Origin: an uncultured Caryophanales bacterium
GTDB taxonomy: Bacteria; Bacillota_I; Bacilli_A; RF39; UBA660
NCBI GenBank assembly: GCA_947164795.1
Contig: CAMUXV010000006.1
Location: 1-46,136 of the forward strand
Reading direction: 5' to 3'
DNA length: 46,136 nt
The position numbers were made by a program, and so were the translations under genes. Below the pieces are notes generated by a model, which was not told the DNA's origin, did not search any database, and worked only from the letters and a program-made list of their open reading frames with translations. Position 1 is the first letter of the stretch; the number at the start of each line of letters is the position of its first letter. This document shows, piece after piece, positions 1 through 46,136 of this stretch.

Positions 1-17
1 TTTTCTATACTCTTCAT
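1..17 (-). CDS. start of an unidentified gene, runs off the left edge
   Basis: Only the first five codons (MKSIE) are inside the window. The call rests on a minus-strand GAGGT Shine-Dalgarno seven bases before an ATG, and on an extended -10 (TGCTACAAT) upstream. Nothing can be said about function. Confidence 0.45.
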
Positions 18-35
18 AATTATTACCTCATATAC

Positions 36-70
36 ATTGTAGCACATTTGCAACACGTTAATCAATAAAA
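36..70 (-). promoter_or_regulatory. promoter for the gene running off the left edge
   Basis: On the minus strand a TTGATT-like -35 and an extended -10 TGCTACAAT lie about 18 bases apart, just upstream of the GAGGT ribosome site. The -35 is weak; the extended -10 is the main evidence. Confidence 0.4.
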
Positions 71-96
71 AATTAAGTTCATTCAACTTAATTTTT
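67..96. terminator. bidirectional intrinsic terminator
   Basis: A 12-bp perfect stem (AAAAATTAAGTT, loop of five) has A/T runs on both sides, so it can end transcription in either direction. It lies downstream of the serine recombinase and most likely serves that gene. Confidence 0.7.
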
Positions 97-208
97 ATTT
101 AATTATTAGTTTTTCTTTGCTTTGATCGCAGCTTGTCAAACTAGATAATTAACTTATCCAATATGGACGCTTAAATGTATGATTCTTCAGACTAAAATGA
201 CTTTTTAT

Positions 209-1822
209 CTATTTTTCGTGTTCTACGATAAAATAATCTTGTTTTTTTCCTTTAACTTCTAAATTAATTGGTTCATTTAAAAATACTAATTTCCATTCGA
301 ACCAATCTTTATGTACTGTTATTTTTTCTACTACCTCCTCTATTAATAAATCATTAATTCCATTGTAATTAAAATCTAATAATCTTCTAACACTTTGTTT
401 AGCTTTTTCAATTTTAACTTCAGGTGGATCTAATCTTTTTAATTCTTTTTCTAAATCTTCTATTTCTAATTTATATAATTCTATTTTTTCAGATAGTTTC
501 TTTTGAAATGATTCATAATCAGCTGGATTTACTTTCTTATCTAAATATAAATTCAATAATCTATCTAGCTTAATTGATTCTTCTTTTATTAATTTATTAT
601 ATCTTTTTATTTCATTATTTAATTCATCAGCATCATGTGTATCTATTTTTATTCCATTTAATAATATCAACTCTAATTCTATTCTATTATGGTCATCATT
701 AACTAAATTTCTAAATATGAACTCAGCCATTTTTTCAAGTTTCCATTCTTGAACTTCTTTTACTTCACAGAATTTATAACCATATTCATATTTTCCACCT
801 TTAGGATGAGTTTTTCTATTATAGCATGCATAAGCATATGTTTTACCTTTGTTAGTTGTATGATCTTTTCTTCTATTAAAATTCGAACCACATTCACAAA
901 TCATTTTCTTACTCCAAATATATTTAGGTACTCCAATTGCTGTCCTATCACCTGATGTTGATGGTTTAGAATGTCTATCTAATATCGCTTGTACTTTTTC
1001 AAAATCTTCTTTTAAAATTATAGGTTCATGTGTACCTTCAACAACTATTTGTTCTATCTCTCCTCTATTCTTTCTTGCTTTTTGTTCAAGATAATCTGGA
1101 ATATATTGTTTGTTATAGACTATCGTTCCAGCATAAAATTGGTTCCTTAAAACACGAGTAATATATGCAGCATTCCATCTAGTTAGCCCAGTAGAAGTCT
1201 TATAACCCTTTCTTTCTAGATCCTTTGCTATTGTAGTAGTTCCTACACCATTTAGATATTCTTTAAATATATATCTAACTATATCTGCTTGTTCTTGATT
1301 AACTACCATAGTATTTTTATTAATTTTGTCATATCCTAAAATATTTCCTGAGCCCATAAAAATACCATTTTGAAAAGCAATTCTTAAACCTGCTTTTACT
1401 CTTTGAGATGTTTTCTTACTTTCATTTTGAGCTAATGTAGCCATAATAGTAAGTTTTAATTCTCCATCATCATCTTTGAATGTCCAAATATTATCTTCAG
1501 TAAAATATACTTCCACACCTATCTTTTTTAGCTTTCTTGTTTCTTGTAATGTATCAACTGTATTCCTTGCAAATCTCGAAACTTCGCGAGTAATAATTAA
1601 ATCAAATTTACCTTCATGAGCATCCTTCATCATTCTTATAAAATTCTTTCTTTTCTTAATAGAAGTACCTGTAATACCTTCATCTATATATCTATCATAT
1701 AGAATCCAATTAGGATGTTTATCTAAAATATCATCATAGTACTGAACTTGATTATCTAATGCTGATAATTGAGCTTCATGTTCAGTAGATACACGAGCAT
1801 ATATAGCAACCTTCCTATTCAT
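209..1822 (-). CDS. large serine recombinase (integrase/resolvase family)
   Basis: This is a site-specific DNA recombinase of the large serine family that excises and integrates mobile elements. The N-terminal resolvase domain (about residues 1-150) carries the catalytic serine in VAIYARVS (Ser12) and the conserved ITREVSRFARN region. A recombinase domain follows (about 160-265, GYDKINKNTMVV to RNQFYAGTIVY), then a zinc ribbon (CECGSNF...YACYNRK) and a long charged coiled coil (about 390-475). The length of 537 residues is usual for the Tn4451 TnpX-like group. The start is the third candidate codon, because GAGGTG sits six bases before this ATG; the upstream GTG and ATG overlap the ribosome site. 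It probably mobilised some or all of the accessory genes up to about 5.5 kb, but attachment sites could not be defined. Confidence 0.93.
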   Translation of the reverse strand: MNRKVAIYARVSTEHEAQLSALDNQVQYYDDILDKHPNWILYDRYIDEGITGTSIKKRKNFIRMMKDAHEGKFDLIITREVSRFARNTVDTLQETRKLKKIGVEVYFTEDNIWTFKDDDGELKLTIMATLAQNESKKTSQRVKAGLRIAFQNGIFMGSGNILGYDKINKNTMVVNQEQADIVRYIFKEYLNGVGTTTIAKDLERKGYKTSTGLTRWNAAYITRVLRNQFYAGTIVYNKQYIPDYLEQKARKNRGEIEQIVVEGTHEPIILKEDFEKVQAILDRHSKPSTSGDRTAIGVPKYIWSKKMICECGSNFNRRKDHTTNKGKTYAYACYNRKTHPKGGKYEYGYKFCEVKEVQEWKLEKMAEFIFRNLVNDDHNRIELELILLNGIKIDTHDADELNNEIKRYNKLIKEESIKLDRLLNLYLDKKVNPADYESFQKKLSEKIELYKLEIEDLEKELKRLDPPEVKIEKAKQSVRRLLDFNYNGINDLLIEEVVEKITVHKDWFEWKLVFLNEPINLEVKGKKQDYFIVEHEK

Positions 1823-1888
1823 TTTCATCACCTCTACTAAAACTTATCATTTTTGTAAGAATTTGTTTACTGTGCGATTTTTGTATAG

Positions 1889-1912
1889 AAAAAGAAGTAT
1901 TTCTACTTCTTT
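1889..1912 (-). terminator. intrinsic terminator of the zinc-ribbon nuclease operon
   Basis: A 9-bp perfect stem (AAAGAAGTA / TACTTCTTT, tetraloop) is followed on the minus strand by a T run. It is framed by an outer 8-bp inverted repeat, TGTGCGAT (1871-1878) and ATCGCACA (1914-1921). It separates the operon ending at 1943 from the recombinase gene. Confidence 0.8.
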
Positions 1913-1942
1913 CATCGCACATTTGACATTATTCTTTATTAG

Positions 1943-3676
1943 TTAATTCTTGATTCTTTTAGAACCATTAATATTACATTTTGGACAACCATTTCCATTT
2001 GTACGATTATAAACAGCAGCTTGCCATTCATTACCACAGCAAGAACACTTCCACCATACCTTTTTACCACTACCGATAGTTAGAACATCTGGAGTCAATG
2101 GAAAGTTCTTCTCATAGTCCCATTCTTTTACTAAATCGGACCTTTTGATTAATAAATTATTTTTGTTATTAGTAGAATTTATGCGATTCATATCACCAAT
2201 ATGTTTATGTTTACAATCAAAACAATAATTGGTTTTTGCTTTTATCCTTGAACATACAGGCATTCTATAAGATAATCCGCAATTTTCACAAATCCACCAT
2301 ACATTTTTCCTACTACTATAATACAATTCAGATGGTAAAATTCCAACATTTTTTTCTTTGTCCCAATATTTCATCAAATTAGGAAATCTTTTTTCTAAAC
2401 TGTTAGTTTCATTAACTTTTTTGGCAGAACAATAAGGACAATTAATATATTCTATTTTTCTACCTATACTTGTTGTAAATGAACTACCACATTTTTTGCA
2501 CTTCCACCATACTTTTTTATTGGATCCAACTGAAAGGCTTTCTGGTAATAACCCATCATTTCTTTCATAATCCCACTCATCTAATAATTCAGGATAATAA
2601 ATAGTAAAATTATTATCTTTAATGATCTTAACATACTGATTGTAAATATTAATTTGATCTTTTTGAATATTAACACCATCAATTGTTATATTTAATAATC
2701 CTTGTATACATTTAATAACATGTTCCAAATAAATATAATCTCTATCAATAATGCAATAAATTACATTATTTTCTTTATCAATCAAGTTTTTATTTGATTC
2801 TTTTATATGATATAGCTTTATATTATTATTCTTTATAATTTCATTTTTCTTTTTTTCTTTTAATCTGCTTTTTTCATTTTCATGATAATATGAACCATCA
2901 TATTCAAATCCAACTTTATAATCTGGTAAAAATATATCTATTTCTTGTCCTTCAATTTTTTTACGGCTTTCTACTGTTGTAACTTTTGATAAATAATATA
3001 AAATTGCTTGTTCTGGAAATGAAGTACCATATTCAAAATAGCAATGAGGACATCCTGTTCCATTTGTTCTTTTAGATACACTTGCTTTCCACGTATGACC
3101 CAATGGACATTTCCACCAAACTTTTCTATTTGAACCAGCCATGAAATCACTTGGATTTATATCAGCATTCTTTTCATAATCCCAACTATCTAAAATTTCT
3201 GGATGTGTAGTTTCAATATCGTTCTCACCTTTAATAGCTTTTTGTCCTGTACAATAAATACATCCTGATCCTCCAGTTCTATTGCAAACTCTTGCCTGCC
3301 ATTCATGACCTTTTTTACATTTCCACCAAACAGTTTTTCCACTTCCGATAGTTACATCTTTTGGTGTTAAAGGTAAATTCTTCTCAATATCCCATTCATC
3401 AACTAAATCGGGTCTATTATCATATAATGATCCTCTTTTATTCAGTATAGATTTATTGTGATTAATTCCTATCTTCTTTAAACCACATTTTGGGCAACCA
3501 GTTCCTCCTCTTGTTCTACTCTTGGGTGATGCTTCCCACTCATTACCACATTCTAAACATTTCCACCAAATTTTTTTACTACTACCTGTAGTAATATCAT
3601 TTAAAAAAACACTTTGATTTTTATCAAAATCATACTCTTTTATAAGTTCTATATTATCTTTTAATAAGTTACTCAT
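1943..3676 (-). CDS. zinc-ribbon repeat protein with embedded PD-(D/E)XK (Vsr-like) nuclease domain
   Basis: This is a 577-residue mosaic. Six copies of a roughly 65-residue zinc-ribbon module (DUF4379-type, pattern WD.EKN...P.....GS.K.VWWKC..CG..W....R....GCP.C) surround one nuclease-like domain. Three ribbons precede it and three follow. The central block (about residues 220-300) contains FPEQAILYYL, EIDIFLPDYKVGFEYDG and a following basic stretch, the pattern of Vsr/DUF559-type PD-(D/E)XK endonucleases. DNA binding and cleavage is the likely role; this is inference from the fold. The gene is the last of a three-gene operon and overlaps the 3' end of the metallopeptidase gene. The start chosen is the ATG preceded by GAGGTG at 4-5 bases; the first ATG (3688) lies inside that ribosome site region. 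Confidence 0.82.
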   Translation of the reverse strand: MSNLLKDNIELIKEYDFDKNQSVFLNDITTGSSKKIWWKCLECGNEWEASPKSRTRGGTGCPKCGLKKIGINHNKSILNKRGSLYDNRPDLVDEWDIEKNLPLTPKDVTIGSGKTVWWKCKKGHEWQARVCNRTGGSGCIYCTGQKAIKGENDIETTHPEILDSWDYEKNADINPSDFMAGSNRKVWWKCPLGHTWKASVSKRTNGTGCPHCYFEYGTSFPEQAILYYLSKVTTVESRKKIEGQEIDIFLPDYKVGFEYDGSYYHENEKSRLKEKKKNEIIKNNNIKLYHIKESNKNLIDKENNVIYCIIDRDYIYLEHVIKCIQGLLNITIDGVNIQKDQINIYNQYVKIIKDNNFTIYYPELLDEWDYERNDGLLPESLSVGSNKKVWWKCKKCGSSFTTSIGRKIEYINCPYCSAKKVNETNSLEKRFPNLMKYWDKEKNVGILPSELYYSSRKNVWWICENCGLSYRMPVCSRIKAKTNYCFDCKHKHIGDMNRINSTNNKNNLLIKRSDLVKEWDYEKNFPLTPDVLTIGSGKKVWWKCSCCGNEWQAAVYNRTNGNGCPKCNINGSKRIKN

Positions 3677-4478
3677 ATGACACCTCATTATTTATTTTTT
3701 TAACTTCATCAAGTGTTATTTCTAGATTAATACTTTTTATAATATCTAATAATAAATTATATTTTGCTTTATCTTTTGGTAAATATTTATTTTTCTTAAA
3801 AAATATATAAAATTTTTTTAGATTACTACCCATAATTTTTTTAAGTTTATCAGGAACATATTTGAAATCTTTAAAATCGTCATAAAACAAATTTTCCCAT
3901 ACCATATATCGTGCAAGATAATGAGTAATTGTATATATTAACTCCACATGATTAGTTGAATCTATAACCTCTTCCAACATTTTATTTTTCTTTGGAACTT
4001 CTAAATTAATTAAATCTTCTTTATTTCCAAAAGCCATTGGTAAATATTTCCTATAGAATATGTAAGATTTTTTCTTAGCATTAAATTCTGTCCAGATATA
4101 AAAGGCATAGTATTCATTGCTTTTAAGCATCTCATCATAGTTACCATTAAAGAATAATTTACAATATTTATAAAAATCAACTGCATGTGTTAGTTCATGA
4201 TATACCGTACAAAAAAGCATATAATCTTTTCCAAAATTATCTAATTCTTTATTATCAATTAATATATTAAATGGTTCTTTAATATTTTTTGGAGGAATTA
4301 CAATACCATTATAATCATTATCTGTAAATCGTTGGTTTCTTCCATATTTTTCATTATACTTTTTATATTCTACAGATAAGTCATCAGTAAAAATCCAATT
4401 TATTTCTAAATCTTTATAAATGTTATTTTCAGTAAAAATAGATTTTTCAATTAATTTTATAATATATATAATATCCAA
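3669..4478 (-). CDS. putative zinc metallopeptidase (HELTH motif)
   Basis: This 269-residue protein has no confident family name. Its visible signature is the gluzincin-type zinc site YHELTHAVD (about residue 113), preceded by LFCTVYHE as in ImmA/IrrE-like and other short metallopeptidases. A downstream acidic, aromatic helix (NEYYAFYIWTEFNAK) could supply the third zinc ligand. No signal peptide or membrane segment is seen, so it should be cytosolic. Translation starts at TTG, supported by GGAGGT five bases upstream, 17 bp after the DnaA-like gene. It overlaps the nuclease mosaic by a few codons. An XRE-type regulator lies upstream, so an ImmR/ImmA-like anti-repressor pair is possible but not shown. 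Confidence 0.7.
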   Translation of the reverse strand: MDIIYIIKLIEKSIFTENNIYKDLEINWIFTDDLSVEYKKYNEKYGRNQRFTDNDYNGIVIPPKNIKEPFNILIDNKELDNFGKDYMLFCTVYHELTHAVDFYKYCKLFFNGNYDEMLKSNEYYAFYIWTEFNAKKKSYIFYRKYLPMAFGNKEDLINLEVPKKNKMLEEVIDSTNHVELIYTITHYLARYMVWENLFYDDFKDFKYVPDKLKKIMGSNLKKFYIFFKKNKYLPKDKAKYNLLLDIIKSINLEITLDEVKKINNEVSYE

Positions 4479-4495
4479 ATTGCACCTCCAACTAT

Positions 4496-4921
4496 CTAGT
4501 CATAATTTATATAATCAACATTATAATTATAGTCCCAATCTAAATCATATTTTAAATCATATAATGTAACTTCCTTTTTCATATCGTCAGGAAGCCATCT
4601 TAAATCCTCAAACCTTCCATGCCCTGCCATAACAATTTGTTTCCCATTTGTAATTATTTTTTTCATTGCTTCATAGGCATTTTTAAAACAATCAGGATCT
4701 CCAAATTCAAAATCATAAAATTCATCTAAATATAATACATCATAGTCTTTATATCTATCCATATATGTATTATTTAATACTTCTAATGAAAAATCTCTTG
4801 TATAAGTATTTCCCACCTTTTTGTTTTTATCTAATCCAAGATATTCAAGATTTTTATTAATTCTTGTCCATGTACCATTTGGACTATAAAAATATATTAA
4901 TTTTTGATTATTGATATCCAT
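4496..4921 (-). CDS. degenerate DnaA/AAA+-like protein lacking the P-loop
   Basis: This is 141 residues from the ATG at 4921. The layout follows the DnaA AAA+ core. KLIYFYSPNGTW stands where DnaA has its Walker A strand and loop, but the GxxGxGKT residues are gone. KKVGNTYTRDFSLEVLNN matches the next strand/helix. DVLYLDEFYDF is a Walker B-like block, and NGKQIVMAGHG resembles the sensor I strand of DnaA (KQIVITSD). Domain IV (the DnaA-box-binding domain) is absent. ATP binding is unlikely; an adaptor or decoy role is inference. The longer reading from 4942 is rejected because that ATG lies inside the promoter -10, while AGGGTG precedes the 4921 ATG. It is the first gene of the operon. Confidence 0.6.
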   Translation of the reverse strand: MDINNQKLIYFYSPNGTWTRINKNLEYLGLDKNKKVGNTYTRDFSLEVLNNTYMDRYKDYDVLYLDEFYDFEFGDPDCFKNAYEAMKKIITNGKQIVMAGHGRFEDLRWLPDDMKKEVTLYDLKYDLDWDYNYNVDYINYD

Positions 4922-4940
4922 GTGACCACACCCTATATCC

Positions 4941-4949
4941 ATTATATCA
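4941..4949 (-). promoter_or_regulatory. extended -10 promoter of the three-gene accessory operon
   Basis: The minus strand reads TGATATAAT, an extended -10 with a perfect TATAAT. No good -35 is visible at the usual spacing. The leader would be only about 15-20 bases long before the AGGGTG ribosome site, which sets the start of the DnaA-like gene. Confidence 0.6.
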
Positions 4950-4998
4950 CAGATTTTCTAATAATTTTTGTTCAGAATATTATTATATAGCAAAATCT

Positions 4999-5472
4999 TT
5001 AATCAATGTCTTTTAAATCAAAATGAAGTTTCCATTCTAAATAATCACGATCTGATATTTCTCTGTTCTCTCTTTTTTTTCTCATTTTTTCCCATGCTTC
5101 AAATCCTCTTATAATATCTTCAGTATAGAATGTCTTTTTCATTGCATCGATATCAAAAATAAATTCACTATAAGGACACAACTCTTCTTCCCACATATGT
5201 TGATGTATAACTTCATTAGGATCTGCAAAATTATATCTTTTTATAGCATATACACTTACATCAAATAATTCTGCTAGATATTCTACTCTATCTAGTTCTG
5301 GTTCTCTAGAATTGCACTCATACTTACGGATAGTATCTGCGGGATCCTTTCCACCTAGATTTAAATACTCTGCTACATCAGTCAATTTCATATATCTTAG
5401 TTCTCTCAAAAATTTTAGTTTTGCTCCTTGACTAAGACTCTCCAATTCAGGTTTAAAAAAATAATTACTCAT
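4999..5472 (-). CDS. XRE-family helix-turn-helix regulator
   Basis: This 157-residue protein has an N-terminal HTH_3 domain (about residues 13-75): KFLRELRYMKLTDVAEYLNL is helices 1-2, and DTIRKYECNSREPELDRVEYLAELFDVS is the recognition and closing part. The acidic C-terminal part (about 80-157) has no recognisable domain. Such regulators control phages and integrative elements, which fits the neighbouring serine recombinase and HELTH peptidase. The start is the ATG with GGAGGT seven bases upstream; the track's TTG start overlaps that ribosome site. The gene is preceded by a broken mini-ORF carrying the same ATAAGATTGGAGGT translation signal. Confidence 0.85.
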   Translation of the reverse strand: MSNYFFKPELESLSQGAKLKFLRELRYMKLTDVAEYLNLGGKDPADTIRKYECNSREPELDRVEYLAELFDVSVYAIKRYNFADPNEVIHQHMWEEELCPYSEFIFDIDAMKKTFYTEDIIRGFEAWEKMRKKRENREISDRDYLEWKLHFDLKDID

Positions 5473-5513
5473 AATATTTACCTCCAATCTTATTTTTTTA
5501 TTCCATTAAAAAA

Positions 5514-5552
5514 GCTAGTACTTAAACTAGCCAACTTCTTTTTATTCTTTTT
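5514..5552. repeat. dispersed repeat, copy 1 (hairpin plus CTTTTTATTCTTTTT)
   Basis: GCTAGT-N6-ACTAGC, followed by CAAC and CTTTTTATTCTTTTT, recurs nearly unchanged at 25600-25637. Read on the minus strand, both copies encode the ending KRIKR(S/G)WLV before a stop, so the repeat may be the 3' end of a small gene family rather than non-coding. Confidence 0.65.
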
Positions 5553-5620
5553 AATTTTGCTCTCCATATTTGGACTACAAGAAATGCCACCCGAGTTATA
5601 TTGTCACTATACTATGCCAT
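5522..5620 (-). pseudogene. broken mini-ORF upstream of the XRE gene (amber at codon 3)
   Basis: A good ribosome site (GGAGGT) precedes ATG GCA TAG. After the in-frame TAG the frame stays open, encoding YSDNITRVAFLVVQIWRAKL and then KRIKRSWLV and a stop. The ending KRIKR-WLV is shared with a minus-strand frame at 25.6 kb. The simplest reading is a roughly 32-residue basic peptide gene killed by a nonsense mutation. A translated fragment from the internal GTG, or a leader controlling XRE translation, is also possible. Confidence 0.45.
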
Positions 5621-5697
5621 TCAGAACAACCTCCAATCTTATATTTTTCCATTTTTATTATAATTTTTAAAATATTAGCAAACCCTTTTAATTGCAA

Positions 5698-5722
5698 CAA
5701 AAAAAGAGTATTTCTACTCTTT
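5698..5722 (-). terminator. intrinsic terminator of ppdK
   Basis: The stem AAGAGTA / TACTCTT with loop TTTC has a run of six T residues following on the minus strand. The 12-bp perfect palindrome ACGTTTAAACGT (5731-5742) sits between it and the ppdK stop codon. Confidence 0.85.
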
Positions 5723-5743
5723 TGATTTGTACGTTTAAACGTC

Positions 5744-8371
5744 CTAGTTTTTGTGCGCGCGAATTGCGGCTTGGGCAGCAGCTAGTCTTGCTATAGGTAC
5801 TCTAAATGGTGAACATGAAACATAAGTTAAGCCTATATTATGGCAGAATTCTACTGATTGTGGATCTCCACCATGTTCTCCGCAGATACCTAGTTTAATT
5901 TCAGGTCTTGTTTTCTTACCTAAATCTACAGCCATTTTAACTAGTTTTCCAACGCCATGTTGATCTAATTTTGCAAATGGGTCTTGTTCATAGATTTTAT
6001 TTTCATAGTATGAACCTAAGAACTTACCAGCATCATCTCTTGAGAAACCAAATGTCATTTGTGTTAAGTCATTAGTTCCAAATGAGAAGAATTCTGCTTC
6101 TTCAGCTATTTCATCTGCAAGTAGTGCTGCTCTTGGTATTTCAATCATTGTACCGATATGATATGTTATATCAGAATTCTTTTCTTTCTTTACTTGTTCT
6201 GCTACTTCAATAACAATGTCTTTAACAAATTTTAATTCTTTCTTTTCACCAACTAATGGAATCATTATTTCAGGAATGATATCATATCCATCTTCCTCTT
6301 TGACTTCGATAGCAGCTTCCATTAATGCTCTCGTTTGCATTTTAGCTATTTCTGGATAAGTAACGGCTAGACGACAACCTCTATGACCCATCATTGGATT
6401 GAATTCATGAAGTTCATCACATACTTCTTTAATATGTTCTAAAGTCATACCCATTGCTTCTGCTAAATCTTTCATTTCTTTTTCAGTTTTAGGAGCAAAT
6501 TCATGTAGTGGTGGATCAATATAACGAACTGTCATTGGTCTACCTGCTAATGCTTTATACATAGCTTTGAAATCACTCTTTTGATAAGGAATTAATAAAT
6601 TTAAGTATTTTTCTCTATCTTCAACTGTTTCTGATAAGATCATTCTTCTTAAATTAAAGATTCTTTCTTCATCAAAGAACATGTGTTCTGTACGACAAAG
6701 TCCAATACCTTCTGCACCAAGTTCAACGGCTTTCATAGTATCTTTTGGAGTATCAGCATTTGTTCTAACACCTAATTTTCTATATTTATCAGCCCAGGCC
6801 ATAACACGACCAAATTCACCAGCAATTGTAGCATCTACGGTTTTTATTTCTCCATCATAAATGTTTCCAGTAGTACCATCAATAGAGATTACATCTCCTT
6901 CTTTAAATACTTTTCCACCTAGTTCAAACTTCTTATTTGCTTCATCCATCTTGATATCTCCGCATCCTGATACACAGCATGATCCCATTCCACGAGCAAC
7001 TACTGCCGCATGAGAAGTCATACCACCACGAACTGTTAGGATACCTTGAGCGGCTTTCATACCAGTTATATCTTCTGGTGATGTTTCTAGTCTTACTAAA
7101 ACACATTTTTTCTTTTTAGCTTTCCATTTTTCAGCGTCTTCAGCAGTAAATACTATTTCACCACATGCAGCACCAGGAGATGCTCCTAATCCTTTACCAA
7201 TTGGTTTAGCTTCTTTTAAAGCTTTAGCATCAAATTGTGGATGCAATAATGTATCTAGATTTCTTGGATCTATCATTAATACAGCTTCTTCTTCAGTACG
7301 CATTCCCTCATCTACTAAATCACAAGCAATTTTAAGGGCTGCTCTTGCTGTTCTTTTACCATTTCTTGTTTGAAGCATATATAATTTACCATGTTCAACA
7401 GTAAATTCCATATCTTGCATATCTCTATAGTGTTCTTCTAGTGTTTTACATACATCTTTAAATTGTTTAAATGCCTCAGGGAATTTTTGTTCCATTTCAG
7501 CTATTTTCATTGGTGTACGAACACCTGCAACAACATCTTCACCTTGAGCATTTGTTAAGAATTCACCAAATAATCCTTTTTCACCTGTAGCAGGATCTCT
7601 TGTAAAGGCAACTCCTGTTCCACAATCATCCCCCATATTACCAAAGGCCATTGATTGTACATTAACCGCAGTTCCCCATGAATAAGGGATATCATTATCT
7701 CTTCTATATACGTTAGCTCGAGGATTATCCCAAGATCTGAATACTGCTTTAATAGCTCCCATTAATTGTTCTTTTGGATCACTCGGGAAATCTTTTCCGA
7801 TTTTTTCTTTATATTCAGCTTTAAATTGATTTGCCAATTCCTTTAAATCATCAGCAGTAAGTTCGACATCTTGTTTTACTTTCTTTTCTGTTTTCATCTT
7901 ATCGATTAATTCTTCAAAGTATTTTTTTCCGACTTCCATAACAACATCAGAATACATTTGAATGAATCTTCTATAACAGTCCCAAGCCCATCTTGGGTTA
8001 TTACTTTTTTTAGATAGGACTTCTACTACTTCTTCATTTAATCCTAAATTAAGAATAGTATCCATCATACCAGGCATACTTGCTCTCGCACCACTTCTTA
8101 CTGAAACAAGTAAAGGATTTTCTTTATCTCCAAATTTCTTTCCCGTTTCTTTTTCCATTAAAGAAATATATTCATTTATTTGTTTTTGAATTTCTGAGTT
8201 AATTTCTCTTCCATCTTCATAATATTGTGTACATGCTTCTGTTGTGATAGTAAAACCTTGAGGTACTGGAAGTCCAATATTAGTCATTTCAGCTAGATTA
8301 GCACCTTTACCACCTAAAAGGTTTCTCATATCTGCATTACCTTCTTTAAAGGCATATACGTATTTTGTCAT
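5744..8371 (-). CDS. ppdK: pyruvate, phosphate dikinase
   Basis: Interconverts pyruvate, ATP and phosphate with phosphoenolpyruvate, AMP and pyrophosphate; in anaerobic Firmicutes it often works with a PPi-linked glycolysis. The 875-residue length is normal. The N-terminal nucleotide-binding domain starts with LLGGKGANLAEM and contains VRSGARASMPGMMDTILNLG. The central swivelling domain has the phosphohistidine motif GGMTSHAAVVARGMG. The C-terminal PEP/pyruvate TIM barrel has GLCRTEHMF and ends with the catalytic-cysteine motif GICGEHGGDP and SCSPFRVPIARLAAAQA. The start is ATG with AGGTG upstream. The gene stands alone, with its own promoter and terminator. The family is often controlled by a dedicated regulatory protein (DUF299), which is not in the window. 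Confidence 0.98.
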   Translation of the reverse strand: MTKYVYAFKEGNADMRNLLGGKGANLAEMTNIGLPVPQGFTITTEACTQYYEDGREINSEIQKQINEYISLMEKETGKKFGDKENPLLVSVRSGARASMPGMMDTILNLGLNEEVVEVLSKKSNNPRWAWDCYRRFIQMYSDVVMEVGKKYFEELIDKMKTEKKVKQDVELTADDLKELANQFKAEYKEKIGKDFPSDPKEQLMGAIKAVFRSWDNPRANVYRRDNDIPYSWGTAVNVQSMAFGNMGDDCGTGVAFTRDPATGEKGLFGEFLTNAQGEDVVAGVRTPMKIAEMEQKFPEAFKQFKDVCKTLEEHYRDMQDMEFTVEHGKLYMLQTRNGKRTARAALKIACDLVDEGMRTEEEAVLMIDPRNLDTLLHPQFDAKALKEAKPIGKGLGASPGAACGEIVFTAEDAEKWKAKKKKCVLVRLETSPEDITGMKAAQGILTVRGGMTSHAAVVARGMGSCCVSGCGDIKMDEANKKFELGGKVFKEGDVISIDGTTGNIYDGEIKTVDATIAGEFGRVMAWADKYRKLGVRTNADTPKDTMKAVELGAEGIGLCRTEHMFFDEERIFNLRRMILSETVEDREKYLNLLIPYQKSDFKAMYKALAGRPMTVRYIDPPLHEFAPKTEKEMKDLAEAMGMTLEHIKEVCDELHEFNPMMGHRGCRLAVTYPEIAKMQTRALMEAAIEVKEEDGYDIIPEIMIPLVGEKKELKFVKDIVIEVAEQVKKEKNSDITYHIGTMIEIPRAALLADEIAEEAEFFSFGTNDLTQMTFGFSRDDAGKFLGSYYENKIYEQDPFAKLDQHGVGKLVKMAVDLGKKTRPEIKLGICGEHGGDPQSVEFCHNIGLTYVSCSPFRVPIARLAAAQAAIRAHKN

Positions 8372-8393
8372 TTATCTTTCACCTCACTTTTTT

Positions 8394-8444
8394 ATGATAT
8401 CAAAATCTAATTAAAAAGTAAACCATTAATTACAATAGTTTACT
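8394..8444 (-). promoter_or_regulatory. ppdK promoter with overlapping inverted repeat
   Basis: The minus strand carries TTTACT, 17 bases, then TATCAT. The -35 is one arm of an inverted repeat AGTAAAC-N14-GTTTACT (8417-8444), which would suit an operator. The regulator is unknown. Confidence 0.5.
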
Positions 8445-8463
8445 TATACTTGACATATTTTTA

Positions 8464-8504
8464 TTAACCGACAACGCTCTCCCGGATTAACAAGTTATTT
8501 CTCC
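8464..8504 (+). repeat. dispersed repeat element, copy A
   Basis: TTAACCG...CGCT-TCCCGGATTAAC and a closing CTCC match, in opposite orientation, the element at 13245-13283. It is GC-richer than its surroundings and non-coding, lying between ppdK and the WG-repeat gene. Confidence 0.5.
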
Positions 8505-8610
8505 ATTTACTCGCAGTAGAATAATCCTTTATATATCTTTTATTCTTATTGTAAATGTATTATTATTCTTAACAATTATATCATAATTGCACTTCATTAT
8601 AAGTATCTTT

Positions 8611-9882
8611 TTATTTCAATTTTCTTTTTACATAAGGTTTTTCTTCTTCATCTGATAATACATTTCTACTACCAATAATAAAATGTTTTATAGGAATAAT
8701 TTCATCATTTTCAAAATCATATGCATATATTTGATCATCTGATTTATTTTCTTTACAAAATGATTCTATTTTGTTCTTAATATTATCATAAAGACTTATA
8801 TTAACATATTTTTTCCCATTAGTTAAACTAAATCTATAACCATCTTTATCTAGAGAACTTCTGTAATATATACCATGATTCTGTTGTTTTAAATAATCAA
8901 ATTTATTTCTATCACGCCCACTAAAATATTTTTTCATATATTCATCATATTCTATTTCTTTTATCTGCTGCTTGTTATCTACTATATTTATTTGATATAA
9001 TTTATCTGGTCCATAATGCCCACCATCAATATGTATATAAGAGCTTCCATCATAAAATCTAGTAGGAGAATACTGTATATAATCATATCTTTTGCCTTCT
9101 TTATTAATAAAAGCTCCTCCATTACCTGTTTTTTCTTCTTCACCAAATGTTGTTGTAAAAACCATTCCCTCTTGGAATCTATCAGCATAAGCATACATAA
9201 ATGGAGCAAAAAAGTCACCTTTTTTATTAATAATTCCATAAACATTAATATGTATTCTTCCGTGTTTTAATTCTTTAATTATGTAATCTTTGTCTTCTTT
9301 AGATAGGGATAATTCTTCATTAGAAAGATCTGCTAAAGAATTTATTTCTAAAGATACAGCAGCCATATTTTCACTATAATCTTTAGCTTTATCAAACCTG
9401 CACGCTATTACTAAATCTAAATTTTCATTGATATATCCCCATTTTTTAGTGGCAGGATCTTGTACTGCTGCTAAACCTTCGCTAAAGTCATGTACTTGTT
9501 GCCATTTGGTTTCATACATATTTCCTGTTTTTGTATCTATAAATCCATATTTCTTTCCATCTTTATATGCTATTAGATGACTATCCAATTTATTATCTTT
9601 TGGTTTAATAAATCTTTCAACATATTTGCATATAAATTTTCCTTCAGTATTGCAAAGGACATATTTTGTTTTATTTTTAAAAAATATCCCCAATGCTAAT
9701 GTGTTTTCATTAACAAAATATAAATCTTCAAAATAACTATAATATTTATCTACATTATCTTTTAACCTTTCTAATATTTCATTCTTTCCGCCTATTAGTA
9801 TACACAATTTATTGTTTAAACTATCATAGGGAACATACTTACCATCCTCATCTCTAATTAATAGTACTTGTTCATTAGTCAT
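8611..9882 (-). CDS. WG-repeat (KWG) protein
   Basis: This 423-residue protein contains WG beta-repeats, clearest at about residues 108-185: KYGFIDTKTGN, KWGYINENLDLVI, FSEGLAAVQ and YSENMAAVSL. A further degenerate unit (INVYGIINKKGDFFAPFMY) is seen at about 210-235. Proteins of this kind are widespread but have no defined biochemical role; beta-propeller-like ligand or protein binding is assumed. There is no signal peptide or membrane helix, so it is probably cytosolic. The start is supported by GAAGGAGG upstream and by a promoter at 9904-9932. It is a single gene flanked by terminators. Confidence 0.8.
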   Translation of the reverse strand: MTNEQVLLIRDEDGKYVPYDSLNNKLCILIGGKNEILERLKDNVDKYYSYFEDLYFVNENTLALGIFFKNKTKYVLCNTEGKFICKYVERFIKPKDNKLDSHLIAYKDGKKYGFIDTKTGNMYETKWQQVHDFSEGLAAVQDPATKKWGYINENLDLVIACRFDKAKDYSENMAAVSLEINSLADLSNEELSLSKEDKDYIIKELKHGRIHINVYGIINKKGDFFAPFMYAYADRFQEGMVFTTTFGEEEKTGNGGAFINKEGKRYDYIQYSPTRFYDGSSYIHIDGGHYGPDKLYQINIVDNKQQIKEIEYDEYMKKYFSGRDRNKFDYLKQQNHGIYYRSSLDKDGYRFSLTNGKKYVNISLYDNIKNKIESFCKENKSDDQIYAYDFENDEIIPIKHFIIGSRNVLSDEEEKPYVKRKLK

Positions 9883-9903
9883 AAATAATCCTCCTTCAAA
9901 ATC

Positions 9904-9932
9904 ATTTTATTATAAAGGATTAGTTAAGTCAA
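9904..9932 (-). promoter_or_regulatory. promoter of the WG-repeat gene
   Basis: TTGACT, 17 bases, TAAAAT on the minus strand, about 20 bases ahead of the GGAGG ribosome site. Confidence 0.65.
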
Positions 9933-9995
9933 TTAAATTAAAATAGTTTATTATACCGATTATTTATATATAATATTAATATAATTTATAGCAAA

Positions 9996-10025
9996 TAAAA
10001 AGAAGTTAATTATTCTACATTAACT
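9996..10025 (-). terminator. intrinsic terminator of the GntR/ABC operon
   Basis: The stem AGTTAAT / ATTAACT overlaps the last codons and stop of the permease remnant and is followed on the minus strand by TTCTTTTT. Confidence 0.65.
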
Positions 10026-10769
10026 CCTTTTTTAAATATCTTTTTACCTATAAAATATAATATAGTTATAATTATTAGATATAGAATGTCCACAACTAAA
10101 ATAAGGGTTTTAAATGAACTATCCATAATAGTAGTAGTATATTCTTTAAATAAAAGACTTATATCGGTATTAAAGAATCCTATTATATATATAATACCAA
10201 GTATTAATAAAATATAATGATATACCAATAAATACTGACTTTAATATTTTATTATTATTAGAACTATTTCCTAATAATATCCCCATTATACCACAGTAGG
10301 ACATATATATTATTTCTAAGATAACAGTTAATATCATACCTAGTATAATAAAACTATTATTATTAAATATTATCTTAATAGTATTAATTAAATCTTTATT
10401 TAAGAAAGCTATAATAAAACTAATGATAATTACTAATAATGATATTAGTATGGAAATAATAGATGATAATATTTTAGAATTATATAAAGTATTCTTACTA
10501 ATAGGAAGAGTATGTGTTAGATATGATTCATCTTTATAAATACTATTTCTAAATCTTACCCATACTCTTATGACACTATTTATTAATACAGAGGCAAAAC
10601 AAGATATGGATACTCCTTTTAATATTTGATAGATAATATTACCAATAGATGAACTAGTATTTAAACTAGATATTCTAGTTAATATACATATAATAATTGA
10701 TATAGAAAAATATATTAGCATTATTTTATTTATCCATAATAAATCATATTTAATTAATTTCTTTAACAT
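10010..10769 (-). pseudogene. ABC-2 type transporter permease, split by a frameshift
   Basis: The first part (10170-10769, 199 aa) is a membrane protein with five or six hydrophobic segments, starting MLKKLIKYDLLWINKIML. It is translationally coupled to the ABC ATPase (ATG overlaps the ATPase stop). It ends abruptly at YFINTWYYIYNRIL. In another frame, overlapping by 59 bases, the sequence continues as YHYILLILGIIYIIGFF, a loop and two more hydrophobic segments ending KKIFKKGVNVE (10010-10228). That second piece has no ribosome site. The sum, about 250 residues, is the normal size for such permeases. One indel near 10200-10230, in an A/T-rich run, would restore the frame. It is either a real mutation that inactivates the exporter or an assembly error. 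Confidence 0.75.
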
Positions 10770-11455
10770 TTGAAAGACCTCCTGAAGATTTCGTCTATAC
10801 TAGATTTTTCTTTTTCTCTTAACTTATCTGCATCTTCTGTTAAGACTATTTTACCTTTATCAATAAAGATGACATTATCTAATATTCTTTCAATATCTGA
10901 TATTAAATGCGTAGATATGATAACACTACTTCCTTCTTTAAAATTAGAAAGAATAGTATCAAGAATATAATCTCTAGTTGCAGGATCAACTCCTCCTAGG
11001 GGCTCATCTAAGATATAAAGGTCTGCTTCTCTAGACATTACTAATATTAATTGTAATTTTTCTTGCATACCTTTGGACATCTTAGATATTTTTTTATCTT
11101 TATCTAAATCTAAATCTTTTAATAGTTTATAGGCTTTCTTAGTATTAAAATCTTCATAAAACTCTTCAAAGTATTTAATTACACTTTCAACTTTCATATC
11201 TTTATCTAAGTATGTTCTTTCCGGTAAATAAGATATATGAGATTTAGAGGATACTCCTATAGGTTTACCTTTAAATAGTATTTCTCCTTCATCTAAAGTA
11301 AGTAAATCATTTATTAGTTTTATTAAAGTTGATTTACCTACTCCATTCTTACCAAGTAATCCATATATTTTACCTTTTTCAATTTTTAAGTTAATATTAT
11401 CTAATACTTTTTTATTATCAAATTTCTTAGTAACATTTTTACATTCAAGTAACAT
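10763..11455 (-). CDS. ABC transporter ATP-binding protein (YtrB-like)
   Basis: This is the ATPase subunit of an exporter encoded with a YtrA-type GntR repressor. In 230 residues it shows Walker A (GLLGKNGVGKST, about 33-44), a Q-loop region (ISYLPE), the signature KMSKGMQEKLQL, Walker B LYILDEPLGGVD and the H-loop ISTHLISD. The start codon overlaps the stop of the GntR gene, with GGAGGA inside the GntR 3' end as ribosome site, so the two are translationally coupled. The downstream permease is frameshifted, so the transporter may be non-functional. Confidence 0.93.
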   Translation of the reverse strand: MLLECKNVTKKFDNKKVLDNINLKIEKGKIYGLLGKNGVGKSTLIKLINDLLTLDEGEILFKGKPIGVSSKSHISYLPERTYLDKDMKVESVIKYFEEFYEDFNTKKAYKLLKDLDLDKDKKISKMSKGMQEKLQLILVMSREADLYILDEPLGGVDPATRDYILDTILSNFKEGSSVIISTHLISDIERILDNVIFIDKGKIVLTEDADKLREKEKSSIDEIFRRSFKC

Positions 11456-11820
11456 TATTTTATTCCTCCTATTTCTTCTAAGTAAGAAAGGATTTCTTTT
11501 TTAGTAATTCCAATTTTATTCATATTAGTTATATACTTCTCGGTTATATCTCTAGCTATATCTTTTTTTATTTTATTTACTAGTTTTTTATCTTCGGTTA
11601 CATATTTACCATTAGTTCTTTCAGTATATATTAATTTATCTTTTTCTAATTCTCCTAGTGCTTTTTGCATAGTGTTAGGATTTACTTTAGCAGTAAGAGC
11701 TAAATCTCTAACTGATGGTATTTTGCTTCCTAAAGGATATTCACCCGATATAATAGCTTCTTTTAGTTTATCTACTAACTGAATATATATTGGACTTTCA
11801 TTATTGAAATTGAACTCCAT
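11455..11820 (-). CDS. GntR-family transcriptional regulator (YtrA subfamily)
   Basis: This 121-residue regulator is essentially only a winged helix-turn-helix (IYIQLVDKLKEAIISGEYPLGSKIPSVRDLA, then VNPNTMQKALGELEKDKLIYTERTNGKYV), plus a short helical tail for dimerisation. That is the build of YtrA proteins, which repress ABC transporter operons responding to cell-wall-active compounds. It is the first gene of the operon and probably autoregulated through the GTATTA-N6-TAATAC dyad just upstream. Confidence 0.92.
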   Translation of the reverse strand: MEFNFNNESPIYIQLVDKLKEAIISGEYPLGSKIPSVRDLALTAKVNPNTMQKALGELEKDKLIYTERTNGKYVTEDKKLVNKIKKDIARDITEKYITNMNKIGITKKEILSYLEEIGGIK

Positions 11821-11837
11821 ATTATTTCCTTTCCACT

Positions 11838-11885
11838 GTATTACTCATCTAATACAATAATACATCTATTGTTTATTTATGTCAA
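11838..11885 (-). promoter_or_regulatory. promoter and probable operator of the GntR/ABC operon
   Basis: On the minus strand TTGACA (11880-11885), 17 bases, TATTAT (11857-11862). Immediately downstream of the -10 lies a perfect inverted repeat GTATTA-N6-TAATAC (11838-11855), placed where a repressor would block initiation. The -35 lies in the 3' end of the tag gene. Confidence 0.7.
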
Positions 11886-12426
11886 TAGGTTTTTGATACA
11901 TAAAACATTCTTTTTCATGAGAATTAATTATTCCTATAGCTTGAAGGTATGAATATATAATAGTACTACCAACAAAGGTCATACCCCTTTTTTTTAAATC
12001 TTTTGATATAGTATCAGATAATTCATTAGTGGTCTTTCCTACTTCATATAGTATTTTACCTTTAGTAAAGGTATTTAAGTAATTAGCAAAACTATGATAT
12101 CCTTTTATTATACCTTTAAATATCTTAGCATTATTAATACTTGCTTTTATCTTTAATTTATTCCTAATGATATCTTTATTTTTTAATAATTCGTTTATCT
12201 TATTATCATCATAATTAATTATTTTATCAATATCAAAGTTATCATAAGCTAGTTTAAAACTATCTCTTTTATTTAGAACACACTCCCAGGATAATCCTGC
12301 TTGGAATGATTCTAGTAAAAGCATTTCAAATAGATATTTATCTTCTAGATTTAATACTCCCCATTCTTTATAATGATACTCAATATATTTTTCATTATTT
12401 AAATTACACCATTTACATCTATGCAT
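11866..12426 (-). CDS. tag: DNA-3-methyladenine glycosylase I
   Basis: Removes 3-methyladenine from alkylated DNA (base excision repair, cytosol). The 186-residue protein has the family zinc ligands: Cys4 near the N-terminus (MHRCKWC), His in YIEYHYKEWGV, and the C-terminal pair in NSHEKECF. The catalytic pocket motif LESFQAGLSW matches LEGQQAGLSW of the Escherichia coli enzyme, and KKRGMTFVGSTIIYSYLQAIG matches its late conserved block. It is an independent gene followed by the ytrA-like operon. Confidence 0.95.
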   Translation of the reverse strand: MHRCKWCNLNNEKYIEYHYKEWGVLNLEDKYLFEMLLLESFQAGLSWECVLNKRDSFKLAYDNFDIDKIINYDDNKINELLKNKDIIRNKLKIKASINNAKIFKGIIKGYHSFANYLNTFTKGKILYEVGKTTNELSDTISKDLKKRGMTFVGSTIIYSYLQAIGIINSHEKECFMYQKPIDINKQ

Positions 12427-12451
12427 ATTTTTCTCCTTCTTTTATTATATC

Positions 12452-12474
12452 AAAAAAAGAGGTAAAGCACCTCT
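12452..12474 (-). terminator. intrinsic terminator downstream of the SanA-like gene
   Basis: Stem AGAGGT / ACCTCT with a five-base loop, followed by seven T residues on the minus strand. Confidence 0.85.
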
Positions 12475-12516
12475 GTTTTAGTTATTATATTTACCTTTTT
12501 ATAATATTTTTTTAAA

Positions 12517-13173
12517 TTATTTATCATTAGTAATATCACCATCACCAGTTACAGGTATAGTTTCACCTAAATATTTTGGTTTAGGTTTTATTATCACTTT
12601 AAAGAAATCTTTTATTCTAGCTATTACTTCTCTTACTTCTCTTAATGCATCTCCATAATACTCTTTAGGTTCTGCTTTTACACCATATGCTTCTAATCCT
12701 AGTTTATCCGCAATATATAATGCCCTGTATAAATGATACTCTTGAGATACGATAACTATCTTTTTTGCTTTAAATATTTCTTTAGTTCTATAGATACTAT
12801 CGTAAGTAGAAAATCCAGCATGATCCATAAATATATCACTAGAGGAAACATTGTTTTCGATTAGGAATTCTTTCATAATATTTACTTCATCGTAGTCTTT
12901 TCGTCCATGGTCTCCGCTTACAATTATTTTACTTGATACATTATTGTTATATAGTTCTAATCCTTTTTGTAATCTATCTTCAAGCATAAGACTTGGTCTA
13001 TTATTTCTTACTCCTGCTCCAAGAATAAGAATACAATCGATATTATCAAGATTAGTATAATCATCTATTATTATTTTTTTAGTAGATAACTTTACATATA
13101 TATTTGTGCTTAATAACGTGACTATTATTAGTAACATAATTATTATAATATATTTAATTATTTTCTTTTTCAT
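12517..13173 (-). CDS. SanA/YdcF-like DUF218 membrane-anchored protein
   Basis: This 218-residue protein has one N-terminal membrane helix (about residues 5-28) and a DUF218/ElyC-SanA domain outside or at the membrane. Visible are DCILILGAGVRNNRPS, LEDRLQKGLELY, KIIVSGDHGRKDYDEV and IVIVSQEYHLYRALYIADKLGL, all conserved in the family. SanA and ElyC homologues are tied to envelope integrity and peptidoglycan precursor metabolism; the exact reaction is unknown. The C-terminal tail (PKYLGETIPVTGDGDITNDK) is typical of Gram-positive members. It is a single gene with a terminator downstream. Confidence 0.85.
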   Translation of the reverse strand: MKKKIIKYIIIIMLLIIVTLLSTNIYVKLSTKKIIIDDYTNLDNIDCILILGAGVRNNRPSLMLEDRLQKGLELYNNNVSSKIIVSGDHGRKDYDEVNIMKEFLIENNVSSSDIFMDHAGFSTYDSIYRTKEIFKAKKIVIVSQEYHLYRALYIADKLGLEAYGVKAEPKEYYGDALREVREVIARIKDFFKVIIKPKPKYLGETIPVTGDGDITNDK

Positions 13174-13244
13174 TAAACTCTCCTTATATCATCATTATAT
13201 CATTATTTTATTATTAATACTAGATATTTCTAGTAAAGGATAAT

Positions 13245-13283
13245 GGAGGATTAACATGTTAATCCGGGAAGCGAAGCGGTTAA
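13245..13283 (-). repeat. dispersed repeat element, copy B, with 18-bp palindrome
   Basis: Contains the perfect palindrome GGATTAACATGTTAATCC (13248-13265), then CGGGA-AGCG-CGGTTAA. Related to the element at 8464-8504 in inverse orientation. It lies between rpsI and the SanA-like gene. Confidence 0.5.
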
Positions 13284-13290
13284 ACCAAAA

Positions 13291-13316
13291 GAAAAAGTCC
13301 AAATAAATTGGACTTT
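13291..13316 (-). terminator. intrinsic terminator of rplM-rpsI
   Basis: Perfect stem AAAGTCCAA / TTGGACTTT, with a TTTTC tail on the minus strand, six bases after the rpsI stop. Confidence 0.85.
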
Positions 13317-13322
13317 ATAATA

Positions 13323-13748
13323 TTATCTCTTACTAAATTGTGGAGCTCTTCTTGCACCTTTAAGACCATATTTCTTTCTTTCTTTAACTCTTGGATCTCT
13401 AGTTACAAATCCATTAGCTTTAAGAATTCTTCTATATGAATCTTCGTTAGCAGCATTATCTTTATCATATTCTAATAATGCTCTTGTTATACCAAGTCTA
13501 ATTGCTCCTGTCTGACCTGAAAATCCACCACCAGTAACATTAGCATCTACATCAAATGATTCTTCATTTTTAGTTACTACTAATGGTTGTTTAAGGTCCA
13601 TTACTAATACTTCAAATGGCATGTATTCATTTACATCTTTACCATTTACAGTAATTTTACCAGTACCTGGAGTTAAAGTAACTCTAGCTATAGCACCTTT
13701 TCTTCTACCTGTGCCATAAAAACTTCTTTTTTCTTTAGTTTTAGCCAT
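13323..13748 (-). CDS. rpsI: ribosomal protein S9
   Basis: Small-subunit protein at the P-site. The 141 residues contain [49 protein letters not shown] and the conserved basic end RRAPQFSKR, which reaches the P-site tRNA. It directly follows rplM (stop and start touch at 13748), the usual L13-S9 pair. Confidence 0.98.
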
Positions 13749-14191
13749 TATTTATTTCCTCCTAGTTCTAGTTTTTTAGGTTGTTGAGCTGTATGTGGAT
13801 GCTCTTCTCCAGCATATACAAATAATTTCTTATACATACTTCTTCCTAATCTATTATGTGGAAGCATTCCTTCAACAGCTCTTTCCATCATTTCTACTGG
13901 ATATTTTTCTTTCATTTCTTTAGCAGTTCTTTCTCTTAAACCACCAACATATCTTGAGTGATCATAATACATCTTGTCTTCTAACTTATTACCTGTTAAC
14001 AATACTTTATCAGCATTAACGATAATAACATAATCTCCGCAGTCAACATGAGGTGTATATGTTACTTTATGTTTACCTCTTAAAAGGACTGCTGCTTTAC
14101 TAGCTACTCTACCAAGAGGCATATCTTTTGCATCAATAACATACCAATCTCTAGTAACTGTTTCTTTACTTTGCATAAATGTGCTTTTCAT
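13748..14191 (-). CDS. rplM: ribosomal protein L13
   Basis: Large-subunit protein. From the ATG at 14191 it is 147 residues starting [20 protein letters not shown], as in other Firmicutes. [35 protein letters not shown] and [21 protein letters not shown] are family blocks. The ORF-track start five codons upstream is rejected, because those codons contain the AAGGAG ribosome site for this ATG. Co-transcribed with rpsI from the promoter at 14279-14307. Confidence 0.98.
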
Positions 14192-14206
14192 TTTATTCTC
14201 CTTCAT

Positions 14207-14272
14207 ATTTTTTATATTAGTTCTTTCTATTTAAATGGTCCCAATATCTAAATAGTCCAAACCCATGTACCG
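14207..14272 (-). ncRNA. candidate L13 leader (autoregulatory structure)
   Basis: The 5' untranslated region of rplM can form AGTC/GACT and CTATTTA/TAAATAG stems around GGTACATGGGTTTGGAC and ATTGGGACCAT. Low-GC Gram-positives carry a structured L13 leader at this position. The assignment rests on position and foldability, not on a model search. Confidence 0.45.
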
Positions 14273-14278
14273 ACTATG

Positions 14279-14307
14279 ATTTTACTATTATTTTATGTTT
14301 TTGTCAA
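14279..14307 (-). promoter_or_regulatory. rplM-rpsI promoter
   Basis: Perfect -35 TTGACA, 17-base spacer, -10 TAAAAT on the minus strand. Predicted start about 14272, giving a leader of about 80 bases. Confidence 0.8.
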
Positions 14308-14333
14308 CAATTTAGGCTATTTTTCTTTAAAAA

Positions 14334-16103
14334 TTACTCTTTATCATATTCTTTTAAGAATTCAATAAACTCTTTAGCAACATTATCTGGAAGTATTTCT
14401 TTTAAATCTTCAAGAGTAGCACTTTTCATATTAGATATTGTCTTATATTTTTTAAGTAGTTTCTTTTTACGTACTTCTCCTATTCCATCGATATTATCTA
14501 AGATAGAAGATAAGGCTCCTTTACTTCTTAAATTACGGTGATAACTTATCGTAAAATTATGGACTTCATCTTGCATCTTTGTAAGTAAAAGAAATAAACT
14601 ACTCTTTTTTTCAATTGGTATTTCTTCAAGAGGATCTAATCCTAAGAGCATATTCGTACTATGTTTATCATCTTTTTTAAGTCCTGCGACTGGAATATTA
14701 AGTCCTAAAGAAGATATTACTTCTCTTGCTACATGAATTTGTCCTACTCCACCATCTACTATTATTAAATCCGGTTTCTCTAAATTATCTTTTAATACTC
14801 TAAAATACCTTCGATAGATTACTTCTTTCATAGTACCATAATCATCATTAACATCATTGGTTATTTTAAACTTACGATAATCATTTTTAGAGGGTCTACC
14901 TAAGACAAAGACTACCATACCTGATACATTAAAGTTACCAAATAAATTGGAGTTATCAAATAGTTCTATTCGATTAGCACTATCTAGATGTAATTTCTCT
15001 TTTAATTCTTCTAGAGCAGCATTTATTTTATCATCATCATTTTTAATATAAGTCATCTGCTCTTCAAAATAAATTCTAGCATTATCAAAAGCTAAATCTA
15101 AGATTCTTTTTTTATCTCCTTTTATTGGAGTAAAGAATTTATATTTAAATATTTCGGTAAATGAATTGGTATCAATGATATCTGGTACTAATACTTCTTT
15201 AGGATTAGATACATTCTTACTATAGAAGTTAGTTAAATAACTAGATAATTCTTCTTCAGGAGTACTTATCATAGGAAAGATATTTCTTGTCCTATCTAAA
15301 AGTTTTCCACCTCTTATAAAGAGAATTTGAATACTTATATAATTATCTTTAGTATAGTATCCTACGACATCGGTATTTACTGATTCATCTAAATCTACTT
15401 TTTGCTTTTCCGTAGTAATATTTATATAATCTAATAAATCTTTATATTCTAAAGCTTTCTCATATTCCATATTTTCTGAATAGATATTCATTTTTTCTTT
15501 TAATCTATCTGTTAATACTTTAGTATTTCCATTTAAAAAAGATACTATTTCACTCTTCATATTATCTATTTCTTCTTTAGGTATATCTTTCTCACAATAA
15601 CCTAGGCACTGCCCTATATGATAATATAAACATACTTTCTTTTCATAGGCATTACATTTTCTAAGTGGATATATTCTATTTAGAATTTCTACAACTTTTT
15701 TAGCAGCGGTCACATTAGGATATGGTCCAAATAAATTATTCTTTATTTTTCTTACATTTATTTTTCTTATAATTCTTAATCTTGGTACTTTCTCATCTGT
15801 TAATTCGATATAAGGATAGCTTTTATCATCTCGATATAAAATATTATATTTAGGATTATATTTTTTTATTAAGTTTATTTCTAGTAATAAGCTTTCCATT
15901 TCGGTATTAGTTACAATATATTCAAAATAAGCTATTTCTTTTACTAGCATCATTGTTTTACCAGTATGCTCTCTTTGAAAATAAGAACTTAATCTATTCT
16001 TTAGATTCTTACTCTTCCCAACATATATTACAATACCTTCTTTATTATGCATTAAATAACATCCTGGTAAATGTGGTACTAGTGATAATTCTTCTTTAAA
16101 CAT
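14334..16103 (-). CDS. uvrC: excinuclease ABC subunit C
   Basis: Makes both incisions in nucleotide excision repair, with UvrB. The 589-residue protein has the N-terminal GIY-YIG domain (LPGCYLMHNKEGIVIYVGKSKNLKNRLSSYF split into strands), a four-cysteine region (LRKCNAYEKKVCLYYHIGQCLGYC), a UvrB-binding UVR helix pair (MNIYSENMEYEKALEYKDL), an RNase H-like nuclease domain (RIELFDNSNLFGNFNVSGMVVF, IVDGGVGQIHVA) and a C-terminal double helix-hairpin-helix (LDNIDGIGEVRKKKLL). The start is the ATG with AAGGAGGT upstream. The track's 31-residue extension is rejected because it runs through the tRNA-Ser terminator into the tRNA gene. Confidence 0.98.
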   Translation of the reverse strand: MFKEELSLVPHLPGCYLMHNKEGIVIYVGKSKNLKNRLSSYFQREHTGKTMMLVKEIAYFEYIVTNTEMESLLLEINLIKKYNPKYNILYRDDKSYPYIELTDEKVPRLRIIRKINVRKIKNNLFGPYPNVTAAKKVVEILNRIYPLRKCNAYEKKVCLYYHIGQCLGYCEKDIPKEEIDNMKSEIVSFLNGNTKVLTDRLKEKMNIYSENMEYEKALEYKDLLDYINITTEKQKVDLDESVNTDVVGYYTKDNYISIQILFIRGGKLLDRTRNIFPMISTPEEELSSYLTNFYSKNVSNPKEVLVPDIIDTNSFTEIFKYKFFTPIKGDKKRILDLAFDNARIYFEEQMTYIKNDDDKINAALEELKEKLHLDSANRIELFDNSNLFGNFNVSGMVVFVLGRPSKNDYRKFKITNDVNDDYGTMKEVIYRRYFRVLKDNLEKPDLIIVDGGVGQIHVAREVISSLGLNIPVAGLKKDDKHSTNMLLGLDPLEEIPIEKKSSLFLLLTKMQDEVHNFTISYHRNLRSKGALSSILDNIDGIGEVRKKKLLKKYKTISNMKSATLEDLKEILPDNVAKEFIEFLKEYDKE

Positions 16104-16122
16104 TAGAACCTCCTTATATAAG

Positions 16123-16141
16123 AAAAAACCCTTTAAGGGTT
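16123..16141 (-). terminator. terminator between tRNA-Ser and uvrC
   Basis: The minus strand reads AACCCTTAAAGGGTTTTTTC: a short G+C-containing stem followed by T residues, right after the tRNA 3' end and before the uvrC ribosome site. Confidence 0.65.
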
Positions 16142-16153
16142 GTATTTCTTTAA

Positions 16154-16244
16154 TGGCGGAGTAGGAGAGATTTGAACTCTCGCAGCAGTTACCCACTCTA
16201 CACCCTTAGCAGGGGCGCCTCTTCAGCCTCTTGAGTACTACTCC
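16154..16244 (-). tRNA. tRNA-Ser (anticodon GCU)
   Basis: This class II tRNA has acceptor stem GGAGTAG/CTACTCC with discriminator G and an encoded CCA. The anticodon stem CGCCC/GGGTG encloses loop CTGCTAA (anticodon GCT, reads AGC/AGU). A long variable region and T-arm GAGAG-TTCAAAT-CTCTC follow. The D-arm contains CTCAAGAGGCTGAAGAG, typical of tRNA-Ser. Confidence 0.95.
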
Positions 16245-16260
16245 ACGTGCTTCATATATA

Positions 16261-16289
16261 ATGATATATTATTTTACTTTAAAAGTCAA
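16261..16289 (-). promoter_or_regulatory. tRNA-Ser promoter
   Basis: TTGACT, 17 bases, TATCAT on the minus strand, about 16 bases before the tRNA 5' end. The -35 overlaps the last codons of the 153-residue membrane protein gene. Confidence 0.7.
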
Positions 16290-16747
16290 CTAATTTTAAC
16301 TATTTTTATATCATCTCTAGCCTTATATAACTCTAACATTTTTAGTACTGCACTTCTTATTTCTTCGTTATTTTCGCTACACTCTATTTTTTTATCATAT
16401 TCGTTTATTTTACCTATTATTTCTTCATTATTAAGTAAATACTTTTTTATACTAAGTTCTTTATTATATATTTTTTCTATCTTCTTTATATTATCTTTAT
16501 TCTTAGTGATACCTATTACTGCATTATACTTACCATCATCTTCATAATAGATATAACTACTTAAACTGGCCGCTTTTAAACTTTCATAATCATCATAAGA
16601 AGAATCTTCAAGTAAATATATAATATTTGAAGATAATGTATTACTCGCCTTTTCTTCATAAATACTAAAGAGCAATCTACCACATACCGCTCCACATATA
16701 ACTGATAAAAAAATAGGCATAAATATCTTCTTTAATCTTTCTTTCAT
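16286..16747 (-). CDS. small membrane-anchored protein, possibly SPOR-like
   Basis: I do not recognise this 153-residue protein with certainty. It has one N-terminal membrane helix (about residues 9-27, FMPIFLSVICGAVCGRLLFSIY) and an extracytoplasmic domain. The segment IYYEDDGKYNAVIGITKNKDNIKKIEKIY is reminiscent of a SPOR domain repeat (peptidoglycan binding), but similarity is weak. It lies downstream of two prepilin-like genes on the same strand and may belong to their transcript. Confidence 0.6.
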   Translation of the reverse strand: MKERLKKIFMPIFLSVICGAVCGRLLFSIYEEKASNTLSSNIIYLLEDSSYDDYESLKAASLSSYIYYEDDGKYNAVIGITKNKDNIKKIEKIYNKELSIKKYLLNNEEIIGKINEYDKKIECSENNEEIRSAVLKMLELYKARDDIKIVKIS

Positions 16748-16803
16748 ATTATCACCAAAGATATTATATACCTATATTTTTAAATTATTTGTCGAATTAT
16801 ATG

Positions 16804-17277
16804 TTATTTATTATAAACTATAATATTTGCTTCAAATGGTTCTTTAGAAAATTTATTATCAGCGGTTATTTTAATTAAAACATAATCTTCACTTTTACTA
16901 CTACTGATAGTATAATTATAAAGGTTTTTATTTATATTTTTACTATAATCTCCATATTGGATTTTATAATCAACTCCATCCCTATTCATTATTTTAATTA
17001 TGCTAGTAGTACTATTATTAAAAGTTATATTACAATATAAACTATTACAGCTTATATTTGTTATAATCCCGTTATTTTTCATATCCTCTTCAAGATGCTC
17101 TTTTATGTTTTTTATTATTAATGTTTTATCAGTAATTATTTCTGTATCAACATATGCATCATCGGTTATATTAACTAATTTGACTGTTATTTCCATAAGA
17201 AATACTGCTATTGTAATAGCCACCACTGAAGCTAGAATTACTTCAACTGCTAAATATCCTTTATTATTAAGCCTCAT
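16804..17277 (-). CDS. prepilin-like protein (type IV pilus / competence pseudopilin)
   Basis: This 157-residue protein starts MRLNNKGYLAVEVILASVV followed by a hydrophobic helix. A short basic leader, a Gly before the helix (processing site G|Y), and Glu at +5 are the hallmarks of class III prepilins cut by a prepilin peptidase. The globular part has two Cys (SCNSLYCN). The start is the ATG preceded by AGGTG at six bases; the track's upstream start overlaps the ribosome site. It overlaps the preceding pilin gene by about ten bases. Confidence 0.75.
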   Translation of the reverse strand: MRLNNKGYLAVEVILASVVAITIAVFLMEITVKLVNITDDAYVDTEIITDKTLIIKNIKEHLEEDMKNNGIITNISCNSLYCNITFNNSTTSIIKIMNRDGVDYKIQYGDYSKNINKNLYNYTISSSKSEDYVLIKITADNKFSKEPFEANIIVYNK

Positions 17278-17752
17278 TTCCATCACCTACTTTTAGTGTA
17301 TAATAATATAAGTCATCATTAGTATTTTTTTGAAGCTTGACAATTATTAAATAACTAAACTCATTAAATTCAATTTTATCTTCTAGATAATCAATATAAT
17401 TTTTAAAAGATTGTGTGCCACTATCTAGCGAATTTTTTAGTGTTTCTAAAATAGCTTTATCAGATTTTACATAATATGCTTCAATAGATGTATTAACCTC
17501 ATTTTTATAGAATTGGATAAATTTATTATTTTCAATTTTTTGGTAGTTATTCACATTATTGTAAGAATTATCTAAAACATCATTTATTGCCATGGCAGCG
17601 TACATTGCATCAATATCATAATACTTATTCCTTGTATCATAAGCACTCGATATTTTACTTAATGAAATATATAAAATTATCAATACTGTTGATACTACAG
17701 AGGCAACAATAACTACTTCCGCTAGCATAAATCCTTTTTTATTCATTTTCAT
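17267..17752 (-). CDS. prepilin-like protein
   Basis: This 161-residue protein starts MKMNKKGFMLAEVVIVASVVSTVLIILYI. The KKG|F processing site, Glu at +5 and hydrophobic spine make it a type IV pilin-like protein. The rest is a polar globular domain with no known match. It is the first of three minus-strand genes and is divergent from the PilB-type ATPase that would power assembly. AAGGTG lies upstream of the start. Confidence 0.8.
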   Translation of the reverse strand: MKMNKKGFMLAEVVIVASVVSTVLIILYISLSKISSAYDTRNKYYDIDAMYAAMAINDVLDNSYNNVNNYQKIENNKFIQFYKNEVNTSIEAYYVKSDKAILETLKNSLDSGTQSFKNYIDYLEDKIEFNEFSYLIIVKLQKNTNDDLYYYTLKVGDGNEA

Positions 17753-17769
17753 TTTTTATCACCTTTTTG

Positions 17770-17798
17770 TTGATATTTTACTAAATATATTATATAAT
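17770..17798 (+). promoter_or_regulatory. promoter of the PilB-type ATPase
   Basis: TTGATA, 17 bases, TATAAT, about 50 bases before the GAGGG ribosome site. Confidence 0.7.
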
Positions 17799-17850
17799 AA
17801 TTATAGAATAAAATCTAGTCTTTTTTTAAAAGAATGGAAAGAGGGATATT

Positions 17851-19806
17851 ATGCAAAATGGGAGTACTGCAGCTAATAGTGTGCAGAATGTTAATAACAA
17901 TTTAAATAATAATAGTCAGGTTAATAATCAGAGCAGTACTCTAATGAGTATGGATAATAATCTAGGCAAAGTTCAAACCATTGAAAATCAAATGCAAAGC
18001 GATCAGCAGCAAATGAAAACTATTCAAAAAGAAATGAAGACTATTCAAGACAGAATGCAAATTAATCAGAATAAAGTTCAGACTATTCAAAGTCAAATGC
18101 AAAATGAACAAAACAAGATGCTGATTATTCAAAACCAAATGCAAAATGGGCACAACCAAATACAAACTATTCAAAACCAAATGCAAAATGATCAAAGTCA
18201 GATAAAGACTATTAAAGATAAAATGCAAAATAATCAGAATCAGATGCAAACCATTCAAAACCAAATACAAAATGATCAAAGCCAAATACAAGATATTAAA
18301 AATAAAATGCTTACTATTCAAAATCGAATGCAGATTAATCAAAAGATAATGCAAGATGAGCAAGAACAAATATCAAAAAAAGAAAAACCAGTACAAGATA
18401 GTCAAAATAAAGTACAAAGCGATAAGAAAATGACACAACAGGGAGATAATAAAACGCTGCTAAATAATTCAAATGAAAAGCAGAGTACACCGAAACAGAC
18501 GTTGGGCGATCAAAAAGTATCACAAGATCTTCATAATATTAGTAACATGCATCAAGATAAAAATTTAAATAATTCTAACAACAAATTAAACATGTTACAA
18601 AATCATAACAGTGATTTTTCGAGAATGCCTATTGTAGATATTGTTAATTCAATTATATTAACAGGAGTAAATGCTGGAGCAAGTGATATTCATTTGGATC
18701 CCACCGATGAAGGCATAACTGTTAGAATTAGAATTGATGGTTTATTAAGAGATTATTTCAAACTTCCTAGAGACATAAAACAAAATGTCATAACGAGAGT
18801 TAAAATAATGGCTGGTATGAATATTACTGAAACAAGATTACCTCAAGATGGTGCTATAAAAGATACCTTAAAAGGAAAAAATTTGGATTTGCGTGTTTCT
18901 TCTTTACCTACTAAAAGAGGAGAAAAAATAGTTATAAGAATTATGGATTACTCCATGAGCTTGAAAGGTATTGAATATTTATATTTTAGTGAAACAAATT
19001 ATAACAAAGTATTAAAAATGCTTTCTACTCCTAATGGAATTATATTAGTTACTGGTGCTACTGGTACTGGTAAATCTACTACTTTATATTCTTTCTTACA
19101 AAAATTAAATGTTGAAGGAAGTAACTTAATAACAGTAGAAGATCCAGTAGAAATGGATATTGAAGGTGTTAATCAGGTACAAGTTAATAGCGAAATTGGA
19201 TTGGATTTTGCTACTGTACTTCGTAGTATTTTAAGACAAGACCCCAATGTTATTATGATTGGTGAGATAAGAGATTCTGAAACTGCTCAAATAGCAGTTA
19301 GAGCATCTATTACAGGACACTTAGTATTATCTACGATACACACCAATAATTCTCTTAATACTATTGAAAGACTTCTTGATATGGATGTTGAGAGATACTT
19401 ACTTGCCTCTGCTTTAGAGGGAATTGTTTCACAGAAACTTGCCAGAATGCTTTGTAGCAAATGTAAAGTTAAAAGACAAGTTACTGAAGCTGAGAGAAAT
19501 TTATTTAAATCTGTTTTGGGTCAAGATATTAATGAAATATATGTCGCTAATTCTTCAGGATGCCCACATTGCAGTCATGGTTATAAAGGTAGAATTGCTG
19601 TTCAAGAAGTTCTTCTTATTAATCAGGATATTAGGGACGCAATAAGTGCAGGAATAAGAAAAGATGATTTAAGAAAATTAGTATATAACAAAGATGTAAT
19701 AACTATGCTTCAAGATGGTTTATTTAAGGTAGTGGCAGGATTTACCACTACTGATGAAATACTTAAACTAATTGAAGTTGATGATGCAGATTTTGGTGTA
19801 AAATAA
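17851..19806 (+). CDS. GspE/PilB/ComGA-type assembly ATPase with heptad-repeat N-terminus
   Basis: This 651-residue motor ATPase for pseudopilus assembly has a catalytic half (about residues 255-651) that is complete. It contains the N2-like domain (SIILTGVNAGASDIHLDP), Walker A (VTGATGTGKSTTLYSFL), the Asp box (LITVEDPVEMDIEGVNQVQV), Walker B (VIMIGEIRDSETAQIAVRA), the His box (GHLVLSTIHTNNS) and a four-cysteine zinc site (CSKC...CPHC). The first 255 residues are unusual. There is no MshEN domain; residues 1-40 are Asn/Gln-rich, and about 41-172 are near-perfect 7/14-residue repeats (TIQNQMQNDQSQI-type) predicted to form a long coiled coil. It is divergent from two pseudopilin genes; no platform protein is in the window. 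Confidence 0.92.
   Translation: MQNGSTAANSVQNVNNNLNNNSQVNNQSSTLMSMDNNLGKVQTIENQMQSDQQQMKTIQKEMKTIQDRMQINQNKVQTIQSQMQNEQNKMLIIQNQMQNGHNQIQTIQNQMQNDQSQIKTIKDKMQNNQNQMQTIQNQIQNDQSQIQDIKNKMLTIQNRMQINQKIMQDEQEQISKKEKPVQDSQNKVQSDKKMTQQGDNKTLLNNSNEKQSTPKQTLGDQKVSQDLHNISNMHQDKNLNNSNNKLNMLQNHNSDFSRMPIVDIVNSIILTGVNAGASDIHLDPTDEGITVRIRIDGLLRDYFKLPRDIKQNVITRVKIMAGMNITETRLPQDGAIKDTLKGKNLDLRVSSLPTKRGEKIVIRIMDYSMSLKGIEYLYFSETNYNKVLKMLSTPNGIILVTGATGTGKSTTLYSFLQKLNVEGSNLITVEDPVEMDIEGVNQVQVNSEIGLDFATVLRSILRQDPNVIMIGEIRDSETAQIAVRASITGHLVLSTIHTNNSLNTIERLLDMDVERYLLASALEGIVSQKLARMLCSKCKVKRQVTEAERNLFKSVLGQDINEIYVANSSGCPHCSHGYKGRIAVQEVLLINQDIRDAISAGIRKDDLRKLVYNKDVITMLQDGLFKVVAGFTTTDEILKLIEVDDADFGVK
17971..18370 (+). 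repeat. in-frame 21/42-bp tandem repeats in the ATPase gene
   Basis: About ten units of ATTCAAAACCAAATGCAAAA-type sequence encode 14-residue units, with occasional 7-residue half units, in the coiled-coil region. The heptad phase is kept throughout, so expansions and contractions would stay in frame. Confidence 0.85.
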
Positions 19807-19834
19807 AAAGTGTAAGAAGTATTGCACTTTTTTT
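19805..19834. terminator. convergent terminator between the PilB-type gene and rnhB
   Basis: Stem AAAAAGTG / CACTTTTT with T runs in both directions, shared by the two converging genes; it overlaps the end of rnhB. Confidence 0.8.
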
Positions 19835-20450
19835 AATTTAATATTTTATCTTTATAATAAGATACTGGCTTAAATGTTATTCTGTGATATCTAGTTATTC
19901 CATACTTTTTAATTGCTTCAATGTGTTTTTTTGTTCCATATCCCTTATTATTTTTTAAATCATACATAGGATATTTTTCATCTAATTCATACATCATTTT
20001 ATCTCGTGTTACTTTTGCTATTACAGAAGCTGCCGCTATAGAAATCGATTTAGCATCACCCTTAATAATACTAGTAGTGGGAATATCAATATCTAATGGC
20101 ATGGCATCTATTAAGACATGATCTAATTTTATATTAGTATTTTTTATTGCCTCTTTCATTGCTATCTTTGTAGCTTCATAGATATTTATCTCATCTATTT
20201 TCTTTTCATCTACTATACCTACTCCAATAGCTATAGCGCTTTCTTTTATTATATCATAGAATAAATCTCTCTTTTTTTCTGATAATTTTTTAGAATCAGT
20301 AAGACCTTCTAAGACAAAGTCTTTAGGTAATACAACACAAGCTGCAACTACACTTCCTATTAGGGGACCTCTTCCTACTTCATCTACTCCCCCTATTAGA
20401 CTTAACCCTTTTTTATAGAGTTCCTTTTCATATTTATATAAATCTTCCAT
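19833..20450 (-). CDS. rnhB: ribonuclease HII
   Basis: Cleaves RNA in RNA/DNA hybrids and removes misinserted ribonucleotides. In 205 residues the type 2 RNase H active-site blocks are present: [11 protein letters not shown] (Asp23, Glu24), [21 protein letters not shown] (third Asp) and [14 protein letters not shown] (fourth Asp). The end [17 protein letters not shown] and HR.TFKP are conserved. Its ATG overlaps the stop of the 89-residue gene upstream, so they are coupled. Confidence 0.97.
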
Positions 20451-20719
20451 TAGTTAATTTTTCCTTTAATATTATTAATTCTATTTTGATTATTAAAATT
20501 ATTCATGCTATTCATATTCCTTTGAAGATTACTAACTTGCTCATTAGGTGTTAGAGGTTTTGGTAATTTTTTTTCCTCTAAAGGAGTCTTAACATTAAAC
20601 ATCTTATCTATAAATTTTTTTTCTTTTTCTCTTGCTTCCTTTACATCGTCATTATGATTAGCTTTCCATGTTCTATCAAATACCTTTGTTAAATCTTCTA
20701 ATTTATTATATATTTTCAT
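20450..20719 (-). CDS. small hypothetical protein coupled to rnhB
   Basis: This 89-residue protein of unknown function has no membrane segment. The N-terminal half is charged and helical ([31 protein letters not shown]). The C-terminal half is Asn-rich and probably disordered. A TAATG overlap with rnhB indicates translational coupling. Confidence 0.6.
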
Positions 20720-20776
20720 AAATATATACCTTCTTTCTATTTAATTGTATCATATTAATTAAAAAAAAACTATTAA

Positions 20777-21283
20777 TTAATACATTCCAAGTATCTTTTT
20801 AATAGTTTCATTACTTAAACTAGCAAGATGCCAATTACCATTAGAATCTTTATTTACCTCAAAATCAATTGTGTATAGCACTTGTTCTTTTACTTGTTCC
20901 AATGCTGACAATTTTGCATTGTTATAATCTTCTACTGTATAATTATCCTTTTGATGATAAGAAGAAGACACTTCATTAATAGCTTTTTTATAATCTAATA
21001 CTTCTATTTCTACCGTAATTGTAGCACTATTACCATCATATCTTTCATCTTTAACTTCGTATGATAAATTTTTATATTGTTTTTCAATTAAGTCTCTATA
21101 CCTTTCTGCTTGAGTACCAGTAAGTGTTTCTTCGCTAACCACATCGTCTATACCTTTCTTAATATCTCTATCTAATGTTTGATATTTTGATAATAGATCT
21201 TCTACCTTTGATGTTGGACTATTTGATAAAGAGCAACCTACTAGTAATAGTAAAAATGTAAATACTAATATTATTTTTTTCAT
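20777..21283 (-). CDS. membrane lipoprotein of unknown function
   Basis: The 168-residue protein has a signal peptide ending in a lipobox (FLLLLVGCS, Cys at about 16). The mature part alternates helical (VEDLLSKYQTLDRDIKKGID) and beta segments (SATITVEIEVLDYKKAI, LYTIDFEVNKDSNGNWHLASLS), which resembles the NTF2-like fold of DUF4878/YvbJ-type Firmicute lipoproteins. No catalytic motif was seen. Probably anchored outside the cell membrane. Confidence 0.75.
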   Translation of the reverse strand: MKKIILVFTFLLLLVGCSLSNSPTSKVEDLLSKYQTLDRDIKKGIDDVVSEETLTGTQAERYRDLIEKQYKNLSYEVKDERYDGNSATITVEIEVLDYKKAINEVSSSYHQKDNYTVEDYNNAKLSALEQVKEQVLYTIDFEVNKDSNGNWHLASLSNETIKKILGMY

Positions 21284-21325
21284 TTCATCACCATTTATAT
21301 TTTTACTAATAAATAGAAAATTATA

Positions 21326-21940
21326 CTAGAAATCGTATGTATTAATTGTTTCAATCACTTTACTTTGACTATATCCCTGTGTTAACAAATGATTATATAC
21401 CTTATTCTTTAAATTAATACCAGAATATTTTTTATTATTCTTTATATCTTTATCTATTATTTTTTTTATTCTTTCTCTAAGAAAATTACTGTCTATATTA
21501 TTAATGTTTTCTTCTATAATATTATTATCTATACCAAGTCTTTCTAATTCTTTTCTTAGTTTATAATCACCTATCGTGGTAAAATTCAACTTATCTTTGA
21601 TATATGCTTTTGCAAATTTTTCATCATCTAAATACTTATTTTTAATTAACTTATCACATACTCTATTTATTATATTTATATCTTCTTCCTTTTTTAATAG
21701 ATATTCTTTTATTTCTTTTATACTTCTTAATCTAATAGAAATATATTTTATAGCTATTTGATATAATTCAAATACCTTATTATCTATATTTAATTTATTA
21801 TATAATTCTTTTTCTATTTCTTTTTTTAATAAGAGCTCATTTTCAGTAATAACATTTTCTTTTAATTGTATTATTTTTTCATTTTCTGAATATTTATTAT
21901 ATTTTTCTTTTTTTATTTTTTCATATTTAACTATTTTCAT
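21326..21940 (-). CDS. recX: recombination regulator RecX
   Basis: Binds RecA filaments and modulates their activity. The 204-residue protein from the ATG at 21940 has the three-helix repeats of RecX: YQIAIKYISIRLRSIKEIKEYL, VCDKLIKNKYLDDEKFAKAYIKDKL and YKLRKELERLGIDNNIIEENI, then KVYNHLLTQGYSQSKVIETI. The upstream extension in the track (20 residues) is rejected, because AAGGAGG ten bases before the 21940 ATG is the only good ribosome site and the extension runs through the preceding terminator. Confidence 0.9.
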   Translation of the reverse strand: MKIVKYEKIKKEKYNKYSENEKIIQLKENVITENELLLKKEIEKELYNKLNIDNKVFELYQIAIKYISIRLRSIKEIKEYLLKKEEDINIINRVCDKLIKNKYLDDEKFAKAYIKDKLNFTTIGDYKLRKELERLGIDNNIIEENINNIDSNFLRERIKKIIDKDIKNNKKYSGINLKNKVYNHLLTQGYSQSKVIETINTYDF

Positions 21941-21958
21941 TATATTATGCCTCCTTGC

Positions 21959-21996
21959 AAAAAAAAGGAAAGTATTAATTATAAATTCTACTTTCC
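21959..21996 (-). terminator. terminator overlapping the stop of the PH-domain gene
   Basis: Stem GGAAAGTA / TACTTTCC, whose 5' arm is inside the last codons of the upstream gene, followed by eight T residues on the minus strand. Confidence 0.8.
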
Positions 21997-22706
21997 GCAA
22001 AAATAGCTGCTTTTTGTTCCAACATAACGTTCGATACGCTTTGTTCTATTTCAGGAAGAGCCCTCTTATCTATATTAGATAGAATTACTACCTCCTTAAC
22101 AGTATCGATTAACACTTTTCCCCAAATAATACCCTCTTTTATTGTTAGGTCATTAAACATATCTATTGTAATAGATTTATAAAAATATCCAAATACTAAT
22201 CTTTTTGTAATAACAAGTATTCTTTTATTTGTAAGTACTACAATATTCGTATTAGCAAATTCATGACTACTATAGTTTTTTTGTGCTACAAATACATATT
22301 TTATTTCTTCATCTGTACCAATAAATTTTGCTGCTGCTTTAGAATGTGCTCTTAATCTAAATGAAATTGTTAATGGGTACTTTCTCTTAAATTCTTTTAC
22401 TTTTTTATAAATAATCTCATATTGACTTAAAGTTTTTTTACTGGTAGTTTCATTGTGTTCATCACTATGAATATTATTATTTTGACTATAATTATTACTG
22501 TTCATGTTGTTATTTAAATCTTCGTTGATATTTGCATTATAATTATTTCTGTTTGCATCATTATTCATATTATTGCTACTATATAAGTTATTTGCTTCAT
22601 ACCCACTATCACTTGTATTACTCATACCATTATCAAAATTATTGGTATTATTTGCATCATTCATGCTATTATTAAAACCATTGGTATTATTGGTATTATT
22701 ATTCAT
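21975..22706 (-). CDS. bacterial PH-domain protein with Asn-rich N-terminus
   Basis: The 243-residue protein has a first ~85 residues of low complexity, dominated by Asn with Met and Ser, probably disordered. From about residue 110 comes a bacterial PH (bPH) domain: HSKAAAKFIGTDEEIKYVFVAQKN, NIVVLTNKRILVITKRL, YKSITIDMFNDLTIKEGI and VEQSVSNVML-like closing helices. bPH proteins often bind membranes or partner proteins; no enzyme activity is expected. It starts on the stop codon of the thioredoxin gene (22706), so the two are coupled. Confidence 0.75.
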   Translation of the reverse strand: MNNNTNNTNGFNNSMNDANNTNNFDNGMSNTSDSGYEANNLYSSNNMNNDANRNNYNANINEDLNNNMNSNNYSQNNNIHSDEHNETTSKKTLSQYEIIYKKVKEFKRKYPLTISFRLRAHSKAAAKFIGTDEEIKYVFVAQKNYSSHEFANTNIVVLTNKRILVITKRLVFGYFYKSITIDMFNDLTIKEGIIWGKVLIDTVKEVVILSNIDKRALPEIEQSVSNVMLEQKAAIFAESRIYN

Positions 22707-23356
22707 TATTCTCCCACCTTAATATTCTCTTTAACAAAATCAACAAATGTATCTTTTTCAACATAACCACTGATAGAATCAACTATATTTTCACCATACA
22801 TAAATAATGTTGTAGGTGTACCCCATTTATTTCTCTTCAAATACTTATTAGTAGATGATAATTCTTCACTTTCTTCTTCAGTTAAATTAGTTAAATTTAT
22901 ATAATAGAATGGTAACTTATATTCATTAGCTACTTCCTCTACTACTGGTTCATACATTTCACAGTATCCACATCCATCTCTTACGATTACTACTAAGAAA
23001 ATTTCATTATTATTAACTTTCTCCTTATATTGATCATAAGTAATTTCAGTAAATCCTGCTTCACCAGTTAAAGCTACTGGCAATTCGATATCTAATTTTT
23101 CTTTCTTAGGTGATGTAAGAACAAGACCTACCACTAAAAGAACTGCTACTAAAAGAATTAGAATTATATCTTTTTGTTTAGAAGTTAAACTAAAAGATTT
23201 TTTTTCTTTATTAACTTTCTCTTCTACCTTTTTAGTTTCCTTTACTTCAGTAACTTTAATTTCTTCCTTCTTAATATTATTCTTTTTTACTTCTTTATTA
23301 TTATTTCCCTTTCCATTATTTTTGTTATTCTTTTTGTTTTTTGAATTATTTGCCAT
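22706..23356 (-). CDS. membrane-anchored thioredoxin-fold protein
   Basis: The 216-residue protein has a Lys/Asn-rich cytoplasmic tail (about 1-58), one membrane helix (about 63-82, DIILILLVAVLLVVGLVL) and an extracellular thioredoxin-like domain. The redox motif is CGYC in VIVRDGCGYCEMYEPVV, and the cis-proline block is KWGTPTTLFMYGENIV. It probably handles disulfides outside the membrane, possibly of the cysteine-containing surface proteins or pseudopilins; the substrate is unknown. A GGAGG site precedes the start. Confidence 0.85.
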   Translation of the reverse strand: MANNSKNKKNNKNNGKGNNNKEVKKNNIKKEEIKVTEVKETKKVEEKVNKEKKSFSLTSKQKDIILILLVAVLLVVGLVLTSPKKEKLDIELPVALTGEAGFTEITYDQYKEKVNNNEIFLVVIVRDGCGYCEMYEPVVEEVANEYKLPFYYINLTNLTEEESEELSSTNKYLKRNKWGTPTTLFMYGENIVDSISGYVEKDTFVDFVKENIKVGE

Positions 23357-23397
23357 AATTAATATACCTCCTAGAAATAAGTTTACACTTAAATATC

Positions 23398-23421
23398 AAA
23401 AAAAGCAAGTATTTATCTTGC
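23398..23421. terminator. terminator between the variable surface protein locus and the thioredoxin gene
   Basis: Stem GCAAG / CTTGC with a T run of seven on the minus strand; it can also work on the plus strand. Confidence 0.7.
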
Positions 23422-23478
23422 ATTTTTTAAATTCATAACAATTTAATATTACTATCCATAAATAAAATGCAGCCCTGC

Positions 23479-23510
23479 CGCCCAATGAACCATAAGGTTC
23501 TTCGGTCGGT
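23479..23510 (-). other. GC-rich hairpin downstream of the variable surface protein
   Basis: CCGCCCAAT-GAACC-ATAA-GGTTC-TTCGGTCGG folds into a nearly continuous stem with tetraloop. It lies in a roughly 150-base GC-rich non-coding segment that stands out from the AT-rich surroundings and has no ORF. Confidence 0.6.
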
Positions 23511-23557
23511 ATCAGTACTGCTTTAATTTCTTATTTCTGCTTTACCCTTCAAGAGCC

Positions 23558-23591
23558 CCATCCGAGGCGTGCTTAAGCGCACTCCGGATGG
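23558..23591 (-). other. cruciform-forming hairpin just after the variable gene
   Basis: CCATCCG / CGGATGG arms enclose a second stem and a TTAA loop, 31 bp after the stop codon. In known diversity-generating retroelements a GC-rich hairpin/cruciform directly follows the mutagenic homing site of the target gene. No T run follows, so it is not a terminator. Confidence 0.65.
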
Positions 23592-23622
23592 TTATTAAAG
23601 TTTCTTCTTTATCCTCTTATCT

Positions 23623-25443
23623 CTATCCCAAAACGAATGGATTGGATTGACTACCATTTCCTTCGGAAATGGATACGCCTGATTTAAGGAAGACTGCAGG
23701 ACGGACAGCATGGCCATCGTTAGCACCGACATTGCTCAAAGAACCAGCGCCAAACACAGAGAACACATAGTAAGCATAGTCCGAATTAGCGCGCGGAGAA
23801 AGAGTCCATCCCACGTGTGTCATTAACCAGTCAGTATTATTGCAAGATGGGTCAGTATAGTAATTATCCATTGTTTGATTACACTGGGATAAATCGGCTG
23901 CGTATCCATAGTCGGATGCATTTATTAATCCTACTTTCCCATTCCAGATTGATGCTCTTGTTACTTCATCATTACAATATGGACCATAATTACCAGTTGA
24001 AGAACATATTTTGCCTATGTTTCCTCTTTCGGCATTATACTGAGTATTTACATACGATGCATCATTATCATAAGCACCAGTATACCATACAGCAGTATCT
24101 ATCATATTTTGAACATTAGTTGATAAACCAGAGTCAGTAAAATCACATTCATTAAAGTTATTCGACCCACTATCATAGCATAAACCACTTTCTTTATTCC
24201 AATACAAACTATTATTTACTGAATCACTATCATATCCAGGATTAAGAAGTCTCATTAGATCAGCTCCTTCATAAGATCCTGATGGACCCCACTGATTTAT
24301 TCCGTATCCTTCGTTTATAGAAGAATCCGATGTATCCCAAGAGTAATACCCAATAGAATCATTTCGAATTAGTTTTAATCTTCCACCAAATACGCCAATA
24401 ATACGGTATAAGATAGGTTGCTCTCCGCATATTTCATCTATTGATGATACTCCAGCACTAGCCAGTATTGAAGGCATTGCTGCTTCACATTGAGCAGCAC
24501 TTGTAAATGTTTGACCTACTAAGCTTCCTATTGTTGCATAATTAGTGGAACAATCGGCATTATCATAGCACTGCTGGGAGTTTTCAAACATACCTTTAAA
24601 CATATCCCATTTTTGCCATGGTTTTGTATTTACATCTCCAATATCAACATAGTTATTAGGATTAGATCCATAGAAACGGATATCTCCTCCATTTATATCT
24701 GTAGACATACTAGCATGTCTGTCATTCATTAATCCTACACTAGGTGCTAAATTATATGTAATACCATTAACAGTAGCAGTACTCTTATTTGCTTCAGTAT
24801 ATAAATTTCTTATATATTCTGCCGCATTTACTGGTGGTGTTGTATCTTCTTGTGATACTACTTCTGCTCTTATTTCTCCTATGTAAGATGCTCCTACATA
24901 GTTTGGATCTGTTGTAATTGGTCCATTTATCCAGATATATACTCGATATTTTATTCCTCCAGTAGTAGATGATACAAAGATATTATCTTGTAATAATATA
25001 TCTCCTTCGGTAGTAATAGGTCCATCTTTAATAAATGTTTCTGTACTATTTTCTACTTTTACTAATGTATAATATAATCCTCCTGTTAATAATATATCAT
25101 CTGTGCTTACATTAGTAGTTAAATATAATTTACCTAGTCCTGATACATTAGTACATCTAGGATCTAGTGATAATCCTACTTCTGCATACTGTGGATTTTG
25201 TACTACCTGATTTAAATTATCTCTATTATAATTAGTCATAAATTTTAGCATAGCAGGATTTTCTACTGTTCCTAAATCTTTTCTATAATATACTACATCA
25301 AAGCATTCTGTTGATCCTGCAATTATGATGTTATTGCTTCTCCAAGTTAGCCATGCATAAGTAGCTCCTGCTACTAAAGCAATAAAGCCAAATATTCCAA
25401 GTAGTGATCCTATCGTTTTTGATTTTTTTCTACTTTCTTCCAT
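23623..25443 (-). CDS. surface-anchored protein with variable lectin-like C-terminus (candidate DGR target)
   Basis: The 606-residue protein has an N-terminal membrane anchor (about 9-33, TIGSLLGIFGFIALVAGATYAWLTW), then a beta-rich extracellular region (about 35-205). The C-terminal half has the pattern of C-type-lectin/FGE-like variable proteins: LYRIIGVFGGRLKLIRNDSIG, ADLMRLLNPG, VGLINASDYGYA, GWTLSPR and HAVRPAVFLKSGVSISEG. Between LSP and RPAVFLKS, 24 of 28 codons end in C or T, and many are the kind produced from AAY template codons (N, D, Y, S, G, H, R, F). That stretch is about 49 percent G+C in an otherwise very AT-rich gene. Many cysteines suggest disulfides. No reverse transcriptase or template repeat was found in the window. 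Confidence 0.75.
   Translation of the reverse strand: MEESRKKSKTIGSLLGIFGFIALVAGATYAWLTWRSNNIIIAGSTECFDVVYYRKDLGTVENPAMLKFMTNYNRDNLNQVVQNPQYAEVGLSLDPRCTNVSGLGKLYLTTNVSTDDILLTGGLYYTLVKVENSTETFIKDGPITTEGDILLQDNIFVSSTTGGIKYRVYIWINGPITTDPNYVGASYIGEIRAEVVSQEDTTPPVNAAEYIRNLYTEANKSTATVNGITYNLAPSVGLMNDRHASMSTDINGGDIRFYGSNPNNYVDIGDVNTKPWQKWDMFKGMFENSQQCYDNADCSTNYATIGSLVGQTFTSAAQCEAAMPSILASAGVSSIDEICGEQPILYRIIGVFGGRLKLIRNDSIGYYSWDTSDSSINEGYGINQWGPSGSYEGADLMRLLNPGYDSDSVNNSLYWNKESGLCYDSGSNNFNECDFTDSGLSTNVQNMIDTAVWYTGAYDNDASYVNTQYNAERGNIGKICSSTGNYGPYCNDEVTRASIWNGKVGLINASDYGYAADLSQCNQTMDNYYTDPSCNNTDWLMTHVGWTLSPRANSDYAYYVFSVFGAGSLSNVGANDGHAVRPAVFLKSGVSISEGNGSQSNPFVLG
23710..23793 (-). other. candidate DGR variable region
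   Basis: An 84-bp, 28-codon stretch encodes RANSDYAYYVFSVF through NDGH. Codons CGC, AAT, GAC, TAT, TAC, TTT, GGC, AGC, AAC, GAT and CAT are all NNY, the set reached by random replacement of adenines in AAC/AAT. The constant flank GCTGTCCGTCCTGCAGTC follows. Confidence 0.6.
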
Positions 25444-25458
25444 ATTTTTATTACCTAC

Positions 25459-25487
25459 TTTCTATATAGATGATAACATAAAAACAT
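25459..25487 (-). promoter_or_regulatory. possible promoter of the variable surface protein
   Basis: TTGTTT, 17 bases, TATCAT on the minus strand, about 15-20 bases before a weak AGGTAA ribosome site. The -35 is poor. Confidence 0.4.
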
Positions 25488-25536
25488 ATTAAAAACAAGT
25501 ACATAGAAAAATTTTTGAATTTTTTTAAAAAAGTAG

Positions 25537-25565
25537 TTGACAAATATGTCAAGTTAGATTATTAT
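25537..25565 (+). promoter_or_regulatory. strong promoter with -35 embedded in a dyad
   Basis: TTGACA, 17 bases, TATTAT. The -35 is the left arm of TTGACA-AATA-TGTCAA, a perfect inverted repeat that could be an operator shared by the divergent genes. No coding sequence follows for 200 bases, so the product should be an RNA. Confidence 0.65.
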
Positions 25566-25571
25566 ATTAAT

Positions 25572-25676
25572 CACCAGTTCGATATTTAGGCGAATTGGTG
25601 CTAGTATCACACTAGCCAACCCCTTTTTATTCTTTTTGAGAGACTGTTCCTTAGGGGGTCAGTCTCTAATTTTTTT
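25572..25676 (+). ncRNA. candidate ~105-nt structured RNA with own promoter and terminator
   Basis: Three consecutive hairpins: CACCAGTTCG/CGAATTGGTG, GCTAGT/ACTAGC, and AGAGACTG/CAGTCTCT followed by seven T residues. A near-consensus promoter ends seven bases upstream, and a second terminator follows. The class is not recognised. Caution: the minus strand of the same segment has an open frame ending NSLSKRIKRGWLV, similar to the mini-ORF at 5.5 kb, so this could be the relic of a small gene. Confidence 0.5.
25600..25637. repeat. dispersed repeat, copy 2
   Basis: GCTAGT-N5-ACTAGCCAACC and CTTTTTATTCTTTTT, the same block as 5514-5552, here embedded in the candidate RNA. Confidence 0.65.
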
Positions 25677-25677
25677 A

Positions 25678-25706
25678 CTATTAACTTTTATGTTAATAGT
25701 TTTTTT
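25678..25706 (+). terminator. second intrinsic terminator after the candidate RNA
   Basis: Perfect stem CTATTAAC / GTTAATAG followed by seven T residues; it insulates the downstream regulator gene. Confidence 0.85.
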
Positions 25707-25714
25707 ATATCTTA

Positions 25715-25743
25715 TTGACTACTAATTAAATTGTGATTATAAT
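25715..25743 (+). promoter_or_regulatory. promoter of the ORF6N regulator
   Basis: TTGACT, 17 bases, perfect TATAAT. The leader is about 95 bases long and contains a 16-codon open frame of doubtful translation. Confidence 0.75.
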
Positions 25744-25843
25744 ATATAATTACAAAATGGAGAACAGAAAGGAGATATGATAAAAAAATATATTTTTTAT
25801 ATGTTTTTATTGCTTAATATATATTAAAAAGGGAGGATTTTAA

Positions 25844-26704
25844 ATGAATGAAGTTGAAGTAATAGATGATATTAATATAAAAGATAAAATATACCAAGTA
25901 AGAGGAAAATTAGTTATATTAGATAGTGATTTAGGTAAATTATATAAATGTACTAATGGGACTAAGGATATTAATAAGGCGGTAAAAAGAAATAAAGAGA
26001 GATTCCCAGAAGAATTTTGCTTTCAGTTAACGAAAGAAGAATACCATGAAATTCTAAGGTTCCAATCTGGAACCTTAGAATTTAAACAAGGAAAGTATAG
26101 TAAATATCTTCCTTATGCCTTTACTGAATCTGGAGTAGCTATGTTATCTGGAATTTTACATACAGAAATAGCTATTAACACAAGCATACTAATCATGAAA
26201 GTTTTCGTAACTATGAAGAATTATTTATCTAATAGTTTGTTAGAGCAAAACTTTTATAGGAATATGTTATTAGATCACGATGATAGAATTAAGATATTGG
26301 AAAATAATTTTAATAATAAATCTTTTAGTAATGAAATATTTTTTGAAGGTCAAATATATGATGCCTACTCACTACTTTTAGATATACTTAACAGTTCAAA
26401 AGAAAGTATAATTATAATAGATAATTTTGCCAATAAAAAATTATTTGATTTACTATCTAAAACTAATAAAGTTGTAACTGTTTATAGTAAGATTTTTGAT
26501 AAAGAGTTAATAGATAAATATAATAAACAGTATAATAACGTTACTTTAATATATAATGATAGTTATCACGATAGATTTATAATTATAGATAAGAGAATAT
26601 TATATCACTGTGGTGCTTCGTTTAAGGATTTAGGCAAAAAATGTTTTTGCATTAGTAAAATAGACAATATAGAAATGGTTAATGAAATAATTAGTAAATT
26701 ATAA
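25844..26704 (+). CDS. ORF6N (KilA-N-like) domain protein with C-terminal PLD-like domain
   Basis: The 286-residue protein's N-terminal ORF6N domain (about residues 10-125) reads VRGKLVILDSDLGKLYKCTNGTKDINKAVKRN, FPEEFCFQLTKEEY, AFTESGVAMLSGIL and IMKVFVTMKNYL, as in phage antirepressor-type DNA-binding proteins. The C-terminal part (about 165-286) resembles a single phospholipase-D-like half-domain: SKESIIIIDNFANKKLFDLL and HDRFIIIDKRILYHCGASFKDLGKK, with the HxxxxxD-type core. This pairing is common in phage- and island-borne regulators. Role unknown; regulation by DNA binding is likely. GGGAGG precedes the start. It is divergent from the variable surface protein. Confidence 0.85.
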   Translation: MNEVEVIDDINIKDKIYQVRGKLVILDSDLGKLYKCTNGTKDINKAVKRNKERFPEEFCFQLTKEEYHEILRFQSGTLEFKQGKYSKYLPYAFTESGVAMLSGILHTEIAINTSILIMKVFVTMKNYLSNSLLEQNFYRNMLLDHDDRIKILENNFNNKSFSNEIFFEGQIYDAYSLLLDILNSSKESIIIIDNFANKKLFDLLSKTNKVVTVYSKIFDKELIDKYNKQYNNVTLIYNDSYHDRFIIIDKRILYHCGASFKDLGKKCFCISKIDNIEMVNEIISKL

Positions 26705-26708
26705 TAAT

Positions 26709-26739
26709 AAAAGTTCCATATTAATCATGGAACTTTTTT
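26709..26739. terminator. bidirectional terminator between the ORF6N and SASP genes
   Basis: Stem AAAAGTTCCAT / ATGGAACTTTT with T run; it lies between two converging genes. Confidence 0.85.
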
Positions 26740-26750
26740 ATATTAACAAC

Positions 26751-26963
26751 TTATTTAGTTTGATAGTTTGAACCGCTAAGTTGGTTTTCTCCTAATTTAA
26801 CTAATCTCTTAGTAATTTCTCCACCAACTGAACCGTTAGCTCTAGAAGTTGCATCTGGTCCTAAATTAACACCAAATTCGTTAGCTATTTCATATTTCAT
26901 TCTTTCGATAGCTTGTTTTGCTCCTGGAACTACCATTTTGTTATTTGAACTGTTATTACTCAT
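26751..26963 (-). CDS. alpha/beta-type small acid-soluble spore protein
   Basis: Coats and protects spore DNA and is an amino-acid store for germination. The 70 residues show the family signature: a germination-protease site [10 protein letters not shown] (cleavage after Glu25), then [26 protein letters not shown]. It has a very strong AGGAGGTG ribosome site. It is expected to be transcribed in the forespore by a sporulation sigma factor; I could not identify a convincing SigG promoter. It is the clearest sign that the organism makes endospores. Confidence 0.96.
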
Positions 26964-27037
26964 TTCGTTTCACCTCCTACACTAATAGGTTGTGAAATTA
27001 ATGAATTTTAATACTCTTTATTGAATGGTAATTTTTT

Positions 27038-28210
27038 CTATATATCAAACTTCTTTTCTTCTTTTTTTATCTTAATTATTTCTCTATTATTTACAGCTTC
27101 TTCGATTAACTTTTCATAATCAAAACTTTGTTCATACTCTATTGCTTTATTTATGTCTGGGTTTATTACTGGATGTTTAGGTAAGAATATTGTACAACAA
27201 TCTTCATATGGAAGAATAGATATTTCATATGTATCTATTTTTCTAGCAATATCTATTATTTCTAATTTATCTAGGCATGCTACTGGTCTTATTACTGGTA
27301 CATTTGTAACAGAATTTATTACTTTCATACTAGTTAGTGTTTGACTTGCTACTTGTCCTACTGATTCTCCATTTATTAAACATAATAGATTATTTTTTTC
27401 CATTATTTTATTTGCTATTCGATACATCATTCTTCGCATTATGGTTATCATATATGTAGGGTCGATATTTTTATAAATCGCCTCTTGAATATCTGTAAAT
27501 CTTACAATATGTAATGTAATATTTGCATCATATTTCGTAAGTTTCTCTACTAATGTTTTTACTTTGTTTTTAGCCATCTCACTAGTATGTGGTGGCGACT
27601 CAAAATAAACACACTCCAGTCTGATTCCCCTTTTCATAGCAAGATAACCTGCTACTGGGGAATCAATTCCTCCTGATAACATTAGAAGTCCATGGCCTGC
27701 TACTCCGACAGGATAACCGCCAGAGGCTTTTATTTCTTTTTCATATATATAAGTATAATCTTCTCTTATTTCAATTTTTAATAAATACTCGGGATTATGA
27801 ACATCTACTTTAATATTATCGATTTTTTTTAAAAGTAGTGCTCCTATTCTTCTACTAAAATCCATACTAGGAATAGCAAATGTTTTATCTGCTCTATCTG
27901 TTTCAACTTTAAATGTTTTAAATTCTATATTTTTAGCAATATCCAATACTTTAGATTCTATTTCTTCAGTATTAGTATTTACTCTATTTGCTATTACTAT
28001 ACTATGAATACCAAAGATATTTTTTAATATAGAAACTATTTCATCAATATTATCATCAGTCTCTATAAACATTCTAACTCTATTTTTTATTATTCTAACA
28101 TTATATCCATCTAATGCTTTTTTTATATTATTATATAGAATATTTATAAAGAGATTTCTATTACCACTTTTAGTAGTTAATTCTCCATATTTTATTAATA
28201 TTATTTTCAT
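27038..28210 (-). CDS. thiI: tRNA 4-thiouridine synthase ThiI
   Basis: Transfers sulfur to U8 of tRNA, and in some species to ThiS for thiamine. The 390-residue protein has an N-terminal ferredoxin-like/THUMP region (IFGIHSIVIANRV, ADKTFAIPSMDFSRRIGALLL), the PP-loop LMLSGGIDSPVAGYLAMKRG, and the late blocks NGESVGQVASQTLTSM and PVIRPVACLDKLEIIDIARKI. There is no C-terminal rhodanese domain, the usual Gram-positive form, so sulfur would come from a NifS-type desulfurase. It is the third gene after mutS and the pilin, 16 bases downstream of the latter. Confidence 0.96.
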   Translation of the reverse strand: MKIILIKYGELTTKSGNRNLFINILYNNIKKALDGYNVRIIKNRVRMFIETDDNIDEIVSILKNIFGIHSIVIANRVNTNTEEIESKVLDIAKNIEFKTFKVETDRADKTFAIPSMDFSRRIGALLLKKIDNIKVDVHNPEYLLKIEIREDYTYIYEKEIKASGGYPVGVAGHGLLMLSGGIDSPVAGYLAMKRGIRLECVYFESPPHTSEMAKNKVKTLVEKLTKYDANITLHIVRFTDIQEAIYKNIDPTYMITIMRRMMYRIANKIMEKNNLLCLINGESVGQVASQTLTSMKVINSVTNVPVIRPVACLDKLEIIDIARKIDTYEISILPYEDCCTIFLPKHPVINPDINKAIEYEQSFDYEKLIEEAVNNREIIKIKKEEKKFDI

Positions 28211-28226
28211 TTATATCAATCCATTT

Positions 28227-28580
28227 CTATGATGCATTATTGCATTCGGTACTATTATCTTTAAATTCATATTTATTAGATACATATTTTACACAGCATG
28301 TATTATCACATATATCTTCTATTTCTACTCCAGGTATATCTTGATCAGATATTAGTGTTGAAACTAATACGCCATTTGTTTTATCGGCAGTACTATGTCT
28401 ATCGAAGTATAGATCCGCTGCTGATGTAATAAGCTGTATCTTTGACTCTTTTTGTTTATTTTTACTTCTTTCTATTGATGAAGTAATATTAGGAAGAGCT
28501 ATTCCCATTATAATTACTAGTATAGCTATTACTGCCATTAATTCTATTAAAGTAAAACCTTTTCTATTTAATCTTTTCAT
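28227..28580 (-). CDS. ComGC-like prepilin
   Basis: The 117-residue protein starts MKRLNRKGFTLIELMAVIAILVIIMGIALPNI, a textbook class III prepilin N-terminus: RKG|F site, Glu at +5, hydrophobic spine and proline at 22. The globular part carries four Cys (EDICDNTCCVKY, TECNN), probably disulfide-bonded. It is likely a major pseudopilin of the same machine as the PilB-type ATPase at 17.9 kb. The ATG is used because AGGTGAG precedes it; the track's GTG start lies in that site. It sits between mutS and thiI in one transcript. Confidence 0.9.
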   Translation of the reverse strand: MKRLNRKGFTLIELMAVIAILVIIMGIALPNITSSIERSKNKQKESKIQLITSAADLYFDRHSTADKTNGVLVSTLISDQDIPGVEIEDICDNTCCVKYVSNKYEFKDNSTECNNAS

Positions 28581-28628
28581 TCTTCTCACCTACTTTAAGT
28601 ATAAAATATTTTTATTATTAATACAATA

Positions 28629-31160
28629 CTATTTTATTTTTTCTTTTAATTTACTTAGGATATTTATAGCATCAATTGGTGTTATATTTAATATGTCTAT
28701 TTTCTTTAGTTCTTCTTCTACTACACTTTTATGTTCTTCAAAGTTAAGAGGAAGCGTTGTCTGAATATAGACATCTTTTTTCTTTTCTTTTGATTCATAT
28801 GTTTTTAAGATAGAGTCTGCTCTATCTATTACAGAAGAAGGTAGTCCTGCTAGTTTAGCAACATTTATTCCATAACTTTTATCGACACATCCATCTTTAA
28901 CTTTATGAAGAAAAGTAATATTTCCATCTTCTTCCACTGCTGATACATGTTTGTTTTTTAAATTTTTAAGCGTTTTTTCCATATCAGTTAATTCATGATA
29001 ATGGGTTGAAAATAATGTCTTACATTTAATATTATTTGCAATGTATTCTAGAATAGCTTCTGCTAGACTCATACCATCAAACGTAGCAGTACCACGTCCT
29101 AATTCATCAAATAGTATCAAGCTATTTTTAGTGGCAAACTTAATAGCCCGAGATGCTTCTTTCATCTCTACCATAAAAGTAGATTCTCCACTTACTAAAT
29201 CATCCGAAGCTCCGATCCTAGTAAATATTTTATCAAAGATAGGAAGAGTTGCCTCCCCGGCAGGTACAAAGCATCCTATTTGAGCCATAATCGATATGAT
29301 ACCAAGTTGTCTCATATATGTCGACTTACCAGCCATATTAGGCCCAGTTATTAATAATATATCAGTACTTTTATCCATTACGATATCATTTGGTACATAT
29401 TCATCACCTTTTAATACTTTTTCGACGACAGGGTGTCTAGACTCTAGTATATTTATTTCATTGGTGCTAGTAATAATAGGTCTTACATAGTTATATTTTT
29501 CACTAACTAAAGCAAATGATTCTAGTACATCTACTTCGCTTATTACTTTAGCTATCTTTTGCAGATTACTAATATACTCTTTACATTTATCTCTAACAGA
29601 AGTAAATAAATCATACTCTAAATTTATTATTTTATCTTCCGCCGATAGTATTAAATCTTCTTTTTCTTTAAGTAAAGGCGTAATAAATCTTTCACAATTA
29701 GCAAGTGTTTGTTTTCTAATATAACCCATGTCATCTGTTATTAAGTTTAGATTTCCTTTAGACACTTCAATAAAGTAACCAAATACTTTATTAAATCCTA
29801 CTTTTAGATTCTTAATACCAGTTCTTTCTCTTTCTTCTACTTCAAATTTACTAATAAAGTCTTTACCACCTTTACTTAGAGATTTTAGTTCATCTAATTC
29901 ACTAGAATATCCTTCTTTGATTAAATACCCTTCTTTTAAACTATTAGGTGGTTCTTCATATATTGATTTTTCTAGTAGATTATATAAATCATCTAATGTT
30001 TCAATAGTATCATAGTATTTTATCTTCGATAGTTTTTCTTTAATACTAGGAAGTACTTTTAATGATGATTTTAACTGTAGTAAATCTTTCGCAGAAGCAC
30101 TACCAAAGCTAATTCTTCCGCATAATCTTTCTAAATCATATACTTCATATAAATCATTACGAAGTTCTTCAGCAGTTATAAAGTCTTCGAGTAAATTAGT
30201 TACAATATTATATCTTTTATTTATTTCAGTTATATCTAGTAAAGGATTTTCTATAAAAGATTTAAGTCTTCTACTACCCATCGCAGTCTTAGTATTATCA
30301 AGTAGCCAAAGTAGAGAATATGTTCTTTCTTTAGTTCTTAAGTTTTCGGTTAATTCTAAGTTTCTTTTCGTATGAATATCCATTTCCATAAAGTCATTTT
30401 TCTTGATTATTTTTACTTTTTGGAAATGAGATAAATTTCTTTTCTGATCTATATTTAAGTAATACAATAAATACTTAATAGATTTAACTATTCTTTCATC
30501 AGTAATATCTTCATAGATATTAGTATACTCACTTTCTAATAAATTATCATTATATGATATAGGAACTTTGTTATCTTTTAGACTAGATATTAATACTTTA
30601 TCAGTATAAGTATTAGTTACTAATTCCTTTATTTCTAAAGATAATACTTTATATATAATATCAGTATTATTTTTCTCTAGTATTTCCGAATATATTTCCC
30701 CAGTAGTAATATCTGAGTATGTAAGCACTACGCCATATTCAAAATCATATAAAAATCCTATATAATTATTTTCTTTTTCATTTAACGAATTAGCATTAAT
30801 AATTGTTCCAGAAGATATTATCTCCGTAATATCTCTTTTTACTATTCCTTTAGCAAACTTGGGATCTTCCAACTGCTCACAGATAGCTACTTTAAATCCC
30901 TTTTTTATTAATTTATCAATATATACTTCAGCAGCATGATGTGGTATTCCACACATTGGTACTCTTTCTTCTAATCCTGCACTTTTTCCAGTTAGAGTAA
31001 GTTCTAGAGCATGAGATACAACTTCAGCATCTTCAAAAAACATTTCATAGAAGTCTCCTAATCTATATAGTATTATTGTATCTTCATACTTATCCTTAAG
31101 TTCTACATAATGTCTCATCATTGGTGATAATTTATCTCTATTTACATCATTTCTTTTCAT
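28629..31160 (-). CDS. mutS: DNA mismatch repair protein MutS
   Basis: Recognises mismatches and recruits MutL. The 843-residue protein has the mismatch-reading Phe-X-Glu motif in YRLGDFYEMFFEDA, the long lever/clamp helices, and the ABC-type ATPase: Walker A TGPNMAGKSTYMRQ, signature FTRIGASDDLVSGESTFMVEM, Walker B SLILFDELGRGTATFDG and FSTHYHEL. The C-terminal helix-turn-helix for dimerisation (SVVEEELKKIDILNITPIDAINIL) is present. mutL is not adjacent downstream; a pilin gene and thiI follow instead. The promoter is at 31187-31215. Confidence 0.98.
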   Translation of the reverse strand: MKRNDVNRDKLSPMMRHYVELKDKYEDTIILYRLGDFYEMFFEDAEVVSHALELTLTGKSAGLEERVPMCGIPHHAAEVYIDKLIKKGFKVAICEQLEDPKFAKGIVKRDITEIISSGTIINANSLNEKENNYIGFLYDFEYGVVLTYSDITTGEIYSEILEKNNTDIIYKVLSLEIKELVTNTYTDKVLISSLKDNKVPISYNDNLLESEYTNIYEDITDERIVKSIKYLLYYLNIDQKRNLSHFQKVKIIKKNDFMEMDIHTKRNLELTENLRTKERTYSLLWLLDNTKTAMGSRRLKSFIENPLLDITEINKRYNIVTNLLEDFITAEELRNDLYEVYDLERLCGRISFGSASAKDLLQLKSSLKVLPSIKEKLSKIKYYDTIETLDDLYNLLEKSIYEEPPNSLKEGYLIKEGYSSELDELKSLSKGGKDFISKFEVEERERTGIKNLKVGFNKVFGYFIEVSKGNLNLITDDMGYIRKQTLANCERFITPLLKEKEDLILSAEDKIINLEYDLFTSVRDKCKEYISNLQKIAKVISEVDVLESFALVSEKYNYVRPIITSTNEINILESRHPVVEKVLKGDEYVPNDIVMDKSTDILLITGPNMAGKSTYMRQLGIISIMAQIGCFVPAGEATLPIFDKIFTRIGASDDLVSGESTFMVEMKEASRAIKFATKNSLILFDELGRGTATFDGMSLAEAILEYIANNIKCKTLFSTHYHELTDMEKTLKNLKNKHVSAVEEDGNITFLHKVKDGCVDKSYGINVAKLAGLPSSVIDRADSILKTYESKEKKKDVYIQTTLPLNFEEHKSVVEEELKKIDILNITPIDAINILSKLKEKIK

Positions 31161-31186
31161 ACTACTAACCTTCTTTTTTCTTTTAT

Positions 31187-31215
31187 ATTATAACATTTTA
31201 GGTAATTATTGTAAA
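31187..31215 (-). promoter_or_regulatory. mutS promoter
   Basis: TTTACA, 17 bases, TATAAT on the minus strand, about 20 bases before the ribosome site. Confidence 0.7.
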
Positions 31216-31290
31216 TTATTATTTTTGTAAAATTATCTATTAAAAAAATTAAAGAATTGATATGAACTACTCAAGTTTTATTCAACAACA

Positions 31291-32298
31291 TTAAACATTG
31301 ATATGCAGATTTAAATCCTCTTCTGTTGGTAATTTTTGTAATATATCTTTAGGGATATATTTATTAAGTTCATATGAAGATATTCCAATGGGTACATTTG
31401 TGCTTTTTAATGACCATTTTGCAGTTAATCTATCTTTACTTTTACATAGCAAAAGTCCTATTGTTTGATTATCAGTTTCTTTTTTTAAAGTTTCATTTAC
31501 CGCGGTTACATAGAATCCTAGTTGACCAATGTATTCTGGCTTAAATTCAGTTGTTTTGAGTTCTATAACAATATAACATCTTAAATCTAAATGATAAAAT
31601 AATAAATCTATATAATAATCATTATTTTCAGTGCTAATTTTATACTGATTACCTACAAATGAGAATCCTTTTCCTAATTCAATTAATACATCTTTAATTT
31701 TATTTATCATAGCTACTTCTAATTCCTTTTCCTTGTAATTTTCTTTTAATGTTAAAAAATCAAATATGTATGGATCTTTTATAGTATTATTTGCCAAATC
31801 GCTATTAATATCTGGTAAAGACATTTTAAAATTGTTTGAACTATTTCCTATTCTCAAATGAAAATTAGATTCTATTTGCATAACTAACATATCCCTACTC
31901 CAGCCATTCTTAATAGTAGCTTCTGCGTATATTTTTCTTATTTTATTATCTTTTATTTTACTCATTAATACAATATTATGTCTCCATGGAAGTTGTGCAA
32001 CGATGCGTTGCACAAGTTCATCATCTTTATATTCAAGATAAAACTTCTTCATATATTTTAGATTTCTAACAGAAAATCCTTCAGTATTTGGAAATTCAAG
32101 TCTTAATTCGCGAGATATATCATCAATAAATTTATTACCATATTTATAGTTATCATTTAATATTTTACCCAACTTAAAATAAAGATTAATTAAACTTTTA
32201 TTTGTTTCTATTGCAACTTTAATTTGAGTAGTTCTAATTTCATTTTTAATACTATTAATTATACTTCTAAAATCTTCTTTTGCTTTTTCTTCTAACAT
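31291..32298 (-). CDS. DUF1016/YhcG-family PD-(D/E)XK nuclease
   Basis: The 335-residue protein's N-terminal helical DUF1016 half (KVAIETNKSLINLYFKLGKIL, LRLEFPNTEGFSVRNLKYMKKFYLEY, LVQRIVAQLPWRHNIVLMSKI) is followed by the nuclease half. IYDFLTL-like DPYIFDFLTLKENYKEKELE, GKGFSFVGNQYKI and YYIDLLFYHLDLRCYIVIELKTTEF give the D...ExK catalytic set. Members are frequent in mobile and defence-associated regions; the substrate is presumably DNA. The start is the ATG with AGAAGGAGG eight bases upstream; the track start 12 codons earlier lies in the terminator hairpin. Expression is probably set by the leader described at 32323-32440. Confidence 0.92.
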   Translation of the reverse strand: MLEEKAKEDFRSIINSIKNEIRTTQIKVAIETNKSLINLYFKLGKILNDNYKYGNKFIDDISRELRLEFPNTEGFSVRNLKYMKKFYLEYKDDELVQRIVAQLPWRHNIVLMSKIKDNKIRKIYAEATIKNGWSRDMLVMQIESNFHLRIGNSSNNFKMSLPDINSDLANNTIKDPYIFDFLTLKENYKEKELEVAMINKIKDVLIELGKGFSFVGNQYKISTENNDYYIDLLFYHLDLRCYIVIELKTTEFKPEYIGQLGFYVTAVNETLKKETDNQTIGLLLCKSKDRLTAKWSLKSTNVPIGISSYELNKYIPKDILQKLPTEEDLNLHINV

Positions 32299-32322
32299 AT
32301 TATTTTTCCTCCTTCTATAATC

Positions 32323-32354
32323 AAAAAGAGACACTTATCTTAAATAAGCATCTC
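32323..32354 (-). terminator. intrinsic terminator inside the DUF1016 leader
   Basis: GAGATGCTTAT / ATAAGTGTCTC (11 bp with two G-U), loop TTAAG, then TTTTTGA. Confidence 0.75.
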
Positions 32355-32440
32355 CGCATCATGCATATTTCTATTTTGCCTCTAGAAATATACCTTATCG
32401 ATCTGATTGTTATATAAATATCAGGCAACCTTTTTTATAC
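32323..32440 (-). ncRNA. structured leader / candidate sRNA with intrinsic terminator ahead of the DUF1016 gene
   Basis: From the minus-strand promoter the RNA would contain CTGAT/ATCAG, a 9-bp hairpin ATATTTCTA/TAGAAATAT with a nine-base loop, and an 11-bp terminator hairpin followed by five U. The loop's GGCAA can pair with UUGCC near the 5' end (pseudoknot). The terminator ends seven bases before the nuclease gene's AGAAGGAGG. Two G-U pairs make the terminator stem complete only on the minus-strand RNA. Either a riboswitch-like attenuator or a stand-alone RNA. Confidence 0.55.
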
Positions 32441-32446
32441 AATTTA

Positions 32447-32475
32447 ATTATACTAAAAAGATATTTGAATTTCAA
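32447..32475 (-). promoter_or_regulatory. promoter of the DUF1016 leader RNA
   Basis: TTGAAA, 17 bases, perfect TATAAT on the minus strand. It lies about 40 bp downstream of the UDG gene stop. Confidence 0.7.
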
Positions 32476-32513
32476 TATAAATATAGAAAAAATGGAGATT
32501 ATCTTGATAGTAT

Positions 32514-33095
32514 TTATTCTAATATTTCTTTAATTATAGTTCTCACTTCGTATATTCTTTTATTTAAAAAATCAGGATGATCTTTAAACCATTTAATGTT
32601 AAGTGGTGATGGATGAGGAAGTACTAATGTTAATTTACTATTTAAACAATTATCTTTAAATACTAAATCATTAAAATTATCATTAGGAAAGAATACTTTG
32701 GCTGATTTAGCTCCTATTAAAATATATATTCTATTATTAATATATTCTAATTCTTTCTTTATCCATTTTTCATAACATATTCTAGGAGGCATTCTATCAT
32801 TACCATTTTTATCTTTACCTGGATAACAATGAGATAATGCTGCAATATAGAAGTTATCTGGATTATAAAATTCTTCATCTGTTATTTGATACCAGTCATA
32901 TTTTAATTTTTTACCGCTTTGATCAGTAAATGGTTTTAATGATTCATGGACTGTCCTTGATGGTGCCTGACTAATTTGTACTATTTTAGAATTTGTATTT
33001 CCTATTACAACGGGATGAGGAGTAAAACCAAATTTGTTTTTACATATATCGCATTTTTTTAATTCTTTTATTAATTTATTAAATTCTTCTTCCAT
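32514..33095 (-). CDS. uracil-DNA glycosylase superfamily protein
   Basis: The 193-residue protein shows CDICKNKFGFTPHPVVIG near the N-terminus, then ISQAPSRTVHESLKPFTDQSGKKL (the region of the catalytic motif I in COG1573-type enzymes), YIAALSHCYPGK, RIYILIGAKSAKVFF and the DNA-intercalation-loop-like HPSPLN motif. This layout fits the UDG superfamily and suggests removal of damaged or unusual bases. It begins one base after the stop of the upstream Nudix gene, so the pair is translationally coupled. Specificity unknown. Confidence 0.82.
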   Translation of the reverse strand: MEEEFNKLIKELKKCDICKNKFGFTPHPVVIGNTNSKIVQISQAPSRTVHESLKPFTDQSGKKLKYDWYQITDEEFYNPDNFYIAALSHCYPGKDKNGNDRMPPRICYEKWIKKELEYINNRIYILIGAKSAKVFFPNDNFNDLVFKDNCLNSKLTLVLPHPSPLNIKWFKDHPDFLNKRIYEVRTIIKEILE

Positions 33096-33096
33096 A

Positions 33097-33612
33097 TTAT
33101 TCTATTTCACTTTTATATATTTTAAATATCTCTAGCATTTCTTTTGCTATTCCTTTTTTATCTCCATATTCATTAACATTTTTAGTAAGTTCTTCTTCTA
33201 CTTTATTTAAAGGAATATATGTTAATTTAAAATTGCCTTCTTTTTCTTCTTCTGTATAATTAGTATTATTTAAATTTGGTTTTTCATCAGTTTTAATTTC
33301 ATAATAGTATATTTCTATTTTTCTGTTTTTACCTACTTCTGGCCAATCCTTATAATATCCAGACATTTTAATAAATGGTTCTATATTATTTACATTTAAA
33401 TTAATACCGGTTTCCTCAAGTAATTCTCTGTTTACAGCAGTAATTAATTCTTCATTATCTTCGACATGACCTCCAGGAAATTGATATTCATTATGAGAAT
33501 ATCCTAGTAATATTTCACTATTCGAATTAATTAGTAATACTTTTACTCTTTTTACTATTTCAGTCATCTCTTCTTCTTTTAAATTATATTTATTTGTAAT
33601 AATTTCTTTCAT
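33097..33612 (-). CDS. Nudix hydrolase
   Basis: The 171-residue protein has the full Nudix box (GGHVEDNEELITAVNRELLEETG; pattern GX5EX7REUXEEXGU) at about residues 47-69. N-terminal strands read KVLLINSNSEILLGY. It hydrolyses a nucleoside diphosphate-linked substrate; which one cannot be told. Coupling with a UDG-superfamily gene suggests nucleotide-pool or base-damage hygiene. Confidence 0.9.
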   Translation of the reverse strand: MKEIITNKYNLKEEEMTEIVKRVKVLLINSNSEILLGYSHNEYQFPGGHVEDNEELITAVNRELLEETGINLNVNNIEPFIKMSGYYKDWPEVGKNRKIEIYYYEIKTDEKPNLNNTNYTEEEKEGNFKLTYIPLNKVEEELTKNVNEYGDKKGIAKEMLEIFKIYKSEIE

Positions 33613-33633
33613 AATTCATCTTCTTTCTTATTA

Positions 33634-34401
33634 TTATAAAAATAACTCTGTTAATAATATGTAATAATTAATAGTTTTATAATTAGGTTTAATATCTAGT
33701 TTTTTAAATAAATATTCTTCTGCCTCTTTAGACTCATAATTTCTTCTTAGTGATTTAACTAATATTGCTATATCATACCAATAATCAGCAATTCCTGAGT
33801 CTCCTAAATCAATAAATCCTGTTACTTTATCATTTTTAAAGAATATATTTGGCAAACTTAAATCACCATGCGATAAGCATAATTTTTCTTCATTTATTTT
33901 ATTATCTACTAAATATTTATATAGGTTTTCTGTACTACCAAATCTTTTTTGATTTTCTTCATTCATATCTTCTTTAGTAACTAATTTATTATCAATATTA
34001 TATTTAGCTACTGATAATTTTATATCTAAATTATTATATATTGGGCAGTTATTTATATCGTATTCTTGTAACATTTTTAAAGCATCTGCTGCTAAATCAA
34101 TTACACGATGCATATCATCAAATATTTCATCGCAGCAGATCATATCTCCATCTAATTTTCTTGTTATTAATGTACTATATGCTCCATCGTAATTAAAATA
34201 TATAACTTCTGGTACTGGTATTTTATTTTTTAAATAATTAAACATAAAATACTCTCTATCTAGTTTATTTCCTTTAGCTTGTTTTATATAGTAAATATCA
34301 TTATCTTTAACTATTTCTCTAACACTATCTCCAGAACAACCAATATTAATATCGTTTACTGTAGCATTTTTTATAAATTCTTTTATATAAGTATTATCCA
34401 T
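33634..34401 (-). CDS. APH(3')-type aminoglycoside phosphotransferase homologue
   Basis: The 255-residue antibiotic-kinase fold protein has Brenner motif LSHGDLSLPNIFFKNDKV (catalytic Asp, Asn), the DFG-equivalent GFIDLGDSGIADYWYDIA, and the C-terminal sequence DIKPNYKTINYYILLTELF, which closely follows APH(3')-III (IKPDWEKIKYYILLDELF). The N-lobe has YYIKQAKGNKLDREYFMFNYL. The family phosphorylates the 3'-hydroxyl of kanamycin/neomycin. One visible change is GRSG to GDSG after the metal-binding Asp. Resistance activity is plausible but untested. Confidence 0.88.
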   Translation of the reverse strand: MDNTYIKEFIKNATVNDINIGCSGDSVREIVKDNDIYYIKQAKGNKLDREYFMFNYLKNKIPVPEVIYFNYDGAYSTLITRKLDGDMICCDEIFDDMHRVIDLAADALKMLQEYDINNCPIYNNLDIKLSVAKYNIDNKLVTKEDMNEENQKRFGSTENLYKYLVDNKINEEKLCLSHGDLSLPNIFFKNDKVTGFIDLGDSGIADYWYDIAILVKSLRRNYESKEAEEYLFKKLDIKPNYKTINYYILLTELFL

Positions 34402-34460
34402 AGTTTCACCTTCTTCGTATTTATATTATCATAAGTGTGTAAGCTTATCAACCAATTATG

Positions 34461-34487
34461 AAAAAGAAGATAATTTTTAAGTTATCT
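34461..34487 (-). terminator. terminator downstream of the CYTH gene
   Basis: Stem AGATAA / TTATCT followed by TCTTTTTC on the minus strand. Confidence 0.65.
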
Positions 34488-34494
34488 CCTAACA

Positions 34495-35124
34495 TTATTT
34501 TATTATAGGCATCTTTTTATCAAAAGTAACTTCATTATATCTTTCAATGCCTTGTTCATTACATAATTCTAAATATTTGTCATCCCAAGATAATCTATAT
34601 GCATTATTAATATTTAGTCCAAGTTTATCTACCCATGTTTTTACTACTTCTTCTGGATTCTTAGTTAAACTTTTATTTTCTATTTCGACACATACTCCAA
34701 AAGGATATTCATCTAATGATACCTCAATATCTTCATTCTCATAAACAGTTCTATATCTTTCATAACTCTCTACTACTTCAAAGTGCATAACATTATTTAT
34801 TATAAAGATAAAGTTATCTATATCTTCTGGATTAATTCTAACTTCTTTTTCTTCTTCTTTATTTACTTCAGTTTCAGTCGTACTTTTTAATCTTCTTTTC
34901 CAACTTAATTTACATTTTGTTTCCTTTTCATTTGAAGATATTCTAAGTCTAAATCTTCCATCTATTTCTTTATCATAAAAATCAAATCTCTTATCCGAAT
35001 GGTTATACTGAATAGTCTTTTCGTATGTTCTTAGTTTTTTTGTTAGTTCAGTCATTCCATCTAAATTTTGAATAATTTTCTCTATCTCTTCCATCCCATA
35101 ATAAAATCTTACCTCGTACTCCAT
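34495..35124 (-). CDS. CYTH-like domain protein
   Basis: The 209-residue protein opens with EYEVRF, the ExExK-like signature strand of CYTH (CyaB/thiamine triphosphatase) proteins. It continues with the basic strands GRFRLRISS, CKLSWKRRL, YERYRTVYE and the acidic metal-site strands DIEVSLDEYPFGVCVEIE. Such tunnels hydrolyse triphosphates or bind phosphorylated nucleotides. Exact activity unknown. It is a single gene with a terminator. Confidence 0.8.
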   Translation of the reverse strand: MEYEVRFYYGMEEIEKIIQNLDGMTELTKKLRTYEKTIQYNHSDKRFDFYDKEIDGRFRLRISSNEKETKCKLSWKRRLKSTTETEVNKEEEKEVRINPEDIDNFIFIINNVMHFEVVESYERYRTVYENEDIEVSLDEYPFGVCVEIENKSLTKNPEEVVKTWVDKLGLNINNAYRLSWDDKYLELCNEQGIERYNEVTFDKKMPIIK

Positions 35125-35202
35125 TTAATTCACTCTCCCATACTTTTTTCAATAAAATTCCTCTAAAATTATTATACCAATTTACATGCAATAAGCAAGT
35201 AC

Positions 35203-37005
35203 TTATTTTAAATACTTGCTTATTTTTTCTAATACTTTATTTTTATCTAATGGTTTTAGAATATAATCAATAAAACCATATTTTAAATATTCTTCATTAT
35301 ATTCATAATCATTATTCTTAGTAAGTAATACTACTTTAGTATTAAAGTTTTTAATATTCTTTAATTTAGTAATTACTTCTATACCACTAAGTGGTTTCAT
35401 TTCTTCATCTAATAATATTAAATCATACTTTTCTTTATTTCTTATTTTATCTAGACATTCTTTACCTAGACTTACTATATCTAATTCAATATTAGTATTA
35501 GATAATATCTTAGTAAATAATTTCTGACTAGATATGTTATCATCTACGAGTAATATTCTTTTCTTATCTAATTCTTTATTATATTTAGATGATTTACTTT
35601 TTTCTTCATATACTTTTTGATCTAATATTATTTTAATAGAAGTACCACTACCATAAGTACTAGATGGTACTATAGTCCCATTCATTAAAGTAATTAATTT
35701 TTTAGCATTATATAGACTATTATTTAAATTAGTACTATCTTCTTCTTTTTTAGTGTTTAAAGCTCTATTTAATTCTTCTATCTTCATACCAGTACCAGAG
35801 TCTTCTACTGTAATAATTAATCTTGCTATATCATTTTTAATAATAGTATTTACATTTAATTCAATATAACCTTTTTCTGTATACTTATAACTATTTTCTA
35901 ATAATATATCGATTACTTTCTTTAAACTAACACTATCTCCATATAAATACTGTGGAAGTGTTGTATCAATATTACTTCTAAAAGATAATCCTTTGTCTTT
36001 ACACTTTTCTTTATAATTAGTTATTAACTGTTTCAATAATAATTTAATATTATATTTATTATTATATATTTTAATACTAGAAGTATCGATACTAGATATA
36101 TCTAATATTTCATTAGTCATAGTAGTAAATTTAGCAGTACTTCCCTTAATATCTCTAGTGGTTTCTTTTATTAATTCTTTATCTACTTTCTTATTATCTA
36201 TTTCATCTAATATATAATCAGCACTATCATCAATATCTTTAGTAATACTTCTTATATCATTAGTCATATTATATAAGAACAATGTTTTTTCTTCATTAGC
36301 ATTATCTGATATTTCTTTAGCTCTATGAACCTCTTCGAGCATTTTCATATCTGGGTTCTCAATTGTGAAATACATTAAATATCCAATAATCATTCCTAAT
36401 AAAGAGTTTAAATAATTAAAATCAGGGTTTATTGTTTGCACAAAAATAAAAATTGTGGTTAATATTATTGTTGAGTATATTGGAATATATTTCTTTTCTT
36501 TTATATTCTTATAATTCTTTAATACTAATACTATGTTAAATATGGTAAAAATTGCTCCTACTACATATGTCAAATATATAAGAGGGCCATCAACCATTAT
36601 TTTCTTGTCAATAACTTCTAAATTAATTGGAATAAAATATAATAAAATACTTAAATACAATAACAAGTCGATGTTATTAGTTTTCTTTATAACACTATTT
36701 TCTTTTTTTTCAGAAATTGCATATGTGTAAAAACTCAAAAGCAACAGCCAATCTAAAATAATGATAGTATAAGTTTTTTCCAAAAGATTTGCAAAAACAT
36801 TAACTGAATTACTCAAAGTAGTAACAATACCAAAGGAAAGACCAAATATACTTCCAAATAGAGAAAAAACAATTAATCTAGCAAATATACTATGTTCAAT
36901 TCTTTTTATCCTTGGTTTAGAAAAATAAAATATATTTAACATTATTATCATAAATAAGTTTAATATATTTATTGATATTATTTGAATAGTTACATTATCT
37001 ATCAC
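35203..37005 (-). CDS. membrane hybrid histidine kinase lacking the phospho-acceptor His
   Basis: The 600-residue protein has six or seven N-terminal membrane helices (about 1-215), a dimerisation helix pair, an ATPase domain (LLENSYKYTEKG, VEDSGTGMKIEEL, STYGSGTSIKI) and a C-terminal receiver domain (ILLVDDN, LILLDEEM, LLTKN, LKPLD) with all phosphorylation residues. Where kinases have MSHEIR, this one reads MTNDIR, with Asn249 in place of the catalytic His, so normal autophosphorylation should fail. GTG is used as start with GGAGGT upstream. There is no terminator in the 57 bases after the acyl-AMP ligase, so it may be the last gene of that operon. Confidence 0.85.
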   Translation of the reverse strand: MIDNVTIQIISINILNLFMIIMLNIFYFSKPRIKRIEHSIFARLIVFSLFGSIFGLSFGIVTTLSNSVNVFANLLEKTYTIIILDWLLLLSFYTYAISEKKENSVIKKTNNIDLLLYLSILLYFIPINLEVIDKKIMVDGPLIYLTYVVGAIFTIFNIVLVLKNYKNIKEKKYIPIYSTIILTTIFIFVQTINPDFNYLNSLLGMIIGYLMYFTIENPDMKMLEEVHRAKEISDNANEEKTLFLYNMTNDIRSITKDIDDSADYILDEIDNKKVDKELIKETTRDIKGSTAKFTTMTNEILDISSIDTSSIKIYNNKYNIKLLLKQLITNYKEKCKDKGLSFRSNIDTTLPQYLYGDSVSLKKVIDILLENSYKYTEKGYIELNVNTIIKNDIARLIITVEDSGTGMKIEELNRALNTKKEEDSTNLNNSLYNAKKLITLMNGTIVPSSTYGSGTSIKIILDQKVYEEKSKSSKYNKELDKKRILLVDDNISSQKLFTKILSNTNIELDIVSLGKECLDKIRNKEKYDLILLDEEMKPLSGIEVITKLKNIKNFNTKVVLLTKNNDYEYNEEYLKYGFIDYILKPLDKNKVLEKISKYLK

Positions 37006-37062
37006 ACTAACCTCCTACTCTTTATATAAAATATATCATACTTTTCTTACAAAATATACATA

Positions 37063-39009
37063 TTATTTACTAAGTACAAGTTTTTTTGAATTACTTTTTG
37101 GAGGGATTATTTTTATCTCACCGACCGAAATATTTGTTTCATCTATTTCAATAGTATATTCTCTTCCATCTATCTTATGTTCTAGTAAGCATTTATAATC
37201 ATATTTTGAATTTTTTGTTAATGGCATTTCATCAAGAAATCTAATTTTAGTTGGTATTTGCCTTGTTGAAATATCTTTATTATTGATAAGCTTATTTAAA
37301 ATGTTTTCAACTATACTTTTTTTATCTAAATTTATATATTCTGCATTTAAAGTAATGTTTGCAATAGCCATATTTCCCCTTTTTTCTTCATCATAATACT
37401 CATTAATGATACATTCACTAATTTCATCACATTCCGAAATAATTTGTTCCATCACATATGGCTTATATTTATAACCGTCAAATCTGGTAAATGTTCTATC
37501 AATTCTTGTATTAAAAGACATACTGCCATCTGATTCCATATTTATCAAATCACCAGTTTTTATGCAATCAATTCCATCTATTACATAATGAGGTACTATA
37601 GTTTCACCATCTAAAATTCCCAAAGAAACTGATGGAGATGACGCATATGCTTCACCAGTTATAATTTTATGATTTTCATCGAATTTAAGTGGTTTTCTAG
37701 TAGTTGGATCTATTATTATGTAATTCATATATGGCAAAGGTCTTCCAATGCTGCCTATTTTTTCTTCTTTATGATATTTAATACTCGTACTTCCTGTGCA
37801 CTCGCTCATACCATAACCATATTCAAGTCTACAATTTTCTGCATTGTGTTTTTTCAAAAATACTTGCATTTCTTTTTCTCTTGGAAATTCTCCTCCACCT
37901 ACTGTGATTCTTTTTAAAAATGATAAATCTTTTCCATCTAAGTAATGATTATCCATAAGAGGATTTAACATAGTTGGAGCTGCTATCACCATATTAGGTT
38001 TTGTTTTATATATTTTTCTTGGTAAATCATCCGGAGTAAACTCTGGTATTTGAATCATTTTAGCTCCACAGCAAAATCCATAATGAGCAACATCGCCTAT
38101 ACCAAACGAAGCAAAATATGGTAATAAATGAAAGACACTATCTGAAGTTGAATATCTTTCACCAGTTGCAAATATTTGCTGCACGTGTGTATTTAAATTT
38201 TCATTCGTAAGTGGTATTGGCTTAGGCATGGCTCCTGAAGTTCCCGATGTATGAACAATTAAAGCTAATTCATTAGGGCTATAAACGTTATTAATAACTT
38301 TGTTATATCTACTATTATTAATTAAATCATTATATCTAATAATATTCAATTTTGATTTTTTTAACACATCATTTATATGTTCATTATTTTTTTTCATTAA
38401 AGAAAGTTTATCTTTAAGTTTTTTTAAACTATCTATATTATAACCATTTTTATCTATTTCATCAAACAAATATCCAAACTGAGCACGATTATTCATTGCA
38501 TCGTTTATTGAAAAAATAACAACTGGTTCAATCCCTATTTCCTTTAATTCATCCTCTACTTTGCTAAAAAAGGTTTCATAGCATTGATCCAGAATAATGA
38601 TATGTTTTATCTTTTCCTTTTTTATTATCTCAATTATTTTTTTTCCAGTTATTGTTGAGTTAATACTATCTGGTCTTGGATCATAAAAATCTGAAACAGC
38701 ACCTATTTTTGAAGCAGCATAAAATAAATTTGCTGTTGTAGATAAAGTTGGTAATATGGATAGAATTCTATCTTTTTTAACTACTCCAATTGCGCTTAAT
38801 CCTTTTGCTAAATTACTTATGTTATCAATCATTTTGCCATAAGATATTTTATATCCATAAAATTCTGTGGCAATGCTACTTAAGTGTCCGTTAATGTTCG
38901 AAATAAAAAAATCATAGACCGTTTCTTCTGATAATGGTTCAAAATATCTTTTATCATAATATTCAAGCCATGGTTTATCAATATGTGGATATCCTGTTAT
39001 TTCTTTCAT
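37063..39009 (-). CDS. acyl-AMP ligase (adenylate-forming ANL superfamily)
   Basis: This 648-residue enzyme activates a carboxylic acid with ATP. ANL core motifs are present: A3 IVHTSGTSGAMPKPIPLT, A4/A5 region EYGYGMSECTG, A7 CIKTGDLIN, A8 RIDRTFTRFDGYKYKP and A10 lysine in PLTKNSKYDYK. No carrier protein or condensation domain is fused, so it is a stand-alone ligase making acyl-AMP or acyl-CoA. The start is the ATG with GGGGG upstream and the usual opening KEITGYPHIDKPWL. The track's 35-residue extension has no clear ribosome site. Seventh gene of the operon; substrate unknown. Confidence 0.88.
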   Translation of the reverse strand: MKEITGYPHIDKPWLEYYDKRYFEPLSEETVYDFFISNINGHLSSIATEFYGYKISYGKMIDNISNLAKGLSAIGVVKKDRILSILPTLSTTANLFYAASKIGAVSDFYDPRPDSINSTITGKKIIEIIKKEKIKHIIILDQCYETFFSKVEDELKEIGIEPVVIFSINDAMNNRAQFGYLFDEIDKNGYNIDSLKKLKDKLSLMKKNNEHINDVLKKSKLNIIRYNDLINNSRYNKVINNVYSPNELALIVHTSGTSGAMPKPIPLTNENLNTHVQQIFATGERYSTSDSVFHLLPYFASFGIGDVAHYGFCCGAKMIQIPEFTPDDLPRKIYKTKPNMVIAAPTMLNPLMDNHYLDGKDLSFLKRITVGGGEFPREKEMQVFLKKHNAENCRLEYGYGMSECTGSTSIKYHKEEKIGSIGRPLPYMNYIIIDPTTRKPLKFDENHKIITGEAYASSPSVSLGILDGETIVPHYVIDGIDCIKTGDLINMESDGSMSFNTRIDRTFTRFDGYKYKPYVMEQIISECDEISECIINEYYDEEKRGNMAIANITLNAEYINLDKKSIVENILNKLINNKDISTRQIPTKIRFLDEMPLTKNSKYDYKCLLEHKIDGREYTIEIDETNISVGEIKIIPPKSNSKKLVLSK

Positions 39010-39115
39010 AATTAAATTCCCCCAATCAATATATTTTTTAAGTGCTAATCGAATATAATAGCGGTTAAAGATAATTTTTTTATTAATTATTAAAAAGTGT
39101 AATTCAAATATCACC

Positions 39116-40180
39116 TTATCTTCTATCGTCTATTATTATTCTATTAGCTTTTTCACTATTTGTAGTTAAAACGGAAAAATTATTGTCAATAACAATAGCA
39201 AAGGTAAAAGATACAACATCCTCTACATTTTTTTTAAATTTTTCAATATTAACTTTTTTAGACACATGAAAATTCACAGTATCTGTTGGTTCCTTAATAA
39301 TTTCAATATAATACTCACCATCAAATCCACTGTAATCTAAATGATGTAGTAGTTCATCAAAATTTATTACTTGCCCTTTTATCTTTTGAATATTATTCTT
39401 TCTTCCTAATATTTTAATAGTTTTTGTAAAATGTCCACATTTACACCTTATATTATCTAAAATAACTATATCGTTTGTCATGAAGCGTTTCATTTTAACT
39501 TTCGAAAAAATATTATTACTTGTTAGCAAAAGTATACCTGTCCCATTTTCTTTTATTATTAAATCATCTACTAATACTTCCGCATTATAATCTTTTGATA
39601 AATGCAAATTACCACACCGACATTCGCCCGCTATCATTGGAACTTGTAACATACCATAACTATCATATATTTTAGTGTTTAACATTTTTTCTATTTTATT
39701 CCTTATACCGTCAGTTAAAAGTTCACCTCCTGTAACTACAAATTTTATCTTAGCGCTGATGTCTTTTAAATATCCCTCTTTCTCTAAAATATTGCAGATT
39801 TTTAATATGTAACTTGGCATTCCGACAATGACATCAGGTAAAATATTATGGAGTTCACGTACTTTTAATTCACTTCCGTAATTTTTTCCAGAGCCTAACG
39901 GATAGACAATATGTCCCATCTCGCAAAATGTTTGAGTATAGTAATAGGCCGGCGGAAATAATCCATATCCCCAAAGAATGACAATTTTACTATTTTTTTG
40001 AAGAGGTGTTAATTTCATTAATTCCTTTAATCTTTTGTTAGCATTTTTTATTGTATTACTTGGGTATATTATACTTTTTGAAATACCGGTTGTACCTGAT
40101 GAACTAAATACTATTCCGCCTCTTTTATAAAACTTAGAATTAATATATTCATGCCACTCTTCTGTACTTATAAATTTCAT
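39116..40180 (-). CDS. PaaK/LuxE-like adenylate-forming enzyme
   Basis: This is a shorter 354-residue member of the ANL superfamily. The ATP-binding loop is IVFSSSGTTGISKSIIYPS; VILWGYGLFPPAYYYTQTF, VGMPSYILKICNIL, FVVTGGELLTDGIR and IYDSYGMLQVP follow, as in phenylacetate-CoA ligase/acyl-protein synthetase-like enzymes. Two CxC pairs (GECRCGNLH and IRCKCGHF) probably bind zinc. A RxNNIQKIKGQVIN hinge leads to a small C-terminal domain. It overlaps the GNAT gene stop (ATGA) with GAGGAG as ribosome site, so it is co-translated. Substrate unknown. Confidence 0.82.
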   Translation of the reverse strand: MKFISTEEWHEYINSKFYKRGGIVFSSSGTTGISKSIIYPSNTIKNANKRLKELMKLTPLQKNSKIVILWGYGLFPPAYYYTQTFCEMGHIVYPLGSGKNYGSELKVRELHNILPDVIVGMPSYILKICNILEKEGYLKDISAKIKFVVTGGELLTDGIRNKIEKMLNTKIYDSYGMLQVPMIAGECRCGNLHLSKDYNAEVLVDDLIIKENGTGILLLTSNNIFSKVKMKRFMTNDIVILDNIRCKCGHFTKTIKILGRKNNIQKIKGQVINFDELLHHLDYSGFDGEYYIEIIKEPTDTVNFHVSKKVNIEKFKKNVEDVVSFTFAIVIDNNFSVLTTNSEKANRIIIDDRR

Positions 40181-41268
40181 TTTTGCTCCTCTATAAATTT
40201 TGAGAATAGAATAATATCACAATTTTCTTTGTATGGTTCTCTCAATATTCCTTCACAAAAATAGTTATTCATTGATAATGTATTAGCAATCACGACTTCA
40301 CCGACAGGAACAAAAATTGAAATCTTTCTTCTTTTTAGTAAACAAGCACTTTGTTCTATTTCATTAACTAATTCTAAAATATTTTTTTCATTTAAGTAAG
40401 AATTACTAATTAGAAAAGGAGATACCTTGTAATTTCCTCCCCGTTTAGGAGTCGCTACAACCAAACACTCAATTTCATCATTTTCTAAGACAATAAAGGA
40501 ATCTTTACACTTATGTTCATAAACTAATTTGTTTTCTCCACAAGAACCCGTTACGATAGCTTTAGTAAATGTTCTATCAATATCGTCGAAATACATTTTC
40601 ATATTTTCACAAATAAAATCATTAAGTTTTTCGCAATTAATTTCTAATAGGTTATTTTTAATTATTTTTTTTATTAAGTTAGGTCCTTGATTCGTTCTAA
40701 CAGGAATGCATTCCTTGTTATTATTTTTTTTATTAAAAAACTTGCCACATACACGATCTGAAGAATTTTTAGAATAGTTTTTGCATAATACTGCTTCCAA
40801 TTTCAAATTTAATTTACTATAATCTAAAACGGCTGTAGAATAATTATTTATAGGTGCAGTTACATAAACTTTTCTTGCACCATTTTTAACATAATTATTG
40901 CATACCATTTCAATCATTTCTTTTGCGAATCCTTTTCCTCGGTATTCTGGTAATAAGCATGTCGGTCCTAATTTTATAGAGCCACCTCTTTTTCTAGTTA
41001 TTACTTCAAATCCTATTGGTAAATCATCGTAAAAACAGATCCAAATATCCTTTCCTAACGTAAAAAAACCATATTCATCAAATCCTTTTTTATCTATTTC
41101 AATTAATCTCTTAGCAAAAGATTCATCGATATCATCGTAACTATCTTTTATATTTTGTGTGACGAGATTAATAAAAATTTCATTGTAAATAGGATATTTT
41201 TTTAATCTTTGTATTGATAGTTTTTCAAATATATTTTGATTATTTTTACATTTTAAAATCTTATTCAT
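40177..41268 (-). CDS. tandem GNAT acetyltransferase
   Basis: This 363-residue protein has two GNAT-like halves. The first (about residues 45-165) is complete: WICFYDDLPIGFEVITR, LGPTCLLPEYRGKGFAKEMIEMV (acetyl-CoA loop RGKGFA) and ARKVYVTAPINNYSTAVLDY. The second (about 210-360) keeps the strands (ECLVVATPKRGGNYKVSPFLI, RKISIFVPVGEVVIANTL) but lacks the acetyl-CoA loop and is probably structural or substrate-binding. Short joins tie it to the ASCH gene upstream and the PaaK-like gene downstream. The start is the ATG at 41268, preceded by GGTGA; the track start overlaps that site. It likely acylates the pathway's product. Confidence 0.8.
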   Translation of the reverse strand: MNKILKCKNNQNIFEKLSIQRLKKYPIYNEIFINLVTQNIKDSYDDIDESFAKRLIEIDKKGFDEYGFFTLGKDIWICFYDDLPIGFEVITRKRGGSIKLGPTCLLPEYRGKGFAKEMIEMVCNNYVKNGARKVYVTAPINNYSTAVLDYSKLNLKLEAVLCKNYSKNSSDRVCGKFFNKKNNNKECIPVRTNQGPNLIKKIIKNNLLEINCEKLNDFICENMKMYFDDIDRTFTKAIVTGSCGENKLVYEHKCKDSFIVLENDEIECLVVATPKRGGNYKVSPFLISNSYLNEKNILELVNEIEQSACLLKRRKISIFVPVGEVVIANTLSMNNYFCEGILREPYKENCDIILFSKFIEEQK

Positions 41269-41272
41269 ATAA

Positions 41273-41719
41273 TTATTCACCACTTTTATTTATACTTATT
41301 AGATTATCTATTATATCATTTTTGTTAATATATATAAAATTCTGAGGTGCCTTAAAATTGGGGTTACCTAAAATTATTTTTTCTAAATTTATGGACTTTT
41401 TATATCTTTTTGGATTAATAACTTCAATAGCGCAACATTCTTTTTTATTTTTATAATAATTCTTAAACCATTCTAATGCTTTTATATCTTTTTCATTACC
41501 AGTTATATGCATTAATTCATTAAATGAACATTTCAAAATCCTACCGGCAGTAAATTCACCCACTATTGCTTTTTCTTCTTTCGATGAATAAACCACAATA
41601 GTCAAATTGTCATCATCACATATTTTAGGAAGATTTTTTCTAAATTCCCAATGTTTTGTTCCATTAAATATCTTGTTTGAATATTTAGTCATAATTGACA
41701 TTAAAACCTTTTTTTCCAT
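41273..41719 (-). CDS. ASCH-domain protein
   Basis: The 148-residue protein opens VLMSIMTKYSNKIFNGTKHWEFRKN and continues with LTIVVYSSKEEKAIVGEFTAGRIL, the strand pattern of ASCH (PUA-related) domains. The fold binds RNA or nucleotides, and some members act on modified cytidines. The C-terminal part (INPKRYKKSINLEKIILGNPNFKAPQNFIYI) matches single-domain ASCH proteins. Second-to-fourth position in the operon among nucleoside-processing genes supports a nucleotide or RNA ligand. No catalytic proof in sequence. Confidence 0.8.
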   Translation of the reverse strand: MEKKVLMSIMTKYSNKIFNGTKHWEFRKNLPKICDDDNLTIVVYSSKEEKAIVGEFTAGRILKCSFNELMHITGNEKDIKALEWFKNYYKNKKECCAIEVINPKRYKKSINLEKIILGNPNFKAPQNFIYINKNDIIDNLISINKSGE

Positions 41720-41724
41720 AAAAC

Positions 41725-42162
41725 TTAAATCTCCTCTATTTCTTTAATTATTGTATTTATTAAGTCTTCTATATTTTGATGATATTTAGTTTTATATAAT
41801 GTTTTTGTTGATCCATATTCTATCATTATATTGACTCCATTTCCTTCAGATTTTCTAATATCAGTTCTGATACAAATACTTTTTTTATTATTTGCATAGG
41901 CATAACCCAATTCCCAGGCTACACCTGAATCTACATCTGCTCCATCAACGATGGCAAGAACAATGTCAGAATTATTTATATTATTTTTACACCCTTCAAA
42001 AATTGGATACATATCATATTTACCATCCGTTTCTATTGGAGATACAGTTTGTGGCAAAAAAACCTTAAATTTTCCTGTGCTCTCAATTTTATCTGCTATA
42101 TATTTATTTATATTTCTTTCTAGTGTTGTAAATAGAGGAGCAGCCAAATAAATCTTTTTCAT
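41725..42162 (-). CDS. nucleoside 2-deoxyribosyltransferase family protein
   Basis: The 145-residue protein carries KIYLAAPLFTTLERNIN (base-binding loop) and IVLAIVDGADVDSGVAWELGYAYAN, holding the catalytic Asp and the nucleophilic Glu of the family. The end reads NIMIEYGSTKTLY. These enzymes exchange or hydrolyse the N-glycosidic bond of (deoxy)nucleosides or nucleotides, as in the salvage transferases and the BlsM/MilB-type hydrolases of nucleoside antibiotic pathways. It overlaps the PfkB gene stop by four bases. This is the best clue that the operon handles a nucleoside. Confidence 0.92.
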   Translation of the reverse strand: MKKIYLAAPLFTTLERNINKYIADKIESTGKFKVFLPQTVSPIETDGKYDMYPIFEGCKNNINNSDIVLAIVDGADVDSGVAWELGYAYANNKKSICIRTDIRKSEGNGVNIMIEYGSTKTLYKTKYHQNIEDLINTIIKEIEEI

Positions 42163-43079
42163 TTCATTCTCCTCCTAGTTTCTTTTATTTTTCTTACTTT
42201 TTCGATATCAGGATAGGAAGTGTTGCTTTCAACCGAAATTGCAGCTAATGTGCTGGCAAATTTTGCACAATCACTATAACTCCAATTTTGAGATATTCCA
42301 TATACTATACCTGCTGAATAAGAGTCCCCTGCTCCAACTGGTGAATTTGCTAATGCTTCATCAGCGGCTACCATCTCAATAAATCCGTTATCATAAAATA
42401 CTTTTGAACCAACTTTTCCATATGTAACAAAAATTGCTCTTAAATTATTATTAATTTTAAATAATAGTCTTAAATCATCAATTTTTAATTTGCTTTTTAA
42501 GGCATTAACTTCTTCTTCATTTCCAATTAAAATGCAACTTTTTTTAATCATTGCATTTAAATATAATTCTGTATTTAGAAAATAATTACTAACATTATGA
42601 ATAATAATTTTATTTTTTTCATTAATTATATTAAGTAATTCCAAATTATACTTTTTTTGATGTGTTGAAAAATAAAATATATCTGATTCTTCACAGATTT
42701 GTTTTTGTTTTTGCGTAACTTTAAATTCAAGCGATGCTGGTTTAAAAAATGAAATACAATTCTCCTCTTTTTTCGTTATTGCAATAAAAACTTCATACAT
42801 TTCTTCGCAAGTATTATCACAATATATTCCATCAACATTTACACCATTATATTGCAAAAAATTAAAATATTTTTTTGCAACTGGATTATTGGGGATTGAG
42901 GTTAAATAACTACAATCACATCCTAAACAAGATAAAGTCAAGGCAACAATAGCTCCTCGTCCACCCATACATTTTGTATTATCATACACATATCCAACAT
43001 CATCTATTTTTGGCAATTCTTCAACTCTTAGTAACGTATCATGAGTCATATTTCCAATACATACAATTTTTTTCTCCAT
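42159..43079 (-). CDS. PfkB-family carbohydrate/nucleoside kinase
   Basis: This 306-residue ribokinase-like kinase has an N-terminal GNMTHDTLLRVEELP, the substrate-side GG in CMGGRGAIVALTLSCLG, and the C-terminal signature SPVGAGDSYSAGIVYG with the catalytic Asp and anion hole; the usual DTxGAGD has Ser-Pro in place of Asp-Thr. The neighbouring deoxyribosyltransferase suggests a sugar or nucleoside substrate. The start is the ATG with AGGGGGAT upstream, eight bases after the Nudix stop; the track's TTG start is rejected. Confidence 0.9.
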   Translation of the reverse strand: MEKKIVCIGNMTHDTLLRVEELPKIDDVGYVYDNTKCMGGRGAIVALTLSCLGCDCSYLTSIPNNPVAKKYFNFLQYNGVNVDGIYCDNTCEEMYEVFIAITKKEENCISFFKPASLEFKVTQKQKQICEESDIFYFSTHQKKYNLELLNIINEKNKIIIHNVSNYFLNTELYLNAMIKKSCILIGNEEEVNALKSKLKIDDLRLLFKINNNLRAIFVTYGKVGSKVFYDNGFIEMVAADEALANSPVGAGDSYSAGIVYGISQNWSYSDCAKFASTLAAISVESNTSYPDIEKVRKIKETRRRMK

Positions 43080-43087
43080 AAATCCCC

Positions 43088-43534
43088 CTAAAATAAGTCC
43101 CAATCCTTATTATTGCTATTGTAAATCATTTCCGAATAATTATTTTCCTTAAATATTTGTAACATAATGTCAAAATTATTTGCTAAATCTTTCTGAGATA
43201 GTTCTTCTTCTGTTATCCAATAGTTTTTTCCTTCTTCTGTTTCTAATATTAAATCTCCAGTAAATGATTCAGACTTATATAGAAATACTATTGAACGTTC
43301 ATTTTTTTCATCATTATACCAATTTTTTATTCCACATAACTCTAAATTATTTATAATCAATCCAGTTTCTTCTTTTACTTCACGGATCGTAGATTTTACT
43401 ATACTTTCACCATTGTTGATTTTTCCTCCAGGAAATGCTAATCCTTTCCAATTTTTTACTCTTTCTTGAACCAATATTTTGTTTGTATTTACATCAATAA
43501 TTTTACACATATTCATTAATTTAATATTTTCCAT
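43088..43534 (-). CDS. Nudix hydrolase (MutT-like), first gene of the operon
   Basis: The 148-residue protein has N-terminal strands CKIIDVNTNKILVQERV, then the Nudix box GGKINNGESIVKSTIREVKEETG at about residues 37-59, with all metal-binding Glu residues. KNWYNDEKNERSIVFLYKS is a typical MutT-like strand pair. Likely cleaves a nucleoside triphosphate or dinucleotide. GAGGAG precedes the start. It opens the minus-strand operon that runs to 37 kb. Confidence 0.92.
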   Translation of the reverse strand: MENIKLMNMCKIIDVNTNKILVQERVKNWKGLAFPGGKINNGESIVKSTIREVKEETGLIINNLELCGIKNWYNDEKNERSIVFLYKSESFTGDLILETEEGKNYWITEEELSQKDLANNFDIMLQIFKENNYSEMIYNSNNKDWDLF

Positions 43535-43855
43535 AACAATATTCTCTCCTCTCTTATCGTGGTAAAATTATATTATCTTAAGACTATTTTTCCCAATTAA
43601 AATGTTATTATTTTATAATACAAATATTAATTATATAAAATAATGTATTAAAAAACTAATTCATTTAATTAAAATAGTATTAGTAAACTATTTGTTTATC
43701 ATCCTCATAATTATTTATACATTTAAAGTATAACATTATTTGTTATAAAAGTAAATTAATTTATTAAAATAGAATAATTATAAAAATGTACCTTAAATAT
43801 GTTATACTAGATACAGGTTAAAATTAATTTATGAAAAGGATAAGGTGATTTATTT
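43535..43855. other. 321-base divergent intergenic region
   Basis: Extremely AT-rich and without an open frame of note. It holds the promoter of the Nudix operon on the minus strand (43567-43596) and an extended -10 (TGTTATACT, 43799-43807) for the small plus-strand gene. Apart from those I see nothing, although many A/T tracts would make it flexible or curved. Confidence 0.6.
43567..43596 (-). promoter_or_regulatory. promoter of the nucleoside/acyl-AMP operon
   Basis: TTGGGA, 18 bases, perfect TATAAT on the minus strand; GAGGAG ribosome site about 20 bases downstream. Confidence 0.65.
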
Positions 43856-44194
43856 ATGATAAAAGTTTCAGTTGATGATTTAAAATACAGAAGTGATTTT
43901 TGTACTAATTATGGTCAATATCAAGAAGGTTATAGAATAGTTTATTTTTATCCAAACAGCACTTATCATGTCGGAACATTTAGTGGAAGTATAGAAGGTT
44001 TTATGATGGATTTTGTAGAAGTTGAGCCAATAGAAAATGACGATGATATTCCACAATTTATTTCCATAGAAGATCTTTTAAATAGATATTTATCAGATGT
44101 AAAAGAAATTTCTGCTGTTGCTATTTATAAAACTGATGGAACATTAATTGAAAGGTTAGATAGAAATAATCTTAACAAACAATATATAAAATAA
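43856..44194 (+). CDS. small hypothetical protein
   Basis: This 112-residue acidic cytosolic protein is not recognised. It has predicted beta strands (EGYRIVYFYPNSTYHVGTFSG) followed by helices (SIEDLLNRYL). There are no cysteine clusters or membrane segment. It has its own promoter, a ribosome site AAGGTG and a strong terminator. It is the only plus-strand gene in this part of the window. Confidence 0.7.
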   Translation: MIKVSVDDLKYRSDFCTNYGQYQEGYRIVYFYPNSTYHVGTFSGSIEGFMMDFVEVEPIENDDDIPQFISIEDLLNRYLSDVKEISAVAIYKTDGTLIERLDRNNLNKQYIK

Positions 44195-44231
44195 ACAGTA
44201 ATGAAATTTATTTATCTCATTACTGTTTTTA
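44193..44231. terminator. terminator between the small plus-strand gene and the APH-family gene
   Basis: 12-bp perfect stem AAACAGTAATGA / TCATTACTGTTT with T run on the plus strand. Confidence 0.85.
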
Positions 44232-44261
44232 TTACTTTTTTGTCATCTATTAGTAACCACA

Positions 44262-45143
44262 TTACAACTTGTTATAAACATCCTCTATTAACTTTTTTAG
44301 TTTATTAATATATTCAATATTATCTATATTCATTAAATAAAAATGACAATATGCATTAATCATACACCATTTTAAGTTATTATTATCATAAGTGCCAATT
44401 TCTAAATATCCTTTTAAAAAGGATTCTATATCCTCTAAATTATCCATAAATGTTTGTGTTGGCCTCAAAACTATACTCCAAGCAATATCTTGTTCTTTAA
44501 AACCCATACCACTATATTCAAAATCTAAAACACCAGATATATTTCCATTATGCCATAGTATATTTGCATAATGAAAATCACCATGTATAAATGTTTGATT
44601 ATTAATCACAATACCATTATTAGATAAATACTCTATATATGGTTTTAAAAAACTATCAAATTCTTTATAATCATCTATTTTAGGAATGTCATTAATTATT
44701 CGCTTTTTGGCGTCACAAAACAATTTCGAATTAATCTTATGAATTTTGGCCAATTCTCTCCCATATTTTATTAAATAGTTTGATTTATTAACCTCAGAAT
44801 TGCTTCTAAAAATATCCGATAATCTAATACCATCTATTTTTTCAAGTACCATATAATGCTTATTCTCTACTATACCATTTTCTATTATTTTTGGCATCCT
44901 ATCATAACAATTATTTTTCATTAATATTTTCAAATTATTAACTTCAGCATCAAAAGCTGCCATTTTACTTCTTTCAATTTTTATAAATGCATCTATCACT
45001 TTATCTTTATACACACATTTACATTCTACTACATCATTTTGAGCATACGGATAACTAAAAATTTCTAATATCTTAATCTTTTTAAATTTTATAGTTAATG
45101 GATCAATTAATAAATCCCTCCATTTATCATATATTATTCCCAT
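44262..45143 (-). CDS. APH-family phosphotransferase
   Basis: This 293-residue aminoglycoside/choline-kinase-like protein has N-lobe KDKVIDAFIKIERSKMAAFDAEV with the conserved Lys, the linker MVLEKIDGIRLSDIF, the catalytic loop FIHGDFHYANILWHNGNI and the metal-binding GVLDFEYSGMGFKEQDIAW. These enzymes phosphorylate small hydroxylated molecules; the substrate may be an antibiotic or a metabolite. It lies next to an AAC(6')-like acetyltransferase on the same strand. AAAGGGAG precedes the ATG. Confidence 0.88.
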   Translation of the reverse strand: MGIIYDKWRDLLIDPLTIKFKKIKILEIFSYPYAQNDVVECKCVYKDKVIDAFIKIERSKMAAFDAEVNNLKILMKNNCYDRMPKIIENGIVENKHYMVLEKIDGIRLSDIFRSNSEVNKSNYLIKYGRELAKIHKINSKLFCDAKKRIINDIPKIDDYKEFDSFLKPYIEYLSNNGIVINNQTFIHGDFHYANILWHNGNISGVLDFEYSGMGFKEQDIAWSIVLRPTQTFMDNLEDIESFLKGYLEIGTYDNNNLKWCMINAYCHFYLMNIDNIEYINKLKKLIEDVYNKL

Positions 45144-45212
45144 TTTTTACTCCCTTTCTTATATAAGCAAATCTACAAGCAATAATCAAATTACTCTAAC
45201 TCCATATTAGTA

Positions 45213-45749
45213 TTATATTTTTTGATACTCTTCTTTTACCATCAAAGCATATGTTTGAGTTATACCAATTGTATCCTTAGTGCTAAAATAGTTTTTTATA
45301 TAAAAGCCACATTTTTTATAACAATTTATTGCTTTTGTGTTATTTTTCAATGGGCACATCACTAATAATTCAGCCTCTTTTTCTGTTTCTAATATTTTAG
45401 ATAACATATTTATTGCTTTGCTTCCAATTCCTTTGTTATGTTCTTTTAATTCGCCAATAAATATATCAATTTCATAAATATTATTTCCTGTTAAATTATA
45501 CAATCTTTTATCCTCTTCTTCTACTAATTTGTATTGAATTATTCCAACAGGCCTTTTTTGATATTCAATCATATAAACTGGTACTTTAGCCGTTTTTAAT
45601 GTTCTAGGATAATATTTTTCTTTTATTTCATTATAATTTAATTTTCTTTGTTCAAAACTTGAATATATTTCTTCCTCTTGATACCATTTTTCAAGCATTT
45701 TATAATCTTCATCAATATTCTTTAATAATCTGATATTAACATCACACAT
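45213..45749 (-). CDS. GNAT acetyltransferase, AAC(6')-like
   Basis: The 178-residue protein contains VNIRLLKNIDEDYKMLEKWYQEEEIYSSFE, PVYMIEYQKRPVGIIQYKLV, IYEIDIFIGELKEHNKGIGSKAINML (acetyl-CoA loop HNKGIGSK) and PLKNNTKAINCYKKCGFYI, a layout very like aminoglycoside 6'-N-acetyltransferases. Acetylation of an aminoglycoside or related amine is the best guess. The ATG is preferred over the upstream GTG because AGGA lies at suitable distance. Adjacent to the APH-family gene. Confidence 0.85.
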   Translation of the reverse strand: MCDVNIRLLKNIDEDYKMLEKWYQEEEIYSSFEQRKLNYNEIKEKYYPRTLKTAKVPVYMIEYQKRPVGIIQYKLVEEEDKRLYNLTGNNIYEIDIFIGELKEHNKGIGSKAINMLSKILETEKEAELLVMCPLKNNTKAINCYKKCGFYIKNYFSTKDTIGITQTYALMVKEEYQKI

Positions 45750-45822
45750 ATTCACACATCCTACTTTTAAAATATAATATTTACTACAAACTAATTATAG
45801 CAATATTTTTATTAAAAGACAA

Positions 45823-45851
45823 TTGTTATTTTAAGTAAAATAATATATAAT
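45823..45851 (+). promoter_or_regulatory. promoter of the right-edge gene
   Basis: TTGTTA, 17 bases, perfect TATAAT, 19 bases before the ATG; AGAAGGTG is the ribosome site. Confidence 0.65.
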
Positions 45852-45870
45852 TAATTAGAAGGTGTTATAA

Positions 45871-46136
45871 ATGAGTAAGAAAAGAAAAAAAAGGAAATTA
45901 AGATTAGGAAGAATCTTATTACTATGTATAATTATTATAGTAATAGGACTAGGTATTTATTTAATAATACCAAAGAATTATGGGTATAAAAAAGATGTTG
46001 TTAAAGTATTTAAAGAAGAAAATATTATAGATATTATTAGAGAAAATAAAAAGTATTCTAAAGTACTTGAAGAAGCAATACTTAATAATAATTTTAATAA
46101 AGAATATTTACTTGATTATTTAAATATTAATTATAT
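45871..46136 (+). CDS. membrane-anchored protein, 5' part only
   Basis: 88 codons are visible before the window ends. The protein has a very basic start (MSKKRKKRKLRLGR), one membrane helix (ILLLCIIIIVIGLGIYLII) and a Lys-rich helical stretch (VVKVFKEENIIDIIRENKKY). The topology suggests an extracellular domain beyond the edge, possibly an envelope enzyme; the visible part does not allow a family name. It is absent from the ORF track because it has no stop in the window. Confidence 0.75.
   Translation, partial: MSKKRKKRKLRLGRILLLCIIIIVIGLGIYLIIPKNYGYKKDVVKVFKEENIIDIIRENKKYSKVLEEAILNNNFNKEYLLDYLNINY

What the first reader, a model, noticed from the sequence alone, without database searches (positions are those of the whole stretch)
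32323..32475. Terminator-containing, pseudoknot-capable leader ahead of a DUF1016 nuclease
Seen: a consensus promoter, a ~118-nt segment with three hairpins, loop GGCAA complementary to 5' UUGCC, and an 11-bp terminator whose G-U pairs only work in the minus-strand RNA. All of this ends seven bases before the nuclease ribosome site. Inference: transcription attenuation (ligand- or RNA-controlled) of a potentially toxic nuclease, or an independent sRNA that guides or restrains it.
Basis: partly seen in the sequence, partly recalled or inferred. Interest (0 to 1): 0.7.

Follow-up and report, generated by a model that had tools for sequence, protein, structure and literature searches.

The report
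Shared RNA brake before toxin genes
A folded RNA of about 115 letters that ends in a transcription stop signal sits in front of at least ten unrelated toxin-like or candidate anti-phage genes in one group of gut bacteria, so it looks like a reusable safety catch for dangerous genes.

Summary
The minus strand at 32475-32323 carries a promoter, a kissing-loop RNA domain and an intrinsic terminator ahead of the DUF1016/YhcG gene. It belongs to an RNA family with no Rfam match. I collected 96 non-redundant copies, all confirmed ones from one lineage of uncultured gut Bacilli. Base-pair covariation is strong, including the loop-loop helix, and was repeated on a second set of copies.

The leader is not specific to the nuclease. 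In 90 of 96 copies it precedes one of ten unrelated gene families: ORF6N, RhuM-Fic, DUF1016, KilA-N, Bro-N, DinD, ToxN, PBECR3, an unnamed family, and a metallophosphoesterase. Most match PADLOC phage-defence-candidate models. Leader sequence follows the host genome rather than the gene. Pairs of leaders up to 100% identical precede unrelated genes. In one toxIN locus the leader is an extra ~119 nt between the intact ToxI array with its terminator and toxN. It is therefore unlikely to be a dedicated antitoxin.

Best reading: a portable transcription attenuator. A strong terminator keeps the gene nearly silent, and a shared signal, read by the kissing-loop domain, permits read-through. Termination is well supported by sequence. 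The signal, the switch and the defence role are inferred.

The parts
32447..32475 (-). sigma-70/A type promoter: -35 TTGAAA (32475-32470), -10 TATAAT (32452-32447)
   Evidence: 11 of 12 consensus letters; across 95 copies a -35 TTG, a TG at -15/-14 and TATAAT at -12..-7 stand at fixed spacing before P1
32412..32440 (-). hairpin P1 (GUAUAAA/UUUAUAU); predicted transcript start at or near 32440; the loop holds UUGCC (32428-32424)
   Evidence: 7 pairs, 90.0% of cells paired, 6 of 7 with double changes
32424..32428 (-). kissing-loop strand 1, UUGCC
   Evidence: 98.4% paired, 4 of 5 pairs with double changes; 100% paired in the second set
32394..32411 (-). conserved joining strand (AACAAUCAGAUCGAUAAG here; GACAAUUU..CGAUAA in most copies)
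   Evidence: columns A34, A36, C41, G42 and T44 of the family alignment are invariant or nearly so
32363..32393 (-). hairpin P2 (11 pairs)
   Evidence: 11 of 11 pairs with double changes
32376..32380 (-). kissing-loop strand 2, GGCAA
32354..32362 (-). conserved core AUGAUGCGG abutting the terminator
   Evidence: kept as CATGATGCG, CATGCTGCG, CATGCATGCG or ATCTATTCG in most copies
32323..32355 (-). intrinsic terminator: stem 32355-32327 and U-run
   Evidence: 91.7% of cells paired, 8 of 10 pairs with double changes; U-run and stability across copies
32308..32316 (-). ribosome binding site AGAAGGAGG
   Evidence: read from sequence
31291..32298 (-). DUF1016/YhcG PDDEXK nuclease gene, 335 aa; PADLOC phage-defence candidate PDC-S02
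   Evidence: Pfam YhcG_C 3.7e-62 and DUF1016_N 4.9e-38; its 99%-identical relative in L003 matches PDC-S02 at 7.9e-130
31255..31291 (-). zone holding the right-hand border of the acquired leader+gene unit, in front of mutS
   Evidence: the nearest leader-free same-genus genome resumes homology at about 31255

Best explanation
It is a portable transcription-attenuating leader. SHOWN by sequence: a promoter placed so that transcription should start at P1; a conserved two-hairpin kissing-loop domain with a conserved unpaired core; a strong intrinsic terminator directly after it; then a ribosome site and the gene. The unit is shared by unrelated toxin-like or candidate-defence genes, and leader and gene family are not tightly coupled. 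INFERRED: most transcripts stop at the terminator, giving an RNA of about 115 nt, and the gene is expressed only by read-through. INFERRED, less certain: the kissing-loop domain senses something common to all these genes (a small molecule, a host RNA-binding protein, or the state of RNA polymerase during phage infection or DNA damage) and raises read-through when the product is needed.
For: Covariation of P1, the kissing helix, P2 and the terminator on two alignments not fitted to the structure. Promoter logo at fixed spacing. Terminator region folds at a median of -16.35 kcal/mol with U-runs mostly of 8-10. No other promoter-like site before the gene in the window; median 28 nt from the model match to the ORF start. 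Of 96 non-redundant copies, 90 have one of ten gene families directly downstream; Pfam and PADLOC name them as toxin-like or candidate-defence. In 73 pairs with at least 0.88 leader identity but different gene families, identity is 0.33-0.37 beyond -40 (background 0.31), 0.40-0.68 in the promoter and 0.40-0.49 after the U-run, so the shared unit is promoter plus leader. Leader similarity follows the host: same host with different family 0.770 against a shuffled mean of 0.646, 0 of 2000 shuffles as high. toxIN locus L049: 12 aligned relatives run ToxI repeats, terminator, ribosome site, toxN without the leader, while L049 has the whole leader as an extra ~119 nt.
Against: No RNA-seq, so neither termination nor read-through is observed. 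No complementarity between the terminator's 5' strand and the upstream domain beyond shuffled controls (-5.3 versus -5.8 kcal/mol), so an antiterminator is not identified and regulated read-through is unproven. Most relatives of these genes lack the leader: 2 of 30 DUF1016-type, 2 of 30 ORF6N and 0 of 25 other ToxN loci have it. Four copies have no recognised gene although enough downstream DNA was read, and 14 of 77 assessable downstream genes are broken, so some copies may be non-functional. Same-host similarity could also come from gene conversion or recent duplication. The gene set is 'candidate defence' by association, not by assay.
Confidence: 0.57

Rival explanations
1. Type III-like antitoxin: the ~115-nt RNA binds and neutralises the protein encoded downstream, and the terminator sets the RNA:toxin ratio, as in RCd22-AbiF or ToxI-ToxN.
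For: Same order of parts as RCd22-AbiF: promoter, structured RNA with terminator, ribosome site, toxin, with no promoter in between (passages of PMC12373285). One downstream gene is a ToxN homologue (2.3e-35).
Against: Leaders up to 100% identical precede unrelated proteins. Family effect on leader identity is small (0.668 versus 0.648; 20 of 1000 shuffles as high). In L049 the ToxI array (34 nt x 3.1) and its terminator are intact upstream and the leader is an extra piece. No tandem RNA units inside the leader.
Confidence: 0.13
2. Trans-acting small RNA or selfish RNA element: the RNA acts elsewhere in the cell, or is itself mobile, and its position before these genes reflects where such elements land.
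For: Its own promoter and terminator make a complete sRNA gene. In L049 the extra DNA corresponds closely to the transcribed unit, placed between a -10 element and the ribosome site. Lineage-restricted, multi-copy in some genomes.
Against: 90 of 96 copies stand directly before one of ten gene families in the same orientation, which random insertion would not give. Two of the gene-less copies have lesions in the core (L026, L063), though others (L039, L047) do not.
Confidence: 0.13
3. Passive low-expression module: promoter plus constant leaky terminator that simply keeps a harmful gene low, with no sensing.
For: Strong terminator everywhere and no antiterminator found. Keeping toxin-like genes low is useful by itself.
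Against: A terminator alone would suffice. It does not explain the conserved kissing loop and the conserved unpaired core.
Confidence: 0.15
4. No functional RNA: AT-rich sequence folding by chance.
For: Some hairpins are A-U rich.
Against: Covariation far above both controls in two data sets; fold z-scores -3.44 to -4.85 in six copies.
Confidence: 0.01

Closest known systems
RCd22-AbiF of Clostridioides difficile (Rfam abiF, RF03085; PMC12373285, passages read)
   Same: Promoter, ~100-130-nt structured RNA, intrinsic terminator, ribosome site, toxic abortive-infection-type gene; no promoter between terminator and gene; authors report strong termination and a 17-fold rise of the gene when the RNA is deleted.
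   Different: RCd22 has two copies of a hairpin motif, pairs with one protein family (AbiF/Abi_2) and binds it. Here there is one unrepeated kissing-loop domain, many unrelated proteins, and no abiF match in Rfam.
Type III toxin-antitoxin ToxIN (Pfam PF13958; PMC5772629 and PMC8860590 seen in listings only)
   Same: RNA and terminator before a toxin gene; ToxN occurs among the downstream genes.
   Different: ToxI is an array of short repeats specific to ToxN. In L049 that array is intact and the leader is an additional module behind it.
AlpA-controlled programmed cell death, Pseudomonas aeruginosa (PMC7969949, abstract and outline read)
   Same: Lethal genes held behind intrinsic terminators and released by antitermination after DNA damage.
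   Different: AlpA recognises DNA sites in promoters; no conserved kissing-loop RNA leader is described in the abstract.
Terminator-type riboswitches and T-box leaders (general knowledge)
   Same: 5' leader with a conserved fold and conserved unpaired core followed by an intrinsic terminator.
   Different: No shared metabolic pathway downstream and no antiterminator found by the test used.
RNA motifs COG3943, COG2827 and DUF3800 of Weinberg et al. 2017 (recalled; the paper was not found or read)
   Same: As I recall, bioinformatic RNA motifs near accessory genes, one of them the RhuM family.
   Different: No Rfam family, which as I recall includes these, matches here at gathering threshold.

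Membership tests
Type III toxin-antitoxin system | RNA antitoxin made of short tandem repeats | tested here: not met
   one non-repeated domain in the family alignments; the only repeat array seen belongs to ToxI next to the leader in L049
Type III toxin-antitoxin system | intrinsic terminator between RNA and protein gene | tested here: met
Type III toxin-antitoxin system | downstream ToxN/CptN/TenpN endoribonuclease | tested here: not met
   ToxN in 1 of 93 downstream proteins
Type III toxin-antitoxin system | RNA sequence diversifies together with its toxin | tested here: not met
   leader follows host, not gene family
Type III toxin-antitoxin system | RNA binds and neutralises the toxin | not testable with these tools
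   needs a bench assay
Rfam families, abiF RF03085 included | covariance-model score at or above the gathering threshold | tested here: not met
   (window and 20 loci: only tRNAs); permissive scans of the window and L005 gave only chance-level hits
Terminator-type riboswitch / attenuator | conserved, covarying 5' leader fold with conserved unpaired core | tested here: met
Terminator-type riboswitch / attenuator | transcription start upstream of the fold and terminator before the gene | tested here: met
   promoter and terminator by sequence only
Terminator-type riboswitch / attenuator | mutually exclusive antiterminator pairing | tested here: inconclusive
   terminator 5' strand versus upstream domain no better than shuffled; only this form was tested
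Terminator-type riboswitch / attenuator | a ligand or factor changes read-through | not testable with these tools
   needs transcription assays
RNA-element processive antitermination (put, LoaP/dfn, EAR; recalled) | leader RNA modifies RNA polymerase so that it passes terminators | not tested
   one literature listing only
Phage-defence-candidate genes (PADLOC PDC) | downstream protein matches a PDC model | tested here: met
   a PDC-S05 model matches 56 of 93 and PDC-S23 models 17 of 93 downstream proteins; the window gene's 99%-identical relative matches PDC-S02

The most novel reading that the evidence does not exclude
A dedicated RNA switch that acts as the common trigger of a bacterial defence arsenal: one kissing-loop leader, horizontally exchanged and placed before at least ten unrelated toxin or anti-phage effectors, senses one infection- or damage-linked signal and releases the terminator, so that unrelated effectors are armed together. 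The toxIN case would show the switch being fitted onto an existing toxin-antitoxin system.
Probability: 0.33. Interest if true: 0.92.

Novelty: new variant of a known kind. Interest (0 to 1): 0.77.

Why it matters
Known RNA leaders of toxin genes (ToxI, RCd22) are tied to one protein family. Here one RNA family is shared by unrelated toxin-like and candidate-defence genes and is exchanged between them. That points to a common sensor or brake that could regulate many defence genes at once. It gives a testable handle on how single-gene defence candidates are kept silent, and the covariance model can be used to find further such genes by their leader instead of their protein. The toxIN locus with and without the leader is a natural comparison for separating 'antitoxin' from 'attenuator' functions.

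Tried and rejected
Rfam at gathering and permissive thresholds: only tRNAs and chance-level hits. Phage records and plasmids by distant BLASTN: none. Viral contigs: two strict patterns gave 0; a loose pattern gave 120 stretches, of which the 80 held as loci had no model match. A wider taxonomic search with the second model found it only in the window's own family (26 of 288 order genomes, 8 of 395 class genomes, and 1 of 295 phylum genomes, which was the window's own). These searches use strict filters and may miss divergent forms.

Antiterminator between terminator 5' strand and upstream domain: not found. A type III antitoxin role was considered seriously and lowered. Comparing leader scores for intact versus broken genes showed no clear difference by eye and is not used. 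The coupled core variants CGAU/GAUG, CGCU/GCUG, CGACU/GCAUG were not resolved into a pairing; exceptions exist. Leader-dropping in relatives: most gene homologues lack it, which argues against an obligatory partner.

Rows dropped: from 69 first-model hits I left out L071-L075 (three of them PPDK-coding false positives), L029 (cut by a contig end) and L063 (shortened) before alignment A6. Of 104 records, 8 had no ORF by my rule, leaving 96 references; three duplicates were left out, giving 93 proteins in A8. 104 records became 96 after stricter de-duplication. 9 of 61 pattern loci in genome contigs were not confirmed by the model.

Full report
WHAT IS THERE. On the minus strand, a promoter (TTGAAA-17-TATAAT) is followed 6 nt later by an RNA that starts with hairpin P1 at 32440. 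Next come a joining strand, hairpin P2, a conserved AUGAUGCGG, an intrinsic terminator ending at 32323, a ribosome site and the DUF1016/YhcG gene (Pfam YhcG_C 3.7e-62, DUF1016_N 4.9e-38). The loops of P1 (UUGCC) and P2 (GGCAA) are complementary. The RNA folds more stably than 200 dinucleotide shuffles (z -3.44).

IT IS A CONSERVED RNA FAMILY. BLASTN against 60 genomes gave three long matches outside the window's genome: 96% (L003), 85% (L004) and 72% (L005). L005 already showed a compensatory change in the loop-loop helix, UUGUC with GACAA. A covariance model from four sequences, run on 291 genomes of the window's family, gave, by my count from the listing, 63 copies of at least 37 bits in 45 genomes. 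Weaker hits, such as PPDK-coding ones, were not counted. On a MAFFT alignment of 62 copies not fitted to any structure, 88.3% of cells pair, 29 of 33 pairs show changes on both sides, and no shuffle reached any of the five measures. Sliding the partners by 1-3 columns drops pairing to 36-57%. A second alignment (the window plus 33 copies not used before, some of them close relatives of the first set) repeats this, with the kissing helix 100% paired. Rfam 15 has no matching family.

WHERE IT OCCURS. An independent pattern scan of 84,980 species genomes gave 61 loci, 52 of them confirmed by a second model. By their record titles, 50 of these 52 are Bacilli, Erysipelotrichaceae, Bacillales, Bacillota or Tenericutes metagenome-assembled genomes; one is titled Actinomycetes and one Clostridia. 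The family was not found outside the window's own family in order, class or phylum samples. It was also not found in phages, plasmids or viral contigs.

WHAT STANDS BEHIND IT. I merged 123 hits to 104 records and then to 96 non-redundant copies. In 90 of 96 the first gene belongs to one of ten families: ORF6N 43, RhuM 18, DUF1016 8, KilA-N 6, Bro 5, DinD 3, an unnamed family 3 (no Pfam or NCBIfam hit for its representative), metallophosphoesterase 2, PBECR3 1, ToxN 1. The other six: four with enough downstream DNA but no recognised gene (L026, L039, L047:4559, L063), one with only 186 nt available (L102), and one with an unassigned ORF (L143). Pfam on 93 downstream proteins agrees: ORF6N 44, RhuM 17, Fic 12, Bro-N 8, YhcG_C 7, KilA-N 6, ToxN 1, PBECR3 1. 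DinD was recognised by NCBIfam at 3.9e-100. In PADLOC, a PDC-S05 model matches 56 of 93 and PDC-S23 models 17 of 93, and the near-identical relative of the window protein matches PDC-S02. PDC stands for phage defence candidate; these are candidates, not assayed systems (passages of PMC11514479 and PMC13356809). 63 of 77 assessable genes are intact by a length rule.

LEADER AND GENE ARE EXCHANGED. Leader identity is higher within a genome even between different gene families (mean 0.770, 27 pairs) than under shuffled host labels (0.646; 0 of 2000 as high). Gene family explains little (0.668 versus 0.648; 20 of 1000 shuffles as high). Still, only 19 of 50 copies from multi-copy hosts have their nearest neighbour in the same host, so leaders also move between genomes. 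Examples: identical domains before RhuM and ORF6N in one genome, and 92-94% identical ones before DinD, Bro and DUF1016 in another. In 73 such cross-family pairs the similarity is confined to promoter and leader. Most homologues of the downstream genes carry no leader: 2 of 30 DUF1016-type and 2 of 30 ORF6N loci have it.

THE TOXIN-ANTITOXIN CASE. ToxN genes occur in 41 of 243 family genomes. The 25 other ToxN loci that I held have no leader. Twelve of them, chosen because they align well, run ToxI repeats, terminator, ribosome site and toxN, with an exact TATAAT just before the ribosome site in 9 of 12. In L049 the ToxI array (34 nt x 3.1) and its terminator are still there. The extra DNA is the leader: BLAST leaves 119 nt unmatched against L351, of which the leader match fills 114. 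It lies between the -10 element and the ribosome site. The leader therefore cannot simply be the ToxN antitoxin. Caveats: this is one locus, and its toxN reading frame is shorter than in relatives.

THE WINDOW LOCUS. Of 11 same-genus genomes with mutS, the leader was found upstream of it in the window's genome and in G010. In the nearest leader-free genome homology resumes at about 31255, at most 36 nt behind the DUF1016 stop codon. The unit was thus gained or lost recently, but the left border is not clean because neighbouring genes differ too.

HOW IT PROBABLY WORKS. The promoter logo (TTG at -35, TG at -15, TATAAT at -12 to -7) puts the transcript start at P1. The terminator is strong: median -16.35 kcal/mol for the region versus about -4 for letter-shuffled segments of comparable length, with U-runs mostly of 8-10. 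The median distance from the model match to the ORF start is 28 nt, which leaves little room for another promoter. By sequence, then, the gene should be reached mainly by read-through. What controls read-through is inferred. A kissing-loop domain and unpaired core that stay conserved in front of unrelated genes suggest a common partner in the host. No antiterminator was found by the test used, so direct action on RNA polymerase, protein binding, ligand-stabilised folding and plain leakiness all remain open.

COMPARISON. The nearest described arrangement is RCd22-AbiF, where an RNA with terminator both attenuates and binds its single toxin (passages of PMC12373285). AlpA in Pseudomonas shows lethal genes held behind terminators and freed by antitermination (abstract of PMC7969949). 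This finding differs in the RNA, in the absence of repeats and in its sharing among unrelated genes. I found no description of it in print in searches. A text search within PMC8040213 found ToxN-adjacent candidate RNAs that its authors think are ToxI, and no mention of ORF6N, RhuM, DUF1016 or KilA-N. Its supplementary tables were not read, and most subscription papers are not in the library.

VERDICT. The wider result is an RNA family, apparently undescribed, that acts as a movable leader for many toxin-like and candidate-defence genes. Termination is likely; regulated release and the defence role are hypotheses.

Noticed in passing
window 25844-26704 +: A second gene of the associated set (ORF6N) lies 6 kb away but has no leader of this family; the model finds only the 32325-32440 copy in the window.
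   Followed up: partly
L049:1526-2290 and L351-L375: Leader-free toxIN loci of this lineage carry TATAAT directly before the toxN ribosome site in 9 of 12 aligned cases, suggesting a second promoter behind the ToxI terminator.
   Followed up: no
L011:1501-3153: After the leader comes an ORF6N start fragment, then a complete KilA-N gene, then the rest of an ORF6N-like gene: one cassette gene appears inserted in another.
   Followed up: no
L019 and L045 (same genome): A DUF1016-family gene and an ORF6N gene share not only the leader but also the first codons (MNELIEKE...), as if the downstream gene had been swapped behind the start codon.
   Followed up: partly
leader core, all copies: Coupled variants of the unpaired core (CGAU with GAUG, CGCU with GCUG, CGACU with GCAUG, CGAUAAUU with UCUAUUCG) suggest a tertiary contact, with exceptions.
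   Followed up: partly
L056:1948-4042 and L047:2014-4682: Two leader copies in one locus with nearly identical domains: in L056 both are followed by ORF6N genes; in L047 one is followed by ORF6N and the other by no recognised gene.
   Followed up: no
window 1943-3688 -: A 581-aa protein with repeated WWKC..CG..W zinc-ribbon-like units (translation); not annotated here.
   Followed up: no
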